Shown one piece after another: positions 1 to 64,000 of a DNA stretch of 64,000 bases (positions within the stretch are counted from its first letter, which is position 1; every line of letters begins with the position of its first letter). The stretch spans positions 62,001 to 126,000 of the forward strand of contig JAHBXW010000008.1 of assembly GCA_019636235.1 (NCBI GenBank), given 5' to 3'. The position numbers and the translations under genes are program-made. Below the pieces are notes generated by a model. That model was not told where the DNA came from. It did not search any database and saw only the letters and a program-made list of their open reading frames with translations. This DNA comes from Planctomyces sp. GTDB taxonomy: Bacteria; Planctomycetota; Planctomycetia; Planctomycetales; Planctomycetaceae.

Positions 1-1457
1 CCGCCATCGCGGCCAGCGTCCGGATCTCCAATCGGGCCGACAGGCGGCCACTGGGCGTCAGCGGAACGATCATCAGCCCCGACGGGCTGATCGCCACGTG
101 CGCCCATCATTTCGCCATCCCAGGAACGCCGGTGGTGGTCGAACTGGCCGATGGCCGCGACCTGCCCGGGGAAGTGGTCGGCCTGACCTTTCCCACCGAC
201 ATCGGCCTGGTGCGCATTACCGAGCCAGGGACCTACCCGGCGGTGAAGGCGGGCAGTTCGCACGGCATGCGTCCCGGCGCTCCATGCTTCTTTGTCGGAT
301 ACGGGCCGGCGGGGAGCGACGCTCGCGCGCCGGTGCTGCGCCGCACGCAGGCGGTCGCGCCGCGCAACGGCGAATGGTCCTACCTGCTGAGCGTGGACTC
401 ATCGCTGCAGTCAGTCGGCGGAGACAGCGGAGGCGGCCTGTTCAATGGCGACGGAGAACTGGTGGCGTTCAGCCCGGCGGGACTTGGATATCCGGACTGG
501 CCGAAAGAGTTCGTGCGTGTCGAGGCGCTGGCGTCGCAGGATGCTGCGCTGCGAGCCCCGTTCGAATCGGCCGATGTCTGGCGCCTGCAGCCGCTGGAAG
601 CGGAACTTCTCGCCGTCGCCGACCGCGGGCGGAGCAGCGTCATCGAGGTGCTGGACGGAGACGATGCGGTCGCGCTGGGAACGGTAGTCGGTTCCGACGG
701 CCTGATCCTGACCAAGGCCAGTGCCCTGCCGGAAACTCCCCGCTGTCGCCTCGCGGATGGGCGGATTGTCGAGGCCGGGCTGGTGCGGACGGATCAGCCG
801 CTGGACCTGGCTCTGCTCCGCGCGGACGTTGCGGATTTGTCTCCGGCCGTCTGGTCGGAGGAGCAAGTCCTGGCAGTGGGGCGCAACGTCGTCGTCGCGG
901 GGCCGCACGCCTCACGCGGAACGGTGGCGCATCCGCTGGTCCGCTTTGAGGGAGACCGCGGCCTGCTGGGCGTCGACCTGGCCGACGGCGAACGGGGGCC
1001 GGCAATCACGGCGCTGCGATCGGAGAACTTTCTGCCGGAGGGTCCGGTGTTCGGCTTTGGCCGCAGTCCGCTGCGCGAAGGAGACATCATCCGTTCGGTC
1101 GCCGGGCATGAGGCGCTGATGATCGCCGACCTGCGGGCGCTGCTCGACCCGGGGGGAGCGCCGCCGGGATTCGCGGGCGATCGAGTCCGGATCGGAATTG
1201 AACGCGACGGTCAGGCGATGGAAGTGACGATGACGCTGCGGCCGGCGGATGACTTTCCGCTGGACGACCAGACGCCGCGGCGGTCGGGACTGGAGGCGTA
1301 CGGGATTCTGGCGGATCGCACCGATCCGCTGTTCGGCGGGCCGGTCGTGAACGCCCGCGGAGAGGTCGTCGGCATCGCCATCGCCTCGCGGCAGAAGGGC
1401 TGGACGCTGATGCTTCCCGCGAGCGCGGCGCGACAGTTCGTCGATGACGCGCGCTGA
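1..1457 (+). CDS. Trypsin-like serine protease with a degenerate second protease domain and PDZ (5' truncated)
   Basis: The frame is open to the left edge, so the N-terminus lies outside the window. The first domain is a HtrA/trypsin fold with an intact triad: His codon at 105 (context TCAHHF), Asp codon at 198 (TDIGLV) and Ser codon at 426 (GDSGGG). A second protease-like domain follows (GTVVGSDGLILTKASAL, PLDLALLRAD). There the His position reads Ser, and the usual NSGGP motif near the C-terminus reads LFGGP, so this copy should be inactive. A PDZ-like segment (REGDIIRSVAGHEAL, about 1078-1260) lies between the two halves of the second domain. It is probably secreted or periplasmic, as expected for the family; the signal peptide is not visible. 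It is followed by a heme lipoprotein and another protease on the same strand. Substrate unknown. Confidence 0.85.
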   Translation, partial: AIAASVRISNRADRRPLGVSGTIISPDGLIATCAHHFAIPGTPVVVELADGRDLPGEVVGLTFPTDIGLVRITEPGTYPAVKAGSSHGMRPGAPCFFVGYGPAGSDARAPVLRRTQAVAPRNGEWSYLLSVDSSLQSVGGDSGGGLFNGDGELVAFSPAGLGYPDWPKEFVRVEALASQDAALRAPFESADVWRLQPLEAELLAVADRGRSSVIEVLDGDDAVALGTVVGSDGLILTKASALPETPRCRLADGRIVEAGLVRTDQPLDLALLRADVADLSPAVWSEEQVLAVGRNVVVAGPHASRGTVAHPLVRFEGDRGLLGVDLADGERGPAITALRSENFLPEGPVFGFGRSPLREGDIIRSVAGHEALMIADLRALLDPGGAPPGFAGDRVRIGIERDGQAMEVTMTLRPADDFPLDDQTPRRSGLEAYGILADRTDPLFGGPVVNARGEVVGIAIASRQKGWTLMLPASAARQFVDDAR

Positions 1458-1586
1458 ACTTCCCGTTCGTCCGGGAACGTATCTCCGCAACGCGATCGGC
1501 GCGCGTCGGACGACCGCGTTGCACCGCATCCGGCAGCGCCGGATAATCAGTTCAGTTCCCCAGCACCAGATCCCGGGACATCCCTC

Positions 1587-2699
1587 GTGCGATTCGATTC
1601 CCTCGCCGTCCGCGTCGCGAGTTCCATCCCCTTGTCCGTAGCGGCGGCGCTGGCGCTGCCCGGATGTTCCCGCGAGTCGACGCCTCCCGCGGCATCATCG
1701 CAAGCGACGTCCGCGGATCCGCAGCCCGGTGCGACCGAGCCGGCCTCGCAGGCCGCGGCCCCGCCGCCCGTCGATCCCGCCCGCCCCGAGACGAAGTGGA
1801 TCGGCACGATCCCCTACGACGTCTTCTTCGATCAGCCGCTGCGCGTCGCGGCCAACGCCGCGCCCGTCGCGGGCGGCATCGCGCCACTGACAGCGGACGT
1901 CGCCCCGGGTCCGGACGCAGCCGTCCCGCCTGTGACGTCCGTCGCTCCGCCCATTGAGCCGTCCGCGCCGGTCGATGCCGCTCCGGAGGACGGCGACGGC
2001 GCCGTCGACTGGGGGCAGATCGCCGCGATGGCCGTCATCGTCGACGAGGTCAAACAGGCCCGCGTGCGGCTGGAAAAGAACCTGCAGAAGGTGGCCGACT
2101 TCAATAAGAACGTCGCCGCGATCGCCCGCGACGGCGCGGTGCTGGCCGCGTTGTCCTGGATCGCAGCGGAACACCCGGAGGACGTGAACTGGAAGTCGAA
2201 GGCGGGCAGCCTGCGCGACCTGAGCTACGAGATCTATATGAAGGCGGAGGGCAGCGGCAGCCGTCCGTTCAATGCGACAAAGACGCCGTTCGAGACGCTC
2301 AAGGGTCTGCTGGACGGCGAATCGCCGGCGTCGGAGGCTCCGACGGGCGTGACGCTGGCGGAGGTCGCCGATCGCGGCGCTCTGATGGCCCGCGTGGACG
2401 AATCGTACAACTCATTGAAGGCGAACGTGAACACGCCCGCGCGGCTCAAGGAGGAATCGGCCCGGGCCGTCCACGAGCTGGCCGTGATGTCGCTGCTGAT
2501 GCAGGCCATGGGAGACGAAAGCTACGACCGGGCCGACGACCCGCGGTACGGGGAGTTCATCAAGCGCATGGTCTCGCAGCAGCAGCAGGCGTCCGCCGCG
2601 GCGGAGGGGGACCGGTTCGAGGACTTCTCCAGCCTGCTGTCGCAGATGAATCTGACGTGCAATGAATGTCATCAGATGTTTCGCACGGGGTCGGAGTGA
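1587..2699 (+). CDS. Cytochrome c-like heme lipoprotein
   Basis: The protein has 370 residues and starts with GTG. Residues 1-26 form a lipoprotein signal peptide ending in the lipobox LPGC, with Cys27 as lipidation site. Residues 30-135 are Pro/Ala-rich and probably a flexible tether. The rest is mainly helical, and the last residues carry a CNECH motif (Cys358, Cys361, His362), the covalent heme-c attachment signature. One heme on a helical domain at the extreme C-terminus resembles a cytochrome c' layout, but I cannot assign it to a named family. It would be anchored to a membrane facing the periplasm and could carry electrons or bind a small ligand. The gene ends 56 bases before the next protease gene. 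Confidence 0.75.
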
Positions 2700-2755
2700 G
2701 GTATTGTGAATTGCGAGCGGCCCCCGGCCGCCGCTTCGGCCCGAAAGGACAGTTC

Positions 2756-3700
2756 ATGAGTCGCGTCCTGCTGCGAACGGTGGCAATGGTGGTCCTCGCG
2801 GGCCTGGCGGGGACGTCCTACGCCGAAGTCATTGAACTGAAATCGGGCCAGAAGCTGGAGGGGGAGGTCCTCAAGGAGACCGACCGCGAGCTGTATGTCG
2901 ACGTGGGGGTCGACGTGATCCGCGTGCCGCTGGACCGCATCCAGTCGCGGCACGAATCGGCTGAGGAACGGGAGCAGGCGGTCGTGCATCAGGACGACGT
3001 CTACTCCACCGCCCGGCTGCCGGTGAAAAGCGTCAAGGAACTGGCCCAGCAGTTCGGCGAGGGGGTGGTGCTGGTGCAGACGCCCAGCGGCCTGGGCAGT
3101 GGGTTCATCATCAACAACCGCGGGTATTGCGTCACGAACTATCACGTCGTGGAGAAGGAGACGCGGATCGCCGTGGTGCTGTTCCACCGCACGGGGGCGG
3201 GGGACTTCGAGCGCCGCAAGATCGAGGACGTGAAGCTGATCGCCCTGAACCCGTTCTTCGACCTGGCGCTGCTGCAGATTCCTGAGCAGAAGGATCTGCA
3301 GTTCCGGACGGTCTACCTGGCGGAGGATTCCGCCGTGCAGCGGGAGGGGGATGAGGTGTTCGCGATCGGCAACCCGCTGGGTCTGGAGCGGTCGGTGTCG
3401 CAGGGCATCATCAGCACGCGCAATCGGGATTTTGAGGGGATCGTCTACATTCAGACGACGACGCAGATCAACCCGGGGAACAGCGGCGGCCCGCTGTTCG
3501 ATAATCGCGGGCAGGTAATCGGCGTCACGAACATGAAGCTGCTGGGGGGCGAAGGGCTGAACTTCGCGATCCCGATCGCCTATGTGAAGCACTTCCTGAA
3601 CAACCGGGACGCATTCGCATTCGATCAGGACAACCCGAACACGGGCTATCGGTATCTCGACGCGCCGCGGCGGAGGAACGCCGGCACGCCAGGCGAGTGA
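2756..3700 (+). CDS. Secreted trypsin-like (HtrA-type) serine protease
   Basis: The product has 314 residues. ATG at 2756 is preferred over upstream in-frame starts because it follows a purine-rich GAAAGGA about 7 bases upstream and opens a clean signal peptide (residues 1-23, ending SYA). Residues 24-60 form a small domain beginning [13 protein letters not shown], a pattern common in planctomycete secreted proteins. The protease fold has all three catalytic residues: His130 (TNYHVV), Asp169 (FFDLALL) and Ser243 (NPGNSGGP). No PDZ domain follows, so it is shorter than DegP/HtrA. It probably degrades or processes proteins outside the cytoplasmic membrane. It may be cotranscribed with the VOC gene 12 bases downstream. 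Confidence 0.88.
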
Positions 3701-3712
3701 GAGCGCCGACTG

Positions 3713-4144
3713 ATGGAGCCGCGGATCAGCCTGATCACGCTGGGGGTGAGCGACCTGGATCGTTCGTTGCGGTTCTATCGTGACGGGTTGGGGCTGCCGA
3801 CGACCTGGACGGGCGACAAGGGGGTCGTGTTCTTCCGGACGGGCGGGACGCGGTTGGCGCTGTACCCGCAGGCGGACCTGTTGCGGGACGTTGGCCGGAC
3901 CGATGCGCCGCGGAGCGGGGACGCTGCGCCGTCGATCACGCTGGCGCACAACGTGCGGGACCGGGGGGATGTGGAGAGGGTGCTCGCGCAGGCTGTGGAG
4001 GCCGGGGCGACGCTGCTGAAGCCGGCCCATGACACGTTCTGGGGGGGCTGCGCGGGATACTTCGCCGATCCGGACGGCCACGTGTGGGAAGTGGCGTGGG
4101 GCGCGTTCGAGTTCGCAGCGGACGGCAGCCTGGAGGTTCCGTAG
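3713..4144 (+). CDS. VOC family protein (glyoxalase/bleomycin-resistance fold)
   Basis: This 143-residue protein has one vicinal-oxygen-chelate unit made of two beta-alpha-beta-beta-beta modules. Visible hallmarks are the opening SLITLGVSDLDRSLRFYRDG, the central GAT block, and the closing DPDGHVWEVAW with the glutamate normally used as metal ligand. The usual first-strand metal ligand position reads Leu/Gly, so metal binding and catalysis are uncertain. Members include lyases, dioxygenases and resistance proteins, and the sequence does not say which. ATG lies 12 bases after the protease stop, suggesting translational coupling. Confidence 0.85.
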   Translation: MEPRISLITLGVSDLDRSLRFYRDGLGLPTTWTGDKGVVFFRTGGTRLALYPQADLLRDVGRTDAPRSGDAAPSITLAHNVRDRGDVERVLAQAVEAGATLLKPAHDTFWGGCAGYFADPDGHVWEVAWGAFEFAADGSLEVP

Positions 4145-4513
4145 GCCGGAGCGCGCACGGCCGGCTTGTCTGGCCGGGCTTCGTTCTGCGAGGGCGTCCG
4201 CGTGGTGCAGGCTCCACACGCAGTGAATTGACGCAGTGAATTGGTCAATGGTCATCGCGGAATGGTCAATTGTCATTGAAGGAGCGACCGACTGACCGCG
4301 GCGTGAAAGCCGCAACCCCGACCACGCCCGTCGCTGCGCTCCGGGACGTGCCACACAAGCCGCTGGGTCTCGCCAGCCCCGACCACAGGCGCTCTTCAAT
4401 TTGCACTTTTCAATTTTCATTTTGCAGTTTGCAACGACCAATGGCTGCTGACCAATGACCAATCCGGGTCGCCCGACCCCGCTTTGCAGCGCGTCGGCCG
4501 CACCGCGGGCCGT
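4145..4513. other. Intergenic stretch with short direct repeats and AT-rich islands
   Basis: No gene is supported here. ACGCAGTGAATTG occurs twice back to back (4218-4230 and 4231-4243), followed by several copies of a GGTCAATGGTCA/GGTCAATTGTCA-type word up to about 4277. A second low-GC island at about 4396-4460 reads as repeated CAATTTT/TTTGCA words and then ACCAATG words. The contrast with the very GC-rich surroundings suggests decayed repeat sequence. Confidence 0.5.
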
Positions 4514-4541
4514 TTGACAGCCGTTGTTCCAGGGATAGACT
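4514..4541 (+). promoter_or_regulatory. Sigma-70-type promoter of the fluoride riboswitch/antiporter unit
   Basis: TTGACA at 4514-4519 and TAGACT at 4536-4541 are separated by 16 bases. The predicted transcription start, about 4548, falls exactly where the fluoride aptamer begins, which supports both calls. Confidence 0.7.
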
Positions 4542-4547
4542 TTTGAC

Positions 4548-4615
4548 GATGGCGATGGAGTTCGCCTTGAACCGCCGGGGGGTGATCGCCTCCCGTGCTG
4601 ATGACTCCTACCGGT
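4548..4615 (+). ncRNA. Fluoride riboswitch (crcB motif)
   Basis: The conserved blocks of the fluoride aptamer appear in order: GGCGATGGAGTTCGCC at 4551-4566, AACCGCC at 4570-4576, and GCTGATGACTCC at 4597-4608. The pairings expected for the class can be drawn: GGAGT (4557-4561) with ACTCC (4604-4608) as P1, GGGGGG with CCTCCC as P2, and GGCGA with TCGCC as the pseudoknot. A short ACCGG/CCGGT inverted repeat (4610-4621) follows and may belong to the expression platform. It stands 67 bases upstream of the CLC-F gene, its known partner class, so fluoride should switch the antiporter on. Confidence 0.92.
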
Positions 4616-4687
4616 CCCGGTGGGAGTGCGCGCTTGTCGGCTCTCTCTTGCCGCGACTCCTTGATCCTGCCCCGGGAGACCAGCGGC

Positions 4688-6127
4688 ATGATGTGGCGAC
4701 TGACGTTGCGGGAGCACGTAGGGCTTTCGGTCTATCTGATCAAATGGCTGCTGCTGGCGACGCCGGTCGGGATCGTGGTGGGTTCGGCCTGTGCGCTGTT
4801 TCTGTGGTCCCTGGATCGGGCGACCCACCTGCGGTTCGAGCATCCCTGTCTGCTGTGGCTGCTGCCGGTCGCGGGCGTGTCGGTCGGCGGGCTGTACTGG
4901 CTGTTCGGGAAGTCGGTGGAGGGGGGCAACAATCTCATCATGGATGAGATTCACGAACCGGGGGGCGGCGTGCCTGTCCGGATGGCCCCGCTGATCCTCA
5001 TTGGCACGATCGTGACGCATCTGTTCGGCGGATCGGCTGGCCGCGAGGGGACGGCCGTGCAGATGGGCGGCAGCCTGGCGAGCTGGCTGGCCCGCCAGTT
5101 GCGCGGGCTCGACCGGCACGACGTCCGCAGGTTGCTGATGGCCGGCATCGCCGCGGGCTTCGGCGGCGTGTTCGGCACGCCGGTCGCCGGGACGATCTTC
5201 GCGCTCGAGGTGCTGTCGATCGGCCGCATCACTTATGCCGCCATTCTGCCCTGCCTGGTGGCCAGCATCGTCAGCGATCAGACCTGCGTCTGGTGGGGCA
5301 TCGGCCATACGCATTACCGGATCGCGAGCCTGCTGCCCGCGGGATCGGAACTGCACCTGGCGCCCCTCACCCCCTGGTTGCTGGCCTGCACGGTGCTGTG
5401 CGGCATCGTCTTTGGCCTGACCAGCGTGCTGTTCGCGGAATCGGTGCATGGCCTGCAGCACGTGTATCGGAAAGCATGTCCGTGGGCGCTGCTCCGCCCC
5501 GCACTGGGGGGGCTGGCGGTGGTCGGCCTGGTGTGGGCGACGGGGACGCGGGACTACCTGGGTCTGGGGGTGACGTCGCCCGATCCGGGGGCCGTGACGA
5601 TCGTCAGTTGTTTCGAGCCGGGGGGGGCGGCGACATGGAGCTGGCTGTGGAAGCTGGCGTTCACGGCGGCGACGCTGAGCGCCGGCTTCAAGGGGGGCGA
5701 GGTGACGCCGCTCTTTTTCATTGGCGCGGCGCTGGGGAACACGCTGGCGAGCTGGCTGGGCCTGCCGGTCGATCTGTTCGCCGGGCTGGGGTTTGTCGCG
5801 GTGTTCGCCGGTGCGACGAATACGCCGATCGCCTGCACGATCATGGCCGTGGAGCTGTTCGGCGGGGAATACACCGTTTACTTCGCGACGTGTTGCCTGG
5901 TGGCGTACCTGTTCAGCGGCCATACGGGGATTTACCTGTCGCAGCGGATCGGGGAGCCGAAGCTGGCGACGCCGGACTGGTCTCCGGAGTCGTCATTGCG
6001 GGACGCACGGGCCTGGCGGGCGGGCGTGCGGGCCGAGGCGTCGGCCGGTCGGCGGGACGACCAGTCCGCGGGGGACGGCGCCGGCGCGGAGGCTCACCCG
6101 CGTAGCGCATCGCCGCCGGCGAATTGA
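4688..6127 (+). CDS. CLC-F type fluoride/proton antiporter
   Basis: This is a 479-residue membrane protein of the CLC chloride channel/transporter family without a cytoplasmic CBS domain. It would export fluoride from the cytoplasm in exchange for protons. ATG 4688 follows GGGAGA closely. The anion-site loops depart from chloride CLCs in the way described for the CLC-F clade: Asn in the first loop (GGNN, residues 79-82, where chloride types have GSGIP), GREGT at 118-122 instead of GREGP with the gating Glu120 kept, and GGEVTP near residue 337. GATNTPIACTIMAVELFGG matches the conserved late helices. The fluoride riboswitch upstream independently supports the substrate. The C-terminal 50 residues are hydrophilic and Arg/Ala-rich and probably cytoplasmic. 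Confidence 0.9.
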   Translation: MMWRLTLREHVGLSVYLIKWLLLATPVGIVVGSACALFLWSLDRATHLRFEHPCLLWLLPVAGVSVGGLYWLFGKSVEGGNNLIMDEIHEPGGGVPVRMAPLILIGTIVTHLFGGSAGREGTAVQMGGSLASWLARQLRGLDRHDVRRLLMAGIAAGFGGVFGTPVAGTIFALEVLSIGRITYAAILPCLVASIVSDQTCVWWGIGHTHYRIASLLPAGSELHLAPLTPWLLACTVLCGIVFGLTSVLFAESVHGLQHVYRKACPWALLRPALGGLAVVGLVWATGTRDYLGLGVTSPDPGAVTIVSCFEPGGAATWSWLWKLAFTAATLSAGFKGGEVTPLFFIGAALGNTLASWLGLPVDLFAGLGFVAVFAGATNTPIACTIMAVELFGGEYTVYFATCCLVAYLFSGHTGIYLSQRIGEPKLATPDWSPESSLRDARAWRAGVRAEASAGRRDDQSAGDGAGAEAHPRSASPPAN

Positions 6128-6218
6128 AGGGCTGGGGTTCGGAATCCGCGTGCGGAACGGTTCGGAAACGCGTGGCGCATGCGGTAAGCTGCGGCCGGTT
6201 CGATTCCAGGAGAGACTG

Positions 6219-8576
<2,358 letters not shown>

Positions 8577-8694
8577 GGCGGAGGAGGCGAAACGGACGGT
8601 TGCGCGGCGTTCACGGGAGGGGAACAGGTGTGACGGCTGTGCCGATTCGGCGCGATCGGCCGGCCGCGGAGTCGCTGCGAACGCAAACCGACGC

Positions 8695-8723
8695 TTGACA
8701 CCGCCATCCGGCAGGGTGAATAT
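8695..8723 (+). promoter_or_regulatory. Possible promoter for the STAS/HATPase pair
   Basis: TTGACA at 8695-8700 is followed after 17 bases by GAATAT (8718-8723). The -35 element is perfect and the -10 is weak. The leader to the STAS start codon would be about 105 bases. Confidence 0.4.
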
Positions 8724-8832
8724 CGGTCGCGGCGGAGTCTGAACCTTGCGCAGCTTCCGACGCGACGCGCGCGGAGGAGGGGCAGGCTGCATCCGCCGCG
8801 CACGATGCGAACTGGTTCAACGAGAGTGGCAT

Positions 8833-9192
8833 ATGGCGGCACCCAGTCAGCGGCGTCTGGATATTGACGAGGTCGGCGACGTCACGATCGCGCGATTCGT
8901 CGACAAGAAGATTCTCGACGAGAACAACATCCAGATCATCGGCAATCAGCTGTTCGGGCTGGTCGAGGAGGATGGCCGCAAGAAGATCGTGCTGGACTTC
9001 ACGAATGTGGAGTACCTGTCGAGCGCGGCTTTGGGGAAGCTGATCACCATGGACAAGAAGGTGAAGGCGGCCTCGGGGAAGCTGCGGTTGTGCAACATCC
9101 GCAAGGACATCTATGAGGTCTTTGCGATTACGCGGCTGAACAAGGTGTTCGACATTCGCGACACGCAGGATGACGCGGTGGCGGGGCTGTAG
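8833..9192 (+). CDS. STAS-domain anti-sigma factor antagonist
   Basis: The 119-residue protein is a single STAS domain of the SpoIIAA/RsbV type. ATG 8833 follows GAGAGTGG and gives a family-length protein; the frame extends further upstream but without homologous-looking sequence. The motif VLDFTNVEYLSSAALGKL holds the serine that is phosphorylated in this family (Ser63 or Ser64). In the known mechanism the unphosphorylated protein binds a serine kinase/anti-sigma factor and releases its target. A HATPase of that kind lies 129 bases downstream, so the two probably form a partner-switching module. No sigma factor or PP2C phosphatase gene is adjacent. Confidence 0.88.
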   Translation: MAAPSQRRLDIDEVGDVTIARFVDKKILDENNIQIIGNQLFGLVEEDGRKKIVLDFTNVEYLSSAALGKLITMDKKVKAASGKLRLCNIRKDIYEVFAITRLNKVFDIRDTQDDAVAGL

Positions 9193-9321
9193 TTGCGGCG
9201 CGTGCGGGCGCGGCGGGACACGGCAGCGAATCGGAGGGGTGCGGAGAGTCTCTCTGGGCTGAGGCGCGGCGTTCAGAACGAACGCCGGCATCAACGATCG
9301 ACCGGGTCTGTAAGAGCCGTC

Positions 9322-9762
9322 ATGTCCGCAGTGGTGCATTTCGACATCACGATTCCGAGCGACACGGCCGCGGGGCACGAGGTCCAGGAACGGATCGTCA
9401 GCCTGCTGGAACAGCGGGAATTTCCGCCGCGGGACATTTTCTCGGTCCGGCTGGCGCTGGAAGAGGCATTGGTCAACGCGATCAAGCACGGGAACGGGCT
9501 GGACCCCGCGAAATCGGTGCGGATCCATGCCGACGTCGACTCCGAACGGGTGTTCGTGGAGATCGAGGACGAAGGCCCGGGCTTCATTCCGGATGACGTC
9601 CCCGATCCGACGCTGGATGAGAACATCGAACGTCCCAGCGGCCGCGGTCTGATGCTGATCCGGTCGTTCATGTCGAACGTTGAGTTCAACGAGCGCGGCA
9701 ACCGGATCCGGATGGAAAAGCTGCGTTCGGCGGACGAGAGCGACGAAGACGAGGCGGCCTGA
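9322..9762 (+). CDS. RsbW-like ATP-binding serine kinase / anti-sigma factor
   Basis: The 146-residue protein is a compact GHKL (HATPase) domain of the RsbW/SpoIIAB class. ATG 9322 gives the usual length. The N box reads EEALVNAIKHGNG (about residues 50-62), the G1 box EDEGPGF, and the G2 box GRGLMLI. Proteins of this class phosphorylate a STAS partner and sequester a sigma factor or another effector. The STAS protein immediately upstream is the likely substrate. The C-terminal tail is acidic (ADESDEDEAA). The controlled target is not encoded nearby. Confidence 0.87.
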   Translation: MSAVVHFDITIPSDTAAGHEVQERIVSLLEQREFPPRDIFSVRLALEEALVNAIKHGNGLDPAKSVRIHADVDSERVFVEIEDEGPGFIPDDVPDPTLDENIERPSGRGLMLIRSFMSNVEFNERGNRIRMEKLRSADESDEDEAA

Positions 9763-10111
9763 GGGGACGCAAGCGGGGCCGCGTGCCGGGCCTGGGCGAA
9801 AGCCAACACGGCGCCGCCGGCCCAACGCGACGGGCAAACCGCCGGCGATTGCGATCCAGGTTCGAGTCGTCGCTGTGCGCCGGCCCCGCGAGTCGCCGGA
9901 ACTCCCGATGTCCGGAACGCCGGCCTACCAGAATCAGGAATTGTCCCGAAGGGCCGCGCGAGTCTTTTGACACACTTCCAGCACGCCAATAGACTCCCAA
10001 ACCTTCCCGCGAAACTGCTGCTGGCGTCCGCGCCGTGGCGGCTGACTTTGGGAATCAGTTCGATTCGATGGCGGAATCGGCCGGGACGAGACGTGCGTCG
10101 GGAGATGTGTG
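9763..10111. other. Intergenic region upstream of the ATP synthase genes
   Basis: No coding sequence is supported. The stretch is GC-rich up to about 9950. It then contains the ATP synthase promoter (9967-9995) and a leader of about 110 bases before the first gene. No clear terminator for the HATPase gene is visible. Confidence 0.5.
9967..9995 (+). promoter_or_regulatory. Promoter of the ATP synthase operon
   Basis: A perfect TTGACA (9967-9972) is separated by 17 bases from TAGACT (9990-9995). The same -10 hexamer occurs in the riboswitch promoter at 4536. Transcription would begin near 10002 and run through the operon to the terminator at 17698-17732. Confidence 0.65.
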
Positions 10112-10390
10112 ATGCCCGATGATCCGGCGAAGCGGTCGAACCCTGAACTGGCGGAGGCGACGATCTGGCTCAGCCGGATCGCGACGATGATCGCCCCTGG
10201 ACTGGTCGGCCTGTGGCTGGACCACCGGTTCGGCACGAGGTATCTGGCCCTGTGCGGCCTGGTGCTGGGAGTGCTGAGCGGCGGGACGCAGATCGTGCAG
10301 GCCATGCGGAAAGAGTTTGGCTCTGAGGATCGACCGCGAAGCGCGGGGGATTCGGAGGAGCGTCGGCCGTCCGGCGGGACCGGGCCGTGA
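10112..10390 (+). CDS. AtpZ/AtpI family protein
   Basis: This is a 92-residue (or 93 from the overlapping GTG at 10109) small membrane protein at the head of the ATP synthase operon. GGAG at 10101-10104 suits either start. It has two hydrophobic segments (about residues 20-40 and 45-65) with the family pattern APGLVGLWLDHRFGT, followed by a charged cytoplasmic tail. AtpZ-type proteins pair with AtpI and have been linked to assembly of the c-ring or to Mg2+/Ca2+ transport; the role here is inferred from position. Its stop overlaps the GTG start of the next gene (GTGA), implying translational coupling. Confidence 0.78.
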   Translation: MPDDPAKRSNPELAEATIWLSRIATMIAPGLVGLWLDHRFGTRYLALCGLVLGVLSGGTQIVQAMRKEFGSEDRPRSAGDSEERRPSGGTGP

Positions 10391-10845
10391 CGGCGAGCGA
10401 GAGTGCGGTCCAGGCCCGGGATCCGGGGTCGGAGTGGCGGCGCTGGCTGTTGGCTGTGGGCGTTCTGACGGGCGCAGTGCTCGTGGTGCTTGCAGTGGAC
10501 TGTGCGGTGATCGCTGAGAAGCGTGGTCGGGACGGAGCGATTGCGGCGGCACTGGCGGCGGCCGTGTGTTGGATGGCCAGTTTGCTGGCTCTGGTCGTCA
10601 CCCTCGGGTTGGCGAAGGGGCCGCAGCTGATGGTGGGCGCCCTGGGCGGCATCGTCTTTCGGACGGGAATGCCGCTGGCCGCGCTTGCGGTCGGCAATCA
10701 GGTTCGCTGGCTGAGCGAGAACGGATTTCCGGGCCAGGTGGTGGTGTTTTTTCTGGCGACGCTGACGGTCGAGACGATTCTCGCCACGTGGCTCGCCAGT
10801 CGGATGTTGAACGTCAAATTGTGGGACCTCGGCGCAGGCGGCTGA
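10387..10845 (+). CDS. atpI: ATP synthase subunit I-like protein
   Basis: The 152-residue membrane protein starts at a GTG overlapping the previous stop. Four hydrophobic segments (about residues 20-40, 50-75, 85-105 and 115-140) match the size and topology of AtpI, the assembly factor for the c-ring, although AtpI is poorly conserved. Position between an AtpZ-like gene and atpB supports the call. The next gene starts 6 bases after the stop. Confidence 0.7.
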   Translation: MTASESAVQARDPGSEWRRWLLAVGVLTGAVLVVLAVDCAVIAEKRGRDGAIAAALAAAVCWMASLLALVVTLGLAKGPQLMVGALGGIVFRTGMPLAALAVGNQVRWLSENGFPGQVVVFFLATLTVETILATWLASRMLNVKLWDLGAGG

Positions 10846-10851
10846 CACTCG

Positions 10852-11790
10852 ATGGCTGATCCCATTCTGCATATCAAGGACGCGTACTTCTTCGAGGTCC
10901 CGAAGGTCCTCTGGCAGCGGCACTACACGTCTCTGTACGACGTGCCCAAGTGGCTGCGCGATGCCGAGCCGGACGTTTCCCTCGAGGAATGGAATCACGC
11001 GCTCACCGGAAAAATCCTGATCCCGCAGCCGTTCGGGACGCCCAGGAATCTGTTCGAGCGGGGCAGCGGATTCTGCATCTCGAAGTTCATGATTCTCGAG
11101 ACGGTCGCGGCGCTGGTGCTGTATTTCGTCCTCAAGCGGTTCGCGAACGTCGTGCGTTCGGACGCGCCGCCCAAGGGGCGCTGGAACAACATGGTCGAGT
11201 CGGTGGTGATCTTCATCCGGGACGGCATCGCCCGGCAGGCGATCGCGCATCACGCCGACCACTACGTGCCGATTCTGGGAACGCTGTTCCTGTTCATCCT
11301 GACGTTGAACCTGTTCGGGATGATTCCCTGGCTGGGCGCGCCGACGGCGGCATTCGCGGTGACGCTGTCGCTGGCGTTCGTCGTTTGGCTGACGGGATTC
11401 ATCGCGGGCAGCCGCGAACTGGGTGTGATTGGTTTTTGGGGCAACATGCTGCCGGAGATCGACATGCCCTGGTGGCTGTGGCCCCTGAAGTTCACGATCC
11501 TCGTGATGTTGTTTGTGATCGAGGTGCTGGGGATGGTGATCCGGCACGCGGTGCTGGGAATTCGGCTCCTGGCGAACATGGTCGCGGGGCACCTGGTGCT
11601 GCTGGCGATTCTGGGGATGGTGGTGGCGGCTGGCGCCGCGGCGTCATCCTCGTTTCTGCCGACGGCGGTGATCGGCGTGCTGGGGGCGGCGGCCCTGAGC
11701 GTGCTGGAGCTGGGCGTCGCGTTTCTGCAGGCGTTCGTGTTCACGTTTCTGGCGGCGTTGTTCATCAACATGGCATCCCACGCCCACTAG
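10852..11790 (+). CDS. atpB: F0F1 ATP synthase subunit a
   Basis: The 312-residue subunit a is the proton channel stator of F0. The essential arginine sits in the conserved helix LGIRLLANMVAGHLVL (about residues 230-245), and the half-channel helices are recognisable up to the C-terminal VFTFLAALFINMA. The N-terminal region before the first membrane helix is long (about 80 residues, with several aromatic residues), longer than the E. coli protein. Gene order a-c-b-delta-alpha-gamma-beta is the standard bacterial order. Confidence 0.96.
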   Translation: MADPILHIKDAYFFEVPKVLWQRHYTSLYDVPKWLRDAEPDVSLEEWNHALTGKILIPQPFGTPRNLFERGSGFCISKFMILETVAALVLYFVLKRFANVVRSDAPPKGRWNNMVESVVIFIRDGIARQAIAHHADHYVPILGTLFLFILTLNLFGMIPWLGAPTAAFAVTLSLAFVVWLTGFIAGSRELGVIGFWGNMLPEIDMPWWLWPLKFTILVMLFVIEVLGMVIRHAVLGIRLLANMVAGHLVLLAILGMVVAAGAAASSSFLPTAVIGVLGAAALSVLELGVAFLQAFVFTFLAALFINMASHAH

Positions 11791-11887
11791 GGGCGTTTTG
11801 ACCTGATGTTTTCAGAGGCGGCCGCGGGGCTGCCCGACGATTTCGGACTTTTCCGGCCTGTAACAAGACTTCGAGGAGACTGGTACT

Positions 11888-12199
11888 GTGAACGCAATGA
11901 TTCGCACGCTCGTGATCGTCGCCGGCGTGGTGCTGATTGCGACGCCCGTGATGGCCCAGGAAGCGGGCGGTCGCTCGTTGATCGAGTTCTCCGGCGCGCT
12001 GGGCGCCGGCCTGGTCGTCATCGGCGCCGCCATGGGCATCGGCAAGCTGGCCGCGGCCGCTTTCGAGAGCATGGCTCGGCAGCCGGAAGTCCAGGGTCGT
12101 CTGTTCATCTCGCTGATCATCGCGGCGGCCCTGATTGAAGGTTTCACGTTCTTCGCGGTGTACGTGTGCATGATCCAGAACCCGTGGCCGCAGAGCTGA
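11888..12199 (+). CDS. atpE: F0F1 ATP synthase subunit c
   Basis: The 103-residue c subunit forms the rotor ring. GTG 11888 is chosen because GAGGAG (11873-11878) lies 9 bases upstream; ATG 11897 would be 18 bases away. The protein has two helices joined by the ARQPE loop, and the ion-carrying glutamate lies in AALIEGFTF. The local residues look like a proton rather than a sodium type. About 25 extra N-terminal residues form a third hydrophobic segment ending VMAQ, resembling a cleavable signal peptide. Confidence 0.94.
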   Translation: MNAMIRTLVIVAGVVLIATPVMAQEAGGRSLIEFSGALGAGLVVIGAAMGIGKLAAAAFESMARQPEVQGRLFISLIIAAALIEGFTFFAVYVCMIQNPWPQS

Positions 12200-12264
12200 T
12201 CGGAACTGGTCAGTCCACTCGTCGCGTCTCAACCTCGTCTCGTCTCAACTGGGATCCGGCAGTC

Positions 12265-12876
12265 ATGCGCTGGCTTGTGATGGCAATGTTGGCGGCGGCC
12301 CTGTCCTTTGGCGGGGCGGCGATGGCCGCGGATGACGGGCATGGCCACGGCCCGCATCCGGGAGAGAATGTCTCGTCCGACGCGAAGTCGCCGATTGAAG
12401 TCCGGGACGACCTGGCGATCTACACGCTGCTTGTGTTCGCGCTGCTTCTGGCGGCGCTGTACAAGACGGCGTGGCCGAAGATCACGGGCGCCCTCGAGGA
12501 GCGCGAGGCGGGAATCCGCCAGGCGTTCATCGAGAAGGAGCAGGCCCTCGTGGCCGCGGCGGCCATGCTTCAGGAGCACCGGACGAAACTGGATGCCGTG
12601 GCGGGCGAGGTGAAGGAGATCCTGGCCGAAGCCCGCCGGGACGCCGAGCAGACGAAGGCGGACATCCTGGCGGCCGCGGCGACGGAGGCGACGGCGACGA
12701 AGAATCGCGCCATCGCCGACATCGAGCGGGCCCGGGATCAGGCCCTCAACGATCTGTTCGACAAAATGTCGACGCAGGTCGCCGCCGCGACAGAACAGGT
12801 GATCGGCCGCACGGTGACGGCGGATGATCAGAATCGCCTGATCCGCGAGGCGCTGTCCCAGGTGAGCGTGAATTGA
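12265..12876 (+). CDS. atpF: F0F1 ATP synthase subunit b
   Basis: The 203-residue b subunit is the peripheral stalk. A single membrane helix (about residues 50-70, YTLLVFALLLAALY) is followed by a long charged helix with many Ala, Glu and Arg residues that should form the coiled-coil stalk. Ahead of the membrane helix there is a signal-peptide-like stretch (residues 1-20, ending AMAA) and a His-rich segment (DGHGHGPHPGEN). This makes the protein about 45 residues longer than E. coli AtpF. ATG 12265 is the first plausible start; the upstream bases contain CGTCTCAAC twice (a short direct repeat). It is followed by atpH after 133 bases. Confidence 0.93.
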   Translation: MRWLVMAMLAAALSFGGAAMAADDGHGHGPHPGENVSSDAKSPIEVRDDLAIYTLLVFALLLAALYKTAWPKITGALEEREAGIRQAFIEKEQALVAAAAMLQEHRTKLDAVAGEVKEILAEARRDAEQTKADILAAAATEATATKNRAIADIERARDQALNDLFDKMSTQVAAATEQVIGRTVTADDQNRLIREALSQVSVN

Positions 12877-13009
12877 TCGACGGCGTCCCGCGGCCGTGTG
12901 GGTCGCGGGATCGAGCGGCGGGGTCCGCAGGAGTTCGGCCTTGGCCGGGTCAGCGGACCACGGTTGGCAACGGCTCTCCGGGTCGCGGCGTGGGGAACCA
13001 CGGGAATCC

Positions 13010-13651
13010 ATGAGCGAAGCACAGGTTCAATCCCGACCGGCGCACGTGCTGGAAGATCCCAGCACCAAGGCCGTGGCGCGCGTGTACGCGACAGCGTTTC
13101 TGGATGCGGCCGCCTCGGCGGGCGAACCAGAGCCGCTGGAGGAGTTCACGACGTTCCACGACGGGGTCGTGAAGGCGAATCCGGAACTGCGGCAGTTGTT
13201 CGCATCTCCGGCCGTGCTGCCGGACCAGAAGCTGGCCCTGATCGAGCGGGCGATCGCTCCCAAGGCGAGTCCGTTTTTCGCGAGTTTCCTGCGGGTGCTG
13301 GCGCGGCATGGCCGGCTGGACCTGCTGACGGCCGTTCTGGAAGAGGCGTGGCTGGAGCACGAGGAGCGTCAGAAGTTGCGGCGGGTTCAAGTCCGCAGCG
13401 CGCAGGCGCTGACGGACGCCCAGTTGACTGAGATCCGCGACCAGTTGCGGTCGCGGCTGAAGATCGAGCCGATTCTGCAGCCCAGCGTCGATCCGTCGCT
13501 GCTGGGCGGAGTGGTGATTCAGGTCGGCGACACCATTTACGACAGTTCGCTGCGCACACGGGTCCGCGAACTGCGGACCAGGCTGCGAGAGAGGTATCTC
13601 AATGAAATTCAGAGCGGACGAAATCGCTTCAGTTATTCAGAAGGAAATTGA
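13010..13651 (+). CDS. atpH: F0F1 ATP synthase subunit delta
   Basis: The 213-residue delta subunit links the b stalk to the top of the alpha/beta hexamer. It is recognised by [12 protein letters not shown] near residue 20 and by the C-terminal block [20 protein letters not shown]. About 20 N-terminal residues precede the conserved start. The 3' end overlaps atpA by 50 bases, in another frame, so the C-terminal tail of delta is encoded over the atpA initiation region. Confidence 0.94.
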
Positions 13652-15167
13652 GGACTTCCGTGGCCAGATGCAGACGGCCGAAGTCGGCCGGGTGATCGAA
13701 GTCGGCGACGGCATTGCCCGGGCAGTCGGCCTGTCGTCGGCAATGGCCGGCGAGATGGTCGAGTTCCCGAACGGAACCCCCGGCCAGTGTTTCAACCTGG
13801 AAGAGAATTCCGTCGGCATCATCATCCTGGGCGACTACCTCGGCATCCAGGAGGGGGATGAGGTCAAGACGACGGGGGCGCTGTTGTCGGTGCCTGTGGG
13901 AGAGGCCCTGATCGGTCGGGTGGTCGATCCGCTGGGCAACCCGCTGGACGGCAAGGGGCCGGTCGTCACCAGTCAGACGCGTCCGGTCGAATTCATGGCG
14001 CCGGGCGTCGCCGAGCGGAAGCCGGTGACGGAGCCGCTGCAGACGGGCATCAAGGCGGTGGACGCGATGACGCCCATCGGCCGCGGCCAGCGCGAACTGA
14101 TCATCGGCGACCGCAAGACCGGCAAGTCGGCGATCGCGGTCGATACGATCATCAACCAGAAGGGGGGCGACGTCATCTGCGTGTACGTCGCCTGCGGCCA
14201 GCGTGCGGCGAACGTGAACGCGGTCGTCGAGGCGCTCCGCGCGGCTGGCGCCATGGACTACACGATCGTCGTGTCGGCCAGCGCCGCGGACCCGGCCCCG
14301 CTGCAGTACATCGCTCCCTATGCCGGGGCGGCCATGGCCGAGCACTTCATGTATCAGGGCAAGCACACGCTGTGCGTGTACGACGACCTGACCAAGCAGG
14401 CCCAGGCGTACCGCCAGTTGTCGCTGCTGATGCGGCGGCCCCCCGGCCGCGAGGCGTACCCCGGCGACGTGTTCTACTGCCACAGCCGGCTGCTGGAACG
14501 GGCGGCGAAGCTCAGCGATGAAAAGGGGGGCGGTTCGATGACGGCCCTGCCGATCATCGAGACGCTGGAAGGCGAAGTTTCGGCGTACATTCCGACGAAT
14601 GTGATCTCGATCACGGACGGCCAGATCTACCTCGAGCCGGACCTGTTCTTCGCCGGCGTGCGTCCCGCCATCAACGTGGGCATCTCGGTGTCCCGCGTGG
14701 GCGGCAACGCTCAGACCAAGGCCATGAAGAAGGTGGCCGGGTCGCTGCGGCTGGACCTCGCCGCGTTCCGCGAGCTCGAGGCCTTCGCTCAACTCGGCAC
14801 GGAACTTGACAAGGCGACGCAGGGGCAGTTGGACCGCGGTCGGCGGATGGTCGAACTGCTGAAGCAGCCCCAGTACCAACCGATGCACGCGGCCGACCAG
14901 GCGATTTCGATTTACGCGGGAACCAAGGGGGCGTTCGATCAGATTCCCGTGCCGCAGGTGGCCGCGGCGGAGCAGTTCCTGCTGCGGTTCATCCGCGAGG
15001 AGAAATCGGAGATCCGCAAGGCGCTGGTCGAGAAGAAGGAGCTGTCGGCCGAGACGGAAGAGCAACTGAAACAGGCGCTGGAGGAATTCAAACGCCGGTT
15101 CCAGTTGGAGTCTCAGGCAGCAGCGGCGGCGGCGCCGAAGCCGGCGACTGCGGCCGCTGCGGTGTGA
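13602..15167 (+). CDS. atpA: F0F1 ATP synthase subunit alpha
   Basis: The 521-residue alpha subunit forms the non-catalytic nucleotide-binding sites of F1. ATG 13602 is preceded by GAGAGAGG within the delta gene and gives the normal N-terminus ([15 protein letters not shown]). The Walker A motif GDRKTGKSA lies near residues 169-177, and the arginine finger region [12 protein letters not shown] near 365 is intact. The last 15 residues are Ala/Pro-rich, slightly longer than usual. Confidence 0.98.
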
Positions 15168-15208
15168 CCCCCGAATTCCCGACCCCCTGCTGATTCCGCA
15201 CCTGCCTC

Positions 15209-16087
15209 ATGGCCAAAGCCCGAGCTCTCGTCAAACGCCGCAAGGCCGTCCGCAACATCCGCAAGATCACGCGGACGATGGAGCTGATCGCCACTGCGCG
15301 GTTCAAGAAGGCGATGGACCGGGCCACCGAGGCCGCGGCCTACACCCGCAAGATCTCCGAAATCGTCGCCGACCTGTCGCAGGCCAACCTGAGCTTCACG
15401 CACCCGCTGCTCAAGCAGCCCGAGAAGATCGAGGACAGCGTGCTGCTGGTCCTGACGTCGAACCGCGGGCTGTGCGGGGGTTACAACTCCGGCGTGCTGC
15501 GCCTCGCGGTTCAGCGTCTCCGGGAGGCCCAGGCGTCGGGCGAGCGGCTGTCGCTGGAGGTCTCGGGCAAGCGCGGCTTGAACTTCATGCGGTTCGACGG
15601 GCGACCGGTCGCCCACGCGTACTCGCACTTCGAGGACAAGCCGCGGTTCGATGAAGTCGAGTTGCTGGCGAACCGGTACATCGCGGACTTCGTGGCGGGC
15701 CGCATCCAGAAGCTGGAAGTCGCTTACACGCGGTTCATCAACCCGGCCCGGCAGACGGCGGTGGTGGAGACGCTGCTGCCGATCGGCGATCTGGCGTCCG
15801 AGGAGTCGGGGGGCCGCACGGCCGTCGGAGTGGAATACGAGTTCCTGCCGTCGGCCCGGGAGATTCTGGAAGAGATCGTGCCTGCGGCCTTCCAGGCGCG
15901 GCTGTTCAAGTGCTTCCTGGATGCGGCGGTCAGCGAGCAGATTTTCCGTCGGGTGGCGATGAAGGCGGCGACGGAGAACGCCGACGAAATGATCCGCGCC
16001 ATCTCGCTGCAGTACAATCGCGCCCGGCAGACGCAGATCACCAGCGAACTTTCGGAGATCATCGGAGGCGCAGCGGCCCTCGAATGA
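15209..16087 (+). CDS. atpG: F0F1 ATP synthase subunit gamma
   Basis: The 292-residue gamma subunit is the rotor shaft. Typical features are the N-terminal helix with IRKITRTMELIATARFKKA, the central SNRGLCGGYN, and the C-terminal ENADEMIRAISLQYNRARQ. Length is normal. The gap to atpD is 135 bases with no sign of another gene. Confidence 0.97.
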   Translation: MAKARALVKRRKAVRNIRKITRTMELIATARFKKAMDRATEAAAYTRKISEIVADLSQANLSFTHPLLKQPEKIEDSVLLVLTSNRGLCGGYNSGVLRLAVQRLREAQASGERLSLEVSGKRGLNFMRFDGRPVAHAYSHFEDKPRFDEVELLANRYIADFVAGRIQKLEVAYTRFINPARQTAVVETLLPIGDLASEESGGRTAVGVEYEFLPSAREILEEIVPAAFQARLFKCFLDAAVSEQIFRRVAMKAATENADEMIRAISLQYNRARQTQITSELSEIIGGAAALE

Positions 16088-17671
<1,584 letters not shown>

Positions 17672-17697
17672 TCGCCGCTGGGGCATTGCAGAATCTG

Positions 17698-17732
17698 AAC
17701 GGTCGTCGACGAAGGGTCGGCGGCCGTTTTTT
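17698..17732 (+). terminator. Rho-independent terminator of the ATP synthase operon
   Basis: AACGGTCG (17698-17705) pairs with CGGCCGTT (17721-17728), eight pairs including one G-U. A run of six T follows (17727-17732). It begins 26 bases after the atpD stop and marks the operon end. Confidence 0.85.
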
Positions 17733-17823
17733 GTGCGCCGCGCCCGCACCGCCAGGACCGCCCGTCGTACTTGCAGTGCGGTCCGGCTTTCCCGACTGTG
17801 TCCGCCGCCCTTCGGAGACAGCG

Positions 17824-18702
17824 ATGAATGCCTGGGCGATGCACTTTGCCTCCGGCGACGCCGTGTTCACGGGACTCGCGCTGGGACTCGTGGCGCAGCT
17901 GCTGGTGCAGACGCCGCGCGGCCGCAGCCGGGTCGTCACGCGGCGGGCGGCTGGTTGGCTCGCCGCGATCGGAGTCGTGCTGATCGTCCTGTCGTCGACG
18001 CCGCTCGCAGGGTGGCAGTCGTTGGGACTGGCGGCTGCGTGCTGGCCGCTGGCAGCCTGCCTGTGGACGCGGGGCCATCGCGGGCCATGGCTCCGCGGCG
18101 GCTTGGCGGCTTACGCGGCGCTGGCGGGCGTGATCGCCGTGGATGAGGTGCGGCCGACGAGAGGCGGGGCGGCGTCCCCGGGCCTCTCGGACGCGCCGAT
18201 CTACGTCATCGGCGACTCATTGAGCGCAGCGGATACGGACCCGCGCGCTGTCGCGTGGCCGCAGATGCTGTCCGACAAGGGCCTGAACGTCGTGAACCTC
18301 GCGCATGTCGGCGCGACGGCGCGGAGCGCGCTGCAGCAGGTCGAGCGGATCCCGAGAGGCCCCGCGCTGGTGGTGCTGCTGATCGGCGGCAACGACATTC
18401 TCGGCACGACGTCGGCCTCGGCGTTTGAGCGGGATCTGTCGGACCTGCTGGCGAAGGCCTCCGGACCGGAGCGCGTGCTGGTGCTGTTCGAGCTGCCGCT
18501 GCCGCCGTTGTTTCATGCGTATGGCGCCGCGCAGCGTCGTCAGTCGCGTGCGCATGGCGCGCTGCTGATCACAAAGCGTCGCTTGTCGCGGATCTTCTGC
18601 GCGGCGGGCGCGACGCTGGATGGCATTCATCTGTCGAACGCGGGCCAGCGACTGCTGGCGGTTGAGGTCGAGAAGATTCTGAGTGCGGGTCGTGAGGAAT
18701 GA
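17824..18702 (+). CDS. Membrane-anchored SGNH/GDSL-family hydrolase
   Basis: The 292-residue protein has an N-terminal membrane part (about residues 1-105, three or four hydrophobic segments) followed by a SGNH hydrolase domain. Catalytic blocks are visible: block I IGDSLSA (Ser near residue 133), block III IGGNDIL (Gly/Asn oxyanion residues), and block V DGIHLSNAG with the catalytic Asp and His. Relatives are esterases, acyltransferases or carbohydrate deacetylases; the substrate is unknown. The catalytic domain should sit on the membrane surface. ATG 17824 gives a clean hydrophobic start. Confidence 0.84.
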   Translation: MNAWAMHFASGDAVFTGLALGLVAQLLVQTPRGRSRVVTRRAAGWLAAIGVVLIVLSSTPLAGWQSLGLAAACWPLAACLWTRGHRGPWLRGGLAAYAALAGVIAVDEVRPTRGGAASPGLSDAPIYVIGDSLSAADTDPRAVAWPQMLSDKGLNVVNLAHVGATARSALQQVERIPRGPALVVLLIGGNDILGTTSASAFERDLSDLLAKASGPERVLVLFELPLPPLFHAYGAAQRRQSRAHGALLITKRRLSRIFCAAGATLDGIHLSNAGQRLLAVEVEKILSAGREE

Positions 18703-18733
18703 AGGGTTTACCCGGTTTGCGCGGTCTGCACAT

Positions 18734-18761
18734 TTGACACATTCAGTACAACCGGTATCGT
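18734..18761 (+). promoter_or_regulatory. Promoter upstream of the small secreted protein
   Basis: TTGACA (18734-18739), a 16-base spacer and TATCGT (18756-18761) make a good sigma-70 match. The start codon of the next gene lies about 42 bases beyond the predicted start site. Confidence 0.55.
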
Positions 18762-18808
18762 GGCCGCCTGTGAGGACGTCTTTCGAAACTCCTGATGGGA
18801 GGGGCGCT

Positions 18809-19168
18809 ATGCGGTTCAGGATGACGCTGCTGGCCGGGATCTTGGCACTGTCTGCAGTGACGGCGATGGCGGCCGCCACGATCAAGGTTTCCTTCACGTA
18901 CATGTCCGGGAAGGACTACATGGCGTATACGTATCGCACGTACGCCGAGGGCATTCCGCCAATGCCTCGCGAGGAGATCATCATGGGCGGCACGATGCAG
19001 AAGTTCGTGCAGCCGAACCCGTATCTCACGCATTACAAGCTCGATATCTTCGCGTATCAACACTATGTCGGCACGTGGTATCCCTGGAAGGTCAAGGAGT
19101 ACACGGATCTCTATTATGGCATCGTGTCGGACATGGTGTTCACGCAGGGCATCAGCGAAGCGGAGTGA
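18809..19168 (+). CDS. Small secreted protein of unknown function
   Basis: The 119-residue product is not recognised. ATG 18809 has GGGAGGGG just upstream. Residues 1-23 form a signal peptide (ending AMAA). The mature part (about 96 residues) is unusually rich in Tyr and Met for this genome (repeated TYxxY-like spacings and PMPREEIIMGG). It has no Cys and no obvious catalytic motif. It has its own promoter and no close partner. A run of eight T's (about 19176-19183) follows the stop, without a convincing hairpin. Confidence 0.7.
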   Translation: MRFRMTLLAGILALSAVTAMAAATIKVSFTYMSGKDYMAYTYRTYAEGIPPMPREEIIMGGTMQKFVQPNPYLTHYKLDIFAYQHYVGTWYPWKVKEYTDLYYGIVSDMVFTQGISEAE

Positions 19169-19286
19169 TTGAGAGTTTTTTTTGCGTCCCCCGCCTTTCC
19201 CGCCTTCCCCGATGGTCAGGGGATGGGTTCTAATAGTGGTGGGCCAGCGGGACGTGAGGGACCGCGATATCGAGGTCACGAGGCGC

Positions 19287-20198
19287 ATGAGAACATCTGG
19301 CGCAACTTCGTGCGGGCATCAGCGGCGCGTTCGCTGCAGGGGATTCACTCTGCTCGAAGTCGTCGTGACGATGGGCGTGTTGGGGACGCTCGTGGCGATC
19401 GTCGCCCCGGCAGTTCAGGTGAGCCGCAGCCGGGTGCGGGACCTGGAGTGCCGCAACAACCTGCGTCAGATTGGCCTGGCGCTGCAGAACCACGAGCAGT
19501 CGCACAAGGCGTTTCCGACGACGGGCTCGTATCAGTTGCGGCTCTCCGCGCAGATCGAGAATTCGGAGTCGGTGTGGGTCTGCCCGGCGGATTCGCAGGC
19601 GTCCGTCGCCCGCGGTGGCGACTTCAGCTACCTGATCAACGACGGCACGAAGTTCCGATTCGCCGAGAAGAACGGCTTCGCGGTGCAGTCGATCCGGGAT
19701 CTCGCCGACCACGGGCCTCGCGATACGAAGGCCTCCGACATCACCGACGGCCTCTCGAATACGTGCGCGTATGCCGAGCGGCTGCTGGTGTCGGGCTTCA
19801 ATGAGGGCAGCCCGGAACAGTCGCTGCTGTCCAGTCCACGGCGGTTCTTGTGGTATGTGGAGGACCGCCAGCCGGACGAGGACGGGATGATGGCGGCCTG
19901 CGAGTCGTCGCGGACCACGCCCTATCCGCTCCGCTACAAGACGTCCGGAACGTTCATGAACGTGGGCTACGATCACATCCTGCCGCCGAATCGGATCGGC
20001 TGCCAGAACGGAGGGCCGGCGCTGCTGCGGATGGCGGACCAGTCTTCGTCGCTGGTGTCGTCGACGAGCGAGCATGGCCCCTCGGTGAATGTGCTGATGG
20101 CAGACGGCGCGGTGCGGCCGATCTTCGACTCCATCGACCTCGCAATCTGGCGGGCCATCAGCACGCGGGCCGGGAACGAGGTCGTGTCGCTGGACTAG
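19287..20198 (+). CDS. DUF1559-family prepilin-like protein
   Basis: The 303-residue protein carries a type IV prepilin-like N-terminus: a basic leader, the cleavage motif RGFTLLEVVV, then a hydrophobic helix (about residues 20-40). NNLRQIGLALQNHEQSHKAFP matches the planctomycete-expanded DUF1559 (SBP_bac_10) family. The family's C-terminal motif is present in variant form (VNVLMADGAVRPIFDSID), as is a weak SDGLSNT block. ATG 19287 is one of several possible starts; the leader length is uncertain. A secreted unknown follows 12 bases later. Cell-surface location is inferred; the family's function is not known. Confidence 0.86.
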   Translation: MRTSGATSCGHQRRVRCRGFTLLEVVVTMGVLGTLVAIVAPAVQVSRSRVRDLECRNNLRQIGLALQNHEQSHKAFPTTGSYQLRLSAQIENSESVWVCPADSQASVARGGDFSYLINDGTKFRFAEKNGFAVQSIRDLADHGPRDTKASDITDGLSNTCAYAERLLVSGFNEGSPEQSLLSSPRRFLWYVEDRQPDEDGMMAACESSRTTPYPLRYKTSGTFMNVGYDHILPPNRIGCQNGGPALLRMADQSSSLVSSTSEHGPSVNVLMADGAVRPIFDSIDLAIWRAISTRAGNEVVSLD

Positions 20199-20210
20199 GC
20201 GAGCGTCGGG

Positions 20211-20798
20211 ATGAATCAGCGGTTCGTGTGGGCATCTTTAGTTTCGTGCGGGTTTGCCGTCGCCGCTGTGATGTGGACGATGTGGCCGCCCGATATCGAG
20301 CAGCACTACCAGCCGGATGCGGTCGCCAACCTCGAGATTCGGGCCAACGACGGAGAGTTGCCGACGACCCTCGGGCCGCGTGACGCATTCGCACTCAGGG
20401 TCCGTTTCGAGCCGCGAGACGGCTTGGACCTGGGGCAGTCCCGCGCGCTGTACCTGTACATCGTTTCGGATTCGAAGTACGGGGCTGAGAATGTGGATGT
20501 TCTGGAGACGATTCACCAGGTCCCGGGGCCGGCCAATGCGGCTCCCCGGGTGCGCCTCGCTCGCCGCGGCCGAATGGTGGACATGACGCCCCTGCCGCCT
20601 CCGGAGGGGGCCCAGTTCCTGCAGTTCTCCACAATCCTGACCATCGAGTCGCTGATTGTGAACCGGGATCGGCCGAACCTCGAACTGCACGGCTGGCTGT
20701 ACGCGGTGAATCCGGACGGGACTGTGGCGGGGCCCGGGGCCTGGATCTTCCGGCATCCGTTCTCGGTCGAGGAATTGGCCGTGTCCGACCTCGATTGA
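20211..20798 (+). CDS. Membrane-anchored protein of unknown function
   Basis: The 195-residue protein has one N-terminal hydrophobic segment (residues 5-24, VWASLVSCGFAVAAVMWTMW) and a soluble remainder, predicted mostly beta, facing out of the cytoplasm. I recognise no family or catalytic motif. It starts 12 bases after the DUF1559 gene and is probably cotranscribed, so it may assist or accompany that surface protein. Confidence 0.72.
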   Translation: MNQRFVWASLVSCGFAVAAVMWTMWPPDIEQHYQPDAVANLEIRANDGELPTTLGPRDAFALRVRFEPRDGLDLGQSRALYLYIVSDSKYGAENVDVLETIHQVPGPANAAPRVRLARRGRMVDMTPLPPPEGAQFLQFSTILTIESLIVNRDRPNLELHGWLYAVNPDGTVAGPGAWIFRHPFSVEELAVSDLD

Positions 20799-20915
20799 CC
20801 CCGGCCGCCGCTGGACCCGCCGCATGCCGCGCCGGGAACTCGTGCCGATCGAGGCGCCCGGACGAATCGAAAGCGACGCGTCCGAATCGGACTGGTTCGC
20901 CGATCATTGCTCGAC

Positions 20916-20921
20916 TAGACT
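20916..20921 (+). promoter_or_regulatory. Possible -10 element (TAGACT) ahead of the PAS-GAF-receiver gene
   Basis: TAGACT matches the -10 hexamer of the promoters at 4536 and 9990, but no good -35 hexamer stands 16-18 bases upstream. The leader to the next gene would be about 135 bases. Confidence 0.25.
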
Positions 20922-21064
20922 TGCAGACGAACAACCTTTGTTAGACCGGACGGACAACCTGCAGTTTCGTCATTCGCGGCCGGCAGCCCCGGGACGGGGC
21001 TGAATGACGGGACGGCAGTTGGACGGGAGGTCGCCTTCATGGCGCGGCTGGGTCGCGGCTTGTT

Positions 21065-22762
21065 ATGACACAGGCGGTGAGTGCTCGTCCCCGGGTGCTG
21101 GTTCTGGGCGCCGTTGAGGAGGCTCTCGAGCCCCTGATCGGGGAGTTGGAGCCGCACTGCGAACTCGTCGTCGCGGACGACGTCTCGGACGCCTTGCGGC
21201 GTCTGCGAGGGGAGAAGTTCCGCGGCGTGTGCGTCCTGTCCAAAGACATGGCGCCGGCCGGATTCCTGCTCGAAATCGGCGGAGTCCTCGCCAAGCTGCC
21301 CGACGGCGTCGCGCTGCTCGACATCGAGGGCCGGATCGTCTGGCATAACGCCCGGATGGGCCAGCTCGCCGGGGCCGCCGGACCGCTCGTCGGCGAAGAG
21401 TTCTTCAGCGCATTCAATAATCCCGAAATCATCGGCCCCGACTTCGCGCCGATCCATACCGCTCTCGCGCTCGGGCAGCCAGTCATCACGACGTTCAAGC
21501 TCGGCGACAAGACATTCCTCGAGCTCGACGCCAGCCCCATCGGCGACGCTGACGGCGAGCTGCCCGATTACTTGCTGGTCGTCGTCCGGGACCGCAGCAA
21601 GGAAATGCTGCAACGGCAGAAGCTGTCGGCCATCTACCAGGCCGGGTTGGAGCTTGGCGATCTGCAGCCGCAGGAGATCAGCGATCTGTCCGAGGAGGAC
21701 CGGGTCGAGCTGCTGAAGTCGAAGATTCTGCAGTTCACGCAGGATCTGCTCGAGTTCGAAACGGTGGAAGTCCGGCTCCTGAACCGGGAGACGCTGGAAC
21801 TCAAGGCGCTGTTGTCGGTCGGAATGCAGCCGGAAGCCCAGAAGCGCGTGCTGTTCGCCAGCGCCGAGGGGAACGGCGTGACGGGCTTCGTGGCGGCGAC
21901 CGGCCGCAGCTACCTGTGCGAGGACATCACGCGGGACCGCCTGTTTCTTCCGGGCGCCTTCGGCACCAAGAGTTCGCTGACGGTGCCGCTGATTCTGCAC
22001 GACGAGATCCTGGGGACGTTCAACGTCGAAAGCCCTCGTCCCGGCGCGTTCTCGCAGGACGACCTGCAGTTCCTGGAGCTGTTCTGCCGCGAAGTGGCCG
22101 TCGCCCTGAACACGCTGGACCTGCTGGCGGCGGAGAAGGCGTCGACGGCGGCGGAAAGCGCCCAGCAACTGCTGGCGGATGTCGCCTGCCCGACGGACAC
22201 GATCGTGAACGACGCGGCCTGGCTGCTGTCGCAGGCGAGCACGACGCCGGAAGCGGCGGAACGGATTCGCGGCATGGTCGCGCAGGTGCGCAGCGTGTGC
22301 CGTTCGATCCATACCTCGGGCGCGGCGGAAACGCCGGCCGTCCCCGGACCCGAGGATCGCCGCGCCGGGCTGGACGGCAAACGCGTGCTGATCGTCGATT
22401 CCGAGGCGTCGAACCGGCAGGCCGGGCACGAACTGCTGGGCCCGTTCGGCACGGTCGTCGAGACGGCCCGGTCGGGCGATGAAGCGCTGCAGATGCTGCA
22501 GTCGTTCCGCTACGACGTGATGGTGATCGACATCCGGCTGCCGGACATGACGGGGTCACAGTTGTTCGCCCGCATCCGCGAGTTGGGCGTTCCGACGCCC
22601 ATCATCCTGATGGCGGGGTTCGGCTACGACGCATCGCACTCGCTGGTCCGCGGACGTCAGATGGGCATGAAGTTCGCCATCTTCAAGCCATTCCGGCGCG
22701 AGCAGCTGTTGAACGCGGTTGAGCAGTCGGCGGCCGGCGAATCTTCGGCGGCCAGCGCCTGA
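21065..22762 (+). CDS. PAS-GAF sensor protein with C-terminal receiver domain
   Basis: The 565-residue soluble protein has four parts: an N-terminal receiver-like region (about 1-72), a PAS domain (about 75-185, LPDGVALLDIEGRIVWHNA), a GAF domain (about 215-360, with GNGVTGFVAATGRSYLCED), and a receiver domain (about 440-558). In the receiver the phospho-acceptor is Asp489 (VIDIRLPDMTG) and the lysine lies in FKPF. The acidic pocket reads VDSE rather than two adjacent acids, and the Thr/Ser switch position reads Ala (LMAG). Phosphorylation is therefore possible but signalling may be atypical. No histidine kinase or output domain is present, so it probably works through protein contacts. The sensed ligand is unknown. 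Confidence 0.85.
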   Translation: MTQAVSARPRVLVLGAVEEALEPLIGELEPHCELVVADDVSDALRRLRGEKFRGVCVLSKDMAPAGFLLEIGGVLAKLPDGVALLDIEGRIVWHNARMGQLAGAAGPLVGEEFFSAFNNPEIIGPDFAPIHTALALGQPVITTFKLGDKTFLELDASPIGDADGELPDYLLVVVRDRSKEMLQRQKLSAIYQAGLELGDLQPQEISDLSEEDRVELLKSKILQFTQDLLEFETVEVRLLNRETLELKALLSVGMQPEAQKRVLFASAEGNGVTGFVAATGRSYLCEDITRDRLFLPGAFGTKSSLTVPLILHDEILGTFNVESPRPGAFSQDDLQFLELFCREVAVALNTLDLLAAEKASTAAESAQQLLADVACPTDTIVNDAAWLLSQASTTPEAAERIRGMVAQVRSVCRSIHTSGAAETPAVPGPEDRRAGLDGKRVLIVDSEASNRQAGHELLGPFGTVVETARSGDEALQMLQSFRYDVMVIDIRLPDMTGSQLFARIRELGVPTPIILMAGFGYDASHSLVRGRQMGMKFAIFKPFRREQLLNAVEQSAAGESSAASA

Positions 22763-22784
22763 CCGCCGCGCGCCCGGGCCGCGA

Positions 22785-23429
22785 TCAGATCCGCGCGATC
22801 ATCTCTTCCGCGGGGAACCGCACCTTGGGCAGCGCCGCATGCTTGTCGTCGGCGGCGCGGTAACCAGCCGCGCAGGCCACGATCGTCATGTGGCCGGACT
22901 GCGGCAGTTGCAGCAGCTCGTCGTACTTGGCCGGCTGGATGCCTTCCAGCGGGCAGGTGTCGACGCCCAGCGCCGCGGCGGCCGTCATGAATGTGCCCAG
23001 CGCGATGTACACCTGCCGAGCCGCCCAGTCGTCCAGGTTGACCGCGGGGTTCGCCAGGAAGTTCAGCATCACGCCGCGAAATCCGCCGAGGGATTCCACC
23101 GGCACGCCGCGAACCTCACTGATCCTGCGGACGTAGCGATCGACGTCGTCCGCGCCGACGGATCGACGGATGGCGAATACGACGACATGCGACGCGTCGC
23201 GGACCTGCGACTGGCCCCACGAGATCGGCACGAGCTGCTGCTTCACGTCCGGCGACGTGATGACCAGGAACTTCCAGGGCTGCAGGCCGAAGCTGGAGGG
23301 CGTCATGACGAGCGCGTCTTCGAGCGCGCTCCAGACGTCCGCGGCGATGACGCGCTCGGAATCGAATTTCTTGCAGGCGTAGCGCCAGCGCATCTGGCGG
23401 GAGAGACTGTCGGGGGGCAGAGTCTGCAT
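22785..23429 (-). CDS. Nitroreductase family (NfsB-like) flavoprotein
   Basis: The 214-residue protein belongs to the FMN-dependent nitroreductase superfamily, NfsB/YfkO-like. FMN contacts are suggested by the N-terminal RYACKKFD and by TPSSFGLQPWKFLVI (about residues 43-57); the later block ALGVDTCPLEGIQPAKY is also typical. It would use NAD(P)H to reduce nitro compounds, quinones or related electrophiles in the cytoplasm. It converges on the PAS-GAF gene with a 22-base gap. Confidence 0.9.
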   Translation of the reverse strand: MQTLPPDSLSRQMRWRYACKKFDSERVIAADVWSALEDALVMTPSSFGLQPWKFLVITSPDVKQQLVPISWGQSQVRDASHVVVFAIRRSVGADDVDRYVRRISEVRGVPVESLGGFRGVMLNFLANPAVNLDDWAARQVYIALGTFMTAAAALGVDTCPLEGIQPAKYDELLQLPQSGHMTIVACAAGYRAADDKHAALPKVRFPAEEMIARI

Positions 23430-23591
23430 AAGGTCGCGCCGTCGTCGATCGATGGAGAGTCGACCGACTCTAGGCGTCCGCCGGCCGCGAGTCCAGCAGC
23501 GCTGTTCGCTCGTGCGTCCGCCGCGCCGCCCCGTAAACAGCCGGCCGACCGCGATGCCATTTCGCCAGCGGCCCAGCCCGATAACCGCCGT

Positions 23592-24638
23592 TCAGTAAGG
23601 CAGGCCGAGGCTGCCGTCCGCCCGGTCAATCAGGTTGTGGAACACCTTCCTGTCGACGTTCTCACTAATGAACCGGACGCTGCCGTCGAGCATCAGGAAC
23701 TGCGCGCCGCCCACGTGCTGGCTGCCGAATCCGCCGGGATTCAGAAGCGGGTTTTCAGGCAGCGGGGGAGCGGGCGGGCGGGGCATGACGGCTCCCCCGT
23801 CCTCATCCCCGTCGTTCTCGTCCGATTCCACCAGGGCCCCATACGTGGCCGCCTGTCTGCTTTGGTCGATCGGATACACGTCCGTGTAGCGTCCCTGTTC
23901 GTCGAGTTGAGGGGGCGACGTTTCCGTGCCCGGATCATTCGCGTACGGGCGGCGCATCGGCGTGTCGTTGATCCGTGTCCCGCCATTGCGGAGCGTGGCG
24001 CGCGTCCCGGAGATCCAGCCCAGGTCGATCGGGTCGCGGAGCTGCTCGCCGACGCCGATCGTGTGCGACTGTCCGTCGGCGATCTCATCGAAACTCAAGA
24101 AGCTGTTCAGGTAAAACGTGCCGTGGTTCGTCGCCTGAATCGGGGCGGCATCGGGATGGTGCGCGCCGGCGTAATTCGAGAGTCCGGCGCCGTCCATGGG
24201 CGGGGCGCCGGACGTGCGCGCACCGACATGCGATGGACACAGCAGCAGGGGAATGACGACGCGCGCGGCGCGGCCATTGACCTCCGCATAGGACGATTCC
24301 GACTGGTCGATGGCGGCGAACACGGGAATCTGATCCAGGTGCGGCAGGATTGCCGCCACCCAGCTGTGGTGAAACCCCGAAGGGTGGTTGTACACCGGTC
24401 CGCGGGCGTTGATCGTTCCGGCCGGCAGACGCGCGAACGAGTCGTAGTAGCCCTGCAGGGCCAGCCCGATCTGCATCAGGTTCGACTTGCACTGGTTGCG
24501 GCGGGCCGCCTCCCGCGCCTGCTGCACCGCGGGCAGCAGCAGCGCGATCAGAATCGCGATGATGGCGATCACCACCAGCATCTCGATCAGTGTGAAACCC
24601 CGAGAGGCGCGGGTTCGAAAAGCAGCTGGATCGGGCAT
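23592..24638 (-). CDS. DUF1559-family prepilin-like protein
   Basis: The 348-residue protein has the canonical planctomycete form: short basic leader, prepilin cleavage motif RGFTLIEMLVVIAII, a hydrophobic helix (about residues 16-38), then QQAREAARRNQCKSNLMQIG. The family's C-terminal signature HVGGAQFLMLDGSVRFISE is intact. ATG at 24638 gives the usual short leader. It is likely processed by a prepilin peptidase and displayed at the cell surface; the biological role is not established. It is far more canonical than the copy at 19287. Confidence 0.92.
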   Translation of the reverse strand: MPDPAAFRTRASRGFTLIEMLVVIAIIAILIALLLPAVQQAREAARRNQCKSNLMQIGLALQGYYDSFARLPAGTINARGPVYNHPSGFHHSWVAAILPHLDQIPVFAAIDQSESSYAEVNGRAARVVIPLLLCPSHVGARTSGAPPMDGAGLSNYAGAHHPDAAPIQATNHGTFYLNSFLSFDEIADGQSHTIGVGEQLRDPIDLGWISGTRATLRNGGTRINDTPMRRPYANDPGTETSPPQLDEQGRYTDVYPIDQSRQAATYGALVESDENDGDEDGGAVMPRPPAPPLPENPLLNPGGFGSQHVGGAQFLMLDGSVRFISENVDRKVFHNLIDRADGSLGLPY

Positions 24639-24811
24639 CGTGGACGCTCGTGAACAATTCGCGACGGCGTGGATCGGCATGGGTGTGTACGCCCGACTGG
24701 CTGCAGTCGTGGGCGCGATTTTGACCGGTCCGCATGGCTGCCGGCCAGCCTGCGATCCCTCCAAACGGCTGCCGAATCGCAAATCGCCTCTCACCGCGGG
24801 AGCCCGCCCTT

Positions 24812-26248
24812 TCAGCCGACGGCCTTCCCCGTGATCCGCGTGTAGGCCTCCCCCTCGTTCAGCGTCGGCCGTTCGGGCCGCCCGTTGGCGCGGAACACCA
24901 GTTGGCTGTGGTCGATCCCCAACAGATACAGAATCGTCGCGTGCAGGTCGTGCACGTGCAGGCGGTCCTCGACGGCATGGAACCCGAGGTCGTCCGTCGC
25001 GCCGATCACCTGCCCGCCGCGAACCCCGCCGCCGGCCAGCCACATCGTGAAGCCGGCCGGATTGTGGTCGCGCCCGTCCCCCTTCTCGGACATCGGCGTC
25101 CGGCCGAATTCCCCGCCCCAGATGACCAGCGTGTCGTCCAGCAGGCCCCGCCGCTTCAGGTCCGTCAGCAGCGCGGCTACGGGCTGATCCGTTTCGGCGA
25201 ATCGCGCGGCATGATTCTTCTCGATCCCGGCGTGCGCGTCCCATTTGCTGCCCGACCCGGAATATAACTGCACGAATCGGACGCCGCGCTCGACAAGCCG
25301 CCGCGCCAGCAGGCAGTTGCGTCCGAACGGCGCCGTGACAGGATTGTCGAGTCCGTAAAGCTTTTGCGTCTCGGCCGTTTCCCCGCCCAGCTCAATGGCT
25401 TCGGGGGCGTGCGCCTGCATGCGGAAGGCGAGTTCGTACGCCCGAATCCGCGCATCGAGTTCCGTCTGCTGGGGGCGGGCGTCCGCGTGCTCGCGGTTGA
25501 TGTCATGCAGCAGCTTCAGCCGGGCCTGCTGCCGCGGAGGAGTGACGTCGGGCGCGGGGTTCAGCCAGCGGATCGGCTCATCGCCGAGTTCCAGTTTCGT
25601 TCCCTGATGCGCGGCCGGCATGAAGCCCGCCCCCCAGTTCCGGGGCCCGTTGATCACTGAATCCTTCGAGTCCGTCATGACCACGAAGGCCGGCAGGTTC
25701 TGGTTCTCCGTGCCCAGCCCGTAGCTGACCCAGGCGCCCAGCGAGGGCCGGCCGGCGAGCGGCGAGCCGGTGTTCATCTGGCAGACGCCGCCCGAATGGT
25801 TGATGCCGTTCGTCCAGCAGGAGCGGATGACGGCCAGGTCGTCGGCGCGGGCGGCCGTCCAGGGGAGCCAGTCGGAGACCCACAGGCCGGATTCCCCGTG
25901 CTGCCGCCAGCGGCGTTTCGAGGCCAGCAGGGGCGATTCGATCTCGCCCATCGCGGTGATGACGCGTTTGTAGCCGGGAGGCAGCGGCTGGCCGGCGAGG
26001 CGGTTGAGCTCGGGCTTGGGGTCGAAGGAATCGAGATGGCTGGGGCCGCCCTCCATGAACAGGAAGATGACGCGTTTGGCGAGGGCCGGGAGCTGCCGCG
26101 GCGTGTGAAGCGGCGGGGCGGCGGCGTCCGCCCGGAGCGGGGCGTCGCGGAGCAGCGCCGACAGAACAATGGCGCCAAAGCCTCCGCCTCCGCGCAGAAG
26201 GGCCTCCCGGCGGGTGGCTGCGAAGGGGGACGGGGCGTCGTCGGTCAT
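24812..26248 (-). CDS. DUF1501 domain protein
   Basis: The 478-residue protein belongs to DUF1501, an alkaline-phosphatase/sulfatase-fold relative abundant in planctomycetes. ATG 26248 opens a twin-arginine-like leader (TRREALLRGGGGFG...), so export through Tat is likely. Family blocks seen are VIFLFMEGGPSHLDSFDPKP, GGVCQMNTG, and IWGGEFGRTPMSEKGDGRDH near the C-terminus, with putative metal-binding Asp and His residues. These genes usually sit beside a DUF1549/DUF1553 cytochrome gene. None is adjacent here. Biochemical function is unknown. Confidence 0.9.
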   Translation of the reverse strand: MTDDAPSPFAATRREALLRGGGGFGAIVLSALLRDAPLRADAAAPPLHTPRQLPALAKRVIFLFMEGGPSHLDSFDPKPELNRLAGQPLPPGYKRVITAMGEIESPLLASKRRWRQHGESGLWVSDWLPWTAARADDLAVIRSCWTNGINHSGGVCQMNTGSPLAGRPSLGAWVSYGLGTENQNLPAFVVMTDSKDSVINGPRNWGAGFMPAAHQGTKLELGDEPIRWLNPAPDVTPPRQQARLKLLHDINREHADARPQQTELDARIRAYELAFRMQAHAPEAIELGGETAETQKLYGLDNPVTAPFGRNCLLARRLVERGVRFVQLYSGSGSKWDAHAGIEKNHAARFAETDQPVAALLTDLKRRGLLDDTLVIWGGEFGRTPMSEKGDGRDHNPAGFTMWLAGGGVRGGQVIGATDDLGFHAVEDRLHVHDLHATILYLLGIDHSQLVFRANGRPERPTLNEGEAYTRITGKAVG

Positions 26249-26776
26249 CGCGCGCTGGCTCCCGGGAACGAAGTTCCGGATGGACGATGCATCAGGCGAA
26301 CCTGATGATAACCTTGAAGTCGGCGCGGGGCACTCGCGAGGAGCGGAGAATTCGACCGTTCTCGCGAGTTCCCAGCAGGCTCGCCCGCAGGGGCGGCCAT
26401 TCAAGACGCGCATCGGAGACAGGCGATGGGGCAGCGAGGAACCATGGTGCGGAAGCCGGCCGGCAAGTTCCCGCATCTGCAGAAGAAGAAGCAGCAGAAT
26501 CGGCCGGTGCGACCGTCGAAGCCCCGGGGGCGCTGAGTTTCGGGGGCGCGCGGCCGTCCAGACGCGGCCCGTCAGGTTTGCCTGATCGGCGCGTCTGGTG
26601 CAGGCCTTGCGCGGGGGGGCGGCGCGTGCCGCACCGGACAGGACTTCTCTAGCGGCCTGTCCGATAGCATGGACTGGACACGTCCTTCGGAGGAGCGCGC
26701 GCTGCGCCTCGGAAGGTGGACTGGACGGGGCGCACGGACCGCGCCCGGACAATCTTCGCCACGGATGGTGAGTGAC
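26249..26776. other. Divergent intergenic region with inverted repeats
   Basis: Apart from a possible 36-codon gene (26426-26536) no coding sequence is supported. Inverted repeats are CATCAGG/CCTGATG (26290-26307, 4-base loop), ACTCGCGAG/CTCGCGAGT (26332-26340 and 26361-26369), and CGGACAGG/CCTGTCCG (26635-26642 and 26656-26663). Any of them could be operators or hairpins for the two divergent flanking genes. Confidence 0.5.
26426..26536 (+). CDS. Possible small basic protein (36 residues)
   Basis: ATG 26426 lies 6 bases after GGAGA (26415-26419), a good Shine-Dalgarno. The product begins MGQRGTMVRKPAGKF, contains QKKKQQNRP and ends KPRGR. Roughly one residue in three is Lys or Arg, with no acidic residue, and there is no hydrophobic segment. 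The composition resembles small ribosome-associated or nucleic-acid-binding proteins. An internal ATG at 26444 also has GAGGA upstream. I recognise no family. GC-rich DNA readily yields Arg/Pro-rich frames, so this may be chance. Confidence 0.4.
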   Translation: MGQRGTMVRKPAGKFPHLQKKKQQNRPVRPSKPRGR

Positions 26777-27796
26777 ATGCTGCGATCTCTTCTGTTGCGC
26801 CACGCGGCGTTCGCCAGCGTCGCGCAGGTGGTGCTGATCGCCGGGCCGATCAGCATGGGGCACGCACAGTTCGTGCCGGGCACAGGCAAGCTCGTCAACA
26901 CCGACGACCTCGAGCAGGAGAACTGGAGCTACAACTTCAATTTTCCCAAGAGCAGCAAGGAAGAGGACGAGCAGATCCGTTATCCGCTCGGCCAGTCCAA
27001 CAACAACATGTGGCTGGAAAGCCCCAAACGCGGCGCTCCGGACGTCGTTCGACGCGTTGAGACGCCCCCCGGCGGGCTGGCCGGCAGCAAGGGCGCCCTG
27101 TACCTGCGGACCCGCGACAGCGGCATTCCCGGACGCCCGGGCTTCAAACAGGCCCAGGACGACTTCATCCTCGCCGCCCGGCCGGTGTCCGTCGCCCAGT
27201 CCCCCAGCTTCGTCGTGCGGGTGTTTCTGCCCGAGTGGAATGAATGGGAACAGCGCGCCGGCGTGTCGTTCGGCATCCGTGCCGGGCTGACCGGTCCGAT
27301 GGAAAAGGAGAAGCCGGCGAAGTCCGTCAAACGTCTGTTCAACCGCAACGCGAAGGAAAAGGTCGTCGAGATGGAGCCCTACTACCCGGGCTTCTTCCTC
27401 GAATTCGTGCCGAAGTCCTCGCCGCATAACAAGGTCGGAACCGACCACGCGATGCTGCTGATCCGCGCCAACGAGATGGGTCACGAGGTTCCCGGCCCGC
27501 GGCTGATGCAGACCGGCTGGTGGACATTCGGCATGTCGGTGACGCCCGACGCCCGCTGCCACTATTACGCCTGCCAGGGGGTTCGCGACCTGACGGAGCG
27601 GGATTACCTGACCTCCACGCTGCCGTACAACATCCGCGGCACAACGTTCAACACGATCTTCTTCAACGTCTGTTCGGCGGATGACGGGAACTCGTGGTCC
27701 ACGCCCTGGATCATCGACGACCCCAAGGTGTTCTGCATCCCGTCCGGACAGATCCCGCAGTTCGCGAATCAGTCCATCGAGCGACTCGGCTTCTGA
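26777..27796 (+). CDS. Secreted protein of unknown function
   Basis: The 339-residue product has a signal peptide (residues 1-29, ending GHAQ) from ATG 26777; an in-frame ATG at 26765 would add four residues. The mature protein is predicted mainly beta, with many Trp, Phe and Asn. It includes stretches that read like a jelly-roll (SFVVRVFLPEWNEWEQRAG, GWWTFGMSVTPDARCHYYAC) and a conserved-looking end (TIFFNVCSADDGNSWSTPW). Four cysteines occur in the C-terminal third and could form disulfides. The pattern suggests a carbohydrate- or surface-binding sandwich, but I assign no family. Confidence 0.75.
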   Translation: MLRSLLLRHAAFASVAQVVLIAGPISMGHAQFVPGTGKLVNTDDLEQENWSYNFNFPKSSKEEDEQIRYPLGQSNNNMWLESPKRGAPDVVRRVETPPGGLAGSKGALYLRTRDSGIPGRPGFKQAQDDFILAARPVSVAQSPSFVVRVFLPEWNEWEQRAGVSFGIRAGLTGPMEKEKPAKSVKRLFNRNAKEKVVEMEPYYPGFFLEFVPKSSPHNKVGTDHAMLLIRANEMGHEVPGPRLMQTGWWTFGMSVTPDARCHYYACQGVRDLTERDYLTSTLPYNIRGTTFNTIFFNVCSADDGNSWSTPWIIDDPKVFCIPSGQIPQFANQSIERLGF

Positions 27797-27810
27797 GAGT
27801 GCAGGCGGTC

Positions 27811-27864
27811 CGGCGAAATACGGCTCGGCATGGGAAGGATTCCAATGCCGGGCCTTCGCCGTTT
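27811..27864. terminator. Bidirectional terminator between convergent genes
   Basis: A long two-part hairpin lies between the secreted-protein gene and murJ. CGGCGAA (27811-27817) pairs with TTCGCCG (27855-27861), and GGCTCGGCAT (27822-27831) pairs with ATGCCGGGCC (27845-27854) with one G-U. A short T run follows on the plus strand. Position between convergent genes fits termination from either side. Confidence 0.65.
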
Positions 27865-27883
27865 CCGGGGCTTGTAGAAATTG

Positions 27884-29281
27884 TCAGGCCGCGCGGCGCG
27901 ACGCCTGCGAAGCGTCGGACGCATCGGCGGCCTCCGCCCGACGCCGGCGCGTCCGCAACTCGACCGCCACCACGGCGCCCAGGCCAAGCGTCCCCAGCAG
28001 GTACGCGGCGGCGGTGGCCAGCGCGATGCCCGGCGCGCCCAGCGGACCCATCAGCCACACGTTCAACAGCGAGTTCGCTGCCAGCGTGCCCGCCGACATC
28101 GCCAGCACCACGCGGTTCATCTGCAGCGCCTGACCGGCCCGCGCCAGCAGCGTGCTCAACAGAAAGAACGGGAGTTGCACGGCGCACAGCCCCTGGATCA
28201 GCGCCACGCGCTCGGCGACTTCGGACGTCAGCCGGCCCCGCTCGAACGTCAGTCGCACGATTTCAAACGAGCCGGCGCACAGCCCGATCGTAAACGGCAT
28301 CGCCACCGCCGCCAGAATCAAACCGTACCGCTTCAGCCAGCGCCCGAACTCTCCCGGCTGCTCGGCCGCCGCCAGACGCGACAGGTGCGGAAAGGCGACT
28401 CGCAGCACCGTCAACATGACGAGGCTCATGACCATCGCCACAAACCGGTTGCCGTAATTCATCTCGGAGACGACGCCCGGCCCCAGCAGCGACGCCATCG
28501 CCCGGTCCACGAGCTGGATGCCCGCGTACATCAGCGTCGCCAGAAAAGCCGGCCACAGCCGTCCCGCAAGCTGCCATTCCAGCGCGCCGGGCCGGGCCCA
28601 CCGCGGCAGCGCCCGATACCGCGTTCGCGACAACTGCACCAGGTTGATGACCAGCTCCAGCAGCGAGCCCAGCATCACGCCCACCACCAGCGGACGCGCG
28701 ATGAGCGGCCCTTGATCGACGAGCAGCGCCCCGATCGCTGTCAATGACAACACGGCCGGACCCGCGGCCACCAGTCCGAACCGCCCCTCGGTGTTCGACA
28801 AGAGGCCCCACAGGTGCGCCACCCCGGCGATCACCGTGTACGGCGACGACATCCACAGCAGCCTCAGCGTCAGCGCCCGCGTCGATTCGTCGAACCCGGG
28901 CGACAACCCATCCAGCAGCCAAGGCCCCGCCGCCGCCCCGGCGAATCCGCCGGCCGCCAGCAGCAGAATCCCCCACCCCATCGCGCGCTGCTGCGCGGCG
29001 ATCTCGGCCGCTGGCCCCTCGGTGCGTCGAATCACCAGCAGCTGCGGGATCAGGGCCGCCCCCAGCGCTCCGGCCAGCGAGCTGTAAATCAATGTCGGGA
29101 TCGACAGCGCGACCAGATAGGCGTCGAGCACCGGCGCGGCGCCGTAGCGCGACGCCACGAGCAGCTCCCGCCCCAGGCCGATGAACTTGCCGCACACGGT
29201 CACCAGGCCCGTCAGGGCCAGCGCCCGCCCGGTCGGACTCGCCAGCGCGATCGACAGGCGGCGGAGAGCGGCGGACAGCAT
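27884..29281 (-). CDS. murJ: Lipid II flippase MurJ-like protein
   Basis: The 465-residue integral membrane protein of the MVF/MurJ family has about 12-14 hydrophobic segments. Recognisable parts are the N-terminal [31 protein letters not shown], with the helix-1/2 residues typical of MurJ, and the central [33 protein letters not shown]. MurJ moves lipid-linked peptidoglycan precursors across the cytoplasmic membrane. Some planctomycete paralogues may serve other polysaccharides, and the lack of peptidoglycan-gene neighbours leaves that open. It is divergent from the hydrolase gene at 29450. Confidence 0.85.
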
Positions 29282-29449
29282 GGGAGGAGAAATCCGGATT
29301 GCGGGGCGGAACTTTCCGCCAAGTCCGCCCGCACGGTCAAGAGCGTTTGCTTGGGGGACTGTTGCGACAGCTTCAGCGCCCTGCCCCGGGGCGCCCCGCG
29401 GGCTCTCGACTCAGGCTGGACATTCGCTGACGTCCGCTACACTCCGCCC

Positions 29450-30319
29450 GTGTCTCACGCCGACTGGAAATCCGAGTTCCCATTCACGCCACGGTTCTTC
29501 GACCTCGACGGGCATCGTTACAGCTACGTCGACGAAGGACAGGGGCCGGTCCTGCTGTGCGTCCACGGCAACCCGACCTGGTCGTTCGCCTGGCGCGGCG
29601 TCATCTCGGCTTTCCGGGACAGCCATCGCGTGATCGCCGTTGATCACATCGGCTGCGGCCGGTCGGACAAGCCGCGGGACTACGAATACCGGCTGGCACG
29701 GCATGTCGAGAACCTGACCCGGTTCGTCGACGGGCTGGGGCTGGAGAACATCACGCTGGTCGCCCACGACTGGGGCGGCTGCATCGGCATGGGGGCCGCG
29801 GTCGCCCGTCCAGACCGATTCGGTCGCTTCATCCTGATGAACACGGCGGCGTTCCGGTCGCGGCGAATCCCGCTGCGAATCGCGGTCTGCCGGATTCCGG
29901 GGTTCGGCGCGCTCGCCGTCCGGGGGCTGAACGGATTCAGCCGGGCGGCGCTGACCATGGCGGTCGAGCGGCCGCTGTCTCCGGCGGCGCGGGCGGGCTA
30001 TCTCGCCCCCTACGATTCCTGGGCCCATCGCATCGCCGTGCACGAGTTTGTGCGGGACATCCCCCTGAGCCCGGCGCATCGCAGTTACGAGACGCTGGCG
30101 GAAGTGGAAGTTGGCCTCGTGCAGTTCGTCGACCGACCGATGCTGCTCCCCTGGGGGATGCGGGACTGGTGCTTCACTCCGGCATTTCTGCGGGAATGGC
30201 GGGAGAGGTTCCCGAAGGCGCGGACCGCTGAGTTCGCGGATGCGGGACACTACATCTTCGATGATGCCGGCGACCGGCTCATCGCGTCGATGCGCGAGTT
30301 CATCGACGCGACCCGCTGA
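29450..30319 (+). CDS. Alpha/beta hydrolase, haloalkane dehalogenase-like
   Basis: The 289-residue protein starts at GTG 29450; no strong Shine-Dalgarno is visible. The fold is clear: [11 protein letters not shown] carries the oxyanion-hole region, the nucleophile elbow [10 protein letters not shown] has Asp107 (Asp rather than Ser), and the catalytic histidine is His267 (DAGHYIF). An Asp nucleophile is the mark of haloalkane dehalogenases and of OleB-type beta-lactone decarboxylases, both of which share these motifs. No oleA/C/D genes are near, so the substrate remains open. The protein is cytoplasmic. Confidence 0.87.
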
Positions 30320-30338
30320 CTCCGGGGCCACGCTTCGC

Positions 30339-31568
<1,230 letters not shown>

Positions 31569-31758
31569 GCATGTCGCTCCAGAAAGGACCGGACTGGCCC
31601 AAGAAGAGAAGCGATCCGCCGGGCGGAGTCAACGCGAACTCCGCACGGGGAGGTTCCGTGGCGCCGGTTCGCCGGAAATCGAGGCCCCAGGCCGTTTGAA
31701 TCTGAATCGCCCCTCAGCTTTCGCGGGTTTTGAGACGCGCCGGGGCGATGGGCCGCGG

Positions 31759-32688
31759 TCACGACCGCGGAGAGAATGCGTCCCACAGCCGCGAGTAGTC
31801 CGCCGCGACCCGGGGCGTCGCGCCGACTTTCGTCGCCACCACCGCGCCCACCTGGTTCGCGAACCGCGCCGCCTGCTCCAGCGGCCAGTCCAGGCACAGC
31901 GAGACAATCAGCGCCGCCGTGAACGCGTCGCCCGATCCGACCGTGTCCGCCACCGTCACCCGTTCGCCAGGGATCTCGTAGTCCGCGTCGCCGCTGACGA
32001 CCAGGCAGCCCTCCGCCGCCCGCGTGATGCACACGGCGTCCAGCATGTACTCGTCCACCGCCGCCTCGGCGAACTCGCGCTCGTCCGTCGGCAGCTCCAG
32101 CAGCGGCGCCACGATCGCCACCTCTTCGTGATTGATCTTCGCGATGCTCGTGATGGCCAGCGAGTCCTCGATGATCTCCCGGCTGTAATAGTGCTGGCGG
32201 AGATTGACGTCGTACACCAGCAGGCAGCGGTCGGACGTCGCCTCGAGCACCTGCCGGATCGTCTCCCGGGATTCCGGGGAGCGCTGCGCGAGCGTGCCAA
32301 AGCAGACCGCATCCGCCTCGGCGGCCGCCTTGAGCAGCGCCGGCTCGGGCTGCAGGCGGTCCCAGGCCGCGGGTTGATGGATCGTATAGTGCGGATGCGC
32401 GGCGTCCTCGAGGTGCACGGTCACCTGTCCGGTCGGCAGCTCGGGGTCGTACTGGACCAGGCTCAGGTCCAGACCCTCGCCGGCGAGATGGGCGGCCAGC
32501 GCGCGGCCGTCTTCGTCCGCTCCGAATCGCGTGGCGAGCTGCGCGATCGCGCCCAGTTGCTGGACGTGATAGGCGACGTTTCCCGGCGCTCCGCCGGCGC
32601 GTCGGGAGTCGGGGAAGATGTCCCACACGGCCTCGCCGAGGCCGATGACGCGCGGACGGCGCGGGAGCTGCGGGAGGTCGGAGGGCAT
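31759..32688 (-). CDS. PfkB-family carbohydrate kinase (fructokinase-like)
   Basis: The 309-residue cytoplasmic kinase has both PfkB signatures. The N-terminal one ([22 protein letters not shown], about residues 18-40) forms the sugar site. The second (DTVGSGDAFTAAL) contains the catalytic base Asp near residue 247 and the anion hole. PfkB enzymes phosphorylate fructose, ribokinase-type sugars or nucleosides; the GGAPGNVA pattern favours a fructokinase-like sugar specificity. The 113-base gap to argJ upstream on the same strand shows no sign of another gene. Confidence 0.88.
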   Translation of the reverse strand: MPSDLPQLPRRPRVIGLGEAVWDIFPDSRRAGGAPGNVAYHVQQLGAIAQLATRFGADEDGRALAAHLAGEGLDLSLVQYDPELPTGQVTVHLEDAAHPHYTIHQPAAWDRLQPEPALLKAAAEADAVCFGTLAQRSPESRETIRQVLEATSDRCLLVYDVNLRQHYYSREIIEDSLAITSIAKINHEEVAIVAPLLELPTDEREFAEAAVDEYMLDAVCITRAAEGCLVVSGDADYEIPGERVTVADTVGSGDAFTAALIVSLCLDWPLEQAARFANQVGAVVATKVGATPRVAADYSRLWDAFSPRS

Positions 32689-32801
32689 CGGCGATCGGCC
32701 GGTCGCGGGGCGCAGGGGAAATCAAACCGGGCTGCAGAATCGCCCGACGGACGCCGGTTCGCAACCAAGGCGGGGCTGATCCAGCCGAAGACTCGCCCGG
32801 C

Positions 32802-33983
32802 CTATGTCGTGTAGTCCGCGTTCAGCCGGACGTACTCGGCCGTCAGGTCGCACGTCCAGAACCGGGCCGCCGCGGAACCGTGCGTGAAGGTCAGCGTCAG
32901 CCGCACCTCCCCTGTCCGCATGGCCGCGGAGACGGCGTTTTCTTGGAAGTCGGTCGGTGCGCCGCTGCGGTACACCTCGATGTCGTTGATCGACAGCGAG
33001 CATTCCCGCTCTTCGAACGGAACCCCTGCGTAGCCGGCCGCCGAGACGATCCGCCCCCAGTTCGGATCGTTCCCCGCGATGGCCGTCTTGACCAGCGGCG
33101 AATCAGCGACCGACCGCGCCATCCGCCGCGCCTCGCAGCGATCCCGGCAGCCGACGACGTCGATTGTCACGAAATGCGAGGCCCCCTCCGCGTCCCGAAT
33201 GATGTGCGTCGCCAGCTCCCGGCAGACGTCCGTCAGCGCCCCCTGGAACGTCTCGCGCGACTCGCCCGTCAGTTCCACGCCTGATGCGCCGTTCGCAAGC
33301 AGCAGCACCGTGTCGCTGGTGCTTTGGTGCTGGTCGACGCTGATGCTGTTGAACGTGTCCTCGACGGCCGCGGCCAGCAGCGACTGGGCGTCACGGGGGG
33401 CCAGGCGAACGTCCGTCATCAGGACGCCCAGCATCGTGGCCATGTTGGGGGCGATCATCGCCGCTCCCTTGCAGGCCCCGGCGATCGTCACGGGCCGGCC
33501 GCCCAGCGACACCGTCTGCGAGGCCTGCTTGGGGACGGTGTCGGTCGTCATCATGGCCCGGGCCGCCGCGAGGAACCCGACCTCCGTCGCAACGAGCGAA
33601 TCGACGACCGGGCCGATGCCCGTCGCGATCCGATCCGTCGGCAGGAACCGGCCGATGACGCCCGTCGAACAAATGAGGACATCCTGCGGCACGCAGCCCA
33701 GCCGGGCGGCGACTTCCGCCGTCATCCACAAGGCGTCCTTGATGCCGCGCTCGCCGGTGCAGGCATTCGAATTGCCCGAATTGATAAGGACGGCCCGCGC
33801 GCCCGTGCGTCCGATGCGTTCCCGGCTGACTTTCACCGGGGCGCCGACGACGCGATTCGTGGTGAAGACGCCCGCCGAAGTGGCGGGGCGATCGGAAGCG
33901 AACAGGGCCAGGTCCGGGGTTGTCGGGTCGGACTTGATGCCGCAGGCGACGCCGCCGGCGAGAAACCCAGTGGGAAGTGCCAT
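32802..33983 (-). CDS. argJ: Bifunctional glutamate N-acetyltransferase/amino-acid acetyltransferase
   Basis: The 393-residue ArgJ moves the acetyl group from N-acetylornithine to glutamate in the cyclic arginine pathway. The self-cleavage site is intact: KGAAMIAPNMATMLG, where Thr183 becomes the N-terminal nucleophile of the beta chain. Other family blocks are NSGNSNACTG and GNDPNWGRI. No other arginine gene is adjacent. It is divergent from secY. Confidence 0.96.
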   Translation of the reverse strand: MALPTGFLAGGVACGIKSDPTTPDLALFASDRPATSAGVFTTNRVVGAPVKVSRERIGRTGARAVLINSGNSNACTGERGIKDALWMTAEVAARLGCVPQDVLICSTGVIGRFLPTDRIATGIGPVVDSLVATEVGFLAAARAMMTTDTVPKQASQTVSLGGRPVTIAGACKGAAMIAPNMATMLGVLMTDVRLAPRDAQSLLAAAVEDTFNSISVDQHQSTSDTVLLLANGASGVELTGESRETFQGALTDVCRELATHIIRDAEGASHFVTIDVVGCRDRCEARRMARSVADSPLVKTAIAGNDPNWGRIVSAAGYAGVPFEERECSLSINDIEVYRSGAPTDFQENAVSAAMRTGEVRLTLTFTHGSAAARFWTCDLTAEYVRLNADYTT

Positions 33984-34289
33984 GAGACCGTTGCTTGAAG
34001 GTCATCGGCCGCGCGCGGGCGACCGGGGATCGGACGGGGATGGAACGGGACCGCGCCGCGGCGCGCCGCAACAGGGGGCAGGACCGCGCGCGGGAATTGT
34101 GGGTTCAGGGGAACGTCCCGGGAAGTCGGCTGGAGGTCCGCAGCCCGCGCAACCATTGAAATCCACTGGCGTTGCAGGCGGCGGGCGAACTCGGCCGCCC
34201 CCTGCTGATTCGCCCCCTGATGCTCTTGCTCCATCGCGCCGCGGCTTTCATAATCTCGCGATTCACGATTTCCAGAGGACCCGCGGCGA
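33984..34289. other. Divergent argJ/secY intergenic region
   Basis: No gene is supported. The only clear element is the secY promoter near 34226-34254. No L15 (rplO) or other ribosomal protein gene, the usual neighbour of secY, is present. Confidence 0.5.
34226..34254 (+). promoter_or_regulatory. Promoter of secY
   Basis: TTGCTC (34226-34231) and CATAAT (34249-34254) are separated by 17 bases. The start site would be near 34261, about 30 bases before the ATG, with AGAGGA in between as the ribosome-binding site. Confidence 0.5.
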
Positions 34290-35651
34290 ATGTTTTCGAA
34301 ACTGGTCACGATTTTCCGGATCCCCGAACTCCGGCAGAAGATCATCCTCACGATGATTCTGCTGGCCGTCTACCGCATGGGCTTCGCAATTCCGCTCCCG
34401 ATCATCGATCAGGAGGTGTTCGGCGAAGCGATGAAGCGGATGTCGCAGGGATCGCTGGGCCAGATCATGCAGGTGGTGGCGCTGTTTTCCGCCTCGCAGC
34501 TGGGGAACGCCACGATCTTCGGTCTGGGCATCATGCCGTACATTTCGGCATCCATCATCTTCCAGCTTCTGGCGACCGTCTATCCCCCCCTGGAGGCGCT
34601 CCAGAAGGAAGGCGAGGCGGGCCGCAAGAAAATCAATGAATACACGCGGTATGCGACCGTCGTGCTCTGCCTCATCCAGAGCTATTTCTGGGTGACGATG
34701 CTGCCGCGAACTTTGGCGCCGAACATCTTCCTCAGCGGATTCGACTCGTTCTGGAACATTCTCGGCGCGTCGCTGACGATGACCGCCGGCACGATCTTCC
34801 TGATGTGGCTGGGCGAGCAGATCGACGAGTACGGCATCGGCAACGGCATCAGCCTGCTGATCATGGCCGGCATCGTCGCCCAGATGCCCGCGGCCGGCAT
34901 GCAGTTGCTGAAGCCCGCGTTCAAGACGGCCACGCCCGACTTCAGCCTCGGTTCGGAGGCGGGCATCGACCGGCTGCTGCTCCTGGGCACGCTGTTCGTC
35001 TGCGTGATTCTGGGGGTCATCGCCATCACCCAGGCGACGCGGCGAATTCCGATTCAGAGCGCCAAGCACGTCCGCGGCCGGCGCGTCCTGGGCGGGCAGC
35101 GTTCGTTCCTGCCGATGCGGCTCAACGCCTCCGGCGTCATGCCGATCATCTTCGCGTCCAGCCTGCTGATGTTCCCGATGTTCATGTTCAACTGGCTGAA
35201 TTCGGCGTTCCCGAACGTCCAGTTGTGGAGCTACCTGTCGGGCATGTTCAGCAACTCCGACCGGGGCTACATCTACAACCTGTGTTACATCGCGCTGATC
35301 TTCTTCTTCTGCTACTTCTGGACGGGCATCACGTTCAACCCGAAGGACATCGCCAACAACCTCAAGGACTACGGCAGCTTCGTCCCCGGTTATCGCCCCG
35401 GCGCCCGGACGGCCGACTATCTGGACCACGTCATGTCGCGGATCACCTACGTCGGAGCGGCCTTCCTGGCCCTGATCGCCGTGATTCCCACCGTCCTCGC
35501 GGCCAGCATGAACATCCCGTTCATGATCGCCAGCTTCTACGGCGGCACCGGCCTGCTGATCGTCGTATCGGTGGCGCTGGACCTGGTGCAGAAGATCGAC
35601 AGCCACCTGGTGATGCGGAACAAGCCCGGCCTGCTCGAAGCCGAATCGTGA
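34290..35651 (+). CDS. secY: Preprotein translocase subunit SecY
   Basis: The 453-residue SecY forms the Sec protein-conducting channel in the cytoplasmic membrane. The N-terminus FRIPELRQKIILTMILLAVYRMG, ten membrane helices, and the cytoplasmic loop with LGGQRSFLPMRLNASGVMPIIFA are typical. The C-terminal loop GAAFLALIAVIPTVLA and the end GTGLLIVVSVALDLVQKID are also standard. It has its own promoter and is followed by map, as in many bacteria, but the surrounding ribosomal protein genes are missing. Confidence 0.97.
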   Translation: MFSKLVTIFRIPELRQKIILTMILLAVYRMGFAIPLPIIDQEVFGEAMKRMSQGSLGQIMQVVALFSASQLGNATIFGLGIMPYISASIIFQLLATVYPPLEALQKEGEAGRKKINEYTRYATVVLCLIQSYFWVTMLPRTLAPNIFLSGFDSFWNILGASLTMTAGTIFLMWLGEQIDEYGIGNGISLLIMAGIVAQMPAAGMQLLKPAFKTATPDFSLGSEAGIDRLLLLGTLFVCVILGVIAITQATRRIPIQSAKHVRGRRVLGGQRSFLPMRLNASGVMPIIFASSLLMFPMFMFNWLNSAFPNVQLWSYLSGMFSNSDRGYIYNLCYIALIFFFCYFWTGITFNPKDIANNLKDYGSFVPGYRPGARTADYLDHVMSRITYVGAAFLALIAVIPTVLAASMNIPFMIASFYGGTGLLIVVSVALDLVQKIDSHLVMRNKPGLLEAES

Positions 35652-35684
35652 CCGGCCCGGCCGCCGAGATCCGCTGATTGTCCC

Positions 35685-35718
35685 GACCCGGTCGCCCCCC
35701 AGCGGCCGGGTCTGTGTT
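35685..35718 (+). terminator. Hairpin between secY and map
   Basis: GACCCGGTCGC (35685-35695) pairs with GCGGCCGGGTC (35702-35712), eleven pairs with one G-U, followed by TGTGTTT. It could end or attenuate secY transcription before map, whose GTG start is only 38 bases further on. Confidence 0.5.
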
Positions 35719-35750
35719 TCCCCGCTCCCGGTCTCAGGACCACCTGCCGA

Positions 35751-36560
35751 GTGATTACGCTCAAAAGCGCCCGCGAACTCGGGCTGATGCGCGAAGCCGG
35801 ACGGCTTGTCGCCGAATCTCATGCCATCGCGCGCGAAATGATCCGGCCGGGGACCGTCACCGGCGACATCGACTCCGCCATTGACGCCTTTCTCGCCCGC
35901 CAGGGGGCCACTCCGCTGTTCAAGGGCTTCCCCGGACCGGTTCCGTTTCCGGCATCGACCTGCATCAGCGTGAATCAGCAGATCGTCCACGGCGTTCCCG
36001 GCGCCTGGACCCTCAAGGAGGGGGACATCGTCAGCCTGGACGTCGGCGTCCGGCTGAATGGCTGGTGCGGCGACGCGGCATGGACGTACGCCGTCGGCGA
36101 GGTCGACGACGAGAAACGCAAGCTCATGGCGGCCGGTCGGCATCTGCTGCATCGCGCCGCGCATCTCTGCGGTCAGAAACAACTGTGGTCGCAGGTGGCG
36201 ACCGAAATGATGCGGGACGCGAAGAAGCTGGGCGTCAGCCTCGTCCGCCGGTTCGTCGGACACGGCATCGGCCGGGAGATGCACGAGGAGCCGCAGGTCC
36301 CCAACTTCTTCGACGCGTCGATGAATCTTCCGGACTTCTCGCTGAATCCGGGGCTCGTGCTGGCCATCGAACCGATGGTCAACGCCGGCAAACCGGATGT
36401 CCGAATTCTGCATGACAAGTGGACCGCGGTGACGGCCGACGGACGGCCCAGCGTGCATTACGAGCACACGGTGGCCATCACGAAGGATGGTCCGGTGCTG
36501 CTGACCGAGGGCGTGGGCGAGCCCTTCGACCCGCGCGAGGCGCCCGCCCTGCCCCTGTGA
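35751..36560 (+). CDS. map: Type I methionine aminopeptidase
   Basis: The 269-residue enzyme removes the initiator methionine from new proteins. The start is GTG 35751 (ITLKSARELGLMREAG). The five metal ligands are in their usual contexts: Asp in SLDVGV, Asp in GDAAWTYAVG, His in GHGIGREMHEEP, Glu in IEPMVNAG and Glu in YEHTVAIT. The substrate-site His is in QQIVHGVPG. The 10 C-terminal residues are Pro-rich. It follows secY after a hairpin. Confidence 0.96.
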   Translation: MITLKSARELGLMREAGRLVAESHAIAREMIRPGTVTGDIDSAIDAFLARQGATPLFKGFPGPVPFPASTCISVNQQIVHGVPGAWTLKEGDIVSLDVGVRLNGWCGDAAWTYAVGEVDDEKRKLMAAGRHLLHRAAHLCGQKQLWSQVATEMMRDAKKLGVSLVRRFVGHGIGREMHEEPQVPNFFDASMNLPDFSLNPGLVLAIEPMVNAGKPDVRILHDKWTAVTADGRPSVHYEHTVAITKDGPVLLTEGVGEPFDPREAPALPL

Positions 36561-36856
36561 TGGCGGCCCCTTCGCCTCTGCGCCGGACGCTGTTCGGCGG
36601 CGGCCGGGCCGCTCCCGCTTCCGGGCCGTCGAAGATCGCCGCGGCGCGGCCCGTTCGCAGGCTCGGGGCAGGGTCGCCGACCGCCATTCGGACGCCGCCT
36701 GTCAGGGCATGATTCTTGCCAATCCCGGCTTCGCGGCCGGTCGCGAAGCCGTTTGCCGTGCGTCATTGCACGAAGGCGTGCCCAGTTGGCACACTTCCGT
36801 GCGGTGGATTCGCTGCGCGGCCGGAAACCTAAGAGGTCAAGCCGAAGGGGTCGAAA

Positions 36857-37765
36857 ATGGCGTCTCGATCAGGTCTTTTTGCGGGCTGCTTTGTGACGGT
36901 GCTGTGCGCCGTGGCGGCCGCGTTCGCCGCGGAACCGACTCCCGATGAAGCGGCCATCCACGAGGCGGCCGTGAAGTTCGTCGACGCTTACAACGCCAAG
37001 GACGCGGCGGCGATCGCGGCGCTGTTCACTCCGGGCGCTCGGTTCGAAGAGGCGGACGGGACGGTCGTCGAGGGGCGCGAGGCGATCCAGGCGGCGTTCG
37101 AGGCGGCCTTTGCCGCGGACCCGGATTCGCAGATCGGGCTGACAATCGACTCGCTGACGCTGCTGACTCCCGACGTGGCCGTGGAGCAGGGCCTGACCGA
37201 GAATTTCCCGGACGGCGAGACGCTGGTTTCCCGGGGGCGGTACCTAGTTGTGCATCTCAAGCGAGACGGCGTGTGGGCCATGGCGGCGGCCCGGTCGATG
37301 GAGCCGGAAGTCCTTTCGAACTACGCCTACCTGCAGCCCCTGGAATGGCTGGTCGGGGACTGGATCGACGAGGACGCCGATGCGGTGATCGAAACGAGCG
37401 CCCGCTGGGATGAGGGGCGAAACTTCCTGGTTCAGGAATACCAGGTGCGGCGCGGCTCGCAGGTCGTCGAGAAGGGCACGCAGCGCCTGGGCTGGGATCC
37501 CGTGGCGCGGCAGGTTCGGGGCTGGATCTTCGATTCGGAGGGAGGGTTCGGGGAATCGCTCTGGACGGAGGCGGGAGGCGCCTGGGTGGTGACAACGACG
37601 GCGGTCCGCCCGGATGGCGGGCGAGTTTCGTCGACGCGGACGCTGCTCCCGTCCGGCGATCGGGTGGAAGTGCATGTCGCCCAGCGGGTTGATGCCGGCG
37701 AGCCGCAACCCGATCTCGACTTCACGATGGTCCGACGTCCGCCGGGGGCGGCGTCCGCCGAATGA
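36857..37765 (+). CDS. Secreted SnoaL-like/DUF4440 protein with a second beta domain
   Basis: The 302-residue protein has a signal peptide (residues 1-25, ending AFAA). Residues 30-155 form a SnoaL-like (NTF2 fold, DUF4440/SgcJ-type) domain recognised by VKFVDAYNAKDAAAIAALFTPGARF. Residues 160-295 form a second, mostly beta region, beginning QPLEWLVGDWIDE, like the DUF1579-type domains that often follow SnoaL domains in planctomycetes. No catalytic residues are evident; ligand binding is the likely common property. The region upstream (36561-36856) holds no other supported gene. Confidence 0.8.
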   Translation: MASRSGLFAGCFVTVLCAVAAAFAAEPTPDEAAIHEAAVKFVDAYNAKDAAAIAALFTPGARFEEADGTVVEGREAIQAAFEAAFAADPDSQIGLTIDSLTLLTPDVAVEQGLTENFPDGETLVSRGRYLVVHLKRDGVWAMAAARSMEPEVLSNYAYLQPLEWLVGDWIDEDADAVIETSARWDEGRNFLVQEYQVRRGSQVVEKGTQRLGWDPVARQVRGWIFDSEGGFGESLWTEAGGAWVVTTTAVRPDGGRVSSTRTLLPSGDRVEVHVAQRVDAGEPQPDLDFTMVRRPPGAASAE

Positions 37766-37832
37766 ATCACTCCATCCCCGGGCCGAGCGCGGCCTCTGGG
37801 GATTGCCACGCACAAACTTTCAGGGGGCTTCC

Positions 37833-39839
37833 ATGACACGTCGACAGTTTCGCGTATGGGGGGCGGTCGTTTGCGCCGGCGCCCTGGCGCTCGTGGGATC
37901 GCAGTTGTATGCGCGAGGTTTCGGAGGGGGCGGCGGGATGCGCGGCGGGGGCGGGGGCGGAGGTGGCTTTCGCGGCGGCGGCGGCATGGCGGCGCGGCCA
38001 TCGATGGGGCGTGCGCCGTCGATGGGCGCGCGGCCCTCAACGCCCTCCCGCCCCGCGGGCGGCGGCATGTCCGGTGCAAGTCGCCCCTCTCCGACTCCGC
38101 GGCCGGGTGGCGCCGCCCCTCGGCCAGGAACGGTCAATCTGCCGGGCGGGGCCACCCGCCCCGGAAACTCCGCGCGGCCTCCGGCGAACCTCGCAGGAGG
38201 CGCCCGTCCCGGAGCGACTCCCGGCGCCGGCCGGCCGGGGGTGGGAACGCGACCCGCACCGCAGCCCGGGCTGGGCAACCGTCCGCCGATCAACAGCCGG
38301 CCCGGGGCGGGCACGCTGCCGGGCGGGGCGAATCGACCGAACGTTGGCGACCGTCCGTCAGTCGGCACGCGGCCTGTCGCACCGAATCGCCCGGGCGCGG
38401 GACAGGGGCCGGGCATCGCCACGCGTCCCGGAACCGGCGCGGGCGCTCGCCCCGGCGGTCGCCCCACGACGCTCCCCGGCCTCGTGGCCGGTGGCGGCGC
38501 GATCGCCTCTCGTCCGGGCGTCAGCGACCGCATGGCGAATCGCGGGAACTGGAACGAACGTCCCGGCGCGCGGCAGGACTGGATGAACAACCGCATGGAG
38601 AACCGCCCGGAACGCGCTCAGGATCTCCAGGACCGCATGTCCGACCGCCGCGACAACTGGCAGGACTACCGGGACGATCACCAGGGCGACTGGCAGGACC
38701 GCTGGGACGACTGGTCGGAAAACCGCTGGGACAACTTCTATGACATGCGCCACGACTACTGGAACAACCGGTTCGACGCGTGGTGGGACCACATGTGGGA
38801 CGAGCATCCCGTGGGCATGGCCTTCGGGCTGACCACCTGGGGCGTGAACCGTCTCAGCTACTGGTTTGGATATGGCGCGTACGGCAATCCTTATGCGTCC
38901 GGACCGGTCGACATGGGGGGCGGTTACTCGTGCGATTATTCACAGCCGCTCGAAACCTACGAACAGGTGTCGGCGCCAGTGGAAGCGCCCGCCGAAGCCC
39001 AGGCCGTCGCGGAAGCGGCGCCGGAGTCATCCAGCCCGCTGCAGACCGCATTCGCCGCGGCGCGGCAGTCCTTCTATGACGGCAACTACGACCAGGCCCT
39101 GACGCAGGTCAACCTGGCCATCAGCCTGGCGAACAACGACGCGCTGCTGCACGAGTTCCGGTCGCTGGTGTTGTTCGCTCAGGGCAAGTACCGGGATGCG
39201 GCCGCGACGATTCACTCCGTCCTGGCCGTCGGTCCCGGCTGGGATTGGACGACGCTCAGCGGCATGTACCCGACGGTGGACGTGTACACGGCGCAACTCC
39301 GGGCGCTGGAGGATTCGGTCAAGGCGCATCCGGATGCCGCGGACGGCCATTTTCTGCTGGCGTATCACTACATCACCTGCGGGTCGATGGACGAGGCGAT
39401 GCACCAGCTCCGCGAGGTGATCCGGCTCGTGCCGGAGGACACCGTCGCCGTGCAGGTGCTGCAGATGATCGGCGGTCCTGAGGCCGTCAAAGGGGCGCCC
39501 GACACGTCATCCGCTCCGCCTGAGGCGACGATCGCGGCGGCCGCGAAACCGGCTATCAACAAGGACGAACTGGTGGGCGTGTGGAAGGCCTCCGGCCCGG
39601 GGGACGCGAAGTTTCAGCTGGAGCTGACGGCCAGCGAAGCCTTCACCTGGACGTACTCGCAAGGGGAGGAATCGACGACCGTGTCCGGCGTGTACGCCAT
39701 CGAAGAGAACACGCTGGCGCTGCAGCCCGACGCGGGCGGCGTAATGGTCGCGGAGGTCTCGCCGCCCAAGGCGGGCGAGTTCCACTTCCAGGTCGTCGGC
39801 GGCCCTCCGGGGGACCAAGGACTCGATTTTCGGAAGTGA
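37833..39839 (+). CDS. Secreted Gly/Pro-rich, Trp/Asp-rich protein with TPR region
   Basis: The 668-residue protein starts at ATG 37833 after an AGGGGG sequence. A signal peptide (about residues 1-27) is followed by a Gly-rich stretch (about 29-52) and a long Pro/Gly/Arg low-complexity region (to about 245). Residues 250-325 are unusual: Trp, Asp, Arg and Asn dominate, with Trp recurring every four to eight residues. A short VNRLSYWFGYGAYGNP segment and an Ala/Glu linker follow. Next comes a tetratricopeptide-like region (about 405-545, FAAARQSFYDGNYDQALTQV) and a beta-rich end (about 575-668, LVGVWKASGPGDAKFQLELT). The TPRs imply protein binding outside the membrane. Function unknown. Confidence 0.78.
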   Translation: MTRRQFRVWGAVVCAGALALVGSQLYARGFGGGGGMRGGGGGGGGFRGGGGMAARPSMGRAPSMGARPSTPSRPAGGGMSGASRPSPTPRPGGAAPRPGTVNLPGGATRPGNSARPPANLAGGARPGATPGAGRPGVGTRPAPQPGLGNRPPINSRPGAGTLPGGANRPNVGDRPSVGTRPVAPNRPGAGQGPGIATRPGTGAGARPGGRPTTLPGLVAGGGAIASRPGVSDRMANRGNWNERPGARQDWMNNRMENRPERAQDLQDRMSDRRDNWQDYRDDHQGDWQDRWDDWSENRWDNFYDMRHDYWNNRFDAWWDHMWDEHPVGMAFGLTTWGVNRLSYWFGYGAYGNPYASGPVDMGGGYSCDYSQPLETYEQVSAPVEAPAEAQAVAEAAPESSSPLQTAFAAARQSFYDGNYDQALTQVNLAISLANNDALLHEFRSLVLFAQGKYRDAAATIHSVLAVGPGWDWTTLSGMYPTVDVYTAQLRALEDSVKAHPDAADGHFLLAYHYITCGSMDEAMHQLREVIRLVPEDTVAVQVLQMIGGPEAVKGAPDTSSAPPEATIAAAAKPAINKDELVGVWKASGPGDAKFQLELTASEAFTWTYSQGEESTTVSGVYAIEENTLALQPDAGGVMVAEVSPPKAGEFHFQVVGGPPGDQGLDFRK

Positions 39840-39938
39840 GCGAAAGTTTTTCAGTGGGCGTCCGAGCGGCGGGTGTTCGCCGTGGCGTCCGTGTCTCAGT
39901 GCCTCGGCCTTTGGGGGCCTCCAATCCAGGATCCGCGT

Positions 39939-41387
39939 ATGAAATCGACTGTCCCGTTATCCCTGCTGCTGGCAGCCGCGGTGTTGCTGCCGACGACTCT
40001 GTGCGCAGCCGATCCGCTCGATCATCTGCCGGCCGACATCAATGCGATCGCCTGGATGGACATCGCCGCGATCTACCATTCGCCGCTGGCGAAACAGGAG
40101 GGCTGGGCGAAGAAGGCCGTGCAGTCGCTGGTTTCGAATCAGGCGGTCGTGCCGCCCGGCGTCGAGTCGCTGGCGGTCGGCGCGCGGATGGCTTACGACG
40201 AGCAGTTCGCGTCGCAAAGCGAATATGCGGTGGCCAGGCTGGGCAACGACCTCACGCTGGAGAAGTTCGCAGCGGTGGCTGGCGGCGAGATCGATTCGCT
40301 GAACGGCCGGAAGGTGCTGGTGACGCCGCGCGGCACGCAGGTCATCGGCGAAACGGACGACACCTGGCTGATCGTGGGGACCGGGGGTCGGCAGGCGGCG
40401 GCCCGCTGGCTGAAGGACTATCGCAATTCGACGGGATTGAACGTCACGTTGCGAAGGACGGTGGAGCAGAAGGCGTCGGAGGAGCAAATTGTTCTGGCGT
40501 TCGAACTCGCGGACCTGCTGTCGCCGCGCGACATCGCGGCGCGGTTGGAAGGCGTGGAACTCAGCGGCACGACGGTGGAAGCGGCGGCCGACACGCTGAG
40601 CAGCGTGCAGAGCGCGGCGTTCTACATTCGCGTGGACTCGGCGATTCAGGGGCGGCTGGTCATCCAGCTGGGCAAGCCCGCGGGTCCGCTGGCGCCGGCC
40701 GTCCTGGCGATTCGGGACCGGGTTCTGAAGCGGATCGGGGCCTCGCTGCCGGAACTGGCCGACTGGTCCTTCCAGGTTCAGGGAGATCAGATTGTGGGCT
40801 CGGGAGCTCTGACCGCGCAGGGCGCGCGGCGACTGGTGTCCGTGCTGAATCCCCCGGCCCTGCTGGCGGCGGCTGCGGCGGCGGGAGAATCGGGCAGCGG
40901 CAGCGCCGAGAATTCCCGCGAGCTGACGATCAAGGCTTCGCAGCGATACCTGCGGGGCGTGCGATCGACGGTCGATGACGTGCAGGAGACGTTGAAGGAG
41001 CGGCGCGACAATCACGCGCTGTGGCTGGACAAGGCCGCGCGACAGATCGACGACCTGCCGTTGCTGAACGTCGACGAGGAGTTGCTGGCCTACGCGGAGC
41101 GGGTCAGCGGCTCGCTGCGGTATCAGGCGCAGGCGGAGCGGTCGGGCAACATCCGCGCTGGAACGCGGAAGGCCGAGACGGGCGCCAACAACGTCTACGG
41201 CTATGTGGCCTACGGACCCTACGGCCGGCCCTTTGTCGGAACCGGCAATCCGGTGTCCGGCGAAGCCATCAGCCGGCAGGAGAATCAGGCCAGCATGGAT
41301 GTCCGCCTGACGGAAATGAAAGAGGTCGAGGACGGGTACGCATCGATCCGCCGCACGCTGACGCAGAAGTATCAGGCGGAATTCTGA
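39939..41387 (+). CDS. Secreted protein of unknown function
   Basis: The 482-residue protein has a signal peptide (residues 1-24, ending CAAD) from ATG 39939. The mature protein has an alternating helix/strand region to about residue 330 (DHLPADINAIAWMDIAAIYHSP opens it). A charged helical stretch (about 335-380, TVDDVQETLKERRDN) and a Tyr/Gly-rich segment (VYGYVAYGPYGRPF) then precede a helical tail. The opening resembles planctomycete proteins that treat a quantity per substrate site, but I assign no family. It follows the TPR protein by 99 bases and may share its transcript. Confidence 0.7.
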   Translation: MKSTVPLSLLLAAAVLLPTTLCAADPLDHLPADINAIAWMDIAAIYHSPLAKQEGWAKKAVQSLVSNQAVVPPGVESLAVGARMAYDEQFASQSEYAVARLGNDLTLEKFAAVAGGEIDSLNGRKVLVTPRGTQVIGETDDTWLIVGTGGRQAAARWLKDYRNSTGLNVTLRRTVEQKASEEQIVLAFELADLLSPRDIAARLEGVELSGTTVEAAADTLSSVQSAAFYIRVDSAIQGRLVIQLGKPAGPLAPAVLAIRDRVLKRIGASLPELADWSFQVQGDQIVGSGALTAQGARRLVSVLNPPALLAAAAAAGESGSGSAENSRELTIKASQRYLRGVRSTVDDVQETLKERRDNHALWLDKAARQIDDLPLLNVDEELLAYAERVSGSLRYQAQAERSGNIRAGTRKAETGANNVYGYVAYGPYGRPFVGTGNPVSGEAISRQENQASMDVRLTEMKEVEDGYASIRRTLTQKYQAEF

Positions 41388-41404
41388 TTTCGAATCGGGC
41401 GAAC

Positions 41405-41443
41405 CGGCCGGCGCGCCGCGGCGTGAGCCAGAGACGCCGGCCG
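41405..41443. terminator. Possible terminator between convergent genes
   Basis: CGGCCGGCG (41405-41413) pairs with CGCCGGCCG (41435-41443) across a 21-base loop. The site lies just after the stop of the secreted-protein gene and before the end of the convergent SulP gene. There is no T run. Confidence 0.35.
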
Positions 41444-41508
41444 TTCGCCAGGATGCACTGTCGAGGCCGTTCGTCGGACGGGCGGCTGTTTCGGCCTGGG
41501 CCGCCCCA

Positions 41509-43275
41509 TCAGCGGGCCGTTGATCCGTCCGCCGGGGAGTCGACCAATCCCGCCGATCGGGGACCTGCTGACTGCGCGGCCGCGGAGGGGAGCGGCGATT
41601 CGTTCTGCAGAAACTGTTCGAGAGTGATGCGGCGCCCCATTTCGCCCAGCCGGCCATCGGCGTCGACGGCGCGGAGCATGTCCCGGACGCCGCCGTGCGC
41701 GCCGATCACCCGCAACCCCAGGCTCCGTCGCGCCAGTTCGGAGTGCAGGCTCAGCAACATCTTCGCGCCGGCCACATCGACAATCGGCGCATCGGACAGA
41801 TCGCAGATCGCCAGTCGCAGACCGGGATCCGCATCAATGTGCCGCAGCGCCTCGCGGTGCACGTGCTCGGCATTGAAGTACAACAACGACGCTTCCGGAC
41901 GCAGCACCATCACGCTGGCCAGCCGTTCGTTTTCCGGATGCCGCGCAAGGTCCGAATACCGCGACGTCCCCGGGATTCGCCCCAGCACCGCGACGTGCGG
42001 CTGGGACGCCCCCGCCAGCAGCATCAGCAGCGAGGCGATCGACGCCAGCAGCACCCCCTTGAGAATCCCGAACACCAGCACGCCCGACAACGCGAGGATC
42101 GCTATCCAGAACTCCCGGCGGCTCACCCGCCACAGTTCCTTGAGACCGGCGACATTGAACAGCCCGCGCACGGCGACCAGCACGATCGCCGCCAGGATCA
42201 CCGTCGGCAGGTTCGCGATCAGCTCCGTCAGCCATGCCAGACACAGGGCCAATGCCCCCGAGGCGATGACCAGCGCCAGCGGCGTCCGGGCGCCCGCCTT
42301 GTCGTTCACCGCCGATTGCGACAAGCCTCCCGCCACCGGGAATCCCTGACCAAACGCCGCCGCGACATTCGCCGCGCCCAGCGCCAGCAGTTCCTGCCGG
42401 GGATCGATCCGCGCAGCGTGCCGGACCGCCAGCGCGCGGGCCGCGGACACCCCCTCAATGTAGGCCAGCAGAAAACAACTGATCGCCAGCGGCAGCACGC
42501 CGTCCACGTCGCGTGGCCGCAACGACGGGACTCGCAACTCGGGGAGCCCGGAAGGCAGCGCTCCCACCGTCGCCACGCCGACATCCTCGAGCGCCGTCAT
42601 GGACAACAGCGCCGTCGCTGCCGCGGCGACCACCAGTGCGATCGGCCGCCCCGGAAAACGGCGGTCCCCGAGGACCAGCAGCGCCAGCGCCGCCAGCCCC
42701 AGCGCCAGCACCCAGACGTTCGTCTCCGGAAGCTGCCTCGCCAGAATCCACAGCCGGTCAAAGAAGCGTTCGCCGCCCCCTTCGACCCCGAACAGCTTCG
42801 GCAGCTGCGTCATGCCGATCGTCAGCGCCGCGCCGGCCTTGAAGCCCAGCAGAACCGTCTCGCTGATGAAGTTCACCAGCCCGCTGAGCCGCAGCAGCCA
42901 CGCCAGTCCGCACACGATCCCCACCATCAGCGCCGCCAGCGAGGCGATCGCCAGTTGGCTGGAGGCTTCGACGTTCGGCATCTCGGCGATTGACGACCCC
43001 ACCAGCATGGCGATCGCCGACGTCGGTCCGATGGCCAGTTGCCGCGATGTCCCCAGCACGGCGTAGCACAGTCCGCCGAACAGATAGCAGTAAATCCCGT
43101 GGTGCGCGGGGAGTCCGGCCAGCGTGGCATACGCCATGGAGACGGGAATCGCGTACGCGGCCAGCGTCAGACCGGCGACCGCGTCCGCCCGCAGCCAGGC
43201 GGGCTGGTAGCCGGCGATCCAGTCCAGGCAGGGCAATCTGGCGCGGCGGCGCTCGCCGTCGGATGCGGCGCTCAT
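41509..43275 (-). CDS. SulP family anion transporter with STAS domain
   Basis: The 588-residue transporter has a membrane domain of about 12-14 helices (about residues 20-420), opened by LAAYAIPVSMAYATLAGLPAHHGIY and containing the helix motif GQGFPVAGGLSQSAVNDKAG. A cytoplasmic STAS domain lies at about 440-560 (ICDLSDAPIVDVAGAKMLLSL). ATG 43275 is preferred to an upstream in-frame ATG because it gives the normal short N-terminus. SulP proteins carry sulfate, bicarbonate or other anions; the substrate is not determined by the motifs, and no sulfate-assimilation or carbonic anhydrase gene is near. Confidence 0.9.
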   Translation of the reverse strand: MSAASDGERRRARLPCLDWIAGYQPAWLRADAVAGLTLAAYAIPVSMAYATLAGLPAHHGIYCYLFGGLCYAVLGTSRQLAIGPTSAIAMLVGSSIAEMPNVEASSQLAIASLAALMVGIVCGLAWLLRLSGLVNFISETVLLGFKAGAALTIGMTQLPKLFGVEGGGERFFDRLWILARQLPETNVWVLALGLAALALLVLGDRRFPGRPIALVVAAAATALLSMTALEDVGVATVGALPSGLPELRVPSLRPRDVDGVLPLAISCFLLAYIEGVSAARALAVRHAARIDPRQELLALGAANVAAAFGQGFPVAGGLSQSAVNDKAGARTPLALVIASGALALCLAWLTELIANLPTVILAAIVLVAVRGLFNVAGLKELWRVSRREFWIAILALSGVLVFGILKGVLLASIASLLMLLAGASQPHVAVLGRIPGTSRYSDLARHPENERLASVMVLRPEASLLYFNAEHVHREALRHIDADPGLRLAICDLSDAPIVDVAGAKMLLSLHSELARRSLGLRVIGAHGGVRDMLRAVDADGRLGEMGRRITLEQFLQNESPLPSAAAQSAGPRSAGLVDSPADGSTAR

Positions 43276-43344
43276 GGCCCGGTTGCCCCCGCGGCAGCGC
43301 GGATGTCGCGGCGCCATTGGTCGCCGGCGGCCGAGCGGGCCGGA

Positions 43345-44076
43345 TCAGGTCGGCGACTGCGTTTGTTTCCAGGCGGCATGGTGCGGCCGAATGACGTCCA
43401 GGATTGCGGGTCCGTCCTTGACGCAGATTGGAATCGCAATGTCTTCAGGGCTGGCCAGCGGAAACTCCGGACGCAGCATCGCGGCCCGCGTCCAGTCAAC
43501 CAGCCCGTCCCACATCGGACCCACCAGGATCAGCGGCGTCGCATGCAGTTTGCGAACCTGCAGCAACTGCCAGACCATCATCGTCTCCAGCACGGTGCCG
43601 ATCCCTCCGGGGACGACCACGAACGCGTCCGAGACAAGCACGAAATGATGCAGCCGCGTGAAGAATGTCCCGTGCTCGTGCGCCTCGGACACGAACGCAT
43701 TGACGTCCTGCTCGAAAGGCAGTTCGATGCGGATGCCCAGCGACTCGCGCTGCCCGTCGGGGTCGGCCAGACGGGCGCCTTCGTTTGCCGCCTGCATCAG
43801 CCCGGGTCCGCCGCCAGTGACGATGTCGCATCCCATTCGCGTCAATTCCGCGCTCACGTCGCGCACGGCGGCATACACCCAATGCGACGGATCGACACGC
43901 GCCGAACCGAAGATCGTCACCCGGTAGCGCTCCCGGCGGGACGGCCGCAGCCGCGTCAAGGTGTTCACGGCCGACCAGAGCTGCAGCACCGTCTGCGACA
44001 GCAGGCGCCGGACGGCTGGCTCGTCGGCCAGGCTGATCGTTTCCGTGGTGTGGGGACCGGCGTTCGCTGGCGTCAT
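43345..44076 (-). CDS. LOG/TIGR00730 family Rossmann-fold protein
   Basis: The 243-residue cytoplasmic protein carries both hallmarks of the LOG (lysine decarboxylase-like) family: GGGPGLMQAANEGA (about residues 86-99) and PGGIGTVLE (about 156-164). These form the active site of cytokinin-type nucleotide phosphoribohydrolases. The sequence between them (FEQDVNAFV, FFTRLHHFVLVSDAFVV) fits the longer bacterial subgroup. ATG 44076 starts before TPANAG. Activity is probably hydrolysis of a nucleoside monophosphate; the physiological role in bacteria is poorly known. It lies 69 bases upstream of the SulP gene on the same strand. Confidence 0.88.
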   Translation of the reverse strand: MTPANAGPHTTETISLADEPAVRRLLSQTVLQLWSAVNTLTRLRPSRRERYRVTIFGSARVDPSHWVYAAVRDVSAELTRMGCDIVTGGGPGLMQAANEGARLADPDGQRESLGIRIELPFEQDVNAFVSEAHEHGTFFTRLHHFVLVSDAFVVVPGGIGTVLETMMVWQLLQVRKLHATPLILVGPMWDGLVDWTRAAMLRPEFPLASPEDIAIPICVKDGPAILDVIRPHHAAWKQTQSPT

Positions 44077-44253
44077 GCATCGCCTCGGGACACGGCGGGA
44101 AGAGCCTGCCTTCGGCCCAATCTTGGCGCACGGTCGAGCGCGATTGCAATCGCGCCGCGGGCGCATTGCAGGACCGGCGATCTCAACGCCGACAACATCT
44201 CCGCGGCTTCAGGGGCCGAGGCGATGCCGGCCGGAATCCCTTCGCAAACCCAG

Positions 44254-47200
44254 TCACTCTCGGGTCTGCAGGAACACGAACGTGCCCTTCTTGTTGGAAA
44301 TGGCGATGTCCAGAAGCCCGTCGCCATTGATGTCCGCAACGTCGAACTGCGTCCCCACGCCGCTGTCGACGTCGATCTCGTGACGCACCCATTTCGGCCG
44401 CGTCCGGACTGTCGTCGTGCCGTCCTCGGCCGTTTCTGAAACGGATTCCCGCTGCAGTTCAAACCAGTGCAGGACAGCTGGCTCCATCCCGCCCGGGCCA
44501 TGGCCGCCGTGCGAGTACCAGCGCTTGCCGGTCACGAAGTCCGGGAGACCGTCGTTGTTGATGTCCGCCAGGACGACGGCGTGCGTTTCGCTGAAGCTGC
44601 GATCGATCTCATGCGTCTTCCATTGCGGATCGGCGCCGGGCGCGGCGACATTCTCGTGCCACCAGATGCCGTAATCGTGGGCGCTGGCCGTCAGGACGTC
44701 GTTGTCGCCGTCGCCATCGAAGTCGAACACGTACATCTGCGAGCAGGCCGGTCCGAACGGCGCGGGATGGAACGTCCAGGGGGAGTCGTTGGGATCGGAC
44801 GGCTGCTCCCACCAGCCGTCGGTGATCAACAAGTCGCTGCGGCCATCGCCGTTGAGATCGCCGACGCCCAGGCCATGGGAAAATCGGTCGGTGCCGGGGG
44901 CGCCGGGGCCGGACACGGGGGACAGCGCCCAGGGCGCGCCGGGATGCGACTTTGGAGTCGCGAAGCCCATCGTGCCTCCTTCGTAGCCCAGCAGCAGGTT
45001 CCGCCGTCCATCCCCGGTGAGGTCCAGGTACTGCGGGCTTTCGTTGTTGGTGACGGGCGTGATTTCATGGCGCCGCCAGGGCGCGCCCGTCTCGCCGGGA
45101 TTCTCAAACCACCAGGTCTGCTTGCCCGGGAAGTCGACGACGATCAGGTCCAGGCGGCCGTCGCCGTTCAGGTCCTCCGCCCAGTTCATGAACGAATCGC
45201 TGTAAACGGCGACGTCGAATTCGTTCGGCTTCTCGAGCAGCGAATGCGTCTTCCAGACGATCGCGCCGCTGGCGTCGCGGGTCTGCTCGAACCACAACGA
45301 ACCCGCGGCGATGTCCATGTCGCCGTCGTTGTCGAAGTCGGCGATGCAGGCGCCTTCGCCGCGAAACTTGTCGTCAAGAACCGTCTTCTGAAAGCGGATC
45401 TCGCCGCGGGCGCGGGAGGCGGGCTCGGCCGCCGCCAGCTCGACCCCCAGCGCGGCGCCGAGGGCCGCCCGCGATGACGGATACTCCGACTGCCCGGCGC
45501 CGGGCTGCACCCGATCGCTGGCGGGATTCGGCTCCAGCAGGTCGATCTCAAAGCTGCGGAACCGGATTTCCGTCGGGCCGCCGGAGTGGAGCTGCAGCGC
45601 GATCACGCCCGCGCGGGCCGCGGCCGGATCATCCCGGTCGAGGCACAACTGGCCGTTGATCCACGTTCGCACGCGGCTGCCGACCGCCACGATCTCATAC
45701 GTGTTCCAGTCCCCCCGTTTGACGTGCTTCTCGGCGTCGTTGTCTTCGAGCAGTCCGCGGCCCAGCTCTTCGTACAGTTTGCCCCACCAGCCGGCGCCGA
45801 TGTCCGCCTGGTAGCCCCGGACCTCCGCGTTCCCAGCCGGAACGCTGCGGAACTGAATCCCGCTGTTGCCTTCGTTGTTGACCAGTTTGACCTCGCAGCG
45901 GAACCGGAAATCGGCCAGCGAGTATTCGCTCACGAGGAACTCGTTGTGCCGCAGCCCGGTGGTCCGGCCGACGAGTTCCCCGTCCTCGACGGTCCACATC
46001 GGCGGCAGGGCGGACGCCGAACCGGCCTCGCCGCCGTGTGCCTGCTCGGTCGTCGAGAACCAGTTCGTCAGGTCCTGGCCGTTGAAGAACCCGGTGATGT
46101 TCTCGCGCGTGGCCAGGATGGGCGTTTGCCCGGCGCCCTGCAGGTACGCGGCCAACGCGCGAATCTCGGCGTCGCTGAGGTTCTTCAGCAGATCGTCCGG
46201 CATCATCGACTGGTCGCTTTCCCGCGAGTCCTCGACGTCTTCCTTCGGAAACGTGACCAGTTCATTGGCCGTCTGCACGGTCAGGTTGGCGCCCGTGTCG
46301 TCCTTGACGAGGCCCGTCAGCACGCGGCCGTCCGCCAGTGCGAACACCGTCGGCCGGTATTCCTTTGCCATCACCGAACTGGGGTCGACAATGTTCGACA
46401 GCAGATATTCCGTGTTGGCGCGGTTCGAACCCGTCAGGTCGGGGCCGACCTTGCCCCCCGTGCCGAACAGCGTGTGGCACTGCTGGCAAGTCTTCGCGAA
46501 CAGCGCCCGGCCCAGTTCGCGGTCCTGCGGCGGTCCGGATTCGGACTCCAGCAAGGCCGTGTACCGGGTCAGCAGTTCCGCCCGATCGGCCGCCGTCTCC
46601 CGGACGACGCCCCACACCTGTTCGAGCTGCGACGTCAGCGAGTCGTCATTCAGGTTCCGCAACTGCCGGACGAGTTCCGCCGACAGGTCGCCACGCGGCA
46701 CGGCGTTGGACTGCACGGCCGCGAGCAACCGTTGCCCGTAGGACGCTCGCGAGGCCAGAGTCCCCAGCGCATCGCGGCGTTCCTCGGGGGTCAGCGTCGC
46801 GTAAGCGGCCACGATCCGGTCCGCCGCCGCATCGTCGTTGATGACGGCCGCCGCCCGAATCGCATCCCGCCGCAGCGCCGGCTCGGACAACAGCGCCGGC
46901 AGGGCGTCCACCAGCCGCGCGTCCCGCGTTTCCAGCAGGAACCGCAGCGCCGCACGCCGTGCGTCGAGCGCCGACTTGCCGTCCTGCAAGGTCTCACGGA
47001 GCGCGGCCGTCGCCCGTTCGTTGCCGAACCGCATCGACACCGCCTGAGCCTCGACGCGCAGCAGCGCGTCCGGCTCGGACGCGTACTTGTCCGCCAGTCC
47101 GGCCAGCGTCGACGATTGCGGCAACTCGCGGCGGCCCCGCAGCGCGCCATTGATGCCCCGGAGGAACGTCAGCCTGGAACGATCCTCTTTGGCTGCTTCC

Positions 47201-49722
47201 AACCCCGCCGCCAACAGCTCCAGCATCTGCTGGGGATCGCCGCTGCCCATCCGCCGGACCATGTAGTCCTGCAGTCTCGGAATGCGGTCGCTGGCGGACA
47301 CCGCCAGTGCCAGCGCCCGCTGCGGATCGACATCCGCGAGCGGCTCGAGCGCGTACCAGTACATCAGCGGCAGGTTGTGGTCCGCATCATCCTCCGCATG
47401 GCTGGTCAGTCCCGCCAGCACGTCCCAGCGCTGCGCGGCCGGCAGCTTCTGACACAGCGCCGCCAGGTGCAGCCGCACCACAGGCGAGGCATCCGCTGTC
47501 GACATTTCGATCAGCCTTGCGGCGACCGCGTCCGGCGCCGAACCGCCCGCCAGCCGCTCTCCCGCGAGCTGCAGCGCCCAGCCCCGGACCCATTCGGATT
47601 CGTCGCTCAGCAGCCGCAGCACCTGCGCCGCGTCGTCGGCCCAGCTCCCGTCCGTCATCACGTGCACGGCCCACAGCGCACGGAGCCGGCGGGTCTCATC
47701 GCCAGGCTGCGCGATCCGCCCGGTCAGGTATTTCAGCGCCTCGTCCGAAGCCGCGCCCGCCGCGGCCCGTTCCTGCAGCAGCCGCCGCGCGTGCCGCACG
47801 TACCAGTCGTTCGGGTTGTCGATCTGCCGCGCCAGCTCGATGTCCGAAGCCGTCGCCAGATTGACCTGCACGGGACGCGTCTGGTTGTACGAAACACGGA
47901 ACACCCGGCCGTTGCTGCGGTCGTGAACCTGCTCCTCGACGCGATGGCACTGGTTGGCGTCGTACCAGTCGATCGTCCACATCTGCCCGTCCGGGCCATA
48001 CCGCATGTTGATCATCTGCGACCACTTGTCGCCGGTCAGCAGGAAGTCCGGATTGCGGTCTCCCGCGTAGCCCGAACCTTCGGGAATCAGCACGTCCACG
48101 TTCACGCGGTTGCCGTGAATGTTGTGCATGAACAGTTTGTTGCGGTACTCGGCCGGCCACGATCCGCCGAGATAGACCATCGCCCCGGCGTGCGCGTGCC
48201 CGCCCCCCAGGTCGTCCGAGCGCTTCTGGTCGTTCGCGTTCCACTGGTTGCCGACGTAGTGCCGGTGCCGCGCGATCGTCTGGATGTCGTCGTAGGTGTG
48301 CGGGTTGAAATGCTGGCCCGCCTGCCGCTGATACCGCGCGCCGGGAATGATGTGATACAGGTGCGGGATCACGCAGGCGGTCGCGAACGCCTGTCCCCAG
48401 TCGTTGAAGTCGACGCCCCAGGGATTGCTCGTCCCCTCCGCGAAGACTTCGAATTCGTGCTTCGTCGGGTGATACCGCCAGATCGCCGCGTTCAGCGGAA
48501 TCCGCTGCCGGTTGGGCGTTCCCGGCTTGCCGACGCGCGAATGCGTGAACACCCCGTGGCAGCCGTACAGCCAGCCGTCCGGCCCCCAGATGAAGGCGTT
48601 CAACGTCTCGTGCGTGTCCTCGTAGTGCCAGCCGTCTAGCAGCACGGTCGCGCCAGCCGGCACGTCCGCCCGCGGCCGCTGCTCGAGTGCGGTGCCCTCC
48701 ATCCCGTCGGGAATGTCGTCGCCGTTCCGGTCAGGAATGAACATCAGGTACGGCGCCGCCCCGACCCACACCCCGCCAAAGCCGACTTCCAGACCGGTGA
48801 CCAGGTTCAGCCCCTCGATGAACACGGTCCGCTTGTCGAGCACGCCGTCCTGGTTCGTGTCCTCAAAGATCAGGATCCGGTCCTTGCCTTCGCCTTCGGG
48901 AGCGCGGGTCGGATAGGTGAACGCCTCCGCGATCCACAGCCGGCCGCGGTCATCGATGCACATCGCCACGGGCTGCTGCACGTCCGGCTCGGCCGCGGCC
49001 AGTTGGACTTCAAACCCCGAAGGAACCCGCATCGCTGCTGCCGCTTCGTGCGGATCGAGTCCGGCGTGCGGGTAGACCTCCGTCACGCTGACGAGAGCCG
49101 CCGGTTTGATCTCTGCCAGTTCGAACTTCGGCCGCTGGGCGTGAAACCGGAAGTCGTCAAAGTTCACATGCCCCCAGCCGCCGGAATTCTGGTCGACGAT
49201 GCGGATCTGGATCATCTTGCCGATGCGTGACGACAGGTCGACGACGACAGGCCGCATTTCCTCCTCGTTGACGCCCGACACCCGAAAGAACGTCCGCGAC
49301 CGGCCATCCTCCTCGACCTGCCGCAGCTCGACGCGCGTGTCCGTTTGCGCGCCCCCGCCGATCAGGAAGCTGCCCCACGGGTGAGTGACCTGGAACGCCG
49401 CGGACGTCAGCGTGCCCCGCGGCGGATCCTTCAGTTTCTCGTAGCCGCCCAGCCAGTACTCGCCCGTGTGCTGCGCCCGCTTGCCCTCGCCGAACTCGCG
49501 GTTCTGGTCGATTTCGCCGCGGATGGGCTGCCCCTCCCAGGCGTCTCCCTCGGCGGTCCAGTCGGTCAGGTCGCCGGTTTCGAAGTCGAGGTTGAGAGCG
49601 CGGCCGTCTTCGGCGACGGGCCGCACGCCGGGGGGCGTCGGCTCATTGATCGGGTTCGCAGCCAGAACGGCGGTTGCCAGCAGCAGCAGGACGGCCGGCA
49701 GCAGGAGCACTCGGGTGGGCAT
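44254..49722 (-). CDS. Giant PVC-type cytochrome/propeller protein with DUF1080 and FG-GAP repeats
   Basis: The 1822-residue secreted protein has these parts in order: signal peptide (1-22); a beta-sandwich binding domain (about 35-190, FLIGGGAQTDTRVELRQVE); a PVC-type beta-propeller (about 230-620, VPSGFEVQLAAAEPDVQQPV); helical HEAT-like repeats (about 640-1055); a cytochrome c domain with CQQCH at 1079-1083 and a likely Met ligand in DQSMMPDD near 1172; a DUF1080 (concanavalin-like) domain (about 1205-1400, FFNGQDLTNWF); and about seven FG-GAP/VCBS repeats (about 1450-1822, DLNGDGRLDLIVVD) that bind calcium. The first modules are the standard planctomycete PVC-cytochrome set. The C-terminal DUF1080 plus FG-GAP addition is unusual. 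Oxidation of sugars or polysaccharide-linked chemistry at the cell surface is inferred, not shown. Confidence 0.9.
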   Translation of the reverse strand: MPTRVLLLPAVLLLLATAVLAANPINEPTPPGVRPVAEDGRALNLDFETGDLTDWTAEGDAWEGQPIRGEIDQNREFGEGKRAQHTGEYWLGGYEKLKDPPRGTLTSAAFQVTHPWGSFLIGGGAQTDTRVELRQVEEDGRSRTFFRVSGVNEEEMRPVVVDLSSRIGKMIQIRIVDQNSGGWGHVNFDDFRFHAQRPKFELAEIKPAALVSVTEVYPHAGLDPHEAAAAMRVPSGFEVQLAAAEPDVQQPVAMCIDDRGRLWIAEAFTYPTRAPEGEGKDRILIFEDTNQDGVLDKRTVFIEGLNLVTGLEVGFGGVWVGAAPYLMFIPDRNGDDIPDGMEGTALEQRPRADVPAGATVLLDGWHYEDTHETLNAFIWGPDGWLYGCHGVFTHSRVGKPGTPNRQRIPLNAAIWRYHPTKHEFEVFAEGTSNPWGVDFNDWGQAFATACVIPHLYHIIPGARYQRQAGQHFNPHTYDDIQTIARHRHYVGNQWNANDQKRSDDLGGGHAHAGAMVYLGGSWPAEYRNKLFMHNIHGNRVNVDVLIPEGSGYAGDRNPDFLLTGDKWSQMINMRYGPDGQMWTIDWYDANQCHRVEEQVHDRSNGRVFRVSYNQTRPVQVNLATASDIELARQIDNPNDWYVRHARRLLQERAAAGAASDEALKYLTGRIAQPGDETRRLRALWAVHVMTDGSWADDAAQVLRLLSDESEWVRGWALQLAGERLAGGSAPDAVAARLIEMSTADASPVVRLHLAALCQKLPAAQRWDVLAGLTSHAEDDADHNLPLMYWYALEPLADVDPQRALALAVSASDRIPRLQDYMVRRMGSGDPQQMLELLAAGLEAAKEDRSRLTFLRGINGALRGRRELPQSSTLAGLADKYASEPDALLRVEAQAVSMRFGNERATAALRETLQDGKSALDARRAALRFLLETRDARLVDALPALLSEPALRRDAIRAAAVINDDAAADRIVAAYATLTPEERRDALGTLASRASYGQRLLAAVQSNAVPRGDLSAELVRQLRNLNDDSLTSQLEQVWGVVRETAADRAELLTRYTALLESESGPPQDRELGRALFAKTCQQCHTLFGTGGKVGPDLTGSNRANTEYLLSNIVDPSSVMAKEYRPTVFALADGRVLTGLVKDDTGANLTVQTANELVTFPKEDVEDSRESDQSMMPDDLLKNLSDAEIRALAAYLQGAGQTPILATRENITGFFNGQDLTNWFSTTEQAHGGEAGSASALPPMWTVEDGELVGRTTGLRHNEFLVSEYSLADFRFRCEVKLVNNEGNSGIQFRSVPAGNAEVRGYQADIGAGWWGKLYEELGRGLLEDNDAEKHVKRGDWNTYEIVAVGSRVRTWINGQLCLDRDDPAAARAGVIALQLHSGGPTEIRFRSFEIDLLEPNPASDRVQPGAGQSEYPSSRAALGAALGVELAAAEPASRARGEIRFQKTVLDDKFRGEGACIADFDNDGDMDIAAGSLWFEQTRDASGAIVWKTHSLLEKPNEFDVAVYSDSFMNWAEDLNGDGRLDLIVVDFPGKQTWWFENPGETGAPWRRHEITPVTNNESPQYLDLTGDGRRNLLLGYEGGTMGFATPKSHPGAPWALSPVSGPGAPGTDRFSHGLGVGDLNGDGRSDLLITDGWWEQPSDPNDSPWTFHPAPFGPACSQMYVFDFDGDGDNDVLTASAHDYGIWWHENVAAPGADPQWKTHEIDRSFSETHAVVLADINNDGLPDFVTGKRWYSHGGHGPGGMEPAVLHWFELQRESVSETAEDGTTTVRTRPKWVRHEIDVDSGVGTQFDVADINGDGLLDIAISNKKGTFVFLQTRE

Positions 49723-50026
49723 GGCGGTTCGGATGGTGAGGCGCAGAAGTCGCGGGACGGTCCCGCGAGAACCGGAATGGAGGAAGCCGCAGTCTACACG
49801 GAACTTCCCCGCGGTTCAGGTCTGCGGCGTTGCGTCCGGTTCCGGCGATGGGTATCACGATGTCGCCGGGGCAAAGGCCGAGTTCTTTCCGCCCCGGATG
49901 CTTCATTGTGGGCATTGACGTGGTGTGTGGGTCGCCGGCGAGGGGCGTGGGTCCCCCCGTCGAGAGAAGGCACGTCGAAACGCGGCACGCTCCTGCTGTG
50001 CTGCCGCATTGTGCGCGAGCAGGCCG
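49723..50026. other. Divergent intergenic region with palindrome
   Basis: No gene is supported. TCGCGGGA/TCCCGCGA (49750-49757 and 49761-49768) forms an 8-base perfect inverted repeat around three bases. On the minus strand a TAGACT hexamer (complement of 49791-49796) could be the -10 of the giant cytochrome gene, which would put the palindrome in its leader; no good -35 is visible. Confidence 0.4.
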
Positions 50027-51640
50027 ATGCAACTCGTCTTCCACGTCGCGGACCAGCTTCCGAAGCTGGCCTGGGTCGCCCGTATGGACTCCCGGGCGAA
50101 GGAGCTGCGCGTCTGGCATGGGCCGGCGGTCGAGGTCGGCGACGGCTGGTTCGTCGAAGGCGTCTGGGACGGCCCGTTTGAAGAGGGCGGATTTCACCGC
50201 ACCGAGCACTTCTTCGGCAGCGGCGTTCGCGTCGAAGGCGACGTCGTGCACTTCGTCCCCTCGACCGCGATCGTCGACCGCATCCTGTATTTCGAGCTGG
50301 ACGGGGCTCTGTATGCCTCGAACAGCCTGCTGCTGCTGCTGGCGGCGACAGGCCAGCGTCTCGATCCGGATCACGACTATCGGAAGGACTACAACAGCCT
50401 CGCCCGCGGCATGCAGGCTTATCGCCGGGATCTGCCCGTGCGGCCGACAAACGTGACCTGCATTTTTCAGGTCGTCCACGAGCAACTCGTGGTCTGCGAG
50501 GGAGAGAAACGGTTCGAGTCCCAATCGCGAGTGCGAGACTTCGCGAGTTATGAGGACTATCTCGGCCAGGTCCGGGACGTCCTCGATCGAATTCGCGACA
50601 ACAGTCTCAGCCCCCGTCGCCGGCGTCCGATGGAAGCGTATACCACGTCGTCGAGCGGCTATGACTCCGCAACCGCAACGACGTTGTCGCAGGGCGTGGG
50701 CGTCACCAAATGCTTCAGCAGCCGACGCTCGAATTCCGCGCTCCCGAAATGGCTGGATCGACAGGCGGCATCGGACGACGGCGGTCCGATCGCAACCCGG
50801 CTGGGGATGGAATCACTGGCGACTGAACACGACCCGCGGGGCGATCAGTTCAACGAACTGCTGCTGCTGGCAGGAACGACCGGCTCGCCCGAACTCGTGT
50901 TCCTCAGCATGTGCGACCGGATTGAACGCGAGGCGCCGGCCGCGATTGTGTTCACCGGCTATCACGGGGATGTCGTCTGGGACATCGATCCGGGCGACGA
51001 GTGCCTTGATGACCAGATCGTCCGCGGCGGCATCTCCGGCCTGGGACTTAGCGAAGTCAGGCTCAAGGCCGGATTCGTCAACCTGGCCGTCGCCTTTCTG
51101 TTCGGGCGCAGCATCGCCTCGTTGAACCGCATCGCGCGATCGCCGGAGATGGCGCCGTGGCGGCTTGGAAACTCCTATGACCGACCGATCGCACGGCGGA
51201 TCGTCGAGTCCGCGGGCGTCGACCGCAATCTGTTCGGCCAACGGAAGAAAGCCGTCCTGTCAAACGCCGAGTTTCCGATGGGCCCCCAGGGACGTCAGCG
51301 GTTCCTCGCCCACCTGCAGAAAGCCTACGGAGTTTCCCCGTTGGCGATGCGGCTGCGGGGCTGGGTTCACCACCTGACGTTCCTCCTGGAACGCAGCCGG
51401 CGGTATGTGACCAGTTACCGCACCGCGCACAATCAAAAGGACAAAGGCGTCTGGTTTTCGAAGCTGCCGCGGCACATCACGCGCGAACGCTTCCTGTGGG
51501 CTGTCGACGAGTGCTGTCAACGGCTCGAGCAGGCCCTCGGCGATGACGTGCTCCTTGACATCCGCGCTGCACGACCAGCGGACGCTGTCCCGGCCGAACC
51601 GGCGCTTGCGCGCGGTCCCGCGAACAGCATCGCTCCCTGA
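50027..51640 (+). CDS. PP-loop (asparagine-synthase-like) protein of unknown role
   Basis: The 537-residue protein has no signal peptide or membrane helix. ATG 50027 is the first start followed by protein-like sequence. Residues 1-190 are mixed alpha/beta (YFELDGALYASNSLLLLLAATG). TTSSSGYDS (about residues 206-214) resembles the ATP-pyrophosphatase P-loop SGGxDS of asparagine synthetases, with Ser210, Gly211, Asp213 and Ser214 kept. Later FTGYHGDVVWD resembles the second ATP/aspartate segment of that family. The N-terminal cysteine of the glutamine-hydrolysing domain is absent (the protein begins MQLVF). It could therefore adenylate a carboxylate with another amine donor, or ATP may serve something else. 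No biosynthetic partner is adjacent. Confidence 0.65.
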   Translation: MQLVFHVADQLPKLAWVARMDSRAKELRVWHGPAVEVGDGWFVEGVWDGPFEEGGFHRTEHFFGSGVRVEGDVVHFVPSTAIVDRILYFELDGALYASNSLLLLLAATGQRLDPDHDYRKDYNSLARGMQAYRRDLPVRPTNVTCIFQVVHEQLVVCEGEKRFESQSRVRDFASYEDYLGQVRDVLDRIRDNSLSPRRRRPMEAYTTSSSGYDSATATTLSQGVGVTKCFSSRRSNSALPKWLDRQAASDDGGPIATRLGMESLATEHDPRGDQFNELLLLAGTTGSPELVFLSMCDRIEREAPAAIVFTGYHGDVVWDIDPGDECLDDQIVRGGISGLGLSEVRLKAGFVNLAVAFLFGRSIASLNRIARSPEMAPWRLGNSYDRPIARRIVESAGVDRNLFGQRKKAVLSNAEFPMGPQGRQRFLAHLQKAYGVSPLAMRLRGWVHHLTFLLERSRRYVTSYRTAHNQKDKGVWFSKLPRHITRERFLWAVDECCQRLEQALGDDVLLDIRAARPADAVPAEPALARGPANSIAP

Positions 51641-51687
51641 GCGCGGCAAGCCCCCAGCCCTCAATGAGCGTCGCCCCACGGCGCCGT

Positions 51688-52518
51688 TCAGCCCAGCAGC
51701 GCGAGCGCCTTCTCGGCCAGCTCTTTGGACAGCGGCTTGCCGTGATAGTTCGTGTCGTTCTCCTGCTGCAGGAGCGGGAGAATGCCGAACCCCTTCTGCG
51801 TCCGGGAGACGATCGCCGTCGGACGGTCCGTCACCGCGGTCGACGCCTTCAGAGCCGCCACGACTTCGCCCATGTCATTGCCGTTAATCGTCTGCACATG
51901 CCAGCCGAAGGCCTCCAGCTTTGGCTGGAAGTCGGTCAGGTCCAGGACCTCGCGGGTCGAGCCCGTCTGCTGGTAGCCGTTCTGGTCGATGATCGCAGTC
52001 AGATTGCCGAGCTTGTACTTGTCGGCCGAAGCGATCGCCTCCCACACCTGGCCTTCGCCCATTTCGCCGTCGCCCAGCATCACGTAGACGCGGAAGCCCT
52101 GCTTGTCCATGCGGCCGGCCAGCGCGTGCCCGACGCCGATCGACAGACCCTGCCCCAGCGACCCGGTCGACGCCTCAATGCCCTTCAGGCGACGCATGTT
52201 CGGGTGCCCTTCGTAGGGGCTGCCCAGCTTGCGAAGCGTCATGATCTCGTCGACCGGAAAGTACCCCGCTTCGGCCATCGCGGAGTACAGCACCGGGCAG
52301 GCGTGCCCCTTGCTGAGGATGAACCGGTCGCGTCCCGGGTCCTGGGGCTTCTGCGGGTCATACTTCATGAACCCGCCGAAATAGAGCGCCGTTACGACGT
52401 CGCAGGCCGACAGGCTGCTCGTGGGGTGCCCGCTGCCCGCTTCCGTGGTGATCCGAATGATCAGCTTGCGGATGTCGTGAGCCTTGGCCTTGAGCTGGTC
52501 GACATTGAGTTGCGGCAC
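51688..52518 (-). CDS. Transketolase, N-terminal subunit
   Basis: The 276-residue protein is the thiamine-diphosphate-binding half of a split transketolase. The N-terminus TEAGSGHPTSSLSACDVVTAL, the catalytic SKGHACPVLY, and the ThDP/Mg motif GDGEMGEGQVWEA (about residues 150-162) are complete. It would act with a separate C-terminal subunit in two-carbon transfers of the pentose phosphate pathway. The C-terminal subunit gene normally follows directly. Here the next gene downstream is a convergent one ending 47 bases away, so the partner must be elsewhere. Confidence 0.93.
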   Translation of the reverse strand: MPQLNVDQLKAKAHDIRKLIIRITTEAGSGHPTSSLSACDVVTALYFGGFMKYDPQKPQDPGRDRFILSKGHACPVLYSAMAEAGYFPVDEIMTLRKLGSPYEGHPNMRRLKGIEASTGSLGQGLSIGVGHALAGRMDKQGFRVYVMLGDGEMGEGQVWEAIASADKYKLGNLTAIIDQNGYQQTGSTREVLDLTDFQPKLEAFGWHVQTINGNDMGEVVAALKASTAVTDRPTAIVSRTQKGFGILPLLQQENDTNYHGKPLSKELAEKALALLG

Positions 52519-52697
52519 GGGCGCACACTTCCTGCTGGGGAAAGGCGGCGCGTCTGGCGCCGCGGGATCGCATGGGATGAACGCGAGGCAGTCGCCGACG
52601 TCCTGGACCGAACGGCCTGTGGACGCGGGCTCTCGCGGCGGCGTATGCTACCGGTCGATTTCGACACTCGCAACCGCGCGGCGGCAGGGCATTCTCA

Positions 52698-53141
52698 ATG
52701 GCGGAACATCCTTCCGATCCCGCGGCCGGCCCCTCCGATGGCGTGCCGGACGCCGAACTGACCGCCTACCTCGACGAGCTGCTGTCCGCAGACCGGGCGG
52801 CGGCCATCGAAGTGCGGCTGCGGGAATCTCCCGGCCTGCGACAGCGGGTCGCCGGGCTGATCCGACGTCGAGACCAGGGGGGACACAGCGTCGGCGAAAT
52901 CTGGCGCCGCCGCCGTCTGAGTTGTCCGTCCCGGGCCGACCTGGGGGCCTACGTGCTGGGAGTGCTGGAACCCGCCCATGCGGAGTACATTCGGTTCCAT
53001 ATCCACACGGTCGGCTGCCGGATCTGCGAGGCCAATCTCGTCGACCTCGAGCAGTCCTGCCGAAAGGGAGAGCAGGACCCCGAGCCCCGTCGACGCCGAT
53101 TCTTCGAGTCGTCCGCGGGCCGCCTGGCCGATCGGAGATAA
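52698..53141 (+). CDS. Anti-sigma-factor-like zinc-binding protein
   Basis: The 147-residue soluble protein combines two features common at the N-termini of planctomycete anti-sigma factors. One is a short helical piece, DAELTAYLDELLSADRAAAI (about residues 18-37). The other is a His/Cys cluster, YIRFHIHTVGCRICEANL (about 98-115), that could coordinate zinc. No membrane helix follows, and no sigma factor gene is adjacent. It may be a cytoplasmic anti-sigma factor or simply a protein-interaction module. Confidence 0.6.
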   Translation: MAEHPSDPAAGPSDGVPDAELTAYLDELLSADRAAAIEVRLRESPGLRQRVAGLIRRRDQGGHSVGEIWRRRRLSCPSRADLGAYVLGVLEPAHAEYIRFHIHTVGCRICEANLVDLEQSCRKGEQDPEPRRRRFFESSAGRLADRR

Positions 53142-53307
53142 ACTCGCCGCGATCGGAGTTCGCTGGCAGATCACAGCAGCCCCCCAAGGCCCGCTGGCTG
53201 CCCATTGTGTCGTCAATTCGCCTGTCCCGGACCGGCAGAACCTGCTACCACACCGTTTTTCCCGGTCCCGCCAGGGATCGGGCGCGCCTGGCAGCGAGGT
53301 TCAAGGC

Positions 53308-53646
53308 ATGTTCTGGAAACAACTTACAAGCCGCCGACCGGCTCGCCTGCGGACACTCTGCCTGATCCTTCCGCTGGTTCTGACGGGCTGTTTCAACCCG
53401 TTCAACACGCGCCTGCCGACGCTGGCCAGCCGGGGCTCGGAGTATGAGCGCCGCGAGTCGCAGATTCAGGATCCGTATCCTGACCGCGACCTTGGGCCCG
53501 ACACGGGGTTCCGCCCGCGGGAATTCAACGATCAGCGCAATGAGGTTCAGCGGGCCAAGGATCGGGCGTATTCGGCGTACATTCGCTCGCACACGCCGTC
53601 GGTGACGCCCTCGAATCCGGGCCTGCCGACGGCGCCGCCGTTCTGA
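53308..53646 (+). CDS. Small lipoprotein of unknown function
   Basis: The 112-residue product starts at ATG 53308, with a weak Shine-Dalgarno. A basic N-terminus and hydrophobic core lead to the lipobox LTGC (Cys28). The mature part (about 84 residues) is hydrophilic, rich in Arg, Asp, Pro and Ser, and probably disordered. No family is recognised. It would be anchored at the outer face of a membrane. Confidence 0.7.
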   Translation: MFWKQLTSRRPARLRTLCLILPLVLTGCFNPFNTRLPTLASRGSEYERRESQIQDPYPDRDLGPDTGFRPREFNDQRNEVQRAKDRAYSAYIRSHTPSVTPSNPGLPTAPPF

Positions 53647-53728
53647 GGCCGCGGCGGGCGCGAGACGAAGCCGGCCGCGGCGCGGCGGCGGCGCAAAAAT
53701 TTTCCCCGCGGGGAGCCTCGCGGCCTTG

Positions 53729-53756
53729 TTGCAATCCCCATCGGATCAGGTACAGT
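53729..53756 (+). promoter_or_regulatory. Possible promoter of the rpsF operon
   Basis: TTGCAA (53729-53734) and TACAGT (53751-53756) are separated by 16 bases. The start site would lie near 53763, about 37 bases before the rpsF start. Confidence 0.45.
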
Positions 53757-53799
53757 GCCCGATTCGCGGATTGGAGCATTGAACAGCGGAGAGACGACG

Positions 53800-54213
53800 T
53801 TGGCTCAGCGGTTGTACGAATGCATGTTTCTCCTGGACAGCGGGCGTTTCGCCACGGATCCCCAGGGGACGGAAACGCAGTTGCGGGACCTGCTTGGAAA
53901 ATGCCAGGCGGAGATCGTCTCGATGGGGCCCTGGCAGGACGGCAAACTCGCCTACCCGATCGATGGCCATAAGAAGGGCCTGCACTTCCTCGTCTATTTC
54001 AAGATGGACGGCGGGCAGGTCCAGGAACTCAATCGGCTCTGCCGGTTGAGCGATCAGGTGATCCGGCACATGCTGATTCAGCAGCCGGGGAAGCTGTTCG
54101 ACATGATGTCGCACGCGCTCGCCCAGCACGGGACGGCGGGCGAACAGGCGGCCGCTCCGGCGGAGCCCGCCGCGGCGGTGGTGGCCGAGCCCGTTGCGGC
54201 AGCGGCGACATAA
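53800..54213 (+). CDS. rpsF: 30S ribosomal protein S6
   Basis: The 137-residue S6 begins at TTG 53800, which has GGAGAG (53788-53793) six bases upstream and yields the normal N-terminus (AQRLYECMFLLDSGRF). S6 binds S18 on the platform of the small subunit. The core ends near residue 108, and the last 25 residues are an Ala/Glu/Pro-rich tail. It heads the operon rpsF-ssb-rplI-dnaB. The usual rpsR (S18) gene is not in the cluster. Confidence 0.93.
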   Translation: MAQRLYECMFLLDSGRFATDPQGTETQLRDLLGKCQAEIVSMGPWQDGKLAYPIDGHKKGLHFLVYFKMDGGQVQELNRLCRLSDQVIRHMLIQQPGKLFDMMSHALAQHGTAGEQAAAPAEPAAAVVAEPVAAAAT

Positions 54214-54388
54214 TTCCCCCTGCCGGCCTGAATTGGGGTCGGTCGGCGGTCGGGGTCCGGCGGCAATTCGTCGGCGCGGGCCGGGGAATCCGTCTCGATG
54301 GCCGGTTCGGCGAGGGATGTCGGTTGGCAGGGGCCGTCGGTCGCGGGTCGGCCGGCAGAAAACAAGAACGGAAACAACGGGGGCAGCG

Positions 54389-54859
54389 ATGGCCAACTTC
54401 AACAAGGTGATTCTGGTTGGCAATCTGACCCGCGATCCGGAAGTGAAATACACGACTGGCGGGACCGCGGTAGCCGAACTCGGCCTGGCGGTGAACCGCC
54501 AGTGGTTCGACCAGAAGTCGAGCGAGCGGAAAGAAGAGACCACGTTTGTCGACGTCACGCTGTGGGGTCGGCAGGCCGAGGTCGCTGGCGAATACCTGTC
54601 GAAAGGGCGTTCGGTCCTTATCGAAGGCCGCTTGCAGCTCGACCAGTGGGAAGACAAACAGTCCGGCCAGAAGCGGTCCAAGCTCCGGGTCGTCTGCGAG
54701 AACATGCAGATGCTCGGCGGCCGCGGCGACGGCCCCCCCGGAGGGGGCGGTCAGCGCGGAGGGGGCCAGCGGAGCGCTCCGCGATCGTCGGAGCCAGCGG
54801 ATTCGTTTTACGATTCGCCTTCGGGCGGCGGCTCGTCCAACGACGACGTCCCGTTTTAG
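54389..54859 (+). CDS. ssb: Single-stranded DNA-binding protein
   Basis: The 156-residue SSB starts at ATG 54389. The OB fold occupies residues 1-108 (FNKVILVGNLTRDPEV, FVDVTLWGRQAEVAGEYLSK). A Gly/Arg-rich linker follows, and the acidic tip SNDDVPF, the docking peptide for replication and repair proteins, is intact. The 175-base gap from rpsF holds no other gene. Confidence 0.96.
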   Translation: MANFNKVILVGNLTRDPEVKYTTGGTAVAELGLAVNRQWFDQKSSERKEETTFVDVTLWGRQAEVAGEYLSKGRSVLIEGRLQLDQWEDKQSGQKRSKLRVVCENMQMLGGRGDGPPGGGGQRGGGQRSAPRSSEPADSFYDSPSGGGSSNDDVPF

Positions 54860-54861
54860 CC

Positions 54862-54908
54862 CGCGACCGGCGGCGCTGCAGCGCCGCTGCCAGCGGAACC
54901 CGGTCGCG
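54862..54908 (+). other. Stable RNA hairpin between ssb and rplI
   Basis: CGCGACCGG (54862-54870) pairs with CCGGTCGCG (54900-54908), and the enclosed GGCGGCGC/GCGCCGCT forms an inner hairpin. There is no T run. It occupies the place where rpsR stands in most bacteria. It could act as a processing or translational-control element for rplI. Confidence 0.45.
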
Positions 54909-54958
54909 TCGGCCATCGATCACCTGCAACATCGTCATCAACTGAAATCGTCAGCGTC

Positions 54959-55465
54959 ATGCCACTCAAACGGAAAGAACGGGTTCGCTCGGCCGACAAG
55001 CGCGGCGGCATCGAGCTGATGCTCGCGGAGAACGTCGCGGATCTCGGCGGACAGGGCGAGATCGTCCGGGTCAAGCCGGGTTACGCCCGCAATTACCTGC
55101 TGCCGCAGGGGCTGGCCACGGTCGCCACCGAGGCCAACAAGGCCATGGTCGAGCGGCATCGCGCCCGCCAGGGCGAACTCCTCCAGCTGAAGTTGAAGGA
55201 GATCCGGCAGATGGCCGAGAAGGTCCGCGACTACAGCGTGACGCTCGAGGCCAACGCGACCGATGAGGGGCACCTGTACGGGTCGATCGTCGCAGTCGAC
55301 ATCGCCAAGGCCCTCAAGGCGGCTGGGTATCCGGTCGAGGCCGAGCACGTGAAGCTCGATGGCCCGCTCAAGGAACTCGGCATGTACACCATCAAGCTGC
55401 AGTTCCATGCCGAAGTCGGCACGGAAGTCAAAGTCTGGGTCGTGCCGACGTCCAGCATTCGCTGA
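54959..55465 (+). CDS. rplI: 50S ribosomal protein L9
   Basis: The 168-residue L9 has the two-domain form. The N-terminal domain (ELMLAENVADLGGQGEIVRVKPGYARNYLLP) binds 23S rRNA, a long connecting helix spans about residues 60-95, and the C-terminal domain carries LYGSIVAVDIAKAL. About 15 basic residues precede the usual start (PLKRKERVRSADKRGG), a small N-terminal extension. Confidence 0.96.
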   Translation: MPLKRKERVRSADKRGGIELMLAENVADLGGQGEIVRVKPGYARNYLLPQGLATVATEANKAMVERHRARQGELLQLKLKEIRQMAEKVRDYSVTLEANATDEGHLYGSIVAVDIAKALKAAGYPVEAEHVKLDGPLKELGMYTIKLQFHAEVGTEVKVWVVPTSSIR

Positions 55466-55542
55466 GCCGCGCCGGGGCGCAGCGGGGACGAAAATTTCGG
55501 CCCCCCGCGGCCGCACGGCGATCGTTCACATCTGGTAGAATC

Positions 55543-55578
55543 GCATCCCGCCGGACTCCGCGTCCGGCGGGATGCTTT
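55543..55578 (+). terminator. Strong hairpin between rplI and dnaB
   Basis: GCATCCCGCCGGAC (55543-55556) and GTCCGGCGGGATGC (55562-55575) form a perfect 14-pair stem with a 5-base loop, followed by TTTC. It is probably a terminator or attenuator. A TAGAAT hexamer directly upstream (55536-55541) could be a -10 element, so dnaB may instead be transcribed from here with the hairpin in its leader. Confidence 0.55.
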
Positions 55579-55685
55579 CGTCAGCGTCGTGAGTCGCGGT
55601 CCCTGACTGCCCGCGGCCTGTCCCAGGAATCTTCGCAGCATTGGCTCCGGTCTCTGCCGGACCTCCAGGAGGGCGCCCGTCGACC

Positions 55686-57095
55686 ATGTCCAATACGAAG
55701 GCACGGAAAGCCCGCACGGACAACGCCCACGTCGACCGCGAGAACGTCTCCGCGCTGTTTGAAAAGGTTCCCCCCCAGGACCTCGACGCCGAACGCAGCG
55801 TCCTGGGCAGCATCCTGCTGTCGAACGACGCCATCGATGACGTGCTCCCGCACCTGCACTCGGAGCGCTTCTACGCCGACTCGCATCGCCGGATGTTCAA
55901 GGCGATCCACGACATGTACGAGTCGGGCGTCCGCGGCATCGACACGATCACGCTGGCCAACGAGCTTCAGAAACGCGGCGACCTCGAAACGATCGGCGGC
56001 GCGGCCTACCTGGTGCAGGTCCTCGAAACGGTTCCGCACGCCGCCCATGCCGAGTACTACGCCACCATCGTCCGCGACAAGTGGCTGCAGCGGTCGCTGA
56101 TCGACGCCTGCACGGAATCGCTGCGCGAGGCGTTCCACGCCCAGCAGGGAGTCGAAGATGTCCTCGCTCAGGCGGAACGCCGCCTGTTCGACATCGTCGA
56201 GCGGCAGGCCAGCACCGACAAATTCGCCATCGGCGACATCCTCGAGGCCACCTTCGAGCGCATCTTCCACCGCATGGATCAGGAGGGCACGCTCAGCGGC
56301 CTGCATACCGGATTCCACGGACTGGACGACGTCACCAGCGGGTTTCAGCCGTCCGAACTCATCGTCCTCGCCGCCCGGCCCAGCATGGGCAAGACGGCCC
56401 TCGTCTGCAATTTTGCGCTCGCCGTCGGCCTCGCCAGGCAGGGCGTGCTCGTCTTCAGCCTCGAACAGTCCAAGCTCGAACTGGCCGAACGGCTGCTGTG
56501 CATCCAGGCCAAGATCAACGGCCACAAGCTGCGCCAGGGCAACCTCGATGAAATCGAACAGGCCCAGTTGATGGAGGCCTCCAACGAGCTGCGGGAACTT
56601 CCGCTGTACATCGACGACGTCGCGGGACGCACCGTCTCGCAGATTTCGGCGATCTCCCGCCGACTCAAACGCCGGTTCGGCCTGGGGCTGATCATCATCG
56701 ACTACCTGCAGCTCATCGAACCGGACGAGAAGGGCCTGCCCCGCGAGCAGCAGATTTCGACCATCACGCGGCGGCTCAAATTTCTCGCCAAGGACCTGCA
56801 CGTCCCGGTCATCGCGCTCGCGCAGCTCAATCGCGGCGTCGAACAGCGCGAGGACAAGCGTCCCCGGCTGGCGGACCTCCGCGAATCGGGAGCGATCGAG
56901 CAGGACGCGGACATCGTCATGTTCCTGCACCGTCCGGATGCGTACGATCCAGGCGACCGCCCCGGCGAAGCCGACCTGATCGTCGCCAAGAACCGCAGCG
57001 GACCGATCGGCACCGTGCCGCTGGTGTGGATGCGCGAGATGCTGAAGTTCGGCGACAAAAGCCCGGTCGATGTGCCGATGGGCGTCGACTTCTAA
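55686..57095 (+). CDS. dnaB: Replicative DNA helicase DnaB
   Basis: The 469-residue helicase unwinds DNA at the replication fork. The N-terminal helical domain starts at VPPQDLDAERSVLGSILL. The RecA-like motor carries the Walker A motif AARPSMGKTAL (about residues 228-238), Walker B IIIDYLQLI, and ADLRESGAIEQDADIVMFL near the C-terminus. ATG 55686 is preferred; AGGAGG lies about 13 bases upstream, a little far. No intein is present. Confidence 0.96.
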   Translation: MSNTKARKARTDNAHVDRENVSALFEKVPPQDLDAERSVLGSILLSNDAIDDVLPHLHSERFYADSHRRMFKAIHDMYESGVRGIDTITLANELQKRGDLETIGGAAYLVQVLETVPHAAHAEYYATIVRDKWLQRSLIDACTESLREAFHAQQGVEDVLAQAERRLFDIVERQASTDKFAIGDILEATFERIFHRMDQEGTLSGLHTGFHGLDDVTSGFQPSELIVLAARPSMGKTALVCNFALAVGLARQGVLVFSLEQSKLELAERLLCIQAKINGHKLRQGNLDEIEQAQLMEASNELRELPLYIDDVAGRTVSQISAISRRLKRRFGLGLIIIDYLQLIEPDEKGLPREQQISTITRRLKFLAKDLHVPVIALAQLNRGVEQREDKRPRLADLRESGAIEQDADIVMFLHRPDAYDPGDRPGEADLIVAKNRSGPIGTVPLVWMREMLKFGDKSPVDVPMGVDF

Positions 57096-57160
57096 TGCCG
57101 CCCGGCACGCGCCGGGGACTGTGGAGTCCTCGAACCACCTGAGTCCTGCCCCGCCCGACA

Positions 57161-58273
57161 GTGAAGAAACGACGCCCTCCCGAACGCCGCCGCCGTCCGG
57201 AGCCCGAACAGGCAGGGCCGTCGCAGCCACGCGCGCCCTCCGCGGAGCGTGTGCTGATCGAGTACTTCCCCGTCCGGCCCGAGGGGCGCGTGCTGTGCAC
57301 GTCGATGGGGCGGGGGCAACTTGCCGCGGCGATCGCCGCCGATGCTCCGGACGCCCAGGTCGCCTGCTGGTTTCTGGACGCCTACGCTGCGGACGAGACA
57401 CGGGACTGGTATTCGCTCGACGCCGAACTCCCCCAGCCGCCGGATGTCCTCTGCGAAGCCGATTTCCCCGACCAGGAACTCGACCTCGTCGCCATCCCCA
57501 TCTCGCATCGCGGCGAGGCGGAACTCGTCCGGGAACTGCTGCAGCAGGCCTGCCTGCGGCTGAAGCCGGGCGGCGTGGTGGTCGCCGGCGTCGACAACCC
57601 GAACGACCGCTGGCTGCACGGGGAACTCAAGACTCTGTTCTCCCGCATCCGGCGCGATCCCCGGCATCATGGCGTCGTTTACTCGGGCGTGCGGATGGAT
57701 CCGCCCAAGCGGATTCGAAACTTCCGGTCGGACTTCGCGTTTCGCGACCAGGGCCGCCTCGTGCAGGCCGTCAGCCGACCCGGCGTGTTCAGCCACCGGG
57801 AACTCGATCTTGGCGCGCGGGCGCTGCTGGAGGCGTGCGACGTCGCCCCCGGCGAACGCGTCCTCGACATCGGATGCGGTTCGGGGACCGTCGGCCTTGC
57901 GCTGTCGCTGCGGCAACCGGACGTCGTGCTGCACGGCATCGACTCCAACATCCGGGCGGTGGAGTGCCTGCAGGCCGGGGCGGCGCTGAACAAGCTCGTC
58001 GAGGCGACCGTCGAGCACACGGCCGAGGGACGGATCGCCCAGCCTGGGACATTCGATCTCGCTGTCGGGAACCCGCCTTATTTCTCCCAGTACCGCATCG
58101 CGGAAATCTTCGTGCAGGCCGCCCGCACTGCCCTCAAACCAGGCGGACGCGTCGCCATGGTCACGAAGAAACCGGAATGGTTCGAGGCCCGTCTCGGACA
58201 ATTGTTTGACGGCGTCGAAACGCAGACCCGCCGCTCGTACAGCATCGTCTCAGCCCGGCAGCGCGGCGGGTGA
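57161..58273 (+). CDS. RsmC/RlmG-like class I methyltransferase
   Basis: The 370-residue cytoplasmic protein starts at GTG 57161. It has the duplicated arrangement of the RsmC/RlmG family: a degenerate N-terminal methyltransferase-like domain (about 30-180) and a catalytic C-terminal one (about 205-365). The catalytic domain has the SAM loop VLDIGCGSGTVGLAL and the active-site motif NPPY, typical of enzymes that methylate an exocyclic amine of guanine in rRNA. The first 25 residues are very basic. The last 24 bases overlap the end of the convergent gene. Confidence 0.86.
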   Translation: MKKRRPPERRRRPEPEQAGPSQPRAPSAERVLIEYFPVRPEGRVLCTSMGRGQLAAAIAADAPDAQVACWFLDAYAADETRDWYSLDAELPQPPDVLCEADFPDQELDLVAIPISHRGEAELVRELLQQACLRLKPGGVVVAGVDNPNDRWLHGELKTLFSRIRRDPRHHGVVYSGVRMDPPKRIRNFRSDFAFRDQGRLVQAVSRPGVFSHRELDLGARALLEACDVAPGERVLDIGCGSGTVGLALSLRQPDVVLHGIDSNIRAVECLQAGAALNKLVEATVEHTAEGRIAQPGTFDLAVGNPPYFSQYRIAEIFVQAARTALKPGGRVAMVTKKPEWFEARLGQLFDGVETQTRRSYSIVSARQRGG

Positions 58274-59584
58274 GCCCGCCAGATCCGCGGCGGCGGGCGC
58301 ACGCTGCCGGCCACGCGCCAGCGCCCAGCGCGGTCGGACCAGCCGCCACCCAATCCCCAGCACGCACGCTCCCAGCGGCGGCAGACACGACCAGGCCGCG
58401 ATCGTCCGCCAGTCCCGGCGCGGCGGCAGCGAATAGAACTCCATCCGGTCGGAATACGCCAACACCATGCCGCTGGACACGTGCACCGGCGCCACGTCCG
58501 GATCAATCTGGCCCAGCACCCGGTTGGAACGCACGTCCACGATCTGCTGCACCGTCCGCTGCGAGGGCATCCACACCTCGACCATTGAGGCCAGCAGGGG
58601 CGGCGCGACGCGTTCGATCCAGCCCGGCATCCGCGGCCGCGGGCGGTACACATGTTCGACGATGTAGTCCTCGTGGCCGCTCGTGCGCCGGAAAGCGTGC
58701 CCGGGCGCCTGGGGGGGCATGTCCGTCAGCGCCCGGCCGTCCGCCAGGCGCCAGCGCACCGTCTGCACGCTCCCCGAGGCGTCCAGTTGATCCAGATGCA
58801 GCTCGTCGCCGTCCGCCCCGATCCGGAATGGCTGCCGCGTGACGGGCACGTCCCACAGCACCGCGCCGGTCTCGACGGAGCACACGCACGTCTCCTTCCA
58901 GGTCGTCACCACGGCGTACGGGCAGTCCTCGGCCAGCACAATGTCCAGGGGCGGTTCGCCCAACACGTTCAGCAGGTCCATCGGGCGGCCGGAGTCGAGA
59001 TCCAGCAGCGCGCAGCCGTCGGTCGCGTACTCCGGGCCGTTCGTCGCGGTCCGGCAGGAGATGACGTTCCCTGAAATCGTCTTCGGATACCGGTACCCGT
59101 TCGCCGACCACACCTCTCGTCGCTCGGCGAGGTCCCGCAACCGCAGGATCGCGTCGTCGTTGTAAAGCAACTGGCGGCGGCCCGGCACCGACAGGATCGC
59201 CAGGATCCGGTCGACAGGCGGCAGGGTGTCGAGGCGCTCCCCGGTGCGGACGTCGACGACATGCAGCGCGCCGTCCCTGCGGAGCAGTCCGAGCCCATCC
59301 CGGGTCAGCTGGGGGAACTCGACCGCGTCATTGCCGTCGAAAGCCAGTTGCGTGCAGCGGCCGGAAGGGAACTCGTAGCGTTCCAGCGGCCCGCGCAGCG
59401 TCGGAAACCGTTCCCACGCGGCGGGCGTCGTCCGCCGACCCACCCAGATGCCGTCGTCAACGACGCCCAGCAGTTCGCGACTGCTGTCGAACCGGACGAT
59501 GTGCGAGGGGACGATGCCGACCAGGTCGTGGGAGACCCACGCCGCGGCGGCGATCCAGGCCAGCGAAATGCAGATCCAGCGCAC
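58250..59584 (-). CDS. Membrane-anchored beta-propeller-like protein of unknown function
   Basis: The 444-residue protein has an N-terminal hydrophobic segment (residues 3-20) and a second near the C-terminus (about 395-415), followed by an Arg/Ala-rich tail. Between them are repeated beta-strand units with Trp/Asp turns (GALHVVDVRTGERL, ILRLRDLAERREVWSANG, CVCSVETGAVLWDVP), as in WD40/PQQ-like propellers. Six cysteines are present. The repeats suggest a six- or seven-bladed domain outside the membrane. No close family is recognised. Confidence 0.72.
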   Translation of the reverse strand: MRWICISLAWIAAAAWVSHDLVGIVPSHIVRFDSSRELLGVVDDGIWVGRRTTPAAWERFPTLRGPLERYEFPSGRCTQLAFDGNDAVEFPQLTRDGLGLLRRDGALHVVDVRTGERLDTLPPVDRILAILSVPGRRQLLYNDDAILRLRDLAERREVWSANGYRYPKTISGNVISCRTATNGPEYATDGCALLDLDSGRPMDLLNVLGEPPLDIVLAEDCPYAVVTTWKETCVCSVETGAVLWDVPVTRQPFRIGADGDELHLDQLDASGSVQTVRWRLADGRALTDMPPQAPGHAFRRTSGHEDYIVEHVYRPRPRMPGWIERVAPPLLASMVEVWMPSQRTVQQIVDVRSNRVLGQIDPDVAPVHVSSGMVLAYSDRMEFYSLPPRRDWRTIAAWSCLPPLGACVLGIGWRLVRPRWALARGRQRAPAAADLAGSPAALPG

Positions 59585-59921
59585 TGCCCGCTCCCCGGAA
59601 GGTTCAGCGACAAGTGAACGCCATTCACAGGAAGATTAACGGCGGCAAGGCGGTGAGCGGTAGTCGGCGGGGACCGAAATCAGGGACTGCGGCTTCCGGG
59701 GGGGCGGGCCGAACGTCCCCCTGCGGAGGGCGAAACGGGGCTCGCGGAGGGGCCTGGAAGCTTCCACAGACTGCCCACAGTTTCTGAACATTCTTTGAAC
59801 ATGGGGCCTCCGCGGGCTCGTCGGCGGGGCTGAAAAAAATTCACACTTCGTTAACCCGTCGCTCGCAAAACACTTCCGACATGGGAGCCTGGTTCGCAGG
59901 TTGAAACCAAGGGGCGCGGGC

Positions 59922-59949
59922 TTGACGGGCTGAACTGAGGTCGTATAGT
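59922..59949 (+). promoter_or_regulatory. Promoter of nrdJ
   Basis: TTGACG (59922-59927), a 16-base spacer and TATAGT (59944-59949) form a strong sigma-70 promoter. Transcription would start near 59956, just ahead of the two NrdR-type boxes. Confidence 0.65.
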
Positions 59950-59963
59950 GCGACTTGGCGGTT

Positions 59964-60010
59964 ACACAATATCTAGGGCATCCGCCAAGTGGCCACACAA
60001 CCTGTTGTGT
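59964..60010 (+). promoter_or_regulatory. Pair of NrdR-box-like operators
   Basis: ACACAATATCTAGGGC (59964-59979) and ACACAACCTGTTGTGT (59995-60010) resemble the 16-base NrdR box (consensus near acaCwAtATaTwGtgt). Their starts are 31 bases apart, the three-turn spacing typical of NrdR boxes. The second box is a near-perfect palindrome extended to CCACACAA/TTGTGTGG. A 9-base inverted repeat ACTTGGCGG/CCGCCAAGT (59953-59961, 59982-59990) brackets the first box. The boxes lie just after the predicted start site, consistent with repression of nrdJ by NrdR. Confidence 0.68.
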
Positions 60011-60231
60011 GGAAAATCTGTTCACTTTCTGTATTTTTGTTCAGGTTTTTCGCTTCCTCGCCCGATCCCTTCCGTGTGTCGCCGCGATCGCCGCTGCGCC
60101 GCCCGATCGGGGCGCGACGAGGCCGCGACAGCGTTCGAATTCCGGCAGTTGTTCCGCCGTTCCCGCGGGCGACCCGCGTGCGGCGGTGATGTCCTGAAGT
60201 CTGTCTTCCCCTCGCAAGGAGCTGGTGCACG

Positions 60232-63200
60232 ATGCACGGCACGAATGGAGTTTCCGCGCCCGCTATGTCGACGTCCGTGACCCCTTCCGCCAGGCAGCAG
60301 CCGATGCGCGTGGCCCCGTATTTCTGTCCGGTCGACGCCGACCCCTTCGAGACCGTCGAATGGGAGAAGCGGACCGCGGCCATCAAGGATGAGAACGGCA
60401 AGGTTCTCTTCGAACAGGCCGACTGCGAGATCCCCAAAGACTGGAGCCCCCTCGCCACCAACGTCGTCGTCAGCAAGTACTTCTACGGCGAGCACCGCAC
60501 TCCCGAACGCGAACAGAGCGTCCGTCAGGTCATCCACCGCGTAGCCCGCACGATCGCCGACTGGGGCATCCAGGACGGCTACTTCGCCACCCGTCAGGAC
60601 GGCGAAACCTTCTACCGCGAACTGGCCTGGCTGTGCCTCCACCAGCATGGCGCGTTCAACAGCCCGGTCTGGTTCAACGTCGGGTTGTACCACCAGTACG
60701 GCGTCAAAGGCTCCGAGGGCAATTACCACTTCGATCCCGTCACCAAGGCCATCCACCGCCCCGAAACCCCCTACGAGTTCCCGCAGGGCTCGGCCTGCTT
60801 CATCCAGTCGGTCGACGACTCGATGACCGGCATCATGCGGCTGGCCACCAGCGAGGCCATGCTGTTCAAGTTCGGCTCGGGCACGGGGACCGATCTGTCG
60901 ACGATCCGCAGCTCGCGGGAGAAGTTGTCCGGCGGCGGCACGCCCTCGGGGCCGCTGTCGTTCATGCGGGTGTTCGACCAGATTGCCGCGGTCGTGAAGT
61001 CGGGAGGCAAGACCCGCCGCGCCGCGAAGATGCAGTCGTTGAAGGTCACGCACCCCGACATCCTCGAGTTCATCGAGTGCAAGTCGCGCGAGGAGAAGAA
61101 GGCCCGCACGCTGATCGACAGCGGCGAGTACGAGTCGAACTTCAACGGCGAGGCCTACTCGTCGATCATGTTCCAGAACGCGAACCTGTCGGTCCGCGTC
61201 ACGGACGAGTTCATGCAGGCCGCCGAGCAGGGGCGCGACTGGACGACCCGCTGGGTCACCGACGCCGCGCAGGCCGGCCCCACCTACAAGGCCAGCGACC
61301 TGCTGGACACCATGGCCGACGGCGCCTGGTACTGCGGCGATCCCGGCGTCCAGTACGACACCACCATCAACCGCTGGCACACCTGCAAGGCCTCGGGGCC
61401 CATCAACGCCTCGAACCCGTGCTCCGAGTACATGTTCCTCGACGACACGGCCTGCAACCTCTCCAGCATCAACCTCAAGAAGTGCCAGCGCGAGGACGGT
61501 TCGTTCGACGTCGACCGCTTCCGCCGGGCCTGCGCGATCTTCATCACGGCCCAGGAAATCCTCGTCGACCATGCCAGCTATCCCACGCCGGCCATCGCCG
61601 AGAACTCCCACCTGTACCGGCCCCTGGGGCTGGGCTTCGCCAACCTCGGCAGCCTGCTGATGTCGATGGGCATCCCCTACGACAGCGACTCCGGCCGCGG
61701 CATCTGCGGAGCCATCACCGCCCTCATGACGGGGCAGGCTTACCTCACCTCCAGCCGCATCGCCTCGCACCTGGGGCCGTTCGCCGGGTATCGGGAGAAC
61801 GAGTCCAGCATGCTGGACGTCATGCAGATGCACCGCGATTCCGTCGAGGGCATCGACCCGTCGTGTCCGGCGGAGCTCAAGGACGCCGCCCGCGTCGTCT
61901 GGAACGAGTGCCTGCAATCGGGGCGGCAGCACGGCTACCGCAATGCCCAGGCGACGGTGCTGGCCCCCACCGGCACCATCGCCTTCATGATGGACTGCGA
62001 CACCACCGGCATCGAGCCGGACATCGCGCTCATCAAGTACAAGCAGCTCGCCGGCGGCGGCATGTTGAAGATCATCAACCGCACCGTGCCGAAGTCGCTG
62101 GCCACGCTGGGCTACGATCAGCCGACGATCGACGGCATCCTGGCCTACCTGGAGCAGGAGGAAACGGTCGAAGGCGCCCCGGGCCTCAAGCCTGAACACC
62201 TCGCCGTGTTCGACTGCGCCTTTAAGGCCGCCAAGGGAACCCGCACGATCGCCTGGAAGGCGCACGTCACCATGATGGCCGCCGCCCAGCCGTTCCTGTC
62301 CGGCGCCATCTCCAAGACGGTCAACATGCCGTCGGACAGCACCATCGACGACGTCAAGCAGGCCTACATCGAAGGCTGGAAGCTCGGCCTCAAGGCGCTG
62401 GCGATTTACCGGGACGGCTCCAAGCAGAGCCAGCCTCTGGCGACCTCGAAAGAGGGGGACCGCAAAGGGAAGAAGGGCTCGGAAGAGCCGGTTCTCGCCG
62501 CCCAGCCGATCCGCCGCCGGTTGCCCGAGACCCGCAACTCGGTCACGCACAAGTTCTCCGTGGGCGGACACGAAGGGTACATCACGGTCGGCCTGTTCGA
62601 GGACGGGGCGCCCGGCGAACTGTTCATCACGATGGCCAAGGAAGGCTCGACGATCGGCGGCCTGATGGACGTCATCGGCACGCAGACTTCGATGGCCCTG
62701 CAGTACGGCGTGCCGCTGTCCGACCTGGTCAACAAGTTCAGCCACGCCCGGTTCGAGCCCAGCGGCTGGACGCCGAACCCGGACATCCCGCACGCGAAAT
62801 CGGTCGTGGACTACATCTTCCGGTGGCTGGGCATGCAGTTCGTGCCGGGCTTCCGGGAGAAAAACGCTCCCCGGCGGGAGGGGGAATACGGCGGGACGCC
62901 TACGGCCGGCGATTCCGCGGGCCCTAAGGTTCCCTCTCCCCAGGATGGGGCGAGGGAGGCCGCGAAGGACTCGACGGGGCCTGTCAGCAGCGAATCGGCG
63001 ACTGCGGTCGCTCTCCCGGTGCTGGCCGTGGCGGCGCCAGCCGCGCTGAACGGAACGAACGGCGTCCATGCGAACGGTCACGCGTCGAACGGGACCCACG
63101 CGGGCGCCCGGGGCGGCTCGGCCCTCGATGGCCCGCAGGTCCGCAGCCAGCAGTTCGCCCTGTTCCAGTCGGACGCGCCGGCCTGCGACAACTGCGGGGC

Positions 63201-63267
63201 GATCACCGTCCGCAACGGCAACTGCTACCTGTGCCACAACTGTGGGCAGAGCATGGGCTGTTCGTGA
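60232..63267 (+). CDS. nrdJ: Vitamin B12-dependent (class II) ribonucleotide reductase
   Basis: The 1011-residue enzyme makes deoxyribonucleotides using adenosylcobalamin and works with or without oxygen. ATG 60232 follows CAAGGAGC. Catalytic-barrel blocks are FNSPVWFNVG, FKFGSGTGTDLS, the active-site NPCSEY (Cys397), CNLSSINL, and the class II phosphate-binding loop APTGTIAFMMD (about 578-588). The C-terminus is a Cys-rich module, CDNCGAITVRNG plus CHNC and a final Cys1010, the redox/zinc tail of this subfamily. Between the barrel (ending about 875) and this tail lies a low-complexity linker of about 90 residues, part of which is encoded by a palindromic repeat (62926-62960). NrdR boxes precede the gene. 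Confidence 0.96.
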   Translation: MHGTNGVSAPAMSTSVTPSARQQPMRVAPYFCPVDADPFETVEWEKRTAAIKDENGKVLFEQADCEIPKDWSPLATNVVVSKYFYGEHRTPEREQSVRQVIHRVARTIADWGIQDGYFATRQDGETFYRELAWLCLHQHGAFNSPVWFNVGLYHQYGVKGSEGNYHFDPVTKAIHRPETPYEFPQGSACFIQSVDDSMTGIMRLATSEAMLFKFGSGTGTDLSTIRSSREKLSGGGTPSGPLSFMRVFDQIAAVVKSGGKTRRAAKMQSLKVTHPDILEFIECKSREEKKARTLIDSGEYESNFNGEAYSSIMFQNANLSVRVTDEFMQAAEQGRDWTTRWVTDAAQAGPTYKASDLLDTMADGAWYCGDPGVQYDTTINRWHTCKASGPINASNPCSEYMFLDDTACNLSSINLKKCQREDGSFDVDRFRRACAIFITAQEILVDHASYPTPAIAENSHLYRPLGLGFANLGSLLMSMGIPYDSDSGRGICGAITALMTGQAYLTSSRIASHLGPFAGYRENESSMLDVMQMHRDSVEGIDPSCPAELKDAARVVWNECLQSGRQHGYRNAQATVLAPTGTIAFMMDCDTTGIEPDIALIKYKQLAGGGMLKIINRTVPKSLATLGYDQPTIDGILAYLEQEETVEGAPGLKPEHLAVFDCAFKAAKGTRTIAWKAHVTMMAAAQPFLSGAISKTVNMPSDSTIDDVKQAYIEGWKLGLKALAIYRDGSKQSQPLATSKEGDRKGKKGSEEPVLAAQPIRRRLPETRNSVTHKFSVGGHEGYITVGLFEDGAPGELFITMAKEGSTIGGLMDVIGTQTSMALQYGVPLSDLVNKFSHARFEPSGWTPNPDIPHAKSVVDYIFRWLGMQFVPGFREKNAPRREGEYGGTPTAGDSAGPKVPSPQDGAREAAKDSTGPVSSESATAVALPVLAVAAPAALNGTNGVHANGHASNGTHAGARGGSALDGPQVRSQQFALFQSDAPACDNCGAITVRNGNCYLCHNCGQSMGCS
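62926..62960 (+). repeat. Palindromic repeat-like element read in frame within nrdJ
   Basis: TCCCTCTCCCC (62931-62941) and GGGGCGAGGGA (62947-62957) form an 11-base inverted repeat with one mismatch and a 5-base loop. Such CCCTCTCCC/GGGAGAGGG-type elements are characteristic of intergenic repeats, yet this one is in the coding region for the linker before the zinc tail. Confidence 0.5.
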
Positions 63268-63542
63268 CGAGCGTGATCAGGCGGCGAGCGGCTGGCGAAA
63301 TGCTGGCCGCCCGCCGGCTGCGAGACTCGGAACCGGCCGCGGCATGGATTTCGGAAGCGGCCCCGGGAGCGGCATTCGCCCCGGAAATCTGTGGCGTGAG
63401 ATTTTGATTGGATGAGGAAGTCGTCTGCCGGACGGCTGACGGAATAGCGCTAACGGCAGACTTGATCGCGCACCCCGGCGGAACGGATGACCGCTGGGGT
63501 GTCGTCGTTTGATCAGTTCCCACTCGCGCTGCAGTTTCGTAG

Positions 63543-63560
63543 GCCGGGTCTTGACCCGGC
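63543..63560. repeat. Palindromic repeat unit 1
   Basis: GCCGGGTC (63543-63550) and GACCCGGC (63553-63560) are perfect inverted arms around TT. The preceding bases are CGTAG, a context that recurs as CTACAG (on the opposite side) at unit 3. Confidence 0.55.
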
Positions 63561-63662
63561 GAGCCGTTGCAAACCGATGTCCCGAATCCGCGGGAAAGGG
63601 AAATGATTAGGCTGCATCCGAGGCAACCCGCGCTGACGTGGACGCCCATTCCCAAAGAACTC

Positions 63663-63680
63663 GCTGGGCCAAGGCCCAGC
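63663..63680. repeat. Palindromic repeat unit 2
   Basis: GCTGGGCC (63663-63670) and GGCCCAGC (63673-63680) are perfect inverted arms around AA, the same 8-2-8 geometry as unit 1. Confidence 0.55.
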
Positions 63681-63703
63681 CTGCGAATCGGCAGCATCGA
63701 GAA

Positions 63704-63730
63704 GGTGGGTCAGCGCAGGCTTGACCCACC
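63704..63730. repeat. Palindromic repeat unit 3
   Basis: GGTGGGTCA (63704-63712) and TGACCCACC (63722-63730) are perfect 9-base inverted arms around a 9-base loop that contains GCGCAGGCT. The same CAGCCTGC-like word follows unit 2 (63677-63684). Confidence 0.55.
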
Positions 63731-63836
63731 CTACAGCTACTGATCGTGCCGGCGACCTGCGCGACGGGCCGCACGCTTGCCCCCCGCAGGTCACCCACCG
63801 AGAATCCCGGTCGTCAGGTTCCGCCCCGAGGCGCCG

Positions 63837-64000
63837 ATGACTGTGGACCAGCGACTCGCATCCGATCGGTTCCCCCGTGCCTCGGCCTATCATCCCGCCT
63901 GGGTGCTGGCCGGAGTCAGCGGCGGGGCCAATCCGCTGTGGCTGACTGAGTGGCTCTGCGAGGCGATCGACCTGCGGAGGGGCATGCGCGTTCTGGACCT
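63837..64000 (+). CDS. SAM-dependent methyltransferase (3' truncated by the window)
   Basis: Fifty-four codons are visible from ATG 63837, too few to show the whole domain. The N-terminus RFPRASAYHPAWVLAG, then NPLWLTEWLCEAIDL, followed by RRGMRVLDL at the window edge, matches a group of class I methyltransferases in which GMRVLDLGCG is the SAM-binding strand and loop. The cyclopropane-synthase/ubiE-like family is likely. The substrate is unknown. The gene continues beyond 64000. Confidence 0.72.
   Translation, partial: MTVDQRLASDRFPRASAYHPAWVLAGVSGGANPLWLTEWLCEAIDLRRGMRVLD

Follow-up and report, generated by a model that had tools for sequence, protein, structure and literature searches.

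NrdR control of class II ribonucleotide reductases (RNRs) is already known from Streptomyces nrdRJ (PMC9110341) and Pseudomonas nrdJ (PMC4409342). In the established model, a dATP/ATP-loaded NrdR tetramer bridges two boxes (PMC9110341), and functional spacers between the boxes range from 14 to 17 bp (PMC12051234), or are one helical turn longer. The structure of Streptomyces coelicolor NrdR shows D15 and R17 to be the residues that read conserved G-C pairs in the boxes, and inverting these pairs, which correspond to C4/G13 of the boxes described below, weakens binding 50-fold (PMC9110341). In Pseudomonas aeruginosa, the class II RNR operon nrdJab has two NrdR boxes and is repressed by NrdR, which also controls the class I and III RNRs of that species; its box 1 overlaps the −10 element (PMC4409342). 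The effective pair at Escherichia coli nrdAB, boxes 1 and 2, lies 15 bp apart in the downstream promoter region, with an extra box 0 in the −10 element and a class Ia enzyme as the target (PMC12176259). An earlier paper remarks on the conservation of NrdR in the PVC group (PMC4989314), and our literature search, with subscription papers outside its reach, found no published analysis of planctomycete NrdR sites.

The window, a 64-kb stretch of DNA, comes from a planctomycete genome of 5.6 Mb (G000, contig C44) and contains a gene for a class II RNR, nrdJ. The features of the gene and its upstream region are as follows.

59922 to 59949, forward strand: sigma-70-type promoter, read directly, with −35 TTGACG (59922 to 59927), a 16-nt spacer, and −10 TATAGT (59944 to 59949)
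59953 to 59961 and 59982 to 59990, forward strand: arms of a perfect, species-specific 9-bp inverted repeat (ACTTGGCGG/CCGCCAAGT) that brackets box 1
59964 to 59979, forward strand: NrdR box 1, ACACAATATCTAGGGC, 14 nt past the −10 element in the initially transcribed region, 13 of 16 positions matching the consensus
59995 to 60010, forward strand: NrdR box 2, ACACAACCTGTTGTGT, a near-perfect palindrome 31 bp from box 1, 13 of 16 positions matching the consensus
60011 to 60231, forward strand: rest of the nrdJ 5′ leader (∼276 nt in all from a predicted transcription start near 59956), with no Rfam family
60216 to 60221, forward strand: Shine-Dalgarno sequence AAGGAG of nrdJ, read directly
60225 to 60237, forward strand: start-codon inverted repeat GTGCACGATGCAC (GTGCA-CGA-TGCAC), overlapping the ATG at 60232 and found by counting words across the leaders of the nrdJ loci
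60232 to 63267, forward strand: nrdJ, adenosylcobalamin-dependent (class II) RNR of 1011 amino acids (PF02867, 466 bits; PF08471, 71 bits; PF12637)

The sequence TTGACG-N16-TATAGT was the sole promoter-like match between 59600 and 60250 (mean of 0.0 in shuffles), and the same scan of the nrdJ upstream region found no terminator-like site. To score the boxes, we used ACACWATATATWGTGT, reportedly the NrdR consensus of Rodionov and Gelfand from 2005. In the whole window, just these two boxes had at least 13 of 16 matches; 10 Mb of first-order Markov simulation gave one single site with a score of at least 13 and no pair totaling at least 24 at a distance of 31 or 32 bp. The boxes are 31 bp apart from start to start, with a 15-bp spacer between them. 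Box 2 extends outward to CCACACAA..TTGTGTGG (59993 to 60012), and the right arm of box 1 reads GGGC, unlike the GTGT of the consensus, as it does in many relatives. These data bear out the preliminary description, which had read a strong promoter here ahead of two 16-base NrdR-like boxes 31 bp apart, the second an almost perfect palindrome. It had also proposed looking for the same pair before other nrd genes of the genome; two box-pair patterns run against the whole genome each matched this place, upstream of nrdJ, alone.

The nrdJ product combines the RNR barrel domain with the class II N-terminal domain (PF02867 and PF08471), which places it in class II. It is the genome's sole match to the barrel domain, i.e., its only large-subunit RNR gene, and a Pfam domain search detected no ATP-cone in it. 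The genome has one nrdR gene, complete and on a separate contig from nrdJ (G000:C19:46563-47000; TIGR00244, 180 bits, above the cutoff). The encoded protein has a Zn ribbon (PF22811) and an ATP-cone (PF03477) and carries D15 and R17 in MLCPFCRQGETKVIDSR. A box pair upstream of nrdR itself was not found, and NrdR autoregulation was rejected on that ground.

For the comparison across planctomycetes, we oriented the nrdJ upstream regions of family genomes and named public genomes and de-duplicated them to 90 loci, which are not independent tests because many of them are related. A box pair at 31 or 32 bp was present at P ≤ 0.05 in 73 of the 90, with 55 at the smallest reachable P value (∼0.01). 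Pair scores of at least 21 occurred in 64% of the nrdJ upstream regions versus 0.3% of shuffles, and the best spacing among those from 20 to 60 bp was 31 bp in 40 loci and 32 bp in 14. The resulting spacers of 15 to 16 bp fall within the functional range of 14 to 17 bp. C4 was invariant in both boxes (100% of 62 loci), and G13 was nearly so (97 to 100%). The outer half-sites (the left arm of box 1 and the right arm of box 2) stay near the consensus, and the inner ones drift toward GGG/CCC, most clearly at position 14 of box 1, which is G in 56% of the 62 loci. In Thalassoglobus neptunius (L033), for example, the pair reads TCACTATATCTTGCGT, 15 bp, ACACAATAAATTGTGT. A TTGAC-type −35 element with a 16- to 17-nt spacer and a −10 element precedes the boxes in 69 of the 73 loci; the order of promoter, box 1, and box 2 is kept, with box 1 mostly 13 to 18 nt beyond the −10 element. 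Box sequence, spacing, and position are conserved in dozens of genera. The preliminary description had staked its reading on an nrdR gene in the genome and on conservation of the boxes and their spacing in relatives, and both were found.

Since nearly all of the sampled family genomes have nrdR (138 of 150), its presence or absence provides no clean test against the boxes. Some loci have no recognizable box pair, among them L151, whose genome does have nrdR, and some genomes (G009 and G043) have boxes with no nrdR detected, which may reflect assembly gaps. Several variants were also seen. In Pirellulales-type loci (L081 to L109), only box 2 (CCACAACATCTTGCGA, then TAGCATGCAG) is well conserved, and box 1 is degenerate. 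In the nrdJ upstream regions of L101, L104, L105, L107, and L108, box 2 is followed ∼62 to 63 bp later by a third NrdR-like box, and the stretch separating boxes 1 and 2 contains a conserved GGGCAT. Sister genomes with a distant, class I-like RNR (L165, L168, L170, and L171) seemingly have the best NrdR-like pair of that gene over its presumed −35 and −10 elements rather than downstream of them.

We interpret the two boxes as one composite NrdR operator that would repress nrdJ from just past its promoter, and we put the probability of this reading at roughly 0.93. Counting against it are the GGGC arm of box 1, the loci that lack a pair, the genomes with boxes in which nrdR went undetected, and the missing box pair before nrdR. 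The earlier proposal of NrdR control of a class II nrdJ through paired boxes is thereby supported, at the level of sequence, by the box pair, the promoter order, and the target gene. The closest described system is S. coelicolor nrdRJ, which likewise has two 16-bp boxes with a 15- to 16-bp spacer, the C4/G13 G-C pairs, a class II target, and an NrdR with D15 and R17 (PMC9110341). Unlike in S. coelicolor, the planctomycete nrdR and nrdJ are unlinked, nrdR lacks a box pair, the boxes of nrdJ are downstream of the −10 element, nrdJ is the sole RNR, and the right arm of box 1 is GGGC-like. P. aeruginosa nrdJab shares the class II target and the two boxes, whereas the planctomycete has a single RNR and its boxes follow the −10 element. 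The E. coli nrdAB pair is alike in its downstream position and 15-bp spacing but belongs to a gammaproteobacterium and differs in its RNR class and its extra box.

Repression of nrdJ most likely comes about through NrdR sitting on the initially transcribed region. With deoxynucleotides in ample supply, an NrdR tetramer carrying dATP and ATP would bind the two boxes, three helical turns apart, from the same side of the DNA. Box 1 begins 14 nt beyond the −10 element, so the tetramer would cover the first transcribed DNA and thereby keep RNA polymerase from binding or escaping, which would reduce nrdJ transcription. A drop in dATP would make NrdR let go, and the strong promoter would then fire. 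That NrdR binds here, senses nucleotides, and acts as a repressor is inferred from the NrdRs that have been studied. With a single large-subunit RNR gene whose product showed no ATP-cone, the cell probably relies on NrdR as its main dATP feedback on deoxynucleotide supply. The locus would then provide an uncomplicated operator with one target, placed directly after the promoter, and the conserved box pairs point to NrdR-type control of a sole class II RNR throughout Planctomycetes, a phylum that has received little study.

Alternatively, the repeats might work as RNA: hairpins formed at the start of the nrdJ transcript by the 9-bp repeat and by the palindrome of box 2 would control its stability or early termination. 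The predicted RNA from 59956 to 60020 does fold into both hairpins (−20.6 kcal/mol), and positions 1 and 16 of box 2, its outermost pair, match at a frequency of 0.60 versus 0.42 if they were independent. However, the fold is not exceptional (z-score of only −1.63), covariation is missing at the remaining symmetric positions of box 2, the 9-bp stem occurs in this species alone, and no terminator-like site was found, so we regard this explanation as very unlikely. We think equally little of the idea that a different regulator uses the 9-bp repeat around box 1 as a second operator. The repeat is perfect over 9 bp and brackets box 1 in this genome, but it is missing elsewhere, including in the congener G028, the only other sampled genome of the genus, where the longest Watson-Crick stem is 4 bp; across 73 loci, stems at this position average 3.64 bp, much the same as the 3.41 bp of shuffled flanks. 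Moreover, a single 9-bp repeat near the boxes is only mildly unusual, because the window holds 43 comparable repeats with loops of 3 to 40, i.e., ∼0.06 are expected per 90 bp. The repeat is probably incidental: it is present as the preliminary description had it, but the second operator or RNA stem that was suggested for it finds no support and was rejected, as the repeat is not conserved.

It is still less probable that the boxes are read by some other DNA-binding protein and resemble NrdR boxes incidentally. The asymmetry of box 1, with its GGGC arm, and the genomes that have boxes and no nrdR match would fit such a protein, but the 16-bp box, the C4/G13 invariance, the 31/32-bp spacing, and the RNR target are jointly specific to NrdR (PMC9110341, PMC12051234), and sister genomes show such pairs at their class I-like RNR genes as well. 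A chance arrangement in an AT-rich promoter patch (local GC content of 49% versus 67% for the window) is already refuted by the comparative data, since the boxes keep their sequence, spacing, and location across dozens of genera.

Beyond the NrdR operator, the leader has drifted. The median length from box 2 to the match start in relatives is 246 nt. A riboswitch in the nrdJ leader was rejected: Rfam gave no match above the gathering score (at E ≤ 5, only two meaningless matches), and no conserved aptamer was found, since, the start-codon motif aside, no leader 8-mer is common to more than ∼9 of the 73 loci. The exception is the inverted repeat on the start codon. Its general form, GTGCAYGATGCAC (13 nt, GTGCA-YGA-TGCAC), occurs once in this genome, at nrdJ, and was present in about 60 of the 62 Planctomycetaceae-type nrdJ loci, 59 by pattern and one (L004, GTGCAAGATGCAC) by eye; among these loci, it is missing only in L151 and L161. 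It is absent from the loci of Pirellulales and other groups (L079 to L111). An odd motif match in L005 (ATGCACGATGCGC) was rejected as an overlapping copy picked by the search pattern.

Information content is 1.6 to 2.0 bits at 12 of the 13 positions of the repeat and mostly below 1 bit in the flanks. The register of the repeat to the ATG is fixed, and the distance to the Shine-Dalgarno sequence varies by several bases. Part of the downstream conservation, but not the upstream arm, is accounted for by a short set of conserved N-terminal residues (MHxxKG-like). In L073, L144, and L154 (and partly in L070), GTGCA/TGCAC is replaced by ACGCA/TGCGT (ACGCAYGATGCG followed by T or A), which turns codon 2 from His to Arg and probably represents one event or clade. 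Because both arms changed together with this codon, the variant favors pairing or dyad symmetry over peptide conservation; the variants in L007 and L017 break the inner pair. The predicted hairpin probability in context varies across loci, with a median of 0.61, and is 0.16 in this genome.

Any role of the repeat in translational control is a guess. We tentatively suggest, at rather less than even odds, that GTGCAYGATGCAC is a second, undescribed control layer on Planctomycetaceae nrdJ, a putative mRNA hairpin or protein-binding translational operator that would gate production of the B12-dependent RNR, atop the transcriptional control by NrdR. Translational operators of the ribosomal-protein or phage-coat type overlap the ribosome-binding site. 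The nrdJ repeat is similarly short and fixed on the start codon, with a both-arm variant, but it is only 5 bp and, among RNR genes, is seen only at the nrdJ of one family. It is a less expected result than the NrdR operator and, conserved nearly letter for letter amid a drifting leader, offers concrete grounds for testing whether RNR is controlled at one more level.

In genus g38 (L188 to L195 and L197, position about 1501), the GTGCACGATGCAC motif also covers the start codon of a gene for a TPR-type lipoprotein; the sampled genomes of this genus matched only with a distant class I-like RNR and not with this nrdJ. A GGA codon with AAAGGA-like surroundings, lying ∼25 nt downstream of the Shine-Dalgarno sequence within nrdJ codons 5 to 7 (60244 to 60252), shows unusual conservation here and in relatives (G at 0.85 to 0.86 at two positions). 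Elsewhere in the window, a fluoride riboswitch (4542 to 4617; Rfam RF01734, 52 bits) stands at the front of an open reading frame (4595 to 6127) that we take, by eye, to encode a ClC-type channel/antiporter.
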